Assembly (NCBI GenBank): GCA_008330645.1 | Contig: VLTN01000002.1 | Location: 806,001-870,000 of the forward strand | DNA: 64,000 nucleotides | Reading direction: 5' to 3' | From: Cafeteria roenbergensis | Lineage: Eukaryota > Sar > Bigyra > Bicosoecida > Cafeteriaceae | In this document: one piece after another, positions 1 through 64,000 of the stretch | How positions within the stretch are numbered: the stretch's first letter is position 1 | Layout: the number at the start of each line of letters is the position of its first letter | Translations under genes and position numbers: made by a program | Notes under the pieces: generated by a model | What the model was told of the DNA's origin: nothing | The model's input: only the letters and a program-made list of their open reading frames with translations | The model's database searches: none

Positions 1-154
1 GGCGCAATTGCCACAGAAATGGGAGGCCTCATGCCCACTGGAGCGCGAGGCGGTGGACGCAAAGACGAACGGGCCGCTGGTGCAGTCTGCGGCGTAGTGC
101 GGGGGTCGGGGGCGACACTGCGGCACTGCGTGGCGGCCTGGGCCGCAACGACTC

Positions 155-1425
155 ATGGCAGCGATTGCAGCACGCGATATCGGGGCGCCGCTTCCCAAGG
201 TGTGGCTCCGCATTGACATTGACGGAGAGCCAGCGGGCATCGTCACGTTTGTTCTTCGCGCGGATGTCGCTCCGCGTGCCAGCGAGAACTTTCGCGGGCT
301 GTGCACCGGGGAGTACGGCCGCGGCCGCTTGACCGGCAAGCCGCTGTCCTTCGCGGGCACCGCATTTTTCCGCATCATCCCCGGCATGATGGCAGTCGGA
401 GGCGACATAGAAGTGAGGCGATGCAGCGCCGCGAGGCCGCCCGAGGGCGTTGGGTGGGGGTGGGGGGGGGGGAGCGGCCATTGGTTTTGCTGCGGTTGCG
501 TGTGGGGTCGCGGCGGTGCACGCGGCTCCTTCACTCGCAGCTCAGCCCAAAGCCCCCTGCATTGGCCTCGCAGAACAACGATGGGACAGGCGGAGAGTGC
601 GTGTTTGAGCAGGGCAAGGGCGCGCTGGCAGAGGGGCGCCTCGCTGACGAGTCGTTCTTGCTGCGACACACCGGCAGGGGCGTCCTCTCCACGGCGGTGC
701 ACCGGGGCCCTGACACGGGCGCGTCCGCGTTTAACCTGACGTTCGCCCCTTGCCGACTGCTGGACGAGAGGGCTGTTGTCTTTGGGTACGCCGTTGCCGG
801 AAGAGAGGTGCTTGACCGGCTGGAGGCGTGCGGAGACGCCGCCGGGTGGCCCACTCGGCGCGTCACGGTCGGCGCATGCGGGCAGATGGTCGGGGACGGG
901 ACGGCCCAGGTGGCCAGGCCTGGGCCCATGGCGCGCGCAGAGGGCGGCGCCGCGGCTGCAGCGGGACTGGACGATGCGCCCCGCGCCCCCGCCTCTGCCC
1001 GGCCAGGTGACGGGCGGCCAGCGAGCGGCACACCGTCGCCCGGTGGAGCAATCTCTGGAGACGCGGGGGCCGCGAGCAGCGCCAGGGCTGCCACGGTGGG
1101 GCCAGCCACCGACTCGCTGGACCGCGCTCTGCTGCCGCCGGCTTCAGCAGCGGCGCCAAACTGTCCCGCCGTGCCGCACAGCGGCACGGACCGCGTGGCT
1201 CACTACACGACTGAGAACCAGGCCTGGCCTACGGGGCCAGGGCCTGCTCGGGCCGGCGCGGGGTCGTTGTCTGTGGCAGAGCTACGGGCCAAAGGCAGGC
1301 TGCCCCTTCCTCTTGCGCCGCTTCACGCGGCGGGCAGGCAGGCAGTGCTCCCTCGCGCCGGCACGGGGGCGCCCGCCGCCGCAGCCGCTCCAGTCACCGC
1401 CACGGGCGGCGGTCCCCGCCCTTGA
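155..1425 (+). CDS. Divergent cyclophilin-type peptidyl-prolyl isomerase domain protein
   Basis: Two exons, 155-412 and 574-1425, give a protein of about 369 residues. The 161-base intron starts GTGAGG, ends CTCGCAG and joins in phase 0. Residues 13-185 align with a cyclophilin fold: RASENFRGLCTGEYG, then FFRIIPGMMAVGGDI, NDGTGGECVFEQ, RHTGRGVLS and a final VFGYAVAGREVLD. Cyclophilins turn proline peptide bonds and act as folding or scaffold proteins. The catalytic Arg (R of FFRIIPG) is kept. By comparison with human CypA, the positions of Phe60, Gln63, Gln111, Phe113, Trp121 and His126 are Met, Val, Ala, Asn, Leu and Ala, so activity and cyclosporin binding are doubtful. The last 180 residues are Ala/Pro/Gly-rich with no domain seen; more introns there cannot be excluded. 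The ATG at 155 puts the N-terminus where the family begins. Confidence 0.82.
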
Positions 1426-1804
1426 AGGGCAGACACGGGAACCAGCTTGCTGCAGGGAGAGCGGGGCGTCGGAGCGGCCCCCGTGCCAGAGAAACGTGAC
1501 TCGCTCGCCACGTGGGCGGGTCGTGGCGGGCCGGACTGGGCTGGACCGGGTCGCGATCCGCAGGCGGGAGCGCCGCTCCGCTTCCCGGCCCGTCTTGCAA
1601 CCCTTTCCGAAATACCGTGGGGGTGGCACTGCCTGCCGCCGTAGCGAGTGCGAAGGCATCGGCTGCTGTGCGACGGGAAGGCAACCACGCTTCGTCGCAG
1701 CCAGCCCGCACATTGCAAACACTCATCGGGCGCGCCGCACGTCCGGCCCGCGGCAAGCACCCCGGTAGGGCACGCCCCGCTCGCGCCAACACCACAAGCG
1801 TCGC
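1426..1804. other. Intergenic, 3' to 3'
   Basis: Gap between the stop codons of the convergent cyclophilin and SHIPPO-repeat genes. It must hold both 3' UTRs. I see no conserved frame, RNA gene or repeat in it. Confidence 0.5.
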
Positions 1805-3934
1805 TCAAAAGCCCTTGGCGGCACGTAGGAGCTCCTGCTCGGCGACCGTGACGTTGTACGACCGAGTGGACCAGCCCGGGCGGGTCTGGTACTGCCCCGG
1901 GCCGGGCAGCTCGCTGGGCCGAGAGGCGAACCGCGCTGAGCGGCTGAGGCGCGACGGCGACGAGCCCCTCGCGGCAGAGCTCGCCCGGCCACCGCGCGGC
2001 ACCGCCCCCGCCACCTCGTAGCTCCCAGGCCCCAGCGAGGGCGGTGCCGATCCGGCCGCGTCGCCCGCAAAGCCCGCCCCTGCGAACCGCTCGGGGCCGC
2101 TTGCAACCAGCCCCCTGCCCTCGTGCGCCGCCCTGCTGAAGCTCGAGTGCGCGCGCCACCGCGTGGTCACGTCGTACGAGCCGGGCCCGAGCCTGGAGCG
2201 GTAGTCAGCCTGCAGCGCGGCCGCCTCCTCGTCCGGGGACTCGTCGATCCGGCCGGGCCTGGAGGACCCGGGGGAGGGACGCCGCACCGCGCTGCTGAAC
2301 ATGGCGTGGGGCCGCGCGTCGTCGATCTCCCGGTGCAGGCTCGCGTAGTCGCCTGGCCGGTACTGGCCCGGGCCGGGCACCGGAACGTACTGGCCGTCGG
2401 CGCTCTTCACGGTGGAGCCGCCACCGAGCTCCGAGCGCTTCCCCGTTGTCATGGTGCCCACCACCCGCGCGTTGTAGGCGGGCATCTTCGCCTTGAACCC
2501 GTCCTCGGTCTCGTAGTGGCCCACGCCGGGCACGCCCGCGGCCGCCGCCGCTGTCGGGTCGCGAAACCGCACGTCGCTCACCGCGAAACCGCGCTTGGGG
2601 GACGCGGCGCCGTGGCCGCCCCTGCTGCGACCGGCCGCGACCGCGCTTCGGCGCTGCGGGCCGGAGGAGGAGGGCAGCCCGTCGTGGCGCGCTGCCGTGC
2701 CCCGCAGCTGCACCGAGCCGGGGAGGTTGTAGATGGGGCCCGGGGTGTTGGCCGTGGAGCCAAGCGGGCTGCGGGTCGTCGTGGACCCGAAGTGCTGCTG
2801 GGCCGGCGGCAGGCGGCGCTTGGTGCGGAGGGAGGACATGGCGGAGGGGTTGTAGTGCGCGCCCGGGCCCGGCACAAAGTCTGTTGCGCGGTTTCGCAGG
2901 GCCTCGCCCTTGGCGGTTCCGGACCGAAAGGCCGCGGAGCGCGCGTCGGCGGGAACCCCGCGGTCGAAGACGGCGCCGCCCGGCCCTGAGACGGTCACTC
3001 CGGGCCGGGCGGACGCCGAGGCGGCGAGGCCGGGAAGCGCGTAGGAGCCCGGGCCAGGGGTGTCGATGGCGCCGGGCGGCCTGGCGAGGTCTGTGCGAGT
3101 GGATCGGTCGCGCCCGTAAGCCGTGCCGGCCCGGGAGGACGGACCCCCCCACTCGGCGTGGGCCGCGTACGCAGTGGGCCCCGGGCCGTGCTCCCTGGGG
3201 CGCCTCTCGGGCGGGGCCTCCTGCAGCACCAGCGTGCCGTCTTGGGCCTCCTCGTAGCCAAAGGCGGAGTGGCGGCTGGGCACCGACGGGGCTGTGGGGG
3301 CACGCCTCCAGCGCAGCCTTTCGGCCTCCGGCCCCCTGCCCCGACCCCGGCCAGCGCCCGCTGCGGCGGCGGCGCCGCCGCCCCCCGCCGCGCTCGTCGT
3401 GCGTGGCCGGGCGACTTGGTGCATCCTGATGGAGCCGGCGGCCGAGTACGTCCCAGGGCCTGCGAACGCTCAGGCCCGCACAACGCACACTCGCTGCCTT
3501 TGGCGGCGCGACGACGGCCGCACAGCCGACTCGCAGCGGCCTCCAACCGCGCGCAACTCAGACGCAGGCACGGCGGCAAGTGTGAAATACAGCCTCGCCC
3601 CAGGTGCCCGCGGACCGGCCAGCTGGCCCGCCCCTGCGCTTGCGCTCTCACCTGGCACGCTGCTCGTTGCGCCGCCAAATCGCTTCGAGGCAGACATGAA
3701 CGGAGTCGGCTTGGCCGAGAAAGACCGGCCCCGGATCGGCGAGGCCTGGACCTCATACTGCCCGGGCGCAGGGCCCGCCGCCCGGGCGAGGGAGCTGCGC
3801 TGCCCAGTGGAGCCGAACGGCGCGGCCGACGGCCTGACCAGCCGGATGCTCGGCTGCAGGTTGTACTCGGGCCCGGGGAAGTCAGGGTTGCGAATCTGCA
3901 CCGTCTCCCGAGGCGCACGGGACGTGATGGCCAT
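1805..3934 (-). CDS. Sperm-tail PG-rich (SHIPPO/STPGR) repeat protein, ODF3/CIMAP-like
   Basis: Exons 3934-3652 and 3459-1805 (minus strand) give about 645 residues. The 192-base intron begins GTGAGA, ends TTCGCAG and splits a Gly codon, which rebuilds a perfect GPGTYSAAGSI repeat. At least ten PG-rich repeats are visible through the protein, for example FPGPEYNL, APGQYEVQ, TPGPGSYALPG, VPGPGAHY, TPGPIYNLPGS, VPGPGQYRPGDY, LGPGSYDV, LGPGSYEVAG and LPGPGQYQT. Proteins built of these repeats sit on or in axonemal microtubules of cilia and flagella. The spacers are Ala/Arg/Ser-rich. The start at 3934 is the only Met ahead of the first repeat. The gene is head to head with glutathione synthetase, 182 bp away. 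Family assignment is firm; the exact paralogue is not. Confidence 0.88.
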
Positions 3935-4116
3935 GGCCCGGTCCGGAGGCGCCGCCCAGCCCTGCCCTTGCCCCTGGGGTGGCCCCGCGGCGGTTGCCGC
4001 GCGAGCGCGATTGCGCTTGGCCCCGCGCCGGCCAAGCGATATATGAGCGCGCACAAGCATGCGCGCTCCGACAGCAATCCGCGCACTCTCGTCGCCAGCT
4101 CCTCGCGGCGCCAGCC
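3935..4116. promoter_or_regulatory. Bidirectional promoter region, SHIPPO protein / glutathione synthetase
   Basis: Only 182 bp separate the two divergent start codons. A TATA-like GATATATGA lies at 4039-4047, about 70 bases before the glutathione synthetase ATG. That it is used is inference. Confidence 0.4.
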
Positions 4117-6560
4117 ATGGCAGACGGGAAGGCGATCGTACCCGAGGCGGCAGGGGTGCTTGCTGGTGCAGCCGGCGTGGCTTGGGCGCTGGCACGCAGC
4201 GCGCGCGGCAAGGCGGAGCCAGCCGGCGGGGTCGCGGAAGCCACGCCGGACGCGCCTCTCGTGTCCCCCATCGGCGCGGCGTCCGTCCAGGACGCGGTTG
4301 ACTGGGCGTCCACGCACGGCCTTGTGATGCGCGCGCTGGACGGCTTCTCCGTCGTCCATTCGCCGTTCGCGGGAACGCCACGCAAGGTGCGGAAATGGCC
4401 GTCGCCTGGCTGCAATGCCCGCCTGCGCTGCTGGGGTGGAGGAGGACGCGAGAAGCGGCCAGCTCCTTTGCAGCCCGGCCCGAAACAGCCAGGGCCGCCG
4501 GCCTGCCGTCTGTTCGGCCAGTGGCGTGGCGGCCTCGGGTGGGGCCGGGGCTCGCTTCCGCTCCGGCCGCAGCTGACGGCCCCGTGGCGCTGCGCCCCCC
4601 CCGCCCCGGCTTTCCCCCCGCCCCTCGCACCCCCCCCCAAAAAAAAAAAAAATCACCCGCCCCTTTCGCGCCATTGCGTTTGCAGATCCCGGCCGAGGCG
4701 TTTGGGCTCGCATACGAGCTCGGCCCGCTGTTCGCAGTTCTGGCCGACGCGGTCAGGCGCGACGAGGAGTGGCTTCTGTCCACGCTGGAGCGCACGGCGG
4801 ACGTGGACCCCTTCACCGGCCGCCTCGTCCAGCTGGCCCGCCTGCTGCGCGAGCGGGACGGCGCGCAGCGCCAGACCACGGTCCTCGGCATCCTCCGCTC
4901 CGACTACATGATCGACTCGCGCGCGGCTGCGCCAACGCAGGGCCCCACCGCCCCCCCGTCGTCCGCGCGGGCGCCCGCAGGCCGCCTCCTTCAGGTGGAG
5001 CTCAACACCGTGGCGGCGGGCTTCGCTGGCCACTCCGCCCGCGTGTCCGAGATGCACGCTGCCCTGTGCGCTCCGGCTGCCGCGCGCCGCAGCGGCCAGA
5101 CTCCCCCCACCAGCTCTGCCGCCCTCCCGGCAGGCTACTCCACCGCCCCTGCCAGCGCCGCTGTGGCTGCTGTGCCCGGCCCCTGCTTCCCCGCCGTGCG
5201 CAAGGCTGCGTCGGACGCCACCGCTCCCACCTCCAGCGGCGCCGCCTCCTCCCCGGGATCTGCGTCCGGCGCAGAGGCTGGCGGGCTGGCGGGCGCAGTG
5301 GCCACCACCGCGTCCGCCGTGGCCTCGTTCGGGCTGCCCCCGAACCACTCTCTCGGAGGCATGGCCGCGAGCATCGCCGCTGCCTACGCGGAGTACGGCC
5401 GCCAGCGCGGCAGGGACGCGTCGCCCCCCGCCGCTGCCGGCACCCCCGCGGCGCCCGTGGTGCTGTTCGTGGTGCAGCCAGGGGAGCGCAACTTCGCGGA
5501 CCAGCGGCACATCTCCGACGCCCTCGAGCGCCTCCACGGCATCCGCGTGATCCGGCGCACCCTCGCCGAGCTCGCGGAAACGATCGTCATGGCGTCCAGC
5601 GCGGCCGAGGCCGACGCTGCGCCGGCGGCCGGCACCACGAAGCAGCCCGCGTTCGGCTCGCCCTTGGCCTCTCGCCGCCTCTTCATCCGCGGCGCTGCCG
5701 CCCAGGGCCGCGCCTCCGCCCACGACGGCGCGGCCAGCGCATCGCTCGCCTCTGCCGACGGGTCCTCGGCCGGCCCGTGGACGGAGGCCGTCGCCACGAC
5801 GGACCCGGCGCTTGCCAGGTCCGCGGAGGAGGTGGCGGTGGTGTACCTGCGCTCCGGCTACGGCCCGGGCGACTACGGCGGCGAGGACGCCACGCTGGAA
5901 GGCTCGGCGGAGTGGCGCGCCCGCACGTCGCTGGAGCGGTCGGCTGCCATCATGTGCCCCAACGTGTGGCTGCAGCTGGTGGGGGCGAAGAAGGTGCAGC
6001 AGGTCCTGGCGCAACCGGGCGTTGTGGAGAGGTTCATGGGCGCAACGCGCGACACGGAGCTGCTTCGCTCCTGCTTCGCTGGCCTGTGGAGCCTGGACCC
6101 CGAGGAGCTCAAGGACCCGGAAGCGCTCGCGGACGCCCGCGCCGCCACGGACCGCGCGCGCGCCGACCCGTCCGGCTTCGTGCTCAAGCCGCAGCGCGAG
6201 GGCGGCGGGCACAACTTCTTCGGCGCGGACATCGTGCGCGCGCTCGAGACCTGGTCGGCCGACAAGCTCCGCGGCTTCATCCTCATGGAGAGGATTAACC
6301 CGGACATCCAGACGGCGGTGATGGTCAAGGCGGGCCGCTTTGCGGTCGCGCACACGGTGTGCGAGTTTGGCATCTACACCGGCGTGCTCGGCACTGGGGC
6401 TGCGCGCTCGTTCACGGGGCAAGGCATTTCCGAGGCCTCGGAAGGCATTGTCGTCAACGCCACCTTTGGACACCTGGTGCGCACCAAGGCGGTGGGCATG
6501 GACGAGGGCGGTGTTGCCGCCGGGTTCGCCGTGCTTGACTCGCCGCACCTCGTCGCCTGA
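4117..6560 (+). CDS. GSS: Glutathione synthetase (EC 6.3.2.3)
   Basis: Exons 4117-4386 and 4686-6560 give about 714 residues; the 299-base intron joins in phase 0. The enzyme adds glycine to gamma-glutamylcysteine with ATP, the last step of glutathione synthesis in the cytosol. Conserved blocks in order: LGILRSDYM and LLQVELNTVAAGF (substrate side), VVQPGERNFADQRHISDAL, VVYLRSGYGPGDY, the ATP-grasp glycine-rich loop KPQREGGGHNFFG near residue 590, LMERINP, and the typical C-terminus TKAVGMDEGGVAAGFAVLDS. The family is usually about 475 residues; the excess comes from two Ala/Ser/Gly-rich inserts at roughly 5060-5440 and 5620-5810, between conserved blocks and in frame. ATG7 follows on the same strand after 124 bp. 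Confidence 0.95.
4630..4652 (+). repeat. Poly-C/poly-A tract in the GSS intron
   Basis: Nine C followed by fourteen A, about 33 bases before the intron acceptor at 4685. The longest A run in the window; likely length-variable. Confidence 0.9.
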
Positions 6561-6684
6561 GCTGCGTGCGCTGCCGCGACTCTTGCCCAAGCGTGCAAAT
6601 ATCAGGCCGCTCCAGCGGGCCGGCCCACACTCGAGGGCGAGCGCACTCACTGCCCCGCAGCGCACCCACTGCGGCTCGCAGCAG

Positions 6685-9590
6685 ATGGAGCCCTCCACGA
6701 TGAAGTTCAAGCCGATGCGGGCGGCCCCGCAGGCCAGCTTCTTCAAGGCGCTCGGGGAGGCCAAGCTGCAGCAATGGAAACTCGACGACCGCGCTCGGCC
6801 CGCTTGGGCCCGCATCGTCCCCGCCATTCGAACGGAAGGCGGGCTCCGCCTTGAGGCGTCGTCCCTGGGCGAGCACGGGCGCGACGCTGTGGTGGCAGCG
6901 GGGACGGACCGCCTTTCTCCGACTTGTCCGGGCCACGTCTTGTGCTTCAACACGCTGGAGCAGATGCAGAAGGCTGACAAAGCGGCCGTGCTTGGAGCAG
7001 CCGCCGCGCTCGTGTGGGCGGACATCGTGTCGGGCCGGGCCCTCGACTCCCCTGGACTGCTGGCGCGGTTCGTGGTGGCTTGCCACGCGGACATGAAGCA
7101 GCACAAGTTCGTGCTGTGGCCTGCGTTCCCGGCCCTGGTCCCAGAGGACGGCCTTGTCCAAGAAGGCGAAGCCCTCCCGGCCAGTGCTGGTCTTTCCGCT
7201 GGGCTGGGCGTCGAGCCCGCCGTCGTGCTCGAGGAAGCCAGCGAGGCCGTGGCAGCGCTGATGGCGCGCTCGCCGGCCGGGCTGCCCCTGGCCTTCGTCC
7301 TCGCCCGCCGCGACGGCAAGTTGGCAGCCCAGCCGCTTCGCGAGGCGGCTGATCGGGGCGCTGCCTCTCTCCGCGCCGACCTCGCCACGCGGGGGCTGGT
7401 GCTGGTCGTGGTCGACCCGTCGCCTCTGGCCCGCCACGCCGGCTGGACAGCTCGCAACGCCCTCGTCATGGCGTCTGTGTGTTTGGGGCTGGGCGGGGAG
7501 GTGCTCCCCGTCCTGTGCCTCCGCCCCTCGCCCCGTGGGGCTGTGGTCGACCCGCCGGACCACGCCCGTCCGGACGAGGCCTCCGCTGCCGCGGCCGGGG
7601 AGAGCAGCGCCCCAACCGCCACCACTGCGCTCTGCGGCAGCATCGTGGTGCGCGTGCGATGCCCCGGCTTGGAGGGCGTCGCGGCAGCGGCCGTCGGCCC
7701 GCCCCCTGGCGAGGCCCTCGCCGGCTGGCTGGCCGCCGATGCTGCGCCGGATGCCGAGGGCACGAGCTCGCTGTCCCGTCTGCCGCGCGGCTTGTCAGCT
7801 GCGGGGTGGGAGCGGCAGCCCGTTCGCGCCAAGGACGGCAGCACAGCCATGCTCTCCAGGCCGCGAGTGGTGGACCTTGGGCGGCTGCTGGACCCTGCCA
7901 AACTGGCTGAGTCCGCGGGGAGGCTTAACTTGTCGCTGATGCGGTGGCGCGCCCTGCCCGGCCTCGACCAGCCCCTCCTGGAAGGGATGAAGTGCCTGCT
8001 GCTGGGAGCGGGAACGCTTGGCTGCCACGTGTCGCGGTGCCTCCTTGCCTGGGGCGTGCGAAGCATCACCTTTGTGGACAACGGCAGCGTGGCGCACTCC
8101 AACCCTGTCCGGCAGCCCCTCTTTGAGTTCGCCGACGCGGCGGCGGGAGCCAAGAGCTCGAAAAAGGCCATCGTGGCTGCTTTGGCACTGAAGCGGGTGT
8201 CGCCGGTGTGCCAGCCCAGAGGCGTGGTTCTCACCATCCCCATGCCCGGGCACGCCGAGGTGAGAGCGCTCTCAACGGCGCCGCAGCTGCGCTGCGAATC
8301 ACACCGCTCGCGGCATTCGCAGCCGCGGCCGGCTGGAAGCGGCGCGTCAGGGGCGCTGCTGCCATGTATGCCCCTGCCTGCTGCACTCCCCGCACGTCGC
8401 GCCACGCGTCGCGCCCAAGCCTCCCCGCCCCGCCCCGCCCCGCCCCGCCCCCGTTCTCGCTCCTGGCGGCTCGCGCGTGCGCGATTGCACGCTCGCCCCG
8501 CGCCTTCCGGGCTTCCCTCCTCTCGCGCGCATCGCAGGACCTCGACGCGTCGATGGCGGCTGCGGCCGAGCTACGCCGCCTCATCGAGGAGAGCGACGTC
8601 GTGTTTGCCCTCACGGACACGAGGGAGTCACGTTGGCTCCCCACCCTCCTGTGCCGCGCGTCAAACACCCCGCTGATCAACGCGGCGCTGGGCTTCGACT
8701 CCTGGCTTGTCATGAGGCACGGCCTTGACGCCACGAGGCCCGTCTCCGGGGCCCTCGCGCCGCCTGCGTCACCGCCGCTTGAGCCGACGGAAGCGACGCG
8801 TGACTCCCCAGCTGCTGAACGCTCGGTCCTGGCCGCCACGTCGTCCGCGGCTGCCGCAGGCGCTGGAGCGGTTTCCAGCACCGGGCCGGCTCCCACAGTG
8901 GGGTGTTACTTCTGCTCGGACGTCGTCGGCCCGCTCAACACCACGCGAGGCCGCACAATGGACCAGCAATGCACTGTGAGCAGCAAGCCAGGGACTCAGC
9001 TGCCGTTGCTCGCCGCGCAGCCTCACTCTTGGCTGCGCAGGTCTGCCAATCGCGCGCAACGTGCAGCCTGTCCCAACCAGCGGTTGCCTCTCGCTGGCCC
9101 TTCCGCAAGCCCTCCCTACCCAAGCCGAACCCCCCCCGCCCCCTTCCTCGAACGCTGCACGGCTCCCTCGCAGGTGACGCGGCCAGGCCTTGCCCCCATC
9201 GCCGCTGCCCACGCCGTTGAGCTGCTGGTCAACATGGCCCACCACCCTGCCCGCGCCCTTGCGCCGGCAGCAGTTCGGTCAGCAGATGCTGGCGCGCCCG
9301 CGCCCGCCGAGGCGGGTGTTGGCACTGGCCCGGTGCCGCACCAGCTGCGCGGGTTCATGGCGACCTTTTCGACCATGCAGCTCGAAGCTGCGGCCTCCAC
9401 TGTGTGCACTGCCTGCTCGGCGAACGTGGTCGGGGCCCTGGATGCGAGGGGGGATGCATTCATTCGCGCCGCCATTGAGGACCCCGACCTGCTGGAGCGG
9501 GCCAGCGGCCTCGAGGCGATGAAAGCCGAGGCCGATGCGCTGGCTGAGGCCGCCGGCGGCGACGACTGGGCCATGGACGAGGACTTTTGA
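6685..9590 (+). CDS. ATG7: ATG7, E1-like autophagy activating enzyme
   Basis: Three exons (6685-8259, 8538-8975, 9174-9590), both junctions in phase 0, give about 809 residues (human 703). ATG7 activates ATG12 and ATG8 by adenylation and passes them through a Cys thioester to ATG10 and ATG3. The N-terminal domain shows FKALGEAKLQQWKLDD and FNTLEQMQKADK. The E1 domain has the nucleotide loop LLGAGTLGCHVSRCLL near residue 440, VDNGSVAHSNPVRQPLFEF, DTRESRWLP and ALGFDSWLVMRHG. The catalytic Cys is in MDQQCT, residue 670, two codons before the second intron; the next exon continues VTRPGLAPIA. The acidic C-terminus DDWAMDEDF is also typical. Intron 2 (198 bases) has no stop and is a multiple of three, so retention would insert 66 residues right after the active site. 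Ala-rich linkers explain the extra length. Confidence 0.95.
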
Positions 9591-9865
9591 GGGGTGCGCA
9601 CAGCTGCGGCGGCGGCGCTTGCGGTTAGTCTTTGAGGGCAAACCTTCCCAAACGCAGGGATCTCGAGATCGATGGACACTCTCAAACCGCGCATCTCATT
9701 GCGAGTGTGAAGCGTTGACAAGCCAGTGTGAATGTGCAATGAAGGCGTGGGCAGCAAACCACACACGCACTGACGCTTGCAAAACACCAAGGCCGCTGCG
9801 GAGGCAGGCCTACCCAAAGCTCCCAGCGCCGCAGCAGGATCCGCACGGCAAGCTTGGGCAGACGA

Positions 9866-12206
9866 CTATGCGCGCCAGCCCATCGCCTTGAGGCTGTCCC
9901 CAACAAGGTACAGCGAGCCCGACACCATCACGTGCACGGGGCCGTCGTTGTCAGGGCGTGCAGAGGCTGCGACGCCAAGGGCTGCGCTCACGGAGGCGGC
10001 GCGCACCGGTGCGCAACGCGCCCCCTCGGCAACCGCTCCAGCCGCCCGGCGTGCCGCCTCCAGGCGCGGGTCGGAGCCAACCGCGGTCCACAGCTCCGCC
10101 AGCGTCGTGGCCCACGCCTCCCCTGCCGCGGCCTTGGAGGCGTGCGGCGAGTCCGCCCAGGAACCGCTGGTCGCATGCGCTCCCGCCTCGCTGGTGGCCC
10201 GAGACGGCCCAGCCCCGCTGCACCCAGCCGGGCCGGCCGCTGCCGCCGTGGCCAGCGCATCGCCACTGGCCCTGGCGGCCTCCGCTTCCCTCTCAAAAAA
10301 GCGATCGACCAGCAGGGCGGCGGACGGCGCGGCGTGCCTGGAAGGACGAACTGAATCCATCGGGCACAACACAACCGCTTCCCACGGCACTGCCAGCAGC
10401 GGGAGCATCAGCTGGACAGCGTCCTTCTCCTGCCCGCACGAGAACACCAGCACGCGTGCTCGCGGGGGTCTGGTCGACGGAGCGGCAGCCGCCGACGCCT
10501 CGACGAACCACTCGGCCGCTTCGCGCATGGAAGCCACCGTGTGGGCCCCGTCCATGAAGGCCACGACGTCGCCGGAGGACGCGTCGCACGCGCTGACGCC
10601 CGGCAGGATCGCCAGCCTGCAACTCGCCGAATCGGCGTCGGAGCTGGCGGGCCTGGCGACCACCGTGTGGGCCCTTCCCGGCCAGTGGGCGGAGGCCAGG
10701 CCGTCCGCGAGAGCCGCCTCAAGCGGCGGGGCCGGGCACCTCGGCGCAGAGAGCAGAGCCTCCGCGTCGCTCTGCGCACCGCTGGGCCCCACAGCGGCCG
10801 CTGTCGCTGCCGCTGCAGCGGCCGTCACAGCCACCACTCGAGCGACCTCCTCCGGCCCGGCCGGAACCCAGGCGCTGGCCATGCTTGCGGGAACGCACGT
10901 GTCCTCGGCCCTGGCGCGTCCAGTTCGCACCAGGAAGGTCTCCGCCAGCGCAATGGCTAGAGAGGCATTTTCGCGCTGAAACCTGCCTGCTGGCCCGATC
11001 GCGAGGCCCGCTCCGCCTCCAGCGTGAGCCGATGGGGACGAGGGCCCACGGCCGCGGGCGAGCTGGTCGGCGGGGCTGACTACGGCGAGGGGTGCACCGA
11101 CTGCGCCGGCTTGGCGAGCCAGCACGACAGCGCCTTCCGAGCTCTGCTGGACCGTCCACGCCGGGCAAGCACGCTTCAGGATGCCGGCCTTCTGCGCGTG
11201 AGAGGCCGGGGCAGCGGTTGCAGGGACGGGAAGCAACACAAGGGGAAGGAGGGGGGGTAGGGTTGCGACTGAGGGCGCATCCGGCGCCGCGCTGCGGGCG
11301 CGTCACAAGGGGCGCGCGAGCGAGCAGACCCTGCCGGCAGCGGCGGGCGCATGGGGCCAGAGCAGGAGGCTGGGTCTTCGCTGGCCGTCCTGGCTCACCT
11401 CTGCGGCGATGGCGGCCATTGTTCCCCCCAGCACCTCCACGTGGTCGTAGTCGAGCCGCGTGATGCCGCACGCCACGGGGCGGGGCACCACGTTCGTGGC
11501 ATCAAGGCGGCCGCCCAGGCCCACCTCCAGCACGAGCACGTCAACCTTCTCGCGCGAAAAGGCGGCCAGCGCCAGCAGAGTGAGGAGGTGAAAGAAGCCC
11601 GGCACGGGCGGCACGTCGGCGTCGTCCTCCTCGTCGCGCTCCGCGGGCGCGGCAGCGTGAAGGCCGTCCCAGACATGCCAAAAGTGCCCCAAGAAGGCAT
11701 GCTCCGCCATGGGCCGCCCGTTCAGCCGGAAGCGCTCCCGGAACGAGACCAGGTGGGGCGAAGTGAACATTCCTGCGGGCGCGCAGGCGGGCATGACCGG
11801 GGCGACGGGATTGGACCGCTGGCCAGCTCGCGCACCCAGGCATCAAGAGTCAGCTCGACCGGCCCGCGCCCTGCCTTTCCAGCCCCCGGGCGCAGAACGC
11901 GAGGCGCAGAACGCTCCTTTGCGGCCCCTGGCGTGCTCGTGCCTCACCCGTGCGCAGGCCTGCAGAGCGCAACATTGCTTCGACCATGCAAGCGGTGGAG
12001 CCCTTGCCCTTGGTCCCCGCGATGTGCACCACAGGCAGCCGCAGCAGGTCGTCGACCAGCCCCATGCGCCGAATGTACACAAGCATGAGCTCCACAACCC
12101 GCCCGCGGCGCTTTGCGGCCGCGTCCAGCGCAGCACCGGAGGAAATGCTGGACCACAGCGCGCGCTCGGCCGCGCTGTACGAGCGGTCGGCGCAGCCTGC
12201 CGCCAT
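9866..12206 (-). CDS. FPGS: Folylpolyglutamate synthase (EC 6.3.2.17)
   Basis: Exons 12206-11948, 11772-11399 and 11191-9866 (minus) give about 652 residues. It adds glutamates to folates so that they stay in the cell. Exon 1 holds the P-loop VVHIAGTKGKGSTACMVEA (residues 60-78) and ends in LRTG; exon 2 continues MFTSPHLVSFRERFRLNGR and has VDVLVLEVGLGGRLDATN; exon 3 opens KAGILKR, then RENASLAIALAETF, the Mur-ligase motif FMDGAHTVASM, VLVFSCGQEKD and the C-terminal VSGSLYLVGDSLKAM. Introns are 175 and 207 bases with GTGAG donors. An open frame runs past the chosen ATG to 12476 but would overlap the divergent acetyl-CoA synthetase coding exon, so 12206 is preferred; a mitochondrial form with an upstream start is possible. 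Confidence 0.92.
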
Positions 12207-12369
12207 GGCCCACTCCAGCGGCCGGCGACGTGCCGCAGACCCCGCCAACCGCGCGTGGCCTGCCGTGCGGGCGGCAGAGCCCGCCAGCTCAAGCAGCAGC
12301 GGGGGTGGGGCAATCTTTGAGAGCTGCAACAATAATGCGATCCGGTCGGCGCCACACGCGGAAGGCCCG
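12207..12369. promoter_or_regulatory. Bidirectional promoter region, FPGS / acetyl-CoA synthetase
   Basis: Just 163 bp lie between the two divergent ATGs. No clear TATA or other known box is seen. Confidence 0.35.
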
Positions 12370-15205
12370 ATGGCCGACGCAGGCTCCAGCGCCAAGCGCG
12401 CCAAGCTGGCCGTCGACGAGCGCGACGAGGTTGCCACCGTCGACGTTATTGCCCGAGTCAAGTCGGGCGCCAACATCAGCGGGCTCGATGCCTATCGCGC
12501 GCTGTACGATTCGAGCCTGAAGGACTCGGACGAGTTCTGGCGCGAGCACGCCACGCGCTTCGTCTCGTGGGCACGCACATTCGACGAGGTGTGTGGGGGG
12601 ACTTTTGCAGACGGAGACGTGCGCTGGTTTGCGGGTGAGCCCCGGGCGACGCAGCAGCTCCGGGCTCGACGGGGGTCCGGAGCTCGAGCCAATGCGCGCG
12701 CTCCCTCGCCTGGCCGGACCCCGAGGGCGGGCGGTGCTGCCTCCTCGAGAACGGCGCGGGCTGCGGGCGCGCTGGGCAATGTGGGCCGCGCAGCCGCAGG
12801 CTGAACGGCAAGAGGAGTGCAGCGTTCGACAGCAATTGGCAAGCGGTTGACGCTCTCGCCCTGCGACAGTTGCTGTGCTAGCCACCGCTGCCCTCCCACC
12901 CGTGCCCGCGCAGGAGGCAAACTCAACGTGTGCTACAACTGCGTGGACCGGCACATCCCGACCAAGGGCGACGAGGTGGCCATCGTGCACGAAGGCGACG
13001 AGGTGAGGGAGGGCTGTCGTCTCACGCCTGCGCGCTCGGGCAACAGTTGCGCGCAACGCAACGCCCCCGGCCGTGCCAGAGGCGCAACGGATCCACAGAG
13101 GCCTGCGGCGCAGCTTGCGGATCCGGGCCTGCCCTCCCCGCCCGCCGGAGAGCGGCCGGTGCTGCTGGCCCTGGCTGCGCGGCGCGCTCGGCGCACGTCC
13201 GCCGGAAAGCGCTCTCTGGCTCCAAGAGTGTTGCCATTCGGTAGAGTGTGCCCCGCACCCTTCCCCCTCCCCGCGCTCTCCAGTCATCTTCGCGCCGCCC
13301 CCGCCGTTCCCACCGCAGGTTGGATCTGTGACAACCTACACCTACAAGGACGTTCAGCGCGAGGTGTCCAGGATCGCCAACGTTCTCAAGAGCTTCGGGG
13401 TCCGCAAGGGCGACAATGTCGCAGTGTGAGCAGCAGTAGCGCGGGCCGCCGGCGCCCGCTGCCGCTGCCTCCCTTCGCCCACAGCGGTCGCTGCTGCACC
13501 GCGCGCTCGAGTCGACCGCCCTCGCGCGCTGGACTCGCCCCGTTGATCCTGCCCCCGCAGCTACATGCCCATGATGGCAGAGCTCGCGTTCGTCATGCTT
13601 GCCTGCGCCCGCATCGGCGCCGTGCACTCCGTGGTGTTCGCCGGCTTCAGCTCCGAGAGCCTGCGCGACCGGATCAACGACGCCCGCTGCAAGGTGGTGG
13701 TCACCGCCGACGAGGGTCGTCGCGGCGGACGCACCATCCCTCTCAAGCACACCGTCGACATGGCCGTGGCGATGTGCCCCACCGTGGAGGCGGTGCTCGT
13801 GTACGAGCGCACTCACGCGGACATCAAGTACTCCTCCAAGGACCACAAGCTGACGCCGCTCCTTGAGGCCGCGCGCCCCTTCTGCCCCTGCGAGGAGATG
13901 GACGCCGAGGACCCCCTCTTCCTCCTCTACACGTCGGGCTCAACCGGCAAGCCCAAGGGGCTGCTTCACACAACCGGCGGCTACCTCGTCTACGCGGCCA
14001 TCACGCACTACTTCACCTTTGACTACCGCCCGGGAGACGTTTACGCGTGCGTTGCGGACTGCGGGTGGATCACGGGCCACTCGTACATCGTGTACGGCCC
14101 GCTGTGCAACGGCGCCACCACCCTCATGTTCGAGTCCACCCCGCTCTACCCCGACCACACCCGCTACTGGGACCTCATCCAGCGCCACCGAATTACCCAG
14201 TTCTACACCGCCCCCACGGCCATCCGCAGCCTCATGCGCTTCAGCAACGACGCCATGGCCAAGTTCGACCTCACCTCCCTCCGCGTGCTGGGCACCGTCG
14301 GCGAGCCCATCAACCCCGAGGCCTGGCGCTGGTACTACGACTTCGTGGGCAAGCGCAGCTGCTCCATCGTGGACACGTACTGGCAGACGGAGACCGGCGG
14401 GCACGTCGTCTCTCCGCTCCCAGGCTGCACCCCGCTCAAGCCCGGCAGCGCCACGCTGCCCTTCTTCGGCGTGGAGACGGCCCTCATGGACGGCGACGGC
14501 GCGGAGATCACCGGCAACAGCGTGAGCGGCGTGCTCTGCATCAAGCGCCCTTGGCCCGGCATGGCCCGCACGATCAACGGAGACCACGCTCGCTTCATGG
14601 TCACCTACTTCGGCGCCTACCCCGGCTACTACTTCACAGGAGACGGCGCCTTCCGCGACAAGGACGGCTACATCTGGATCACGGGCCGAGTGGACGACGT
14701 CCTCAACGTCAGCGGCCACCGCCTCGGCAGCGCTGAGATCGAGTCCGCGCTGATCGAGCACGAGTTCGTTGCGGAGTCGGCCGTCATCGGCTGCCCCCAC
14801 GACACCAAGGGCCAGGGAATCTGCTGCTACGTTGTGCTCACCGCAGACGCTGTCGAGTCCTCGGACCTGCTGGCAGAGCTGCGCCTGCAAGTGCGGACAA
14901 CCATCGGGCCCTTCGCCACCCCCGACTACATCATTGCCACCCCGGGGCTCCCCAAGACCCGGTCGGGCAAGATCATGCGCCGCGTGCTCCGCAAGATCAT
15001 CGCGCAAGAGACGGACTCCCTTGGCGACGTGTCCACGCTTGCGGACCCCTCCGTCGTCGACATCCTCATCGAGAAGGCGAACGAAGCCATTGCCGCAAAG
15101 CAGGCCAAGGCGGCCGGGGCTGCCGCCGCGGCAGCTGCGCGCAGCTCCTCCTCCAAGACCGCGGCAGCTGCTGCTGCTGCTGCTGCTGCTGCTTCCAGGG
15201 CCTGA
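12370..15205 (+). CDS. ACS: Acetyl-CoA synthetase (EC 6.2.1.1)
   Basis: Four exons (12370-12634, 12914-13002, 13319-13425, 13561-15205) give about 701 residues, close to the family norm. It makes acetyl-CoA from acetate, CoA and ATP through acetyl-AMP. Splicing restores [17 protein letters not shown] at junction 1 and [16 protein letters not shown] at junction 3. Other motifs: the AMP-binding loop [83 protein letters not shown], and the C-terminal [10 protein letters not shown] whose Lys is the acetylation switch in homologues. The protein ends in an Ala-rich tail coded by a GCT run near 15165-15195. All three introns are in the first third; donors are GTGAG. No organelle signal is obvious, so a cytosolic or nuclear form is likely. 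Confidence 0.95.
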
Positions 15206-15497
15206 AGGTGGCAAGCTGTGAGCCCGTGCGGTGCATTGGGGTGCAGGCCTCTCTGCGGCCTGGTCCAGCCGTCGCGGCCGTCGGCCGGCACTAGCGCCGC
15301 CCCGCCCGTCGTTTGGTGTGCATATGCGCGCGCACGCGTGTGTGTATGTGGTTTCTGCGTGCGTTCGTGGCGCAGCATCCCCGAATCCGCTGCCTGCCGT
15401 CGCCATCGCCAGGACAGCTCTGCCGCGAACGCAACAACCGCCGCGGACCACGCACGGCGCCGCACCCCCGTCCCGCAATCGCGATCAAGAGGAACGC

Positions 15498-17383
15498 ATG
15501 GCTGCTGCTGCCGCCCCTGCCGGAGGTGAGCAGCCGACTCTGTTGTTTCATGTCGCCCCGGTCGCCCCCGGGCTGCGCATTCGAGCTGCAGGCGACGCGA
15601 AGAACACACCTCGGCGGCGAGCCTCGGACGCCCGGCGGCCAGGCAAGGCACGCGCCCAACCGCCCCTGCTGGGCCGCCCAGACCGGCGCCCGCGCCTTTG
15701 CAGCTCGGATCGGGACGGGGCGACTGGGGTGGGCTTGCGCGCACGCTTGGCGCAGCGCCGCCAGCGCGAGCAGCACTTGCTGTCGGTCACCAGGCAGCTC
15801 GCGCCGCGCTCCTTTGCGCCTCGCAGATGCCCCGTGGGTCGTTGCCGCGTCTGAGACGGCCAACCGCACCATGAACCCCATCCGCGCCATTGTGGACACC
15901 ATCAAGTTCCCCGAGGACAAGACGAAGGAGGTGATTCCGCTGTCGCTGGGCGATCCGACTGTGTTCGGCAACTTCAAGACGCCGGAGCTGTTCGTCAAGG
16001 CGATCAAGGACAACCTGGATGCCCTGTCCTGCAACGGGTACGTGCACTCTGCAGGCACCGTGGCGGCGCGCAAGGCCATCGCTCAGAGGTACTCGAGCGA
16101 GGCTGCGCCACTGACCTCCGACGACGTCGTCATTGCCAGCGGCTGCTCCGGCGCGCTCGACCTTGCCATCACTGTCCTGTGCAACCCGGGCTCCAACATT
16201 GTCATCCCGAAGCCTGCCTTTGCGCTCTACGAGACGCTGGCCGTGAGCAAGGGATGCGAGGCCAAGTTCTACCCGCTGCTGCCTGAGAAGAGCTGGGAGG
16301 CGGACCTGGAGGCCTTGGAGGCGTGCATTGACAGCAAGACTGCGGCCATCGTTGTGACTAACCCCTCCAACCCGTGCGGCTCCGTCTACACCAAGGAGCA
16401 CCTCTGCGCGATCCTGGCCGTCGCCGAGCGCCACCGCGTCCCCATCATCGCGGACGAGATCTACGGCAACATGGTCTTTTCAGGAAGCACCTTCCACGCC
16501 ATGGCTGACCTCACCGACACCGTTCCTATCCTCTCCACGGGCGGCATCGCCAAGGAGTTCCTCGTGCCGGGGTGAGCCAGGCGCAGGTCTCGCAACGCGA
16601 CCTGGCGCGCCCCTCGCTTCCGCCGCGCTGCTGTCTGCGCCGCGCGCGCCCCGCAAGCCCCCCCCCCCTCCCTCAAGTCGCGTCCGCCCTGCCTGTCTCT
16701 GACTGCCTGCTCTCGCGAATCGGCTTCCGCTCGCCACCTCCGCAGCTGGCGCGTGGGATGGGTGCTGGTGCACGACAAGAAGGGCGCCTTTGCCGCCATC
16801 CGCGACGGCCTCTTCAAGCTCTCCCAGCTCACCCTCGGCGCCAACGCCATCGTCCAGTCGGCGCTCCCTGCCATCCTGGCCCCCGAGCCCGGGTCCGCGG
16901 ACGCCGCCGCTCTTGAGAAGTTCCACACCGAGACTGTTGCCCAGCTGGAGGAGAACGCGGCCTTCACCGTCGAGCGCATGACTGGCGTTCCGGGCCTGCG
17001 CGTGGTCGAGCCGCAGGGCGCCATGTACGTCATGATCGGCATCGACACGGCTGCGTTCAAGGACATCGCGGACGACGTCGATTTCACGCAGAAGCTGCTG
17101 ACGGAGGAGAGCGTGTTCATGCTGCCCGGCCAGGCATTCCGCATGCCGATGTTTGCCCGCATCGTCTTCTCGGTGAGCGCACTGCGGCTCTCTCGTTGGC
17201 CGCGCCTCATCGCGCTGCCGCCTCGGGGCTGCTTGCGCGCCGTTGTTGCCGCGCGCTTTGCCGCACCAACTCTTGTCGCTGCGCCCTTCCTAGCTGGCTG
17301 GCTTGCCGTCGCAGGCTCCCAAGGCCAAGCTGGCCGAGGCCTACGACCGGATCATCGACTTTTGCAAGCGCCACGCGGCCTGA
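15498..17383 (+). CDS. TAT: Tyrosine aminotransferase-like PLP enzyme (class I)
   Basis: Exons 15498-15525, 15827-16571, 16746-17172 and 17315-17383 give about 422 residues. Exon 1 codes only nine residues; it joins to DAPWVVAASETANRTMNPI, the normal family start. Markers: LSLGDPTVFGN, NGYVHSAGTVAARKAIA, SGCSGALDLAI, VTNPSNPCGSVY, IADEIYGNMVF, and GGIAKEFLVPG with the PLP-binding Lys at about residue 252. The last is followed across an intron by WRVGWVLVHD. Exon 4 codes the short end APKAKLAEAYDRIIDFCKRH. The closest family is tyrosine aminotransferase, which moves the amino group of tyrosine to 2-oxoglutarate; related enzymes use other aromatic or aliphatic amino acids, so the substrate is inferred. 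It starts 292 bp after acetyl-CoA synthetase on the same strand. Confidence 0.9.
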
Positions 17384-17959
17384 AGAGCCGCTGGTGCCGC
17401 GCTGCCGCCGTCATCGTGGGGCGCATTCGAATGGGGAAGTGGCGTGCAGTGTGCAAGAAGCAGCGTTGTGTTTCGCTGCGCCTTGCGGGGTCGCTATCAA
17501 CGACGACTGCTCGCCCAAGGGCGCGCCGTGCTCGTGCATCACATACACGGGATTGAAGGCAAGGGCGTTGGTCAATCACGCAAATTGGGAAACAGGCCGC
17601 TCGTCGTGGCTTCAGCGCCACCCGGTCAAAGACACGCTGAGCTCTTCACGCCAACACCGAGACTCAGCGCCGGGCTCCATCGGAACGGCAGCGCAATTCG
17701 CTGTCCGCACGAGAAGTCGAGAGCCCCCAATGCGGGGGCGAGCAACTGCGGCCACGGGCCTCTCCCAGAGCGGCCGTTGAGCCAGGTCGCAAGGGAAGGC
17801 GGACGTGCCGCATCATTCCGAGAGGAGGACGAAGTGGAGAGCAAAGCCGCTGGTGCTCCACACTCAGGGCGCCCTGGACGCATGGGCCGAGCGACCCCTC
17901 CCTCCCCAGCACACACACACGCACTCACACCGGTGATGCCCGGCTTGTGCGGTTTCAAT
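17384..17959. other. Intergenic, 3' to 3'
   Basis: Gap between the convergent aminotransferase and PP1 genes. A short CA-rich run sits near 17911-17930. No gene or RNA is recognised. Confidence 0.5.
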
Positions 17960-19434
17960 TCACCTACCACGGCCGCGGCCGCGGCCGCCACCAGTGCTGG
18001 GAGGCGTGTGCGGCCTGGAAGACCCGGCGCCGACGGCGCTGCCGTAGGCAAATCGCTGCTTGGAGTCGGCAGGCTTGAGGATCTGGAACGAGCACATGAG
18101 GGTATCGTCGACGCTCATCATCGCGCCGGCGTTGTCGAACTCGCCGCAGTAGTTGGGGGCCGAGAAGATGGTCACCAGCTGGCGCTTTGCGAAGAACTCG
18201 TAGCCATCCTCCACCACCTGGTGAGCACGGCAGATGAGGTCAAGGTCGTGGCGCTTGAGGAAAGACGACACGACATCGGCGCCAAAGGTGAACGACACGC
18301 CGCGGTCGTTCTCGCCCCAGCCGACGATGTCCTTGTCGGGGTCCGACCACAGCAGGTCGCAAAGCAGCCCGGTGTCGGGGATGTCTGTGGGCCGCATGAT
18401 CTTGCGGATCTGGTCCATGGAGGCCAGCTCGGGGCTGAGGCCGCCGTGCATGCAGAAGATCTTCTCGTCCACGATGGCTGCCACCGGGAGGCAGTTGAAG
18501 CAGTCCGTGAAAGTCTTCCAAAGCTTGATGTTGTGCCTGCGCTTGCACTCGTCGTAAAAGCCGTAGATGCGGTTGATGCTGGAGCACTCGTGGTTGCCGC
18601 GCAGAATGAAGAAGTTCTCGGGGTACTTGATCTTGTACGCGAGCAGCAGGCAGATGGTCTCCAGACTCTGCTTTCCGCGGTCGACGTAGTCGCCGAGGAA
18701 CAGGTAGTTCGCGTCGGGGGGGAAGCCGCCGTACTCGAAGAGGCGGAGCAGGTCGTAGTACTGGCCGTGCACATCGCCGCAAATCTTGATGGGGGCCTCA
18801 AGCTCGAGGAGCATGGGCTGCGAAAGGAACACCTCGCGGGACTGGACGCAAAGCTGGCGGATCTCCCCATCAGTGCTGCGAGCAGGCGGGAGCGCAAAAT
18901 CAGCAGAGAGAGTCAAGTGTCAAGTGGCGATTGGCTCGCAAGCGAGGAACTTCGCCGAAGCGCGCAGCGGGGCCGCGCTGCAGGGCACGGTCGCTGCCGG
19001 GGCAGGCCAGCAGCTGGCGCCAACGGCGCCGGACCGCTCGGCGGCCGCCGTGGCGGGTGGGGAGCGCCGGTGCGCTGACCGCTGGACGCACGAAGGGCGG
19101 TTCAGCGGGCCTTCAAAAAACGCCTCGCAAACCAAGCCAAACCCAGGGGAGAAATGGCCGAGGCGGACTCAACACGCCGGACCGGGCCGCCCCGCCCGCG
19201 AGGCTCGGGCCTGGAGAAGGCCTTGCCGCTCCCCTTCGTGCGGGCCAGTGCGGCGCACCGGCGAAGCCGCCTGGAGCGGCCCGGGCGCAAGGGCAGCCGC
19301 CCGCGCGCCCATCACACGGCGGGGGCTCACAGCGACACGTTCCGCCCGGGGCGCGAGCCGCGGACGCTCAGGAGCTTGTCGATGATCTTGTTGACATCAA
19401 AGTCGCCGGAACCAGTTCCGGAGGCGGCCGCCAT
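17960..19434 (-). CDS. PP1: Serine/threonine protein phosphatase PP1 catalytic subunit
   Basis: Exons 19434-19331 and 18875-17960 (minus) give about 339 residues, near the usual 330. Exon 1 codes the N-terminal helix [20 protein letters not shown]; the 455-base intron (GTGAGC to CTCGCAG) splits a Leu codon. Exon 2 carries the metal and phosphate motifs [81 protein letters not shown] and [19 protein letters not shown]. The core is very close to animal and plant PP1. The C-tail keeps a SRPHTPPS segment like the TPP site that cyclin-dependent kinases phosphorylate in PP1, then a Gly/Arg run. PP1 acts in cell-cycle exit, glycogen control and flagellar motility through many regulatory subunits. 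Confidence 0.96.
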
Positions 19435-19976
19435 GACCTGCAGCCACGGGAGCGAGTGCGGCTCCCAAAGCTGCAGCAGGGGAGAAAAGGAGCGCGCTTC
19501 GGCAGAGCCCGCCCGCTTGCGTTTTGCAATGGGCCCGTGGCCGCGCTCCACGCCCGGCTTGCGACCCCGCCAGGAGCGTGGCGACGCCTCTCGGGGACAT
19601 GCTTGTGCTGCGGCTTCCTTTCTGCCCGGGCGAGTCAGAGGACGAGCGTGTGAGGGGGGCGGAGAGCCAGCAGCCGAGGCAGCGCGACACCTCAACCTCT
19701 GCTCCTGGTCGCGCCTGCATCCTGGCCACAAGCTGCACAACGGAGCAGCGTGCATTTCGGGGCGTACGAGGCGGTGCGTGTGGCCAGCGCGCGGACGATG
19801 GAAAGGGGCACAGCGGGCGGTTGACTGCGCAAGCGGCTTTGGCTCCGCTCGAGAGCTGAACACACGAACAAGCAAGGACAGGGCCGATGGCAACGATGAA
19901 ACACGCAGCGAAGCGGCGTGGCACACGGAAAGTGGGGAGTGGGGGGAGAGAGCGGCCAGGTATGGCCACAACGCGC
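19435..19976. other. Intergenic, PRMT1 3' end to PP1 5' end
   Basis: Both flanking genes are on the minus strand. The stretch should hold the PRMT1 3' UTR and the PP1 promoter. No gene, RNA or clear motif is seen. Confidence 0.45.
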
Positions 19977-21566
<1,590 letters not shown>

Positions 21567-22010
21567 GTTTCGGAGCCTTGCGGAAACGGGAGGTGGCGCA
21601 AGTCCACCCTTCACACGAAGCGCCACATCCCGGCAGAGCCGTGTCGGCCGCGAACGAGCAAGCACGCGAAAGCTCCACCGACGGCAACTGACGCCCACGA
21701 GCCATCGCGCGGGATTCGGCGCAGATGCCAGCGCGCGCAACAGCTGTTTTCGCCCCGAGTTTGCCTCCACCTCGGCAGCGAAGGGGTCGCGAGCTGCTGC
21801 TGGTCGGGGGCAAAAGCGGCCGACAACGTCGCGCTTAGTCGTCTCAAAAAGCGGGGCACACGCTGGCGCTGAGCAAGTGCTCAGCGCGCACACAGGCAGC
21901 AGGGCATAGCGATTGCGACAAGGAAGAAACAGCACAAGTAGGCGAGAGCCCGCACCCGGCGCAAACTCGATTCGGGCTCAGGGCTGGCGATTCGGCCAGG
22001 CGCGCAGCAC
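21567..22010. other. Intergenic, CFP1-like 3' end to PRMT1 5' end
   Basis: Same-strand gap, with the end of the giant gene on one side and the PRMT1 promoter on the other. Composition is slightly lower in GC than the coding DNA. Nothing recognisable inside. Confidence 0.45.
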
Positions 22011-25000
22011 TCAGTGCCCGCCGCGAAGCATTCGCTTCGCTGCCAGGGCTGTCGGAGCCCCGTCACTCTCGTCGCGCGGGCGCTTCGATGCGCCGCGAGA
22101 GTCTGGGTGCACCACTCCGGGCTGAGGCGAGAGTGGGCGTTCGTCCGCACCAGTGCGGGCGCCAGGCGCCTCGGAGTCGAACACGCCGAGCGCCGGCCAC
22201 GAGCTGCGACTGCTTGGGCGCGAGCCACCTGGCGACGCAGCCCCGATGCCAAGCCCGGCGTGGTCCAGCGGCTCAGCTGGGCAGCAAGCGCCAGAGCGGT
22301 CGGGCCCCACCGAGTCGGCTTCGCTCTGAGCCGTCGACTGATCGGCGCTGGCCGCATGGAGCTGCAACAGGGAGCGGCCCTGCTCATCGGCCAGGCTGCT
22401 GCGACTGCCCGGGATCTCTTCCGTGGGAGAGTCCCCAACAGGCAAGCCCAAGGTTGCGGCAGGGCCTGCTGGCTCGTCAGGCTTGGCTGCCTCAGAGAAG
22501 GCCCCAGGGTCCGCCGCGCCGCCGCCCAGCGCGACGAAGGAAACCCGGTGCCCGTCCTCTGCGCTGGTCGGGCCCTTGGCGCCTGCCGCGTCGTCGCAGG
22601 ACGACGCGTCGCGCCCGTGCAGGCGCACCCACAGGCGAACGCGGTCCCGCACGATGCCCTTCGCGGCGACCAGGCGCCGGAACAAGACGGCCTCCCAGCC
22701 GTGGTGCAGGGAGCAGTGCGCTTCCCGCACGGGGCAGCCGGTCGCGGGTCCAAAGGGCGACGGCGGCAGAGCATCTCGCTGAAGCGCAGCACGCGTGGCG
22801 CCGGGCACAGCCCCGTCCTCTGGGGAGCGCTCGAGGTCTGACAGGCAGGCAGCCCCGTCGGCGCCTGCCGCCGCGGCGACCAGGCCCACGCTGACGCTCC
22901 AGTGCGCCGGCTGCGGGAGGGAGCTCTCGGCGTACGCATACGCCGCATCCGGGTGCTGGGGGACCACTCGCGGGACGAGGCAGCGAGGCCTTCCGCAGGG
23001 CCGGGTGGGACGGGCTCTGCCTGACTCGTGGGGCTCTGCCTGTCCCATGGCCAACGCGGCGACGGGAATCACGACACGGCCTCGACTGTCGAGCACGGGG
23101 TCGGGGCCTGGCGACTGCGCTCCCATCGCTTGGGCGTGCCGCCGCACATGGGGCCTGTCTCCGGAGGGCGCAGTGCTTGCCGACCATGAGGTGGACGGGG
23201 CACCCACCCCGAGGTCACGGCCGCACGTGGCCAAGTGCCGCGGAAGCCGGCTCGCTAAGAAGGAGCGACCGCAAACCGGACAGCCCGCCTTGCTCACCAG
23301 CGCGGCCGGAACACCGGCCCCTCGCGGCGCGCGTGGAACGTCGGCGGGCTCCGTTTTGACGTGTTGCACGGCCTCCGGCGGCAACAACCCAGAACCTGTG
23401 CCGCCGTCGCCCGCAGCCAACGGCCTGGCTCGCCACGCCGGTGGGGGCTCGCTGCCGGCAAGGCGGCCGGGAACGCTTGGCCCACTTTGAGGCCCGTCTC
23501 GTGCGGCTGGCTCCGCAGCGCTAGGCGCAGAGCCATCGTCTGCGTCGTCATTGGCGTGGCAGTAGGAATGGCCGCGGCCGCCCTCGCTCGGCCCCGCCAA
23601 GCCCTCGACGCCGTTGCGGCCGTCGTCGGCGTTGTCGGAGTCGCTGTCGTCGTTCGGCACGCCCAGCGGCGGGGCTTCCGACTGAAGCTCTCCCAGCCCA
23701 AGGGTGTTGGCAACGGCCTTCAGCTCAAACTCGGCCAGCCGGTCCGTCGCGGCCTGGAGGCGGCGCCATGTCCACAGCAGCACAGCAATGAGCGCCAGCG
23801 GGTCCGATGGCAGCCCAGCCGGGAACGCCCCTGCCTGGTGTCCGGCGCTTGGCGGCTCTCGGACATGGCCGTTGGAAACAGGCGCCACGCTTCGGCGAAG
23901 GATGCTGCTGCCTAAGGGCCGGCGCGGCGGGGGCGGGGGCGCTCCTGCCGCTGCGGCCCCGCACGAATCCCGCTCGCGGCGCTGCCCCGGCGAGCCGCGT
24001 GCCGCGGCAGGGGCCAGGCTTCGCACAAGGGCTGCCTGTGCTGTGATAAGTCCGCAGGCGTCGCTGCAGTACCGCGAGCCGGGGCGGCAGCTTCCTTCAC
24101 AGCCGGGCCGCCCGCAGGCCGAGCCGTGCAGGGCGGAGCCGCGCACCGCCCCGGCGTCCATCGCCACGCTTCCCTGCCAGCCGCGGCCCCTGCCTTTGCT
24201 CCCCGGCCCTCTCTCCGCCGCTCCGGCGCCCCTCACAGTGCTGTCGACTGCAAAGCAGCGGCCGGACCAGCTGGGCATCACAAAGCCCTCGCGGTCGGGC
24301 GGGACCGCGGCCTCGAGCCGCTCCAGCGCGTCCAACGTATCCGGGGCGGCGGGTTGGCTCACCGCACGGGGCGCTCCAGCAGCGCCTGCTCGAGAGGGCG
24401 GGTGGCTCGCCTCTGCGCCGCGGCCAGCGAAACAGCCGCTGCTGGGCGGCTGCGAGGCACGGCGCTGGTCCGACTGGGGCCCGCCCTCGGGCGACGCGAC
24501 TGCCAACAGCGCGCACGCCTGCACGGCAAGTGTGGACCGAAGCTGCAACAGCCCGCGCCGTGGGGCGGAGTCCAGCACGACTGGTGCCACTGGAGGCACA
24601 CCGCCAGCCGCTTCGGACGAAGCGGAGGCCCCGCTCGGGTCCTTGCGGAACAAGCTGTGCGCCGGGACGGCCTCCTTAACGGCTGCTCCGAGCTTCAGCA
24701 GCGCAGAGTCTCCTGTTCGTGCGGCCACAGCTCTCGCGGAATCGAGCTGCTGGCCCCCGAGCAGCATGGCGTCGATCGCGTCGACGGCCTGCGCGATTCC
24801 GGGCACGCGGGCGATACGCCCAGTTTCGGGGTCCAACACGGCGCCCGTGTCGCGAAGAGCGGCCATCATCGCCAAAAGGTTGACTCGGCTTGGGCCGGTC
24901 GGAATGCCGACGGCGGCACGCGCGTCGGTCGCGTGCACTGCCGCCTCTGCTTCTGCGAGGGAGTCCGCAGCGCGAATCAGCAGCTCCGTGGTCCGACCCC

Positions 25001-28000
25001 GCATGGGGGCCGCGAGGGAGACGACGCTGCGTCGGGTCGCCGGGCCGAAGCCCTCAGATGCCTCCTCGACACGCTGCCGGGCCTGCTCGCCCTCCGCTAT
25101 GGAGCGGCGCAGGCGCTCAGTGCGCTCGTGGGGCTGCAGCGAGAGGATGTCCGGGCTTCGCAGCACTGCGGCAGCCACGGCGCTGCGTCCCCGGCGCGAG
25201 AGCAGCGGCATCGCATGGGCCCCGAGCGAGCCAGAGTCGCGGTCGTCGGCCGTCTTCGCGGCGCTGCGCGCTCGAGCAGTCGCCGGCGAGGCTGCGGCCT
25301 GAGGGGAGCTCGCAGTCGCCGCGGCGCTCCGTGCCTGCGCCGCTGACTGGTGCGCAGGCGGCAGCGCCGTGGCGGCCGCTGCTGCCCCTGATACGTCCTG
25401 CAGCCAAGACGCCGCCAGCCTGCCCTCCTGGGTCGCCTCCAGCGCCTTGGCAACCTCCACGCCGCCCATGCCGCACGCAAAGATGGACTCTTCCAGGGCG
25501 CGCAGCCGCTGCCGCGCCTCGGCCACGGTGGAGCTGGCATCGCCGTCGAGCTGCGCGAATGCCATTAGCAAGGCCGCACTCAGCTGCCAGTCCCAGTCGA
25601 GCAACTCCCTCACGTGGGACGGGAGGGCAGAGGAACCGTCGAGCGCGGGTCTCGCGGCTCGCCAGAGGCTGCTTCGTGCCGCCTCCGCGGCTTGGACAAC
25701 GCTCCCAACGCTCGGGAGGTGCACCGCCGCCTCAAGCAGCGTTGCAACGGTCGGGGCCAGACGCGCCGCCTGCTCCTTCGAGCGCGCTGTTGCCGTGCAA
25801 GCGGCAAGCACGCGATGGCTTGCCGGTACGAGGCGCCCTCGCTGGTAGGCATCGAGGTGCGATCCGTCAGTAGAGACTTCGAGGGCCATGCTGGCCGCCC
25901 GAATGACGGTGATGAGGGAACCAGCCTCGCTTGACGGCGGCACGCCCTGAGCCGACGAGCTGCCGCTCGCGGGTGCCTCCGCATCGCCGGGGCGGCTTCC
26001 TGCCTTGGCGGGCAGCGAGGCACTCGCGGCGGCCTGGAAGGCCCAGGCTGCATGCTGCAAGGCGGCACCTGTGCACCCCATGCTGCCCATGGCGCCGATG
26101 GCCTTGGCGCACGCCTCCGCAACAGCCAGGCGGACGGGCCTTGGTGCTCCTGCCGCAGGGATTCCGTGAGCTACACGCTGGCGAACCCACTGGGCGAGCA
26201 GGGACAGGTCGCCCTTCGGCGGGGGCGAGAGCGCCTGCTCGCTCTCAGGCACAGCGTCCTGCGCGGGCTTTGCGAGACCGTGCACGCAAAGCCACTCGAG
26301 GGCGATGGGGGCGGCCTGCGCCACGACAAAGCGGCGGCGGGCTGCGACTGCGGATGCTGCCTTGCCCGCCAGCTCCGAAACCGTCCCAAACGCCGAGCGC
26401 ACCACAGCATCCGCAGACGCGTCCGGCATCATTCCGCACACCATTCGGCGTGGGAGCGGGTTCAGGGTGCTGGCCACTCTGGAGAGCGCTGGTCTGGACG
26501 AGCCGCTGATGACTGTCTCAAGCTGCCCAAGAGCCCGCGCGACGCGACGCCACGGGGCCGGAAGTTTTGCCACGCCCGTCTCCAGCCGGACGGCTGCCAC
26601 GCGAAGCGCCGTCCTGGCCAGCATGGACGCGGATAGGCTGAAGACGGCGGCCAGACCATGGTGCGGTGGGTCGCACAGCATCGACTCGACGGCCGTGCGC
26701 GTGGGCCCCGGCCGAAAGCCCTCTATACCAAAGGCGCCGCACGGCGCCTCAGGGGAGCAAGGCGCGAGCGCGGGCCCAGAAGCCACAGCCGGGCAGGGGT
26801 CTGCCTCCGCGAGCTCTTCGGGCTCGCTTGCCGAGGTGACGGCCAGTGCGGGCGACGACGGGCCCAGCTGCAAGTGCAAGGCGCTGCACCAATCGGCGAC
26901 GGTCGGCAGGTTGGGGCTGAGGGGGCGGGTCTCCAGGTCCGAGAGGGAGCCAGAGAGCGGACGCACCAGGGCAGCACGCCGGACGAGCGCGATCGCAGGC
27001 ACGAGCGCCGGGTCGAGAGTCAGCGATGCAGCCGCCGCCGAAACTGACTCGTCTGACGCCGCCAGCAGCCATGGGTCGAGTCCCCAGTAGCGTTCAGGGC
27101 GGAGCGCTTGGCCGAGGAGCCCGCCGGCGTCCTCCCCTGCCGACGTTGCCCACCCGTCTTCGCACCGTAAGCACGCGGCAGCCACTGACGGCCAGTCGGG
27201 GCACGCCGCATCGCGCTCGCACGCGCGAGGCAGCTCCGCTCCTGTGAGCGGGTCTGCCACGAAGCAGGACAGCGGCATCCCCACCCCGCCGCTGCAGGCT
27301 CTCGAAAGCGGGGACACAGCAAGGGCGGGGCCTGAGAACGACGCCGAGGAGGTGCGGGCAAAGCCTTGCTCCGTCGACTCCCCAGCCAGCAGGCAGGCGA
27401 TGCTCTCCACGCTTGGCACGAGTGCTGGAGGCAGAGACGCGAACGTCGCCTGAGCGACGCGCCTCGCCTCCGCGGCAACAAGCGACGCCCACGACAGGCC
27501 CGGATCGCCAGGAAGGCAAGCCTGCTGCGGCTCCCCGGGCGCTGCGTGCGCAAGTGGCGATGCCGGCTCGCCGACCAAGGCAAGGACAGCATCGGCCAGC
27601 CCGCGGCTGCGCTGTTCGTGCGACCCGGGCGCTGCCGGCCGCTGCGCTAGCAGCGCTGCCTCGAGCGCGTTCAGCAGCTCTGGCGAGCGCTGTTGCTGCA
27701 CAGAGGCGCCGAAGGTCTTCGAGCGCTTCGGCCGCGGCCGGTCCCGAGAGCGTGTGCCGTTGATCAGCTCCACCACGGCCTCAGCCACAAGCACGGCGGC
27801 CTCAAGCGTGTCTCGCAGGTCTTGCCCCGCGCCGGCCAGAGCCAACAGATGCTGCCCACACTGAGAGCGCGGGCCCGGGGCCAACCCAGCTGCCTCTTCC
27901 AGCTGCGATGCCCGAGAGGCACCCGTCGCTGACGGCCAAGCCGACGATCGGATTGAGTCACTCGCGATGGCAAGCGCCCACAGAGCTTGCGAAGACGGCT

Positions 28001-30134
28001 GGGGCACGGGGCGGGCAGCAGGCGGCGGGCCGCCAGCCGCCTGCGAGGAGCTGTCACCTCCGCCGCTTGGGGCAGCCTCCGCCTGGTCCGGCTCCGGCAG
28101 TGGCTGCGCTGTCCCCGTGCGGAAGGCAACGAAGCGCTGCACAAGCCCCGCCCACACGGCTCGAGCCAGGCGCTCGACAGCAGGGTCAGAGGAAGCGCCC
28201 TTCACGAGTGACGCGCAAGCGTCGCGGTACTGGGGCCAGCAGCACACGGAGCACAGGGAGGGCTTGGTGGCCCTCGGCTCCAGCCCGGCCGCGATGCACT
28301 CGGCGTGATACCACAGCCCGCACCCGCCGCAGCGCCAGACCGGGGCCCCCTCGCGGGCGTTGTTGCAGCAGCCCGCCTGGGCCGTGCTCGGGTGGCACAT
28401 GAGGCAAGCGGCACTGGGGGGGTGGCGGTAGGGGTACCCGCACTGGCTCAGCCGCTTGGCCAGAAGCGGCGGGAACGCCCCGCCGGGCAGCGCGGGCCGG
28501 GGCAGGCCGGACCCTATGCAGCAGCGCAGCGCCCGCAGCGATGCCCGGAGCGCCAAGCCCGTAGGGTGGGGCCTGCTTGCAGGGGGCTCGACTGAGGAGG
28601 GGCGAACCGAGAGCACCCCGCCTCTCGCCGCGGCCGCAAGCTGCGCGAAGACCTCGTCGTCGCTCACGCGGCGCGCGTCGGCCCGCACGAAGCGCTGGGG
28701 GGCCCGGTCGGCTCCCTCGAGCGACTGCATGCGCGAGCGGAACACCACGGCGGCGTCGGAATCCACTGGTATGCCGCAGCTGATGCGGACACCGCGGGAG
28801 AGGAGGGAAGCGCTCTGCTCCCGGAGAGCAGGCCGCGGCTGCGCTCCCACCCGCACCTTCACCTCCTTCCTCAAGCGCCGCAGCCAAGCGCGCTTGGTCT
28901 GGGCTGCGCGCGCGCTTTTGAACGCATTGGCCAGCGCATCGCCGGGAGTTTCCTCGGACGCAGCCGTGGCCGCTTCACACACGACGGCCTCGTCGTGCGT
29001 GGGCGAGAGCCACCCAAGTGCGGCGTTGACGCTGCTCGACACCGCAGGGTCGCCACGTTGCGGGCGGCCTAGAGCGGCGCCTGCCTGCGCCCTGAGCCGG
29101 GCGAGCCTGCGCTGCGTCCAGGTCATGACCTGTGAGCCGTGTGCCAAGTGCAGCGCCTCGACGAGGCCATGGCTGGCCGCCGGGTTGGCGTCGTCCCCGA
29201 TCAGGTCAACAGCGAAGCACGACATGCTGGACAGCACGGCGACGGCAGTGTGACGGCTCGAATCGGCGGCGAGCCGCAGGGCGAGCCTGGCGTCCTGGGA
29301 GAGCGGGAGGGGCGGGCAATAGCGGGAGGCGAAGGCTGCCGACTTGGCCCCGGAGCCCGCCGCGCCAGACGAGTCTGCCGAGGGGCTGCTCGACTGAACC
29401 GTCCATGCCAGCGACCCCGACAGTTTAGCAACGCGCTGCGCTGCAAGAGCGGCCCACAGGCGCCCTGAAGGTGCGGCCTGCGCGTCCGCGCGAGCCTCCG
29501 GGAACTCCCGCGCCGCGACGGCCGGGAGGGACGGCGACGCTGCGGCGCTGGAAGGCACGCCGTGGCTGCCTGGCGGCGGACCCAAGGGAGGCGGCACGTG
29601 CGACTGCACGGGCAGACTCGGCGCTGTGTGAGGGGCCTGCGGAGTCGAATGCGGCGCGGCGTCCCAGCTCCTGCCCCGGCCGCGCGAGCCGCTGCCGCGA
29701 ATGGGGACCAGGGTCGACCCCGCGCCCAAGAAGGCGCGATGAGCGATGTCCAGTCCGTGCGGAAGCTGTGGCACAGAGCCAGACGGTGTCTGGACGTGCA
29801 TGGGCGGGGCCGCGGGTGGCGCGGACGAGGGCACCGCGGCAGACGACGCAGGGGTGCGATGCCTGGCCGTGAACTCTGCATACGAGTTCGCAGGCAGTGG
29901 CGCTGGCGCAGACGGCAGACTGAAAGGCTGCGACGAGGGCGAGCATTGGTATCCGCGCGACGTGGCGCCAGCGAGCGCCCCCGGCTGCACAGGCACCCGC
30001 GTCGCTAGCGGGTCGCCGGCGCGGAGTTCAGCGGCTGGGGACGTTGACGAGAGGTGCGTTGACACGGGGAGCGGGCAGGCCGCCTGGCCTGCAGACTCGG
30101 CGAGAGCGTGCTGCTGCTGCTGATGATGATGATG

Positions 30135-30169
<35 letters not shown>

Positions 30170-31235
30170 GGGAAACCGGGACAGAGCTGGAGGCGGAGTA
30201 GCCGCCCAAGCCTGGACCCAGGGGCATGCGCGCCGCGGCCATTGCTGCGTGCGCTGCGGACATCGTTCCGTAGGGCGAGGCGGCTCCCAGGCCTCGGGAG
30301 GTCGCGGAAATCGACGTCGAAGCCAGGACCGCGGGTTGCCAGGCCCCCGCTTGCGGGGAGATGCTCGGGAGTGCATGAGCCGAGCTCGCCGGCGGAGGGC
30401 GAGCCCCGCCGGTCGCCTCCAGGCCCAAAGTGGCCCCTGCCGGGGCTGTGCCGGTGTGCGACGGCTGGGCAGCATGTCGCCGGGCAGGCGGCTCGGAGGG
30501 GAGCTGCGTGGCAGGCTGCTGCGCCTGCTGGTAGGCCCCGGCATGATCCTGGGGGTACTGAATGCGTGAGACGGATGTGACTGTCAGAAGGTAGTTGGGG
30601 TGGCCCGAGAAGTGCTCCCTCAGCTTGCGCAGCGCCGAGTGTTGCGACGAGCGAAAAAGCCGGTGCCCGTTCACAGTGAGGATGACGTCTCCGGGGGCGA
30701 CTCCAGCCGCAGCGAGCGGTTGGGGGAGCTCACCGACCACCATAAACCCATGGCGCAGCGCCGCCGAGGAGCCGAGCCGCTGGGACAGCACGACGGGCTG
30801 GCAGCTGCGCCGCAACGCGTCGGTGGCGTCCGCAGCAACGACCGCCGCCCGCACCAGCCCGGCGCCGCTTCGCAGAGTAGGGCGGGCAATGAGGAGATTA
30901 ATCGCGCCTCCTTCGGCGGCGAGCCGCTCGGCCTCGGCCTGCAAGTCACGCAGGTGGCTGACAGGAGTGCCGTTCAGGGACAGCACGTGGTCGCCCGGCA
31001 TCAGCCCTTCGCTCAGCGAGGAAGCCTCCGTGACCATCGCGGGTCCGAAGGGACACTGCTGTGCAGCCTGGAATGGGCTATGCGGGGCGCCAGAGCTGTC
31101 GGGGTGCCGAGGGGCAAGCGTCACGAGCGCAGCTTCCTCAGGGCTGCAGACCTCCAGGTCCGGCAAGAGCCACGGCGAGGGATGACGGCCACCGCGGCCC
31201 TGCTGACGGGCGTCTTGCGCACCACCTGGGTCCAT
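22011..31235 (-). CDS. Giant PDZ-PHD protein with CFP1/CXXC1-type C-terminus (putative COMPASS subunit)
   Basis: One uninterrupted frame of about 3,074 residues from the ATG at 31235 (an in-frame start at 31376 is possible). Residues 65-110 look like a PDZ domain (EGLMPGDHVLSLNG) and 160-215 like a second (AAAGVAPGDVILTVNGHRLF). A Gln/His run follows near 355-375. Around 935-1005 is a C4HC3 PHD finger: CLMC, CGGC, WYHAEC and CSVC. After some 1,300 Ala-rich residues comes the CFP1-type end in the same order as in human CXXC1: CGRPGCEGSCRPGSRYCSDA (about 2370), a predicted helix LLWTWRRLQAATDRLAEFEL, an acidic DDSDSDNADDG, CPVCGRSFLASRLPRHLATC (about 2650) and HCSLHHGWEAVL with RDRVRLWVRLHG (about 2835). 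CFP1/Spp1 brings the Set1 H3K4 methyltransferase to chromatin. I see no CXXC DNA-binding domain, as in yeast Spp1. The family call for the C-terminus is good; the function of the rest is unknown. In-frame introns cannot be ruled out. Confidence 0.75.
30111..30168 (+). repeat. CTG/ATG trinucleotide repeat coding a Gln/His run
   Basis: Plus-strand CTG and ATG triplets; on the coding minus strand they are CAG and CAT and encode a Gln run broken by His inside the giant CFP1-like protein. Prone to length change. Confidence 0.9.
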
Positions 31236-32005
31236 GCTGCGGCCTGAGTCCCCGAGGCAGGCGCAGCCCCGAGTGCGAGTCGATCGGCTTGACCCGCTCG
31301 GCCGAGGCAGTGCAACGCCGCGCGGCGCCCTGGCCCGGCGCAAGTGACCGGCTGCCTCAGCCAGAGAGGCGAACAAGGGAACTGGTCGCCCCAGGCGCCA
31401 GGGCGGTGCCAGTTGGTCGCTGCCGGTGCGCTTCTCGCGGCAAATCTCGCGGAGGCAACCTGAGACCTGACCTCCCCGGACAATGTTTGCTGGCAGCCAT
31501 CACATCCGCCTCTGCTTTCGGAGCGAGCCTCGTCAGCTGCTCCCCCTGCGCCCGCTCGCGAGCCAAACCCAGCGCAACCAGTGATTCGCTGCTTGGCCTC
31601 CTGCAGTGGCCTGGCGCTTTGGCTCGAGCCCTGCAGCGCAGGCGCCGGTGCGTGTGTTGCGGAGAACTGCAAGACACGATGGGCTCGCGCCGGGGACTGC
31701 AACTCGCTCGGCCCCGACTCGCGCGGCGAGCCGCGCAAGCACACGATGCCTGCGCGCCGCCGCTCGACCGCGTGGGAATGCCCCGCCCGGGCGACATGCC
31801 GCGCGCGGCAAAACTCGCACGCGCAGCTGCACGCTGCAGAGCATCTCGGCGACGGCCGTCGCGAAATCGGAACCACCACTGGCGCTTGCTTCGCACAGGG
31901 AGGCAGCTGAAGCACAGAGCGGTTTGACGCCGCCCGGGGGGAAGCTCGGTGCAACGCAGCTGTGGCACAGACGTGGCCGAGGGGACTGGCCCTGACCCGG
32001 CCGAC
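31236..32005. promoter_or_regulatory. Divergent intergenic region, CFP1-like / USP48-like
   Basis: About 770 bp between the two start codons. Open frames enter from both sides without stops, as expected at this GC content. No known box or RNA is recognised; it should hold both promoters. Confidence 0.4.
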
Positions 32006-35000
32006 ATGGCTGCCGCGCCAGCCCGCAGACGGGGCCGCAAGCCTCGCGCGGCGCCGCAGCCCAAAGCGCTGTGGGAGGAGGCCCGCCTCGTCGACCCCTA
32101 CGCGCTGAGCATTCCAGCTGCGGCTCGCCCTGCAGGTGAGCACGAGTGCGCGCGTGCCGCGCGGCCAGCGAGGGCGAGGCTGCGCACATTTGAACCCCGG
32201 CGGCTCCCCAACGCGCCGCTGCCACCGCTGCGACAGCTGCGCGCCCCTGTCAAGCTTGCCGCAGGCTCCAGAAAGCGCAACGACGCCACAAACCCGCGGG
32301 ACCTGTTTGGGCTAGGGGAGGACGCCGGAGGGGTGTGGAGCAACCCGCCAAGCTGCATTTCTTCCCTCGGTCCGGACCCACGGGCGCACACACGGGTGGC
32401 GGCTCAGAGGCCGTGCGGCCTCTACAACCTAGGCGCCACCTGCTATATGAATTCGCTCCTGCAGGCGCTGTACTTTTGCCTCGATTTCCGGTGCGCGCTG
32501 TTCGAGTGGGTTCGGTCGCAAGGCCCCGTGCGGCCAGGCACTCTGGAGGACCAGGAGCCGCGGCCGTTGGACACGCCTGCGGCTTGCCGGCAGCGGGCGC
32601 AGCTCCGTGGGCTTGCGCTCGTATTCGCGCACCTGGGCGGGAACGAAAGGTCGTACCACAAACCAGCCTACTTCGCCCGGCTGCTTCAGCTGCCCGGGCA
32701 CGTGCAGCAAGACGTCAGCGAGTTCGCGCGGAAGCTCCTCGAGCATGTGGAGGTCGTTATCCGAAAGCAGCCGCGAGCGCCCGGCCAGCCGGCCCCGGAG
32801 TGAGCCTCTCGCTGCGGGTGCCGCACTTGGTCGTTGGCTCCCCAATCCCCTCCTCCCCCAGGCCCAGGCCCAGGCCTGCCCAACCGCGCGTGCATGGTGA
32901 CGCCGTGCCCGGCTCACGCAGGGGCCCTGCGCTTGTCCGGCCCTCCCTCGCCCTCACCTCCCCTGGCCCCCTCGCTCTGTCATCCCTCGCCCTCACCTCC
33001 CCTGGCCCCCTCGCTCTGCCCTGCCCGCGCGCGCTCGCTCGCTCGCAGCAACTTCGTGTCGCGTTTGTTCGAGGGAAGGCACGCTTACGTGACCCGGTGC
33101 CTGCATTGCGGCTACAGCAATCCCCCGGAGAGCTCCTTCCTGGACCTGCAGGTCCCCGTCAAGGGGTGCCCCTCGCTGCAAACCGCCCTGCAACGGTCGC
33201 TCGAGCCAAGCTTCCTCAGCGACGACAACCAGTACGCCTGCAGCCGCTGCGGCTGCAAGCGGGACGCCGTCAGGTTCCAGGAGCTCCGTCGCATGCCACC
33301 CTTGCTCACGATCGGGTTCGAGCGCTTCGCCTTCGACCTGCAGACCCTGGAGCGGCGCAAGGCCAGCGACTCGGTGTCGGTGCGTTCGCTGCGGCCGCGG
33401 CGCGGCGCGTGCTTCGCAGCGCGGCACTGGGACTCGCTCCCGTCTGGTCAGCTGCTGCTCGAGCAGGCCGCCCGAGCTCACCCCGCGCTTGCTGCGCCGA
33501 TGAGTCCGCCTGCCGCCCGCGCTCCTCGCAGATTCCAGATGTGCTGGACGTGCGCGCCGTTGCAACGGCGGCCGCAACGATGCCAGGCAGCGAGGCTGCG
33601 CCGGGCGACGCTGCGGGGTGCACCCCTGTCCAGGAGGCGCGCGCTGGCGCTGCGGCGGCAGACCGCGCGGCTGACACGCGCCTTTGGCAGCAATGGGCCC
33701 AGCTGCGGCAGCGCGACGGTGCGCCTGCAGCAGCCGCAAAGCCGAATCCCGCCGCCTCGGCTGGTGGCTCTGGGCCAGCTCCGCACGACCTGCCGGCCGC
33801 TGGTCCGCTCGACGACGCAGTGTACGAGCTCGTCGCCGTGATTCACCACAAGGGGACATCCGCCCGGTCGGGCCACTACGTGGTGGACGTGTGGGACGCT
33901 GAGCGCGCGCGCTGGTGGAGCATCGACGACGACGCGGTGTCCCTTGTGGCGCCGGCGGCGCCCGGCTTGGGGGGCTCGGCGGCGCGCGCCCGGGACAGCG
34001 GGAGGCAAGCCAAGACGTCGGCAGGGGGGGCCGCGGACGCGGAGGCTTCGCCGGACGTGCTCGTCCTGAGCGACGACGAGGACCAGGATGGGCCCTTGGC
34101 TGGCGGCGCGACGGTGAAGGCCCGCGCCGAAGGCGGACCGGCTGGCGACTTCAGCGACGACGACGTCGCCGGCGAGGCGAGAGCTGACGGCGACGGGGCC
34201 GATGGAGCGGATGACGAAGACGACGATGACATTGACGACGACGACGATGACGACGACGACGCCAGCGAGTGCTCTGCGCACAAGGGCGTCAGGGCCAGAA
34301 CGAACAGGGCAGGGCCAAAACGGGCATCCAAGCGAGCCCGCGCCTCGCCTGGCAGGGCCGGCCCTCGAGCCTCGGCCGCCCCGCGAGTCCCAGCTTCGGC
34401 GACAGGTCCCCAAGACTACGCGATGCTCAGCCCCAGCGAGTGGGCAGCGCGGCGGCCACACCCCATCCTGCGTTCGTCGGGCTCCCGCAACTCTTACATC
34501 TTGCTGTATCGCAAGGCCGAGCGAGACCGCGCTGCTCAGTGGAGGCGCGACTGCGCCGAGGCAGACGCGGCCGGCCGTGCGCAGCCGGCTCTGCTGCCCC
34601 CGCCAGCGTCCCCCTGGACGCCTGCTGGGGCCCCCCTGGGCGCAAAGGACGAGCGACTTCCCGCTGCTGTGGTGCCCGACTCCTTCCAGGCTGCCGTGGC
34701 GGCCTCCAATGCCGGCTTGGCTTCGGCCCGCGTCGGCTACGGGGCTGCATTTGAGTCGCTGTGGCGCCAAGTGAACGCTCGTCGCGCGCTGTACAGGACG
34801 CTATGGCGATCCGACCCGGCTGGGTGTGCCAAGGGAGCTGGTCCCGCGCCCCCCAATGCCGCTCTTGCGCCGTATGTGAAGCTCGCGGCCGACCCCGACG
34901 CACCTCCGCGGCTTCCGGACGCGCCCGCCGGCGCGCTCGACTTTGCATGGATTCCGACCAAGACCCTGCGCGCGTGGATCCAAGGCCAGGCTCCCAGGCC

Positions 35001-35152
35001 TTCTACGGGGAGCAGCGCCGCTGCTGGGGCAACCCCTGCCTCCGGGCCAGTGCCCGGGTCGGCCTCTGCCGCTGGCGCTGTGCCGCAAGAGTCTGACGAG
35101 CTGCCCGGCCTCGGCAGCGAGCTGGATGCCTTGGGCGGTAGACCTTGCTCGT

Positions 35153-35188
<36 letters not shown>

Positions 35189-36488
35189 GTGGCGGAGAAG
35201 GCGGTGGCCGCAGCAGGGAACACAGCGCCGTCGCGTTCCACGAGCTTCGCGAGGAGATGGCAGGGCTTGACTTGGGCCCCGACCTGTGGCAGGACGGGTT
35301 CCATCGCGACGGCTCTCAATCGGCCTTTGACTCGCTGCAAGGTTCGGCGGCGGGAGGGCCGTTGCCCCCCCAGGCCGTTGGCCGCTTCAAGCTGTTGAGC
35401 GCGAGCGCTGTGCGCGCCCTCACCGACCCTGCCTGCGCGCTGCGAGCCATCGAGGGTGCCGGCGCCGCTGCCCTGGACAGGTGCTGGGTGCCTCCGCCTG
35501 CGGACCTGCCGGCAGGACTGCCCAACCCGAGCAAGCGGCCACGGGGTCCGGACGAGGACGCGGCTGCCCCGGCCACTGCGAAGAGCTCGCCTGCGTGGCT
35601 GTCCTTCACCGCTGCCGACCTCGGTCCCAGTATGCTTGCTGCTCCCGGGACGCCGGACTCGTGCCTGGTGCCGGCTCCAGCGTTCTGGGACCAGAGCGGG
35701 GTGGAGGCGTTTCGGCGCGTGCTCCAGGCGCGGGGAGCCGCGCTTCGCGACGCCGCCGAGCTGGTCTCCGCGTTGCAGACCATCCCCCCGATGCAGCCGG
35801 GCTCGCTGGCGCCTGAGGAGCTTGGTCGCTGGATGTGGGTGTCTCGGCGGTGGGCGCAGGACGCCAAGACGTTCCTGGCGTTCCGCGACCAGATCCGCCG
35901 ACGCGTCCGGAGTGGCCAAGGTGCAGCGGCCACGGCAGGGAGGGGTGCTGGGATGGGCCGAGCGGGAGCCGGTGCGGCCGGGGCCGGCGACGACCCGGAC
36001 CTTGCGGCCGCCATCGCGGCGAGTCTGGCGGACGCGGGAGCCATGGCGGCGGCAGGGGAAGATGCGGGCGCATGCAGCGACGCGGGAAGTGAAGAGGGGG
36101 GCAGCAGCGAGGCCTCCGCGCCCGGAGCAGTCACCCCCGCAGCTGTGGCGGCGTATGCCAACGCTGGCCTCAAGCTGAAGCAGCCGCCCCTCGACAGGAG
36201 CCCGACCGAAGCCATCACCACGGTCCACGGCATGCTATCGCCTTCCGGCCAGGCCCGCCGGCTGGTGCCCGCTCGCACGCTCGAGTTGCTGGTGGGGCTC
36301 GCTTGGCGCTTGCAGGGCGCGCGGCAGATCGCGCTTGGCGCCGACCGCCAACAGCGGGAATCGGCATCAAGCCCTGGCACAGGCCACGCTGCGGACGACG
36401 CCAGCTGCATTGGATTGGACAAGGAGGAGGAGGACGGCCCGAGCGGCGCCGCTGGCGCGGGGAGCGATGCCCGCATCGACCTGTGCGA

Positions 36489-36520
<32 letters not shown>

Positions 36521-38088
36521 ATGATGCCGTGTCTTGCTCTCTGCCTGACAGCGCTGCAAGCCCAAAGGCGAGCAGGCCAATCGGGCGGAGCAACGCGGGC
36601 GTGCCGGTGGAGCGACTGCTCGCCGCCTTGGACGTCTTGGAGGCAGACGATGCGGCCTGGCCGGGCCATCTTGACGGGCAGCGGGTGGCAGAGTTCATCC
36701 AGGCGCAACTGGGGCACGGAGCTGCGGCAGCGACGGCCGCAATGCCCTCGTGGGCGCCGGCGGTGACCGTGTTCGACGCCTCGGCAAAGGAGTGTGCCAA
36801 GACCCGGTCCAAGGGAAAGGCGGATAGGGCTGCTCAGGACGAGGCCAAGCGTGAACGCGCCGCAGAGGCAAGCACGCCTGCGCTGAAATCGCTCAAGTCG
36901 CGCACCGGCGGGCTGCCTCCAGTGCCGCAGGCCTTTGACCGGGCCGGGCTGGGAGGGCTCCCCTGCGGCTTGTACCGCGTTGTGCCGGGCGCGTGGCTCG
37001 CTCGCTGGCGGGCGTTCCTGGCTTCCACCGACGCGGCAAAGCCAACCGTCGGCGAGGCGCTGCAGCTCCGCGAGGGCTGTTTCGCGCGCTTGCGCTCGGG
37101 GGCCACCCTGCTGCCAACGCATGCGCTCGTGTTCCTCGCGCAGACTGCACCGCTGTGCGACCCGCTGCAATCCAGGGGCGCGACCGCGGCTCCGACTGTG
37201 CTTGCTCTCCCTGACCCCGTCGTGTGCGGCCTGCCTCGTCGCTCAGGCGGCTGCCACGGCCTCGTGGCTGAGGCCTCGCAGGCCGCGGCCGCCGGGCTGG
37301 AGCTGCTCGAGGTGGAGCTGCTCAGGGAGACGGAGTGGCGCGCCCTTGCGGGCATGTACGGCTTCGTCAGTCCAGAGACCGGCGTGTCCGAAAGCGAGGC
37401 GCTCTGGGCTCGCTTGGACGCGGCTGAGAGGGAGGGCGCTGCGCCGGAGGCCAGCGACTGGGCCAGCCTCTCCGCCCCACTGGTCGTCGTGGCGGAAGCC
37501 GATCGATTTGCGGCCCCCGCCCACAGACGAGCCTCGGCCGGCGGCAAGGCGTCGCTTTGCTGGTCCTGCTGGCCGCCCGTGGACGCCAAGCTGACGCGGG
37601 AGCGCCTCGAGGCCGAGGCCGCGCGCCGGCGAGGGTTCCAGTCTGCAAGCTTCACCATCACCCGGGTGCCCCCGGCGGAGAACGCGCGGGCCGTCAGCTC
37701 GGGCGGCGCCGTCGAGCTGTCTGCGGCCGGCAGGCCGAAACGGAGAAGCTCGCGCGCTGGCTGGGCGTCCGGAAAAGTCACGGCCAGCAGCAGCGATCGG
37801 GCCGGCATGCTGGTGTACCGTGCGCTCAGCTGCATGGACATCGACGCCGGGGGCACGCTGTACTTTGGCGGAGCCGCCCTCGTGTCCAACCTCCCCATCG
37901 GCGAGCAAGGCGTGCCTCCGGGTGCCACGCTCTTCTACGCCAGCGATGACCCCAGCGGCGGGGAGTTTGACCTCTCCGCTGCACTGGCAGCCTCCGCAGA
38001 CAGCGGAGGCGGCGAGCTGGGTCATCGCGCCCTTTCCAGCGATGCTTCGGCGGGGTTTGCCTCCGCTGCGTTCGCGACCTTCGCGTGA
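32006..38088 (+). CDS. USP48: USP48-like ubiquitin carboxyl-terminal hydrolase (peptidase C19)
   Basis: Exons 32006-32135, 32265-32799, 33049-33379 and 33532-38088 give about 1,850 residues. The Cys box GLYNLGATCYMNSLLQ has Cys103; the His box GTSARSGHYVVDVW has His447 and WWSIDDDA follows. Between them are the zinc Cys pairs CLHCG and CSRCGCK. NPRDLFGLGEDAGGVW before the Cys box matches the USP48 lead-in. Further on: an acidic Asp run near 555, a 10-Ser run, a ubiquitin-interacting motif DDPDLAAAIAASLAD near 1151, a DUSP-like GLYRVVPGAWLARWRAFL near 1476, and a ubiquitin-like end around 1770-1810 (LYFGGAALVSNLPIGEQGV). The family cleaves ubiquitin from proteins, in USP48's case including nuclear and histone H2A targets. 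The first intron (129 bases, no stop, multiple of three) is inferred from its GTGAGC donor and GCCGCAG acceptor; it may be retained. Length is nearly twice human USP48. Confidence 0.85.
32944..33018 (+). repeat. Tandem duplication in the third USP48-like intron's acceptor side
   Basis: Two near-identical 36-base pyrimidine-rich copies (32944-32979 and 32983-33018), period 39, end 30 bases before the acceptor at 33048. They double the pyrimidine tract of the 249-base intron 32800-33048. Confidence 0.9.
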
Positions 38089-39026
38089 GCTCGCGCGGCC
38101 GGAGTCTGGCGGGGTTGCAAGCCAATTCGGAACCAACTGCAGCGTTGCGAATGCGTCGGGTGTGTGCGGCGAGGCGAATGGGGGGAGGAATCACTCTCAA
38201 TTTGGAGAACGAAAGCGCATCTTCTCACACAGGCGGGGTTCTGGCACTTCCGACTCGCGCGCGAGCACGGCACGGCACGGCGACCTTGAACTCACCCACG
38301 AAGCGGGGACAGAGCGCTGGGCCAACCTCAGGGCGAGGCGGCGCGCGTCGCACCAAGCCAAACCTCCGGGCCCAGCCTGCAACGGCCAGAAGGGGGCACA
38401 ACCACAGCCGCTCCCCCCCCAGCAACTCCCTGTCCCGGGCAAGGGAGCCAAGGGCAGGCGTTTGGGCAGGGAGGGGCACGGGCCGGGCACCCTCGCGACG
38501 GCTGCAGGGCAGGGGCACTCGGGCGCGGCGCCAGCCGTCTGGCGCGCGATGGGTTGGTGCGGCGCACGCCTCTCTCGAGGCAAACCGCTCGCGCGTCATG
38601 GTCCGCAATGAATGTCTGGTCAGAGTTGTCGTCCAGGAACAAAAATAGCACGCTGGGAGGTCTTGGTGGCAACCAAGGCGTCGCAGCACAGCCAGACCTC
38701 CCTCAAATGGAGCCCGCGGCACCCGGCGCCATGCGAGGGGGAACGCGCTAAGGGGAGTTGATGCAAGCATGATGCAGGCAACGCTTGCGGGGGGAGTCGG
38801 GGAAGAAGAAAACGTCGAGAGTTGAAGGAACTTGAAGCAGGACGGCCGGAAGCAGCGACAGCAGCGTGCAACAGAGAGCAAGATGATGGAGGGTAGGCAT
38901 GCACGGGGAACCGCGCAACTGCATGGGGGGGGAGGCATGGAGGCGACGAATCGCACACTAGACGGGGGAAGAAAACCAACGATCCACACTCAGGGAGAAG
39001 CATGTGAGTTTTGGCCGCCGGGGAGC
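38089..39026. other. Intergenic, 3' to 3'
   Basis: About 940 bp between convergent stops, the longest gene-free stretch before the right end. It is purine-rich and lower in GC from about 38750. It probably holds long 3' UTRs. No conserved frame, tRNA or repeat found. Confidence 0.5.
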
Positions 39027-40189
39027 TCAAATCGCCAGGTGCGGCACGGTGCCACCCATGATCACGTCCACTGGGCCCCCTGGGGACAGCGTCATGCCGG
39101 CCGACACCAGGGCGCTCTCCCTCTCCTTGAGGGCGACGCGCAGCTGGTGCTCGAGCTCAAGCTTGGCGAGCTGCTGCGAGTCCAGCCGGCCGCCTTCGGC
39201 GGCGCGCTGCTTGAGCCCTGCGATCTGGCGCAGCTTCTTCAGCAGCTTGCGGCGCTCCTTGACCGCGGTGGCGTGCTCGTCGGACAGGCCGGAGGTCGAG
39301 TCCGGCGATGAGGACGGAGATGTGGAAACGCCAGAGCTGCCTTGCCGGGGGCGCGACTGACCAGCAACAGCCGCAGCGGACAGCGCGGCGCTGCTGGAAG
39401 CCTCCGAGTCGACGCTGCCCCCTCGTCCGGCACGGCTCGCCATGATTTGGGTCACCGTGGGAGGGCCGTCGTCGCACGGCTCCAGGAAGCGCAGGCCGTA
39501 CTGCCACGGGTCGACAAAGTACGACGGCGCAATGCTGCGAGACGGGCCGAGGGCCACGGGTGCAGGAGGAGGCGCGAGGTCGCAGGCAGGCGGCTAGGGG
39601 GCAGGAGGGGGGCAGGGGGGGGGCGCCCGCGCGCGCGTGTTGGGCCGAGGGGGCGGAATCGGCCAAAACGCCCACGACCTGATGGACCGTTCGCTTGTGC
39701 TGGCCCTAACTCCAGCAGACATTGACACACGGAGCTGGCAAGGCCAGTGGAGCGCCCCGGTGGCGGCCTCCGTTTCCCCCGCGGGCTGTGCGGCAGCTGA
39801 GCAGAGGTGGTCAGGGCTCATCGCCCTCTCCGCGATGCGCCCCGGGGCAAGCCAGCAGCGCGACCATTCCAGCCGGAGAATGCACGCGCGGGAAAACCGC
39901 TTTCTTCCGCCGGCGCCTTGGCGGCGCGCAAGGGCATGGGGGCCACCCCCGGGCCGCCGCTGCTCTCCAGCGAGTCGGTCACACCGGCGCGCGTCCTTGG
40001 GGGCGGGGACCGGCGCCAGAGGGCTGCCTGGGCCGGAGGGCGGCCCATAGAACATCTCGGAGCGTTGGCCGGCGTGACAACTCACGGAGCAGGCTCATAC
40101 GTCGCCGACTGGGCCCGCCCGTGCCGAATGTGGCGCGGGGGCGTACCCGACACAAAGTCGCCGTGGTACCCGTAGCCGTGCGCGTACAT
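39027..40189 (-). CDS. Small protein with C-terminal basic coiled-coil helix
   Basis: Exons 40189-40086 and 39534-39027 (minus) would give about 203 residues. Exon 1 starts MYAHGYGYHGDFVSGTPPRH and ends in a GTGAGT donor; exon 2 follows a TCTCGCAG acceptor and reads IAPSYFVDPWQYGLRFLEPC. The two phases fit (2+1). The middle is Ser/Ala-rich; residues 127-175 form a charged helix with KERRKLLKKLRQIAGLKQRA and LAKLELEHQLRVALKERE. That helix resembles C-terminal helices of PYM (Mago-Y14 partner) and eIF2A, but the N-terminal half matches neither, so I give no function. The 551-base intron is the longest in the window and could hide another exon. Confidence 0.6.
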
Positions 40190-40629
40190 TGCACCAAGTC
40201 AACGGTGCATTTCCCGACTGCTTTTTCGGCTGGCGCAAGCGGTCGTGACGTCATCCGCGGGCCAGCGAGCGACTTGCCTCTGCCGAGCAGCGGGTTGCAG
40301 TTGATGTCGCCCCGTCGCCCCGCTGCGCGCGGCGGCGCGGGCGCCGAACGCTCTCGGGCGGCCCGCGAACGCCGAACGGGAGGGGTGAGCGGAGCGGTGC
40401 CGGCAGCGCGCGCCTCGCGGCCTCCTCGCGTCAAGCCCAGTCGGGCGCCGCTGGGGCGCGGGGCCGCGACGCTGGCTAGTCTCACCGCAGGCTCTGCAGC
40501 TGGCCTCCGGGCCGCTGCCCGCACCTGCCCTGCAGCACGGTGGCAACGCTCGCCGCCTGTCTGCGCCGAGCGCTCGCTTGCCGCGCGCGGGCAGTGCTTT
40601 TCGTACCGAGCGCCGCGCAGCGAGCCAGC
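40190..40629. promoter_or_regulatory. Divergent promoter region, coiled-coil protein / photolyase
   Basis: 440 bp between head-to-head start codons. It contains one clear known box, described separately at 40246. Confidence 0.4.
40246..40253. promoter_or_regulatory. CRE/ATF-type palindrome TGACGTCA
   Basis: A perfect bZIP (CREB/ATF) site 377 bases before the photolyase ATG and 57 bases before the divergent gene's ATG. Use is inferred; an 8-base match can occur by chance. Confidence 0.35.
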
Positions 40630-42576
40630 ATGGCAACGGCGGGCCGCGCGCCGAAGCGCGACCGCTCTGAGGGAGAGGCGGCGGCTTCCGCGCCGCCTCC
40701 GAAGAAGGGGCGGGCGCCTGCAGCTGCGGTCAGCCCGCGCAGGCAGCGAGCCTTGAACAGCGTCCCTGTTCGGCCGGGGCCGATTTTGTACTGTGAGGCG
40801 GCGCCTGCTCGCGGAGCTGGGGCTGGCCGCGCCTGCCCGAACAAGTACGTCACACCCTGACGCCCGCCCAAGCTGAGGCACGCCCAGAGTCCCGCCTGCC
40901 CCTTGCTCGCAGGGATGTCGCGCGACCAGCGAGCAGAGGACAACTGGGCCCTGCTGGCGGCGCAGGACCTCGCGCAGGCGCGGGGAGAACCGCTTGGTGA
41001 GGCTTGCCTGGCCTTCCGCCGCCTGGCGCGCACTCGTGAGCGCGCAGCGCCAGCCAGGCGCCCAACGCTCCGCCCAACTGTCCGAGCGCACGCAGTCGTG
41101 GCGTTTTCGCTTGTGCGGGGCTTCCTTGGGGCAACGCAGCGCCAGTTTGACTGGATGCTGCGCGGCTTGGAGGAGACGGAGGCCGACCTGAGGGCCAAGA
41201 ACATCCCCTTCGTGCTTGTGCGCGGGCCCTGCGAGCGCACGATCCAGAGCCTGGCCGCACGGGGGAAGTTCGGAGCCATCGTCTGCGACTTTGCTCCCGT
41301 GCGCATCGGCAGGCGCTGGCGCGACACGGTTGCCAGCAACGCTGGCGTCGCGGTCATTGAGGTGGACGCGAGGAACATCGTGCCTGCTTGGCTGGCGTCC
41401 GACAAGCTCGAGTACGCCGCGCGAACCATCCGCCCGCGGATTCACCGCCAGCTGGGCGAGTTCCTGACTGAGTTCCCGAGCCTCGCCAAGCAGGAGGACT
41501 TCTTCCCCGGGGGGTGGGACGCGCTTCAGCGACTCGCCTCGGAGGCTTCGGCGGACGCCGCCAGTGCAGAAGGGACGACTGTCCAGGGTGGCGTGGGTGC
41601 GTCGGCGGCGGCTGCAAGCGCCGGAGCCGGAGCCGAGGCGCTCCCTTGCGGCGCCGGCGCAGGCATCCCGTGGCCTGAAGTGCGACGCTCGCTGGATGTG
41701 GACGCAACCGTGCCCCCTGTGGCGTGGCTGGCCCCGGGCCCTGCCGCCGCGATGGCGCAGGTCGGTCGGTTCTTGGCTCGCATCCGCGCCTACGGGAAGG
41801 ACCGCAACGACCCGAGCAAGGGGGCCACGTCGCTGCTGAGCCCGTACTTGCATTTCGGCCACCTGTCCAGCCAGCGCGCGGCCCTTCTGGCGCGGGCTCA
41901 GCGGAGCAAAGCCCCCGAGAGCGTCGACGGGTTCATCGAGGAGATGGTGGTTCGCCGCGAGCTGGCGGAGAACTACGTGTTCTACAACCAGGACGGCTAC
42001 GACCGCATCGACGGAATGTACCCGCAGTTCGGCAACGACAGCTGGGCGCAGCGCTCGCTGCGAGAGCATGCAAGCGACAAGCGCTCGGTGCTGTACACCA
42101 GGGAGGAGCTGGAGTCCGGCAAAACGCACGACCCGCTGTGGAACGCTGCGCAGGCCGAGATGGTGCACCTCGGTCACATGCACGGGTTCAATCGCATGTA
42201 CTGGGCCAAGAAGATTCTGGAGTGGACCCCGTCTCCGGAAGAAGCACTGGCCACCTGCATAGCGCTAAACGACAAGTACCAGCTCGACGGGCGCGACCCC
42301 AACGGCTGGGTCGGGTGTGCCTGGGCAGTTGCCGGCGTTCACGACAACGGGTGGAAGGAGCGCCCCGTGTTCGGGAAGATTCGATACATGAACCTCACCA
42401 GCACCATCCGCAAGTTCAGCATCGACTCGTACGTCGCGAGAGTGGCCCAGCGTGTTGAGGCGGAAACGGGGCTGCGAAGCGACGTGACCAAAGGCATGGC
42501 TGCAAAGCAGGCCGCGCCAGGCAAGAAGGGGCAGCTGTGGGGCCTGGCGGGCCTGCGGCGCGTCAAGGCGGAGTGA
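40630..42576 (+). CDS. PHR2: Class II CPD DNA photolyase (EC 4.1.99.3)
   Basis: Exons 40630-40792, 40913-40996 and 41096-42576 give about 575 residues. Class II photolyases bind FAD and use blue light to split cyclobutane pyrimidine dimers. Splicing restores the hallmark LYWMSRDQRAEDNW at junction 1 and GEPLVVAFSLVRGFLGAT at junction 2. Later class II motifs: VCDFAPVRIGRRWR, VDARNIVPAWLASDKLEYAA, SLLSPYLHFGHLSSQRAAL, EEMVVRRELAENYVFYN, HDPLWNAAQAEMVHLGHMHG, MYWAKKILEW, LDGRDPNGWVGCAWAV and VFGKIRYMN. The N-terminus is Lys/Arg-rich (KRDRSEGE, PPPKKGR), a possible nuclear signal. Intron 2 is 99 bases, stop-free and a multiple of three. An Ala/Gly-rich insert lies near 41550-41660. It ends 77 bp before the stop of the convergent SCFD2-like gene. 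Confidence 0.96.
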
Positions 42577-42653
42577 CGGCAGCGGGCACACTGCGAGCGG
42601 CGCAAACTTGCGGTTTCATGGGTGTTCCACGCGCGCGCCACCCGCGCTGGCAG

Positions 42654-45600
42654 TCACTCGGCAAGCAACGAAGCGCGGTCTGCGTCGTAGTGGGCCATGC
42701 CGGGGCACAGCACCGCGACGGGAGCGCCCTGCCTGCCCTCGGCGCCTGCGCGAGCCGCGAGCGCCATGTGGACGCTGCGGACTGCGGCTGCGCTGGCGCC
42801 GCCCACGGGCACAAGGACCACCAGCTGCGGCGGCGGGCCGACCGGCGGCTTGCCTTGGCTGCCAGCGCCGCCGCTTCCGAATACGCTGGCGAGGAGTGCC
42901 GCGCCCCGCGACGCAATGTCGCTGCCAGCTCCAGAAGGCCCACACGGTTCCCCGCCCGGGACGGGTTTGCCCGCGCTTGCGGCGGCTGCCGCACAGCCGA
43001 GCAGCGACTCCGGGAGGCAGTGGTCGTCTCCTGCGGGGCGGTAGCAAGCGAGAGCGCGACAACAGCGGCGGGGCGGTAGCAAGCGAGAGCGCGGCAACAG
43101 CGGCGGCACGCGAGCGGCGGAACACAGTCAAGGCGAGCTCGCAACAAGGGCAGCAAACTCGCAAGCGGCGGCGCCGCGGCCACCTGCCGTCGCCTCGCGC
43201 ACGCACGCGTCTCACCCTCAAGCGACCACTTGGGCACCCGCCAGCCCCCCGCAAGTCCGGTGTCGAGGTCCTCCTGCACCTGCGCGGAAGCCGCTGCCGA
43301 AGCGAGCACCCGGCTTGCGGTGGCTGCCATCCGCAGCGCTCCTCCGAACATGCCGCCGGTGCCAGCCTGCTGCGAGGCGGCGCGCTCGCGCGCTGCTCGC
43401 TCCCGCTGGTCCGCGGCCCGCACCCCCGGCAGCGCAGCGCCCCAGCACCGGGACGCGGCGGCCTCTCGCAGCCGAGCGAGCAAAAGCGACGAGGCGCTGG
43501 CAACGACGGCTCTGCCGGCACGCGCCTCGCGCGACTCCGGCCCCGCCCCGTCGGCGGCGACGAGCAGCGCGACATCGTCGCGGCACAGCCAAGGCAGCAT
43601 CCGGAGCAGGGCCTCTCGCTGCAGCTCTGCTCGCGGCCTGCGCCGGCGGGACGCAACAGGCTCAGCCTCCTGCTCCCCAGGCTCCTCACTCCCGGCTGGC
43701 GCTCCTGCCTCGTCGGGTCGCTCTCTGCCGCCGCCGCCGCCGCTGCCGCCGCGGTCTGCTGCCGCGACCTCCGCTCCAGCGGCCCCGCTTGCTCCTTCGT
43801 CGCCCCGGGACGCGAGGAGACCCCACGGCAGCGCGAGCGTGGCTCCCTGCAGAGCCGATGCGAACGCCGCCTCGCCAAAGGGCGCCGCTCGCCGCAGCCC
43901 GGCCTCGGGCCACTCCTGGGTGGCCCCCGCCCCCGCCCCCGCCCCCGCCTCCGCCTCCGCCTCCGCCTCCGCCTCCGCTGCCGCTGCAGCCGCCATCCAG
44001 GTGGCAGGGGCGGCCACCTGGTAGGCCGCCGCGGCCAGGTCCACGGCGGCGGCCACCGCCGCAGCGGCCTCCATCAGCTGACCGGCACTGCTGTCCCGGC
44101 CGCGCGGAGGCTCCCCGCCGCCCTGTTTCCCCTCCGAGGGTGCACCGTCGGGCAGGGCAGCAGAGGCCGGCGCTTGCGTCGCGCTGCTGGCTGTGAGCCC
44201 GGCCTCGACCTTCGCCAGCATCGCGCACGGGCCCTCAAGCGGCGACAGGCGGGCCACCCCCTCCAAGTGCCTCGCCGCCTCGCTGACCGTTTCCGCAGCC
44301 TCTGCAGCTGCCACTGCGTCGGCAAACTTCGCGCTCATGCTCGCGAGGCCGCGGGCCTGCCCGGCGGCCCAGCGCGCCGGAATCGCGGGGGCGACGGCCT
44401 GGCCCCAGTCGCTGCCGTCGAAGACGTCAACCACCGGCTCTGCCTCGAGAGCGAGCGCGAACAGCACGGCGGCAACGGCTCGAAACGCGCCGCGCACTTG
44501 CGCAGGAACATCCATCGTGCCGGCCGTGACGGCGCGCGCGATTCGGGCGGCTTTGGCAAACGCCTCCAGAAGCGCCGCAGCAGCCTCAGCCAGGGCAGGA
44601 AGCTGCGTCCACGGGCCGAAGGCGGGCGCGCGCGCCCGCAGCGCTGCCGCCGCCGCTGCCAGCGCCTCGTCCTCCTCGTCCCTGGCCAGGAGGCCGTCCG
44701 GCAGGCTGTCCGACGACGCGACAGAGACCCCTGCGGCGTGCGTCGACCGTGCGGAGGCATCGCCTGCAGCGTCAGAACCGCCTTCCTGGCTCGTTGCCTC
44801 ACCTCGCTGAGAGAGCGCCGAGCCGGCTGACCGGACGGCCTCGCATGCCACTGCCACCGCGGCTGCAGGCGACGCAAGCCAGAAGGCGGACCACAGCGCA
44901 CCACCAGCCGCGCCGGGCCCCGATGACGTGGCGTCCCCGGCCGGCAGCTGCACCAGCTCGGGGCCGTCAGGCCACAGCGAGGCCAGAAGGGACCGCAGGC
45001 CGCGGCCCAGAGACCTGCCGGGGTGCAGCAGGGCGGACTCGTCCGCGGCGGCCTCCCAGAGGAGCCGCAGACGGCGAGCGACGCGGCCAGGCGTGCTGCA
45101 GCGACGCGGACTGCCGAGGGAGACCGCGCCGTCCGGGCCAAGCACTGACGCCCTCGCAGTCGCCGCAAGCACCATGTCAACGACAGGGCGCTTGCACAGC
45201 GGCAGCAACGACACCCCCGCGTCCAGCGTCGCGTCCACCAGCACGAGCGCCGTCCGCAGCCGCGGCATGCGCCCGGACGCCGCATCCTCCAGCACGGCGT
45301 CCGTCGCGGCAGAGCCGCACGACGAAGTGGCGCTGTCCAGCACGGACTCCCCGGCGCCCTCGTCCACGCGCGCTCCCGGCAGCGCAGGCCCGCCGTGCGG
45401 CCCCGAAGGGCCCCGCGGCGGCGATTCGGGCGGGCTGCTCGCGGCCCCGGCGACCGCGGCTGCCACCCTGACGTGTGCCTCCCTCGCGGCGCGGCGCAGC
45501 AGCAGCCTGGCCCGCGCCGGCCCGTTCAGCGCCGCCTCCTCCGGCCACCTGCTCTCCGTCCAGCCCTCAAGCGCGGCGCCGGCGTCGTCGAGCCGGCTGC

Positions 45601-46963
45601 ACTCACGCCACACGGCGTTGCCGAGCAGGCGGCTGGTCCTTCCGACCGCCACGATGCGACCGCGGGCGTCCAGCCCTGCGCTGCTGAGAGCCGCGGCCAG
45701 CGTCTGGGCCGTGCGCCGGAGCGCCGACACTCGCGCAGCGCCGAGGCACTCGGCCGTCGCGTCGTCGGCTGACAGCAAGCCGTGCCGCGACAGCGTCGCC
45801 GCCCGCGCATCCGCGGGCCCACGCTGCCGACGCGGCCCCGCGGCCCGGCCGGCCGGTGCGTCGTCACTGGCCTCGCCTGCAGAAGTATCGTCTGCGGGTC
45901 CGACCGCGGCCGCGGCAGCTGTTCCCGGCGCGCTGGGGATGAGGCAGCGGTGGAGGGCCACGCACTCCGCGTCGGAGACGACGTCGTCCCCATCGGCCCC
46001 CGGCTCCAGTCCGCTGACGCCGATGATGCGCGAGCCGGGCACCACGAGCGCCTCCCCGAGAAGGCTTGCGGCCTCGTCAGCCAGGCCGCGGTCTTGCGAT
46101 GCGCCCGACTCGGCGTCGCGGACCGAGGCCACTGCCAGCACAGCCTGCACTGACTCGTCCGCCAGCGTCATTCCTACGCCTTCAGCGCCGTCGGCAGCAG
46201 ACTGGAGGAGCCCGGCGGGCGACGCCGGGGCCGACGCCGCGGCCGACGCCGCTGCCCGGGAGGGGGCGCTGAGCGGCAGCAGGAGGGGCCGCAGCGCGGA
46301 TCGCGCGGTCGCGCATCGCATGTCCGCCCCGCTTGACACAGTTACGGCCATTCGCTGGGCCGAGAGCAGCCCGGACCGCACCCTGCCGGCGGGCGCCGCC
46401 GGGCCGGAGGGCGGGGCAGCGAGGCAGCCCGCGGCGGCCGGAAGCCGCAAGACGACCACGGGCGAAGGGGCCACCAGCGTGGCTGCACTCTGTCTGGTGC
46501 TCTGGGAGGACGTGGCGGGATCCAGCGCTGCCCACCACGCCGCCACGGCGCGCCCCAGCGACGACGCGCTGGCGTAAGCGCGCCCCTCCGGGCTGCGCTG
46601 CGCGGCTGGGGGAACCGGGACCGCAGCCGCTGCCAGGCGATGCCCCAGCCCTGCGAGGTCGGCGCGGGCAACAACGCCAGCCCGCGCGGCCTCGTGGCCT
46701 GCAGTCAGGAGCCGATGGCAGCGCCACACTGAGGACCCCGACACGAACACGATCGGCCTCGAGTCGCCGGGCAGCAGCCACTGCGCTGCGTCCGCCACAG
46801 ACGCCACCCCAGCCAGCTGCATGGTGCCCTCGGGCAGGGCGGCCGTGACAGCGGCCCACCACGCGCGGCTCGGCTGGTCATCGTCAACCACAAACGCGCA
46901 TCCTCGGTACGACTCCAGCAGCGTCAAGCACGCTGCTCCCGACCCCACCACCAGGGGGTCCAT
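42654..46963 (-). CDS. SCFD2: SCFD2-like Sec1/Munc18-family protein
   Basis: Exons 46963-43216 and 43030-42654 (minus) give about 1,374 residues (human SCFD2 684). The N-terminus LVVGSGAACLTLLESYRGCA with FVVDDD aligns with the SCFD2 start; IVFVSGSSVWRCHRLL follows; the middle has RTALVLVDATLDAGVSLLPL near 570, matching the family's VDRTLDL segment; and the last exon ends PQLVVLVPVGGASAAAVRSV then VAVLCPGMAHYDADRASLL, like the closing strand and helix of Sec1 proteins. Sec1-family proteins bind syntaxins and guide SNARE assembly; what SCFD2 does is poorly known. Long Ala/Gly/Ser inserts explain the size, including a Glu-Ala/Gly-Ala dipeptide run. The 185-base intron has a tandem duplication against its acceptor. 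Assignment rests on scattered blocks and is moderate. Confidence 0.65.
43033..43102 (-). repeat. 35-bp tandem duplication abutting a 3' splice site
   Basis: Two copies, 43033-43067 and 43068-43102, differing at about one base. They lie in the SCFD2-like intron, and the first copy starts one base from the acceptor AG (43032-43031). The duplicated part includes the pyrimidine-rich acceptor context. Confidence 0.9.
43920..43983 (-). repeat. GC-rich hexanucleotide run coding Glu-Ala / Gly-Ala dipeptides
   Basis: Repeats of GCCCCC then GCCTCC on the plus strand; the minus-strand gene reads alternating Glu-Ala then Gly-Ala in the SCFD2-like protein. Confidence 0.85.
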
Positions 46964-47332
46964 CAGCCGGCCCGGCGCCAGGCGGTGACCACGCAAGGCC
47001 CGGTGCGGGCGTCGGAAGCGGCTGCGGCGAAAAGCGGGGCGACCCGCGCCGCAAGTGGCGGCAAAAACGTGGCATGATGCTTGCCTGCCACCCAATATGC
47101 GCGACAGGCCATGGTCGCAAGCGCGCGAGAATCGTCAAGGGCGCCGACAGCCTGCCTCGGCATGGGAAGCCGGTGGCGCGCGGCTTGTGGATCAGAAGCT
47201 GTCAAAAGGCGAGGGCGACGCCACCCCCCGCTGCCCGCTGCGCACGCACACCCGAGGCCGCGAACATTCGGCAGAGCGAGAGCCAGAGCGCGACTTGCCC
47301 GAGCTGGCCTCGCACTCCAGACCGAACTGAGC
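46964..47332. promoter_or_regulatory. Divergent promoter region, SCFD2-like / small membrane protein
   Basis: 369 bp between head-to-head ATGs; no recognisable box. Confidence 0.35.
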
Positions 47333-47920
47333 ATGCCGCTGTCCGACGAGTCGAACTCGTTTGTGCAGGTGAGCCTGGCACCGCCGCGGCAGCTGCGGCC
47401 CCACGCGCAACGAGGTTGCAGCTTGCGACCGCTGCACTTGCTGCGCAGACTTGCGTGTTCGTGGAGCCCCGCGGGCCAAGGACGGCGCCCGGTCGCCTCG
47501 TCGCCGTTGCCGGGTGCGGCGATGTTGTGTCCTCGATTGCATGCTCCCTCGAGCCTTCCAACCGCAGAGCGTGACGGCGCTGCTTGCCGTGGGAACACTG
47601 CTCGGCGGCATCGCGGGCTTTCGGACGATCCGCGCGAACCGAAGCTTCGCCAGTCGGGCGGCGTCCGACTACACTGCCGCAACCAAGACGTTTGGCTCAA
47701 AGGGCAAGTCCCCCAGCCCGCCCGGCCCCGCCGCGACTCGCGCCCCGGGCCCCAAGCCCGCCGCCGGCTCTGACGCATCCGCAACGGCAGCAGCCTCAGG
47801 CGCGCAGGCGGCAGCTGTCGACGTCGCCTCGCCCTCCAAGGCCGCCGCTGCCAGGACTTCCCGCGCGGAAGACGCCTCGCCCGCCACTGGTGCTGGCGCT
47901 GGTGCAGGCGCTCGCGCTGG

Positions 47921-47955
<35 letters not shown>

Positions 47956-48071
47956 GCGCTGGCGGAAGTGGGGAGGGCAGGGGTGCGCGCGCTTCGCAAG
48001 CCGGCGGGGACGGGGAACCGGCTGGGCGGCACGCGCCGCGGGCGGCGGACGACGTGTCTGACCGCCGCTGA
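47333..48071 (+). CDS. Small single-pass membrane protein, unknown
   Basis: Exons 47333-47368 and 47568-48071 give about 179 residues; the 199-base intron (GTGAGC to ACCGCAG) joins in phase 0. Exon 1 codes MPLSDESNSFVQ. Exon 2 opens with a hydrophobic helix VTALLAVGTLLGGIAGF followed by basic RTIRANRSFASRAASDY, a pattern of one transmembrane segment with a positive flank. The rest is Pro/Ala/Ser/Gly-rich, with a GCT-coded Ala run near 47917-47950. The first half is faintly like TMEM242 (a mitochondrial inner-membrane protein), but the second helix of that family is missing. I do not assign a function. The start fits the local splice pattern; the C-terminal frame is the least sure part. Confidence 0.5.
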
Positions 48072-48377
48072 CCCGTCGAGGATGCGGCAAGGCACGCCAG
48101 AGCCTGATTCGCCGCGCGTGACTGCATGTGGTGTTCGTGTGCGTGCTTGCCATTCGAGCCGGCTGGGGCCGCCCTGCCGAGGACGGTGAGCAGACTTGTG
48201 GCCCCTGAAACGCGCAAGCTCGCGCGCGAGCACTCGCAGTCCCGATCGAAAGCGCTCGCCCACGCGCACTGCCGCGGACGCGCTCACACAGAGAGACGTA
48301 CACATACAGCGGCCCGAGACTGTGCAAAATTGACGCTTGGATCTGGGAGGCCGGCGCCGGGCGGGCGGGGCGTGTTC
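48072..48377. other. Intergenic, 3' to 3'
   Basis: 306 bp between convergent stops; nothing recognised. Confidence 0.45.
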
Positions 48378-48800
48378 TCACTCCGACTTGCTCATGCCCA
48401 CAATTTCGCTGCCCTCGATCGTCTTCTCCCAGTTCTGCCCGTCGAAGCAGCGCGTCTCCACCGACGCGATGGTGCCTGGGTCGACGCAAAACACGGTGAT
48501 GGCCATGCCGTCGGGGTTGGAGCGGGGCTTGTAGAAGCTTTGGACGCCGCACTTGCTGCAAAACATGTGCTGCGCCGTGTGGGAGCCGAAGGTGTACGTG
48601 GTCAGGCTGTCGCTGCCTGACTGCAGCTCGAACTTGGAGTCCGGAACGACAAAGTGGTCGTTTCGCTTCATCGCGCAGATGGAGCAGTTGCAGCTCCAGG
48701 CCACGATGTGGGCGGGCGCAAAGGCCTTGAAGCGAACTGCCTTGCAGTGGCAGCCACCGAAATGCTCCACGAGGGCGGGCTCTGCGTCGGCAGCCGCCAT
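48378..48800 (-). CDS. GFA/CENP-V domain zinc protein
   Basis: A single-exon frame of 140 residues from the ATG at 48800. It is almost entirely one GFA (glutathione-dependent formaldehyde-activating enzyme) fold: FGGCHCKAVRFKAF, WSCNCSICAMKRNDHFVVP, then TYTFGSHTAQHMFCSKCGVQ, SFYKPRSNPDGMAI, VFCVDPGT and a closing MSKSE. The Cys pairs bind zinc. The order and spacing follow human CENP-V closely (NCSICKKKQ, HTFCKRCGVQSFY). Bacterial relatives were linked to S-hydroxymethylglutathione formation, while animal CENP-V has centromere and microtubule roles; which applies here is open. It lies 178 bp downstream of the PP2C gene on the same strand. Confidence 0.9.
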   Translation of the reverse strand: MAAADAEPALVEHFGGCHCKAVRFKAFAPAHIVAWSCNCSICAMKRNDHFVVPDSKFELQSGSDSLTTYTFGSHTAQHMFCSKCGVQSFYKPRSNPDGMAITVFCVDPGTIASVETRCFDGQNWEKTIEGSEIVGMSKSE

Positions 48801-48978
48801 GGCAGCAGGTGAGCGATTCGGCAAACGGCTTTGTGGGCGCGATGCTAGGCTCGCAAAGCGCGCAGTGCTCGAGGCACGCGGCAGCCGAGCGGCTTGCGAG
48901 GAGGCCATGTTTGCAGCAAGCGCAACACTTGCCCGACCTGGTCGGCTCTCGCACCAACGCACGACAAGCGCCACGCAG

Positions 48979-50847
48979 TCAGGCACGGTCGCCCTTGCCG
49001 CCAAAGAAGGACGCCAGCCAGCCGAAGATGCCGCCCGAAGCGCCTCCGGGGCCGCCGGTGGACGCGCCGCCCGCCTTGTCAAGGAAGAGGATGGAAACTG
49101 TGATGTCGTCGTGCAGGCCGCGGCGCATGCGGCCTGCGGGCAGGCTCAGCAGGCGCTGCATGCTCATGCGAGCGGTTGCGGCCTCCCTACGGAGCGCCTC
49201 CTGCACGAGCTTGTCGGCCACCTCGTCGCGCGGAGTGGCCGGACCCTGCTTGGGGCGGAGCAGGCCATCGACGAAGTCCACCGCCTCTTCGCTGCTCATC
49301 GCGTCCCAGAGGCCGTCGCTCCCCATCACGATGAACCTGTCGCCGGCGGTGCGCGGCCGGGCGTGCAGCTCCGGCTCGGACGTGATGTACGGCGGCGTGT
49401 ACCGCGGTCCGATGTGCCGGCCACGGGACCGCTCCTCAGCCACGCCGTTGAACTCGGGGAGCTTGAGGTAGAAGTCCCCCAGGCAGCGGGTGGGCTGGAG
49501 GCGGCCCTTGACGTAGCAGGCCGTCGGCGACTTGCAGAGGACGATGTCGTCCTCTCCCGGGTGCTCCGCCGCCAGCCTCTCCTTCTCGCGAGGCTCGCGG
49601 GCGTTGTGATCCCGGGACAGCTCGACGACGGCGCTGGGGGCGCTGCCAGCCGGGTTGTCGTCCTCGGCCACGGCGAGCACAGCGCGGCAGTCCCCCGCGT
49701 TGGCGACCACGATGTGATCGGGGGAGACTGCGCAGGTCAGGCTGCAAGCGCCGGCGTGGGCGACGTTGCCGAACCCGAGGCGGAAGGCGGGGCGGACGGC
49801 GGCGGCAAAGTCCCGGTCCAGCCGGCCGTACGCCCGGGCAAGGAGCCGTCCCAGCTCCGCCGGGTCATGGGCAGGGTCCGTGTTGCAGTGCGGACGCTCT
49901 GCGGTGATGGCGGACTCCAGCTCGTTCATCTGCATCGCGGGGGGAGGGGGGGGGGAGGACAGCGGGGGAGCGGCCCGACGGCGGGAAGGGTGTCGCGGGC
50001 AGCTGGCGCTGTTGCTAGTGGCGGTGTCCGAGCGCCCGAATCGAACTCGCGGCCTGCTCGCGAGAATCGCGCCAATAGGCAACGCTAACAAGGGAACACA
50101 CCGAAGCACGCGCGACTAGAACCAGGGCGGGGGAGCTCAAGCGGGGCTGGCACGGGCGGCGCGCCCCGCCCCGCCCCGCCCCGCCCGGGTTGGGCGAGCC
50201 GATGCGGCGAGTCAGCATCCACAGACAACGCGCGGAGCAAGCAGCCGGGCCCACTCGCTGGCCCAGCGCCTGAGCCAGAGCGTGTGAGCGCGAGAGCCGC
50301 AACGCAACTCACGGCAAAGTCGGAGCACTGCCATCCGCCGTGGCCGTCAAAGACCGCGGCGACGCGCACGCCCGCGCCCAAGGCGAAGGACACATTCCGG
50401 TCCTCAATCGGGTGGTTGGCCGGGTACGACGCCGTCGTGGGGACGTCAACAGCCACAGGGGCCTCTGCCACTGCGATGGAGCTGCGGAGGGCGTCGCGCG
50501 AGGGGCGAGCGGGCGCGCAGCTCTGTGTATGGGGCTTGCGGCGATGCAACGTTGGTCGGGGTGGCAGGGACTGTGCATCGCTGCAGAAGCGGCCAGGAAC
50601 CCAAGGCCAACAGGAGCGGGCGGCACAGTTGTTGTGGGGCAAGACGCGGCACCCCAGCCTTGTCCTGCGGCGCAGAGGCGGCGGGCAAGCAAGGGTCGGC
50701 GGCCGAGTCTGGCGGCTTGAACGCTGCTGCTCACGAGAGGGCCATGCCGCTGGCCATGACCGCGCCGGCGCCAACAGCAGCGCGGCGCGCAGCAGTGCGA
50801 GCAGCCGAGGAAAACATTAGGTCCCGAGCAGCTCTCCCACTGAGCAT
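48979..50847 (-). CDS. Mitochondrial PP2C phosphatase, pyruvate dehydrogenase phosphatase-like
   Basis: Exons 50847-50735, 50481-50313 and 49929-48979 (minus) give about 410 residues. Exon 1 codes MLSGRAARDLMFSSAARTAA and more Arg/Ala residues with no acids after Asp9, a typical mitochondrial presequence. Exon 2 has SYPANHPIEDR and AAVFDGHGGWQCSDFA; exon 3 has AGACSLTCAVSPDHIVVANA, GDCRAVLAV, SRDHNAREPREKERLAAEHP, RCLGDFYLK, FIVMGSDGLWDAMSSEEAVD and GLHDDITVSILFL. These are the metal-binding Asp motifs of PPM phosphatases. The PANHPIEDR block, the long loop before SRDHN and the mitochondrial leader favour the PDP type, which reactivates pyruvate dehydrogenase by removing phosphate from E1 alpha. 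The substrate is inferred. Introns are 253 and 383 bases. Confidence 0.85.
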
Positions 50848-51136
50848 GGGAGTGGTCCGCAGGGAGCGCGCTTGCAGGCCAGCGAGGGTGCGGAATTGCG
50901 GGCTCTGCTTCGGGCCTGCGCAACGGCAGCCGCTCACAGCCGTGGCACAGCCGGGCTCGCGGCTGCCTGTCCCTCAGCGCAGCGCAGCCAGGGACCAGGC
51001 GCGCCTGCACCTCGGCCTCCTGCGCCCGCGTCTCCGCCCCAGGGGCGTCAGCGGCATTGCTTGAGAGCGACGCCGCGGCGACCAGCGCTGGACTGGCTGG
51101 CAGCTGCCCCAGCGGCGCGACGGTCGGGCGCTCTCG
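50848..51136. promoter_or_regulatory. Bidirectional promoter region, PP2C / RCC1-repeat protein
   Basis: 289 bp between divergent ATGs; no clear box seen. Confidence 0.35.
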
Positions 51137-52714
51137 ATGGAAGAGCTTCCCAAGTACAATGAGGTGAGGCGCGAAAGGTGGGGCCGTGATCCCGGCTAGC
51201 GGTTCCTCTGTTGAGGGAGCGCGCGGTCGCGGCTTGGCCGCAGCGGCAGCAGCGCGCGCAGCGGAGCGGGGCGGCACCGAGCGCGCTCGTGCTGCACGCG
51301 CCCGTGCGTCCCGCAGCTGTACTGCATCGGTCAGTGGACGGAAGAGAGCAGCGAGGCCTCGCCGCGCGGCGCGCCTGGGCAGGCCTCCGCCAAGGCGCCC
51401 TCTGGCCGGCCGGCGCGGGGCACGCTGCTCGGGGGCGCCAAGCCCGGCGAGGCGTCCATCGAGATGCCGCCCCGCGTTCTCGAGGCAGCCTCGAGTCAGC
51501 TGGACCGAGCTCTGCGCCGCGCACTGCTGGAGGCCGGAGCAACGCGCCTGCCAGGCGACGCCGCGCCCTCCGGCTCGGAGCACGGCTCTGCCGTGGCGCG
51601 AGTGCCCTTCTCGCGCGAAGGCTCGGGGCTGGGCGCCGGCTCCCCGGTATCCCGGCCCGGCAGCTCGGAGAGCGCGCGCCTCCGCCGCTCGGCAGGGTCT
51701 GAGCGCGGGTCCTCCCGGAAGGTCGCCTCGCCGCCCAGATCTCCCTCCGCGCTCGTGGAGGGGCCCGGCGACGGGGACAACACCGGCCCGCTCCCCCTGC
51801 GCGGCGACCTCCCCGCGGCGCTGGTGCGCCAGGTGTCCTGCAGCAAGACCGGGCGCCGCATCGCCGTGGTGACGAACCTCGGCGGCGTCTTCGTCGCGGG
51901 CACCAATGCCGACGGCGCTCTGGCCCTCGGCCCCAGCTCCCCGTTGATGGTGCAGCGGCCGGTGGCCGTGCCCTTCTTCGAGGGACGACGCGTGTCCGTC
52001 GTCAAGGTGGCGTGCGGCGCCCAGCACACCCTCTTCCTCACCGGCGAGGGGAGGCTGTTTGCCGCGGGCAGGGCCTCGTACGGCAGGCTGGGGGTACCTG
52101 TCGGTGACGCCGAGCGCGCAGGCACCATGCGTCGGGCTCGGGCGCCCGGGGGCGAGCAGCTGTCGCCGCGCTCGCTTGCTGCGCAGTCCGTGGCGGACCG
52201 GGAGGCGGCGGCACGCCGCCTGCTCGCAGGGGGGGTCCTGCCCGACGGGGACGAGTCTGCGGACTTCCGCACCGCTCGTCAGTCGCGAATGCGTCGGTCG
52301 GCGATCCCGGCGGGCGGGGAGCAGTACGCCCGCAGCCCGCTCGAGGTGCCCGTGCCAGCCCTGCCGGCAGACGACGTGCTGCTGGCGGGTTGGAAGGGCG
52401 GCAGCCCGGCGTCTCAACAGGCGGGACAGGGCAGCGGCGCGCGTGGTGGGGCCGCTGGCGGAGCAGCTGCGGGCGGCGGCAGCTCCTCCGCGTCGGGCGG
52501 CGGCACGGGCTCTGGCTCGCGCGGCGGGTCGTCGCGGCTGCAGCGGCCCACCGCGCCCAGGTATGACAGGGACTTGCGACGCATGTGGCTCGACATTGAC
52601 GCGGGGGACCGCTTCTCGGTGGGGATTGTGGGGCCTGCGCCCTCTGACGCTGCCATCGGGGCCAGAGAGAGCGGCGACGCGAGAGGAGGGGGCGGAGGAG
52701 GAGCCGGCGGCGGC

Positions 52715-52750
<36 letters not shown>

Positions 52751-55700
52751 AGCGGAAGCGGCGGCGGCGGAGCGCGCCTGGGGCTGGAGCCCCCGCCCCG
52801 GCTGCTGTACGCGTGGGGCGACGGCAGCTGCGGGCGCACTGGACTGGGGCGCGAGCGCGACGTGTACGAGCCCGAGGCGGTGCCTCGTCTCGCCCGGCTC
52901 GACGTTCGCGAGCTGTGGGGGGAGGTGGACAGTGTCAGCTGCGGCGTGACCCACTCGCTGGCGGTGACGACGAAGCGAGCGGTGCTGAGCTGGGGCGACG
53001 GCGGAGGCGACGGCAGACTTGGCCTCGGCACGTCCGGCTTGGCGCTCGCCCCGGAGCTTGTCACGTTTCAGTCTGCGCTTGCCAGCACGCGGCCGTCGGG
53101 CCTGAGCTTCTGGCCCGGCGACGGGTCGTCGGACGCGGCGGCCGCCAAAGCGGGGGGGGGGCAGGGGGAGTCCGGGGGGGCGCCCAAGCGCCTCAAGACG
53201 CCGAGAGGCGGCCTGCCGCCAGGCAAGGCTGCCGACCCGAAGGAACCCAAGGTCAAGGTGGTGGCGGCGGGCGCGAGGCACTCCCTGGCACTCACCCTGG
53301 ACGGGGTGCTGTTCGCCTGGGGCCACGGGGCCCGTCTCGGGGCCCCTGGGTGGGACTTGCGCGCCGATGCGTCGGTGCCCGTGCGGGTCAACGGGTCCGG
53401 CACGCGCCTCGAAGGCGTGAACATCGCTTCCATCTCCGCCGGCGCCGCTCACAGCGCCCTCGTGGACATCCAAGGCCGGATGTACACGTGGGGAGAGGCG
53501 CGAGGCAACGCGCTGGGGTTCTTCGACGGGGCAGATCGGCCCGAGCCGGCAGCCGTGGACTGCCTGAACGGGCCAGCGTTTGCGCTGGGCGACAGGGTGG
53601 GCGACCGCGGGGAGCTGGAGCGGATCGTGGCGCAGGCGCGCCAGAGGGCCAGGGAGGCGGAGGAGGCGGCGCGAGACGCGGCGCTGGCGCGCGCACCCGG
53701 CATCGGCCTGGGGCTGCGAGGGGCGGGCGGGAGGAGGCGCGCTGGGGCGTCGCAGGGGTCCGGGGCTGCCGGCGGGGCTGGCCTCTCGCTTGAGAAGGGG
53801 TCCGTTCGCCAGCGACGGCAGAGGGGCGGCGGCGCGAGGGGGGTGGACAGCGTCCTGGGGCGCGGCAGGAGGGCCCCCCAGGGGGGCGTGGGCACCGTCA
53901 TCCGCGGCAGGGGCGGGGCCGAGGCCTCGGTGATTCTGGGGGGCGGGGCAGCAGCGGGGGCGCGAGGCGTTCTCGCTGCAGGCGGCGCCACCGGGACCGG
54001 AGCAGGGTCCGTGCTGCATGGCGGGGCAGGCTCGGTCACCAGCTTCGCGTTGGGCAGAGGCCCTGCGGGCGGCGGCGCGGCGTCCGTCCTGGGCTTCCCG
54101 GCTTCCCGGGGAGGCGTGGGGGCGGCGGGGGCGCTGGGCGGTGGCGCGTCCGGCGACGCGTCCTTCGGCGCTGGCAAGCGGCGCACGAGCGGGGGCGGCG
54201 GCTCGGGGCTGTCGGACCGGTGGATGTTCGCCAGGCCCAGCGCGGGCGGCCACACGCCGGTGCACATCTGCTCGTGCGGCAACGGGTTCACCGCCGTGGT
54301 GGTGGCTGTGCAGCTGAACGAGGAGGTTGCCAGGCGCGTGGCCAGAGAGCAGGCGGAGCGGTCGGCCCAGGAGGAGGAGGAGGCGGCCGCACTACAGCAG
54401 CTCGAGGCCAAGAGCAGGCGCAGGCTTGCTCGCCAAATGGGCGCCGAGGACAGCGGGGACGAGGACGAATCCGGGGACGAGGACGAGGCTGCAGGCACGG
54501 GAAGATCAAAGCCTGCTGGCCTGGGCAGTAGCAGGCACCGCGCGGGCGAGGCGGAAGAGAAGCGGCAAGACGCCGCTCCGGAGCGGGCCGCGGAGAAGGA
54601 CCCCCGCACCATCACGATCGACCTGTCCGAGGTGCTGCGGCGCCCAGGCAGCAGGGCGCACAGCGAGGCCGAGCGGCTGCCGTCGCCACGGGACGCGGCC
54701 GGCGGGATCGGAATCACGGCCCTGCAGCACGAGTGGGGCGCGATCGGGCGCGGCGAGAGCGGCGCCGGGGCGCGGCAGCGGCAGCCGCAGGAGGGGGACC
54801 TCGGGGACGGTGTCCACGCGCCCAACAGGACCGATTACTACATGTGAGGCTGCGCCCGCGGGCGCTGCGGCTGCAAGCGCGTAGAGTTGCCAGCGAGTGG
54901 GTGCAGGGCTGGGCTGGGGGGTTCCGCGTGCCCGAGTGGGCGGCTGCTTGCGATGGTGCCAGGCGCCCCGGCCCCCAGCGCTCTGGGCCGACTTGACCCG
55001 CTAGCGTGCGTTCCTGCGTGGCGTTCGCGCTTTGTGTGCGCAGTTCCGTGCTGGAGTCGCTCGGGAAGCCAATCGCCGAGCAAGCCGAGGCGGCGTTTGG
55101 CCGCGGCAGGGAGCTCAGGCAGCACCAGGCGGAACGCGAGGCGGACGCCGAAGAGGCCAGGCGGGGCCGAGGGCTGCTGCAGCGCACCGACGTGCCAGCG
55201 GACGGGCCCGGCCTGGGCGAGCGTCCGCAGAGCGTGTCAGCTCCCCGGGCCTCGGCTCGGCAGACTGCAGGCACCCCGCGGTCGTCCCCAGTGCGTGCTA
55301 GCACTGCCGCCAGCGGGCGCCGCCGTGGCGCTGCGTCTCGACAGGGCGCCCGTCCGGGAACGGGCATGTCGGGCCGCGCGGGGCGTCCGCGCCGCCCGTC
55401 GGCCGTGGAAGCGGCAGTGACGGGAAAGGTTCCTTCCGCTCCCCGGCGGCGCCGGCGCCCTGGCACCTCGAGCAGCAACGCCGGCGGCGCCAGTGCTGCC
55501 GGCGCGGCCGGGCCGGTTCCGCAAGACGCTGGGCGCCTCTCCGCGCGCCGCACCGTTGCTGTTGCGGACGGGGCCAGCGGCCGCCGGATTCGGGTCAACC
55601 CTGCGAGGATTCGCGACGCCGGTGACTCGCTGGCCCCCTGGCGGTCGGGAACGCGGCGCGGCGCGGACAGCGGGCAGCAAGAGTCGGACCGGCTGGACAC

Positions 55701-57177
55701 GCTTCTGCAGCGCCTGGAGAGCCAGCCCGCGCGCCCCGAGCTCGCGGAGCTGTCCGGAGCGGCGCAGCAGGGGGGCGAGGAAATTGTTGCGCTGCGCCTG
55801 TCCGAGGACGAGCAAGCGGTGGTGCAGCAGGAGGCGAGGCTGCGGCTGCTGCGGGCGGCGTCGGCACACGGGTGGGCCACGGACCCCGTGTCGCTCGCGA
55901 TCCGGCGAGACCAGAGCCGTCGGCTGAAGCAGGCGGCCAAGCAGACCCGGCGCCGGTGCCGGGAGGCGGAGGAGGCTGAGGCGAGAGCGAGAGGGGTGGA
56001 GAGCGGGGTTCCGCAGTTTCGCGGGTGGGGGGTGGTGGAGACGCCTGCGGACAGCGCGGCTGGCGCCGACGACGGCGGCGCCAAGCCGGTGTGGCGAGGC
56101 GCTGGGGGCGGGAGGGACGCGTCTGCCGCCGGGAGGCTTGGCACCCAGTCGGCAGGCGGCGCCCACGGGGCGCGCCAACAGCGGATGCGCTTTGTGGTCG
56201 ACCCGTCGCCCGCCCCCATGGTGCTGAGCGCGAGGGAAGGCCTGCCCGGTCGCAAGCGCGGCAGCGCGGCGCCGCTCGGGAAGCCGCTGCGCCATCCGCC
56301 CCCGCAGTCGGCAAGGGGGCGGGCCGGCCGCTCTGGGCATGCATGGGCCCCTGGAACGTCGACCGGGGCCACGCCCGGCACCGCAGGCCGCGGCCCCGGA
56401 GGGGACTCCGTCGAGTTTGAGCTGGTGGACGCGCCGACTCGCGACGAGCTGGATGAGGCCCCGCGCGTGGCAGTCAGCGACGCCGCGCTCGGCTCGCTGT
56501 GGGGCGCCAGTGGGCCTGCCGGAGGCGGGGCGGGGGGTAGCGACGGGGTGCGGCCGCGCGTCCCAGCGCTGTGGACCGCGCGCACCGCAGGCCCGGAGCT
56601 CGCTGCGACGCTGGGACTGGTGTCCGACCCTGCTGAATGGGAGGGTGCGGCAGAGGCACGCACAGCACTCGCTGCGCGTGGGGCCGCGCAGCGGGCCGAG
56701 GTCCAGCAAGCGACGTTCCGCGCAGCGCGCTATGACCCGCAAGCCCTCCAGGCCGACTCGCAGGGAGCGGGCTGGAACTGGCAGCAGCCCCCTGACTCGC
56801 CGCGGCACGCGGCGGCTGCGGCCGCGCGCGACACGACGCGCGGCGCCCGGGAGGACAGCCTGCCATGGGTCGGGCAAGGCGGCGCGAGTGCCGCGCCGCA
56901 GCCGCGGTTCGGCCTCGCGTCTCATCTGAGCGACAACCGGCTGCCGCCTGGGCACGCTGCGCTGCCCAGCCACCTGCGAGGAGGGACCTTTGGCACGGAC
57001 ACCCCCGTGCTGCCCGACACGCGGATGTCGGCGCGCGACCGCCAGCTGCAGGCGGCGGAAGAGATCGAGTGCGCGCTCTCGGGCGGAATGCCCTTCAGGC
57101 GCCCGCAAGCGCCCAGCCGGCCCAAGCCCGTTGTCCCCGCGAGCGGCCGGGCGGCAGGAGCGCCCAGGCGTCGGTAA
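51137..57177 (+). CDS. Very large RCC1-repeat (beta-propeller) protein
   Basis: Exons 51137-51163, 51317-54843 and 55044-57177 would give about 1,895 residues. Exon 1 codes MEELPKYNE; exon 2 continues LYCIGQWTEESSE. RCC1-type blades are seen at GVFVAGTNADGALALG, RLFAAGRASYGRLG, RLLYAWGDGSCGRTGLG, AVLSWGDGGGDGRLGLG, VLFAWGHGARLG and RMYTWGEARGNALGF, each near a CGxxHS-like strand such as VSCGVTHSLAVT, VAAGARHSLALT and ISAGAAHSALVD. A Gly run (about 52700-52770) splits two blades. Exon 2 could end at a TGA (54845-54847), but that stop overlaps a GTGAGG donor. Splicing to GTGCGCAG gives DYYISVLESLGKPIAEQAEA, and the downstream frame has no ATG start of its own, so I join them. The last 710 residues are Arg/Ala-rich with helical stretches and no known domain. 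RCC1 folds serve as exchange factors or scaffolds; no function is assigned. Confidence 0.72.
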
Positions 57178-57439
57178 ACTCGCCTGCACGGGCACGCATG
57201 GCTCGCGGCTGCGCTGGTCCCGAGCCTCCGGCGAGAGCCGGTGATGTGCGTCAGTGCCCGGTTTCCCTGAATCTCGGTTGGGAACTCTGCCGCCTAGTTC
57301 CGCGCCCGCCAGCACGCAAACAAAAAAAACACTCGCGCCGCGCGGGCCTCTCCCCCGACACCCCCTCCTTGTTCTTCCGGCGGCCTTGCCAGGCGCCGGG
57401 CGCGCGCAGCTCGGAGAAGAACTTTTGGCGAGTGGCAGC

Positions 57440-59257
57440 ATGGCTGCCCACGGCCGGAAGGTGGTGCCACGGCAGCTGCCGACGGCCGGAGTCCCGGCGA
57501 CGGGGACGTTCGGCAGTGAGTTGCGCCACCGCGGGGCCGGAACGAGCGGAACGCGCGAGGGCAGGCAGGCTGGGGAAGCAGGGGGGTGTTCCTTTGCATC
57601 AGGCTGACCGCCGCCAGCGGCCCCTGCTTCCTGTGCTGTGGCTGAACCGAAGCGCGCAAGCCTGCGGCACGGTCTGCCTCGCGCTGCGCCGGCCCCCGCG
57701 GCACCCAGTGCCCCTGACAGCCCGCGGCCCGGAACCGTCCCCTGCGCGTGCGCCTCTGCAGTGTCAAACCCCATGCCGAACCACCGGGCCGCGAGGGAGG
57801 CCGCTGACAGCGATGCAGACATGGGCGGCCCAGGGCTTGCAGCGAGCGCGTCGGCAACCGCGGCCCACGCCGCCGCAGCGGGGAGCTCTTCCTCGTCCGC
57901 CGCCGCTGCGGCTGCATCGAGTGCCGCCGGGGCCGCGGCTGCGGCGCCGGATGTGTCTCACCCGGAGCAGGTCAGGCAAGTGCTCCACGTCGAGTGGGAC
58001 AGCGCGTCGGGCACGTTCAAGGGCTTGCCAGCCGCGTGGGGGGGCGTGCTCCCCCCGGGAGTGTCGACGCACGAGGTCCAGGACTCCTCCTTGCCGGGTG
58101 GCGCAGCTGCTGCCCCTGGGACGCGCGAGGCTCTCGCCAAGGCCAAGGAGGACGCCTATAGCCTGTGGATCAGCACGCCTTACGACGTGAAGCGGGTGCA
58201 CCACGTCACCGTGGACCCCGCCACCGCAACGATCCAGGGCCTCCCCGACAGCTGGGCTGCGATGCTGGCGTCCTCGGGCATCTCCAAGGAGCAGGTGGCC
58301 GCCCACCCGCAACAGGTGCTGCGCGCTCTCCGCACGCACATGGAAGGCCCCGTGCCCGCTCTGCCCACCCGCGCCTCGTACGAGCGCACCGTCACGGAGG
58401 CGTCCATCATCACGCCAGGCGATCCCAGGCACATTTTCGCCGCCGAGAAGCAGATCGGGGCCGGCGCCAGCGGCACCGTGTTCCTGGCCAGCGACACTCG
58501 CACGGGCGAGCGGGTCGCGATCAAGATGGCCCGCGCGTCGCAGCTGTCCTCCCTCAAGTACGAGATCGCCCTGCAGAAGATGAGCGCGCACCCGGCCATC
58601 GTGCGCCTGCGGGAGGCGTATCTTTGCACCGACTGGCTGTGGCTCGTCATGGAGTACGTGCCGGGCGGCACGCTGACGGAGACGCTCGGGCCGACCATCG
58701 ACTTCCCTGAGCCTTGCATCGCGTGCGTGTGCAAGGAGCTGGCCTCGGCCCTCGCCCACATGCACCGCAAGGGGCTGCTTCACAGGGACCTCAAGTCCGA
58801 CAACGTGCTGGTCTCGTTCGAGGGCGAGACCAAGCTCGCGGACTTTGGCTTCGCCGCGGGGCTGGTGCGTGAGAAGATGCACCGCACCACGGTGTGCGGC
58901 ACGCATGCCTGGATGGCCCCGGAGGTGGTGAACGGCGAGGCGTACGACGGCAAGGCCGACGTCTGGAGCCTCGGAATCACGTTGCTCGAGTGCGCAGACG
59001 GCGTCCCGCCCTACCTCGACTTGCCGCCGCTCAAGGCCATGCTCGCCATCACGACCGCGGACCCTCCCAAGCTCGCGTCGCCCGAGCGCTGGTCCAAGGA
59101 GTTCAACCACTTTCTCCGGAGCTGCCTGCAGCGCGAGCCCAAGAAGCGCCCGTCCGCCGAGCAGCTGCTCATGCACCCTTTCGTCCGAAAAGCCTGCTCC
59201 AAGGCCGAGTTCGCGACGTTCGCGTCCTACATTCTCCGGGCGCGCGGCAAGACCTGA
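57440..59257 (+). CDS. PAK/STE20-family protein kinase with two CRIB domains
   Basis: Exons 57440-57515 and 57762-59257 give about 523 residues; the intron has a GTGAGT donor and CTCTGCAG acceptor and keeps frame. An in-frame ATG at 57773 is an alternative start. After an Ala/Ser-rich lead come two Cdc42/Rac-binding (CRIB) motifs: SHPEQVRQVLHVEWD with FKGLPAAW, and STPYDVKRVHHVTVD with IQGLPDSW, the second followed by the PAK-like SSGISKEQV. The kinase domain has KQIGAGASGTVFLA, VAIK (Lys280), HRDLKSDNVLV (Asp368), LADFGFAAGL and the STE20 signature CGTHAWMAPEVVNG, ending RPSAEQLLMHPFV. PAKs are released from autoinhibition when GTP-bound Rho GTPases bind the CRIB and then control the cytoskeleton. 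All catalytic residues are present. Confidence 0.93.
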
Positions 59258-59832
59258 TGCGTTTGCCGAGGGTCAGGGAGAAGTCTTGGCGCTGGGCCCC
59301 AGCAGGAGGCAACGAGGCCCAGCCCACGCGCCACGGTGCGCTCTCGAGCACCTGTGCGCCGCGTCTGTGCCGCCTCGTCGCGCTCGCCCGCCGCGGCCGG
59401 CGCAGGGCCGCGAGGAACGCTCGACGCAATGCTTCCTGCCTCGCCCTCTGTGGCCAGTGCGGGCGCGCCCGCGTGCCTGTCCGGCGGCGGCGCGACAACG
59501 AGCAGCCAGGAGTCATGCGCGCAAGGCGGCCATCTGCGCCGGCGGCTGCCCCAGGCAGCCGGAGGGGGCAAGAGTGCCTCGCTGCCAGACCGGCTTCCGG
59601 TTGCCTGTGGCGTTGACTTGGACCGTGTCGTTTGCTCGAGTGTACGTGCGAGCGAGCGGAAAGTGGGGGCGGTCGCAACGTGCGCGAGCCCAGGTTGGGG
59701 GGCGCTGCTCCGAGGACGCAGCCGCGAACGACCACGACAGAAACCGCGGCAGCGACCCGGCAGCCCCACCGCCTCCACACACGCCAGACAACGAACAATC
59801 ACCTCGGCCGGGCCAGCGGCGGCGTGGCCGGC
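59258..59832. other. Intergenic, 3' to 3'
   Basis: 575 bp between the convergent PAK and COQ5 stops. No frame, RNA or repeat recognised. Confidence 0.5.
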
Positions 59833-61013
59833 TCAGTCCTCCATGGGCTTGAACCCGCTGTGGATGGCCACCACCCCGAAAGTCATGTCCCGGCTGCGGG
59901 CCGAGACGAAGCCTGCGTCCTCGATCATTCCCTTGAACGCCTCCTGGTTGGGGAACTGGCGGATGCTCTCCACCAGGTACTGGTACGAGTCGCGGTCGCC
60001 AGTGACGGCCTGCCCCACCGCGGGGATCACGTTGAAGCTGTACGCGTCATATGCCGCGGCCAGCACCGGGTTCCGCACGCGGCTGAACTCCAAGCACATG
60101 AAACGGCCTCCAGGGCGCAGCACACGGAACGCCTCCGCGAGTGCCCTCTGCGATGGGAGAAACGCACGCAGAGCGGAGGGGGGCCTCTCACCGGAAACGC
60201 GGGCAGAGGGAGCGGGCGCGCCAGCGACGCGGCAAACGGGGGCGGGGGGGGGAAGGGCGGGGCAGCACGCCACGGGGCACGGGGAGCAAGGGGGGCGACG
60301 ACGGCGACTCACGTCCACGTGGGTGACGTTGCGGATGCCAAAGGCGATGGTGTAGCTGTCGAACGTGTCGGATTCGAACGGCAAGGCCTCGGCGTCCGCC
60401 TCGACGAAGCTCATGGCGGGCAGGCCGCGCCCGTCGAGCAGGCCCTTGGAGCGAGCACGCTGCTCGCCGACGCCAAGCATCGACGGGTTGATGTCGCTGA
60501 CCACGATCTCGGCAGCAACGGGCTTGCCAGAGCGGGAGCGCAAGGCCTCGGCAATGCGGAACGAAATGTCGCCCGTGCCCCCGGCCATGTCAAGGTAGCG
60601 AACGGGGTCCGACGGGTCTGCGGCGCGCGCATCGTCGACGAGGCGAGAACGCGTGAGAGGGGGTGCGTGACATACGCGACGCTGCGGCGCCAGGGCACGT
60701 GTGCCGCGGGCGGAGAGGGCGCGCGCGGCGGCGCGTTCTCACCGGGGCTCTCCACCGGGCCGAGCATCGACACAAACTCGTCCTTCCACAGGCGGTGCAG
60801 CGTCCCGCTCATGAAGTCGTTCATGAGGTCGTAGCGGTCCGCCACGCTGTGGAACACACCGCCAACCATAGCCTTCTTGTCGTCCTCCGGGACTTCCCGG
60901 AAGCCGAAATGCGTCGTGCTGCTGGTCGGTCCCGTGGAGGAGAAGCGCAGCGCCGCTCGCCCATGTGCGGCCGCCTGTACGGTGCGAGCTGCGCGGCGAG
61001 CCACGCTGCGCAT
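59833..61013 (-). CDS. COQ5: COQ5/UbiE 2-polyprenyl-benzoquinone C-methyltransferase
   Basis: Exons 61013-60743, 60617-60313 and 60147-59833 (minus) give about 296 residues, the normal size. It makes the C-methylation step of ubiquinone synthesis on the matrix side of the mitochondrial inner membrane. The start [20 protein letters not shown] is an Arg-rich presequence. Then [20 protein letters not shown] with [25 protein letters not shown], the SAM loop [50 protein letters not shown] with [26 protein letters not shown] and [20 protein letters not shown]. All are UbiE/COQ5 signatures. Introns are 125 and 165 bases with GTGAG donors. It is head to head with RFC5. Confidence 0.95.
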
Positions 61014-61170
61014 GTTGGTCGGCCCGCGGCTTGGCCCCGCGGCACGGTGAGCTGCTGCGACGACAACGCAGCATGTGGCCCGGCTCTGCCAGTGGTCGCT
61101 GCGCAAGCCGGCTGCGGCCCGCCGCCGTCAGTACCCGCCCGAGGCGGGGACGCACACATCCCGGTGCCCA
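61014..61170. promoter_or_regulatory. Bidirectional promoter region, COQ5 / RFC5
   Basis: 157 bp between divergent start codons, the shortest such gap here. GC-rich with CCGCGG motifs; no TATA. Confidence 0.4.
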
Positions 61171-62873
61171 ATGGCAAGCTCGTCTGCTGCTGCCGCTGCA
61201 AGCGCGGCGGGGGCAGTGGCCTCTGCGCCGGTTGAGGACGAGCGCCCTGAGGTCTCGCCGTGAGCAAGTTTCAATTTTTCAAGCGCCGCATGCTCGAGCC
61301 GCCGCAGGCCGCGTCCTCGGGGCCCGCCCCTTGCTGCCAAAGCAAACTTGGCTGCGACCTGCGAAAACGATTTTCCGTCGCGCCCGTGGCCATTCCGCGT
61401 TCGTCGCGCCCCTGCTCGTGCTGCCGTGCAAGTGCGCAGGGACACGCTGCCCTGGGTCGAGAAGTACCGTCCCGCGACCATGGACGACCTCATTGCGCAC
61501 AAGGACATCCTGGGCACGAGTGAGCAGGCTGCCGTGGTTGCGCCAGGTGCTGCGCTGCGGTGCGGCGCTGCTACCTGGACGCCCCTCAACCAATGCCCAT
61601 CGCGCGCACGGCCCTGCCACCCACCACGCCTTGCGCAGTCAACCGCCTCATCGACAACGGCAAGCTTCCCCACTTGCTCTTCTACGGGCCCCCCGGCACC
61701 GGGAAAACCAGCACCATTCTGGCTTGCGCCAAGCGCCTGCACGGCGAGAGAGGCTGGAAATCGATGACCTTGGTCCTCAACGCCTCCGACGACCGCGGCA
61801 TCGGCGTTGTCCGTGACCAGATCAAGGGCTTTGCTGGCACAAAGAAGCTCTTTTCCACGGGTGTCAAGCTGGTCATTTTGGACGAGGCGGACGCCATGAC
61901 CAGCGATGCCCAGTTCGCGCTTCGGCGAGGTGAGCCAGGCACGGCGGGAGCTGCTGCCTCGAGTGCGGTCCTGCTTGGTCGCCCCGCGCGCCCGGCCGCC
62001 ATTGGAGACCCGCTCGCTCAGCCGTCCTGGTGCGCTGCTCCCCATCCGCCGCCTCCTTCGCAGTCATCGAGAAGTACACGAAGAACACGCGCTTCTGCCT
62101 CATCTGCAACTACGTCTCCAGGATCATCCCAGCCCTGCAGTCGCGTTGCACGCGGTTCCGGTTCCCCCCTCTCAAGCGCTCCGAAATGGAAGCGCGCCTT
62201 CGCGAGATCATCGACCTTGAACGGTGAGAGTGCTCCCCCCGGAGAGCTTCGCAGCAGGCGCCCGCTTGACTTGCCGAGGGCCCTTGGGCAAGCACTTGTG
62301 TCCCGTAGCAATTGGCGCTGTGGATGGTGGTGTGGGATGGCGTTCGCGCGCAGGGTCAATGCGACGGAGACTGGAGTCCAGGCGATTCTGCGGCTCGCTC
62401 AGGGCGACATGCGCCGAGTCCTCAACGTGCTGCAGGCGACGTCGTTGGGATTCGACACCGTCGACGAAGCCTCGGTTTACGCCTGCACTGGAGATCCGTC
62501 GCCCAAAGACATCCGCCTCATCACGCAGGCGTTGCTGACCTCAAGCGTGGCAGAGACCTTCGAGCTGATTCGCGACATGCAGGCGTCGCGCGGGCTCGCT
62601 CTTGGGGACATTATGCAAGGTGTCGCCAGGGTGATGGAGCGAGCCGTCCAGCCTGCAAAGGCCAAGGCGGCCTTGTTCTCGGCCTTGTCGCGAATTGAGG
62701 TTCGCCTCGCATCGGGAACGCCAGACAAGCACCAAGTCGGAGCCCTGATCGCAGCCTTTGTACAGATGAGGGAACTGCTCGAGGACGACGGGGATGACGA
62801 AGACGACGGCGGCGAGGTGCTGGTCGCAGAGGAAGGTGGGCCGACCAGCTCGTCGTCAGCACAGTCTTCGTGA
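61171..62873 (+). CDS. RFC5: Replication factor C small subunit 5 (yeast Rfc3 type)
   Basis: Five exons (61171-61259, 61440-61519, 61639-61929, 62064-62223, 62354-62873) give about 379 residues. RFC loads the PCNA clamp at primer ends with ATP. After an Ala-rich lead: [40 protein letters not shown] (Walker A), [40 protein letters not shown] (Walker B), [20 protein letters not shown] (the SRC arginine-finger motif), [13 protein letters not shown] and [12 protein letters not shown]. The IKGFA and ILACAK details favour RFC5 over RFC2 or RFC4. Each junction rebuilds a conserved codon, including GTINRLI and [13 protein letters not shown]. The tail is acidic then Ser-rich. It has four introns of 119-180 bases, the most in the window. 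Confidence 0.95.
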
Positions 62874-64000
62874 CGCTCCAGCACAAACTCCGTGAATTGC
62901 TTGTGCATTTTTCGTGCGTGGTCGCTATGCCCTTTGCTCCAAGCTCAAGTGCGTCCCAGAGCGCTGGCCGCCCAAAATCGCCTACGTAGTCGGCGATGGT
63001 CGACGCTGAAAAGTTCCGATGACTCTCTGCTTTAATCTGCCGGCCAGCGCCCCCGGCCTGACAACTTGGGCAGCGGATTGATGGCTTGGTCACGGCTTCA
63101 TGCGCAGTGGATGGGATGGCAAACCGTAGACGCCTGCTTTTGTCTCCAGATCTGGGATGTGGTGTTGATGTTGATGGCAAGCCCTTGGAATGCGAGAAGG
63201 CCTTGAAGCCAAGTTTCGAATAAAGACGCGTGGGGTCGGCGCTTGACGGCCAAACTGTGGACCACTCGCACTGGTCGGGTCCACGGCATGTCGTGCCCCT
63301 GGTGTTGCTCGCTCGTCTGTGAGGACCAATCCAATGACCTCGTCATCGAAGCGCTGCATCGTTTGGGAGCAACGATGATGCCGGATCTTTTCCGATACTG
63401 CAAGCCCTTACTGTCGCCATGGAGAGGAAGACGCCCTTTCTACGGCCAAATGCGCGCACTGCTCAAAGTCTGTGGTATATACAACGGGCTGTCTGCAACG
63501 TAAAAGTGTTCCCATTTGCAAGCGCATTCAAGTGCATTGGCAATGCGGACTGACGGTGTGAGACAAAATCTAGGACGCAGTCGCTCTTCACGCACGCAAC
63601 TGGAGCGTAGAACCAGACAACAAACACAACCCAGCAGGCACTCCACTGACACTCGCTGTAGCACACTGCTGTGAGAGGCTGACGCAGTTGGCTGTCAGTC
63701 CGAGCTGGCTCGAGAACGAGCAAGCGTTGATCACAACTTCGGGTGGTGTGTGCGAATGCTAGCAAACCCAAAGCGGCGCCAGCAAGTGGTATTGGCAGAA
63801 GCAACGGGGCATCGGCGGCCCAGGAGCTCGACCACGGATTACGCAATCGGCAAGACGTGAGCGCTTGGGTCAATTCGACTCGCTGGCAGTCTGCCGCCCC
63901 CAGTGCGAGATCGAGCACCAGCTGCCAAGGGCGGAAACAAGGATATCACACACAACCGACGCTACGGCCCGGGGGCCATTTCTACGATGGCTTGCTGCAT
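62874..64000. other. Lower-GC right end without a recognised gene
   Basis: From just after the RFC5 stop, GC falls from about 70% to roughly 50% by my line counts. Frames of 60-190 codons exist on both strands (for example plus 63243-63503 and minus 63463-63918), but none shows a motif I know. No terminal or target-site repeat is visible within the window. It may be the edge of an element, a decayed repeat or simply AT-richer intergenic DNA. Confidence 0.4.

Follow-up and report, generated by a model that had tools for sequence, protein, structure and literature searches.

An uninterrupted reading frame of Cafeteria roenbergensis with an N-terminal PDZ pair and a possible CFP1/Spp1-type C-terminus

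Can a single protist protein carry both PDZ domains and the C-terminal zinc sites of CFP1 (CXXC1), a subunit that takes part in marking active genes and helps to determine where the Set1 complex acts? The question is raised by a frame in the window, meaning the whole stretch of 64,000 nucleotides that was analysed, which a sequence-only reading had described as starting with PDZ domains and ending in the manner of CFP1. That description stands in part: the single frame, the PDZ domains and the order of zinc ligands are present, but the curated profile of the CFP1 C-terminus, PF12269 (CpG_bind_C), has no match. On balance the gene is probably a greatly expanded CFP1/Spp1 relative, with PHD, SID and RID parts and no CXXC domain, to which an N-terminal tandem PDZ has been added.

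The frame runs on the minus strand, which the earlier description left unstated, from 31376 to a stop at 22011; it holds 3121 codons and the stop, and it is uninterrupted, as had been claimed. From the start ATG at 31235 it encodes a predicted protein of 3074 aa, referred to here as P0001, while the remaining five frames across the gene interval contain 29, 36, 38, 40 and 34 stops. It could be argued that the frame is shared by separate transcripts or by the exons of two genes, such that the PDZ and CFP1-like parts are never found in one chain, as stops are rare at about 72% GC (one per roughly 80–110 codons in the other frames) and introns do occur in genes of this window. We regard this as very unlikely, since about 30–40 stops would be expected in 3122 codons and none lies inside, and since a minus-strand frame without a stop from 31376 to 22011 offers none with which an upstream gene could end in the same frame. 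Codon log-odds, trained on 15 spans from neighbouring genes, place the gene's own frame at the top in 23 of 31 segments of 100 codons each. In the other eight, starting at residues −40, 260, 360, 460, 560, 1560, 1960 and 2660, another frame equals or beats it, and this speaks for separate products, including across residues 260–660 and 2660–2760; the segments at 1560 and 1960 are near ties, and the one at 2660 contains the C2HC finger discussed below. Against separate products, a check that covered GTGAG and GTAAG donors, in a gene that also has 27 GTGCG sites, found no in-frame intron of the type present in neighbouring genes: none of the six GTGAG donors pairs in frame with a pyrimidine-rich acceptor 60–400 bases downstream, and GTAAG is not present. 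The gene, from its PDZ domains to its zinc sites, is likely one long exon.

The gene lies in GC-rich eukaryotic DNA. The GC content of the window is about 70%, with a range of 0.60 to 0.77 per 2 kb, and a genome report gives Cafeteria a GC of about 70% and 1.67–1.89 introns per gene (PMC6972860). A Pfam scan of 26 other open stretches, in sets of 8, 10 and 8 with one gene included twice in two versions, identified glutathione synthase, ATG7, an AMP-binding enzyme, an aminotransferase, a PP1-type phosphatase, an arginine methyltransferase, a ubiquitin hydrolase, photolyase, PP2C, an RCC1 protein, a kinase with a p21-binding domain, COQ5, a replication factor C subunit and a SHIPPO repeat protein. 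Five of the 8, one of the 10 and one of the 8 stretches matched no Pfam family, and one more in the third set had just one sub-threshold match. The junctions in the aminotransferase, arginine methyltransferase and ATG7 genes, judged by eye, are introns of roughly 150–300 bases that start with GTGAG and end with CGCAG. In keeping with an expanded CFP1-type protein, some neighbouring domains are also stretched relative to their profiles (GSH_synthase, 175 residues over 106 profile positions; ThiF, 230 over 107; UCH, 86 over 44), and unspliced introns could account for some of this stretching. Scans with Rfam, at its gathering threshold, and for tRNAs returned none.

At the N-terminus, the two PDZ-like domains that had been proposed are borne out both by Pfam and by the tandem PDZ chains retrieved from the PDB. 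PDZ_6 (33.5 bits, cut-off 27) and PDZ (25.4 bits, cut-off 23.2) score above their thresholds and PDZ_2 (26 bits, cut-off 27) below its own, each matching two stretches of the protein. The first domain lies at 30882..31013 on the minus strand, where PDZ and PDZ_2 match residues 122–165 and the N-terminal strands are further upstream; the core of the second, at 30642..30719 on the same strand, is the PDZ_6 match to residues 220–245, with the end of the domain placed by eye at about residue 275. When residues 78–275 were compared with the PDB, the tandem PDZ of the site-2 protease homologue aq_1964 was found (E 9.5e-5), along with other PDZ chains. The tandem PDZ domains of aq_1964 and DegP/DegQ are the nearest solved sequences to this pair; in contrast to those proteases, no protease domain was found in P0001 by Pfam. 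An NCBIfam scan gave three families, all over the PDZ region and all below their cut-offs. Beyond the pair, the Gln/His run that had been noted is present as a low-complexity linker at 30109..30168 on the minus strand (residues about 404–423).

A PHD-finger-like region follows at 28242..28406 (minus strand), with the ligands C991-x2-C994-x21-C1016-x2-C1019-x4-H1024-x2-C1027-x14-C1042-x2-C1045. The PHD finger of the sequence-only reading is upheld by the ligands but not by the profile: all eight of the Cys4-His-Cys3 set are in place by reading against the PHD consensus, whereas PF00628 scores 14.9 bits with the whole protein and 21.3 bits with an 81-aa fragment, both under the cut-off of 24. 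A phmmer comparison of the region with the PDB gave 1wee as the best match (E 0.0039), then a HORMA-domain protein, TAF3 and the CXXC1 chain 9c0o (E 0.11). All human comparisons here use a working sequence of CFP1 that was not drawn from a database record; the core is identical to its PHD at 6 of 13 positions. Trp1022 occupies the position of the cage Trp in PHD fingers that read H3K4me3.

The remaining parts that recall CFP1 are far downstream, where the zinc/helix/acidic/zinc/zinc order claimed earlier can be read at residues 2421–2894, although PF12269 does not match it. The order opens at 24054..24116 (minus strand) with the site C2421-x4-C2426-x10-C2437-x3-C2441, which includes RYCSDACG; we take a YCS zinc site of this kind to belong to the SID. 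Over 26 aligned residues, this block shares 13 identities with the working human CFP1 sequence (BLASTP 3e-4 as a single comparison). The likeness extends to Spp1/Cps40, in which a PHD precedes an SID zinc site of equal ligand spacing, with His as the fourth ligand in the yeast Spp1 chain 6j2p. A helix-like stretch inferred weakly from sequence (residues 2526–2559, 23700..23801, minus strand) and the acidic stretch NDDSDSDNADDG (residues 2575–2586, 23619..23654, minus strand) lead to the C2HC finger C2699-x2-C-x11-H-x3-C2718 at 23223..23282 on the minus strand. This finger is matched by zf-C2HC_2 (29 bits, cut-off 27) and, as a fragment, weakly by Sgf11 in Pfam. Its ligand spacing is that of the working human CFP1 sequence, and on its own it scores −0.7 bits against a profile built from that one sequence, aligned to the wrong part. 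The stretch CGRPRCLVPRVVPQH, at 22953..22997 on the minus strand, could by eye be what is left of the block that in CFP1 separates the C2HC finger from the last zinc site. That last site, at 22620..22736 on the minus strand, resembles motif II of the RID: C2881-x6-C2888-x2-H2891-x2-W2894 is followed by E and then by RVRLWVRL, in the same register as residues 206–239 of the working human segment (single-sequence profile).

In a study of fungal Cfp1, motif II of the RID is given as C-x3-[KR]-x2-C-x2-H-x2-W, a zinc motif that docks on RbBP5 (PMC7145517). Both Cys, the His and the Trp of this consensus are found in P0001 at the exact spacing; at the position of the Lys/Arg stands Glu2885, with an Arg one position earlier. 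For motif I (XCG-hydrophobic), the candidates are VCGR at 2701 and PCGR at 2793, in which CG is kept and the hydrophobic residue is absent. Near the C-terminus, KRPRDESDGAPTALAAKR (residues 3098–3115, 22032..22085, minus strand) is a possible bipartite nuclear-localisation signal by consensus. A CXXC domain is absent from the protein, as judged by one pattern and the Pfam scan.

How much of this amounts to CFP1 as a whole? PF12269, the profile by which the earlier reading was to be checked, gave no match at E up to 10, whether it was run on the full-length protein, on five fragments of the C-terminal part or on four joins made without the inserts, in a program whose filters (HMMER) discard most weak matches; as a positive control, it detects the working human CFP1 segment at 369.6 bits. 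The sequence-only reading had also named the lack of any profile match over the final 700 residues as grounds for its refutation. There the generic C2HC finger has a match and PF12269 has none, and the reading escapes refutation on this point only because of that generic finger. The finger and the missing PF12269 match both favour a different chromatin protein, made of PDZ, PHD and generic zinc knuckles, in which the likeness to CFP1 came about by convergence or through a shared YCS treble clef. The YCS treble clef is also found in other nuclear proteins, those of the DIDO/PHF3 group, and its presence beyond CFP1 adds to the case. Such a protein, which we consider unlikely, would be a scaffold or reader outside COMPASS.

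What speaks for a CFP1/Spp1 relative instead is that two blocks lying far from each other both match a single known protein, with their order kept and the ligand spacing exact. The three ligand patterns, which were defined after the alignment had been inspected, occur once each in P0001, at 2421, 2699 and 2881, and both their order and their spacing are exactly those of the working human CFP1 sequence. Among 2000 shuffles of the protein, C-x4-C-x10-C-x3-C, C-x2-C-x11-H-x3-C and C-x6-C-x2-H-x2-W were contained in 0, 1 and 1, respectively. The six-frame translation of the window (127,996 residues) contains them 2, 2 and 1 times with the gene's own included, and the complete ordered set is confined to one of the six frames, the one holding this gene. 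The last pattern weighs further against a different chromatin protein, as PMC7145517 presents the C-x6-C-x2-H-x2-W arrangement of the Cfp1 RID as a new type of zinc finger.

Alignments point the same way with less force. A profile made from the working human segment alone matched first the SID-like and then the RID-like block, at 9.1 bits, compared with a maximum of 5.9 bits in 2000 local shuffles and −1.1 in upstream windows, and BLASTP of the working human CFP1 sequence against the protein gave a gapped match of 24% identity ending in the last zinc site (0.008). With inserts allowed, the part following the SID scored 57.0, 92.4 and 85.7 against the working human segment at three gap costs; in 102 control windows from the rest of the protein, drawn from residues up to 2300, the maxima were 36.0, 43.8 and 51.6. 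The score of this stretch was reached by 0–1 of 2000 shuffles, depending on the gap cost and the kind of shuffle, as were those of residues 2780–2930 and of the last knuckle (residues 2866–2925) by 0–3 of 2000 in each case. The block between the SID and the last knuckle is weak alone, which favours a different chromatin protein: its score was reached by 6, 22 and 27 protein shuffles and by 7, 30 and 39 shuffles of the human segment (n = 2000 each). When gaps were made cheap, alignment to the working human segment reached a score of 148, whereas none of 4 × 1000 shuffles exceeded 108, with the middle and last blocks in registers unlike those of the ligand patterns. In the gapped alignments, the last block is shifted (GCP on human CGCPL) and the two C2HC fingers are left unaligned.

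The C-terminus retrieved no CFP1 from the PDB but four weak rows, two of which are the Rad18 zinc finger. The working human C-terminus likewise found no CFP1 or Spp1 chain there at E up to 10; since Spp1 is represented in the PDB by chains of 342 and 391 aa, comparison of single C-termini misses even accepted members of the family. AlphaFold without an alignment gave a mean pLDDT of 47.7 for residues 975–1075 and 35.8 for 2690–2934, too low for use. Scans of viral contigs yielded 600 pattern matches for P0001 and 12 for the working human C-terminus, with no relative confirmed, and a search of phage DNA for near matches found none. The CFP1 assignment draws on the spacing of the ligands and on two local alignments that are themselves weak, not on a curated profile; it is partly supported, and we think it likely that the protein would prove homologous to CFP1/Spp1.

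To our knowledge, Spp1/Cps40 and fungal Cfp1 have no PDZ domain. The resemblance of P0001 to animal CFP1/CXXC1, as seen with the working human sequence, consists of a PHD-like finger, a YCSD-type zinc site, a helix with an acidic stretch and a C2HC finger in succession, and then C-x6-C-x2-H-x2-W-E with RVR-x-W; P0001 differs in having neither CXXC nor a PF12269 match, and in its two N-terminal PDZ domains. It is also roughly five to nine times the length of CFP1 and Spp1, put at 350–660 aa by the earlier reading; residue numbering in Chaetomium Cfp1 extends to 508 (PMC7145517). In yeast Spp1, too, PHD, SID and RID come in this order and CXXC is absent, and the CFP1 counterparts of both budding and fission yeast are without CXXC (PMC7145517). 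No PDZ-bearing CFP1 or COMPASS protein appears among the literature matches listed, as judged by titles and abstract openings, and the literature search found no paper for CpG_bind_C as a term. AF6 contains a PDZ domain. The MLL-AF6 leukaemia fusion is a likeness of another kind, in which a protein from the H3K4 methyltransferase side is joined to a PDZ-bearing one; it arises by translocation in disease and involves the enzyme itself, and is not a CFP1-type gene of the germline (PMC8497272).

From its PHD/SID/RID anatomy, the protein would be the subunit that targets the Set1 complex, with a PDZ pair added and CXXC absent. According to PMC7145517, SET1 is bound through its N-terminal part by the SID, H3K4me3 is read by the PHD, and unmethylated DNA is the ligand of the vertebrate CXXC. 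By analogy, the SID-like site of P0001 would bind the N-terminal part of the Set1 enzyme, the RID-like site would dock on RbBP5/Swd1, and the PHD-like finger would read the H3 tail, with the long Ala/Ser/Pro-rich stretches between domains presumably serving as flexible linkers. The PDZ pair might recognise a partner protein by its tail, thereby bringing that partner to the H3K4 methyltransferase or recruiting the enzyme; both this role and membership of the Set1 complex are what we infer for a predicted protein. A more tentative proposal, held at less than even confidence, is that of a COMPASS core subunit with its own PDZ pair, in which partner tails steer H3K4 methylation and replace, or add to, CpG DNA. 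The partners could then, just as tentatively, be signalling, membrane or transcription proteins, a recruitment route not found described for COMPASS in the literature searches made. Even a true CFP1 C-terminus may serve another complex, a point in favour of a role outside COMPASS: the cysteine-rich C-terminus of C. elegans CFP-1 binds SIN-3 (PMC6868398), and a SIN3 partner is also possible for P0001.

If it is expressed as one protein, the joining of a PDZ pair to CFP1-type zinc parts would be a new combination. Should the reading as an expanded CFP1/Spp1 relative be true, CFP1-type proteins that carry large inserts can escape a curated profile, and surveys of COMPASS across eukaryotes may therefore undercount CFP1. 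A CFP1 in which PDZ domains are present and CXXC is missing would mean that the targeting module is exchangeable, and it would provide a direct handle on how H3K4 methylation is recruited in a protist so distantly related.

A PAK-like architecture, in which a kinase is joined to a p21-Rho-binding domain, is present in the Cafeteria roenbergensis genome, with both domains recognised by Pfam at 57611-59257. An open stretch of 1530 amino acids at 33496-38085 matches the Pfam ubiquitin hydrolase (UCH) profile, with its best-matching segment covering only profile positions 197-240 of 254; the portion of the domain before position 197 was not found among the open stretches scanned.

Two near-perfect tandem repeats, each of about two copies, are seen at 32944-33018 (unit of 39 bases) and 43033-43106 (unit of 35 bases). 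Around and past the replication factor C gene, within 61500-64000, the GC fraction dips from about 0.68 to 0.54 at 63500-63749, and is 0.61 in the final 250 bases.

The gene for the protein with tandem PDZ domains and a CFP1-like C-terminus is followed on the same strand, about 0.9 kb past its stop codon, by an intron-split arginine methyltransferase gene (19977-21123). Both genes could be chromatin-related.
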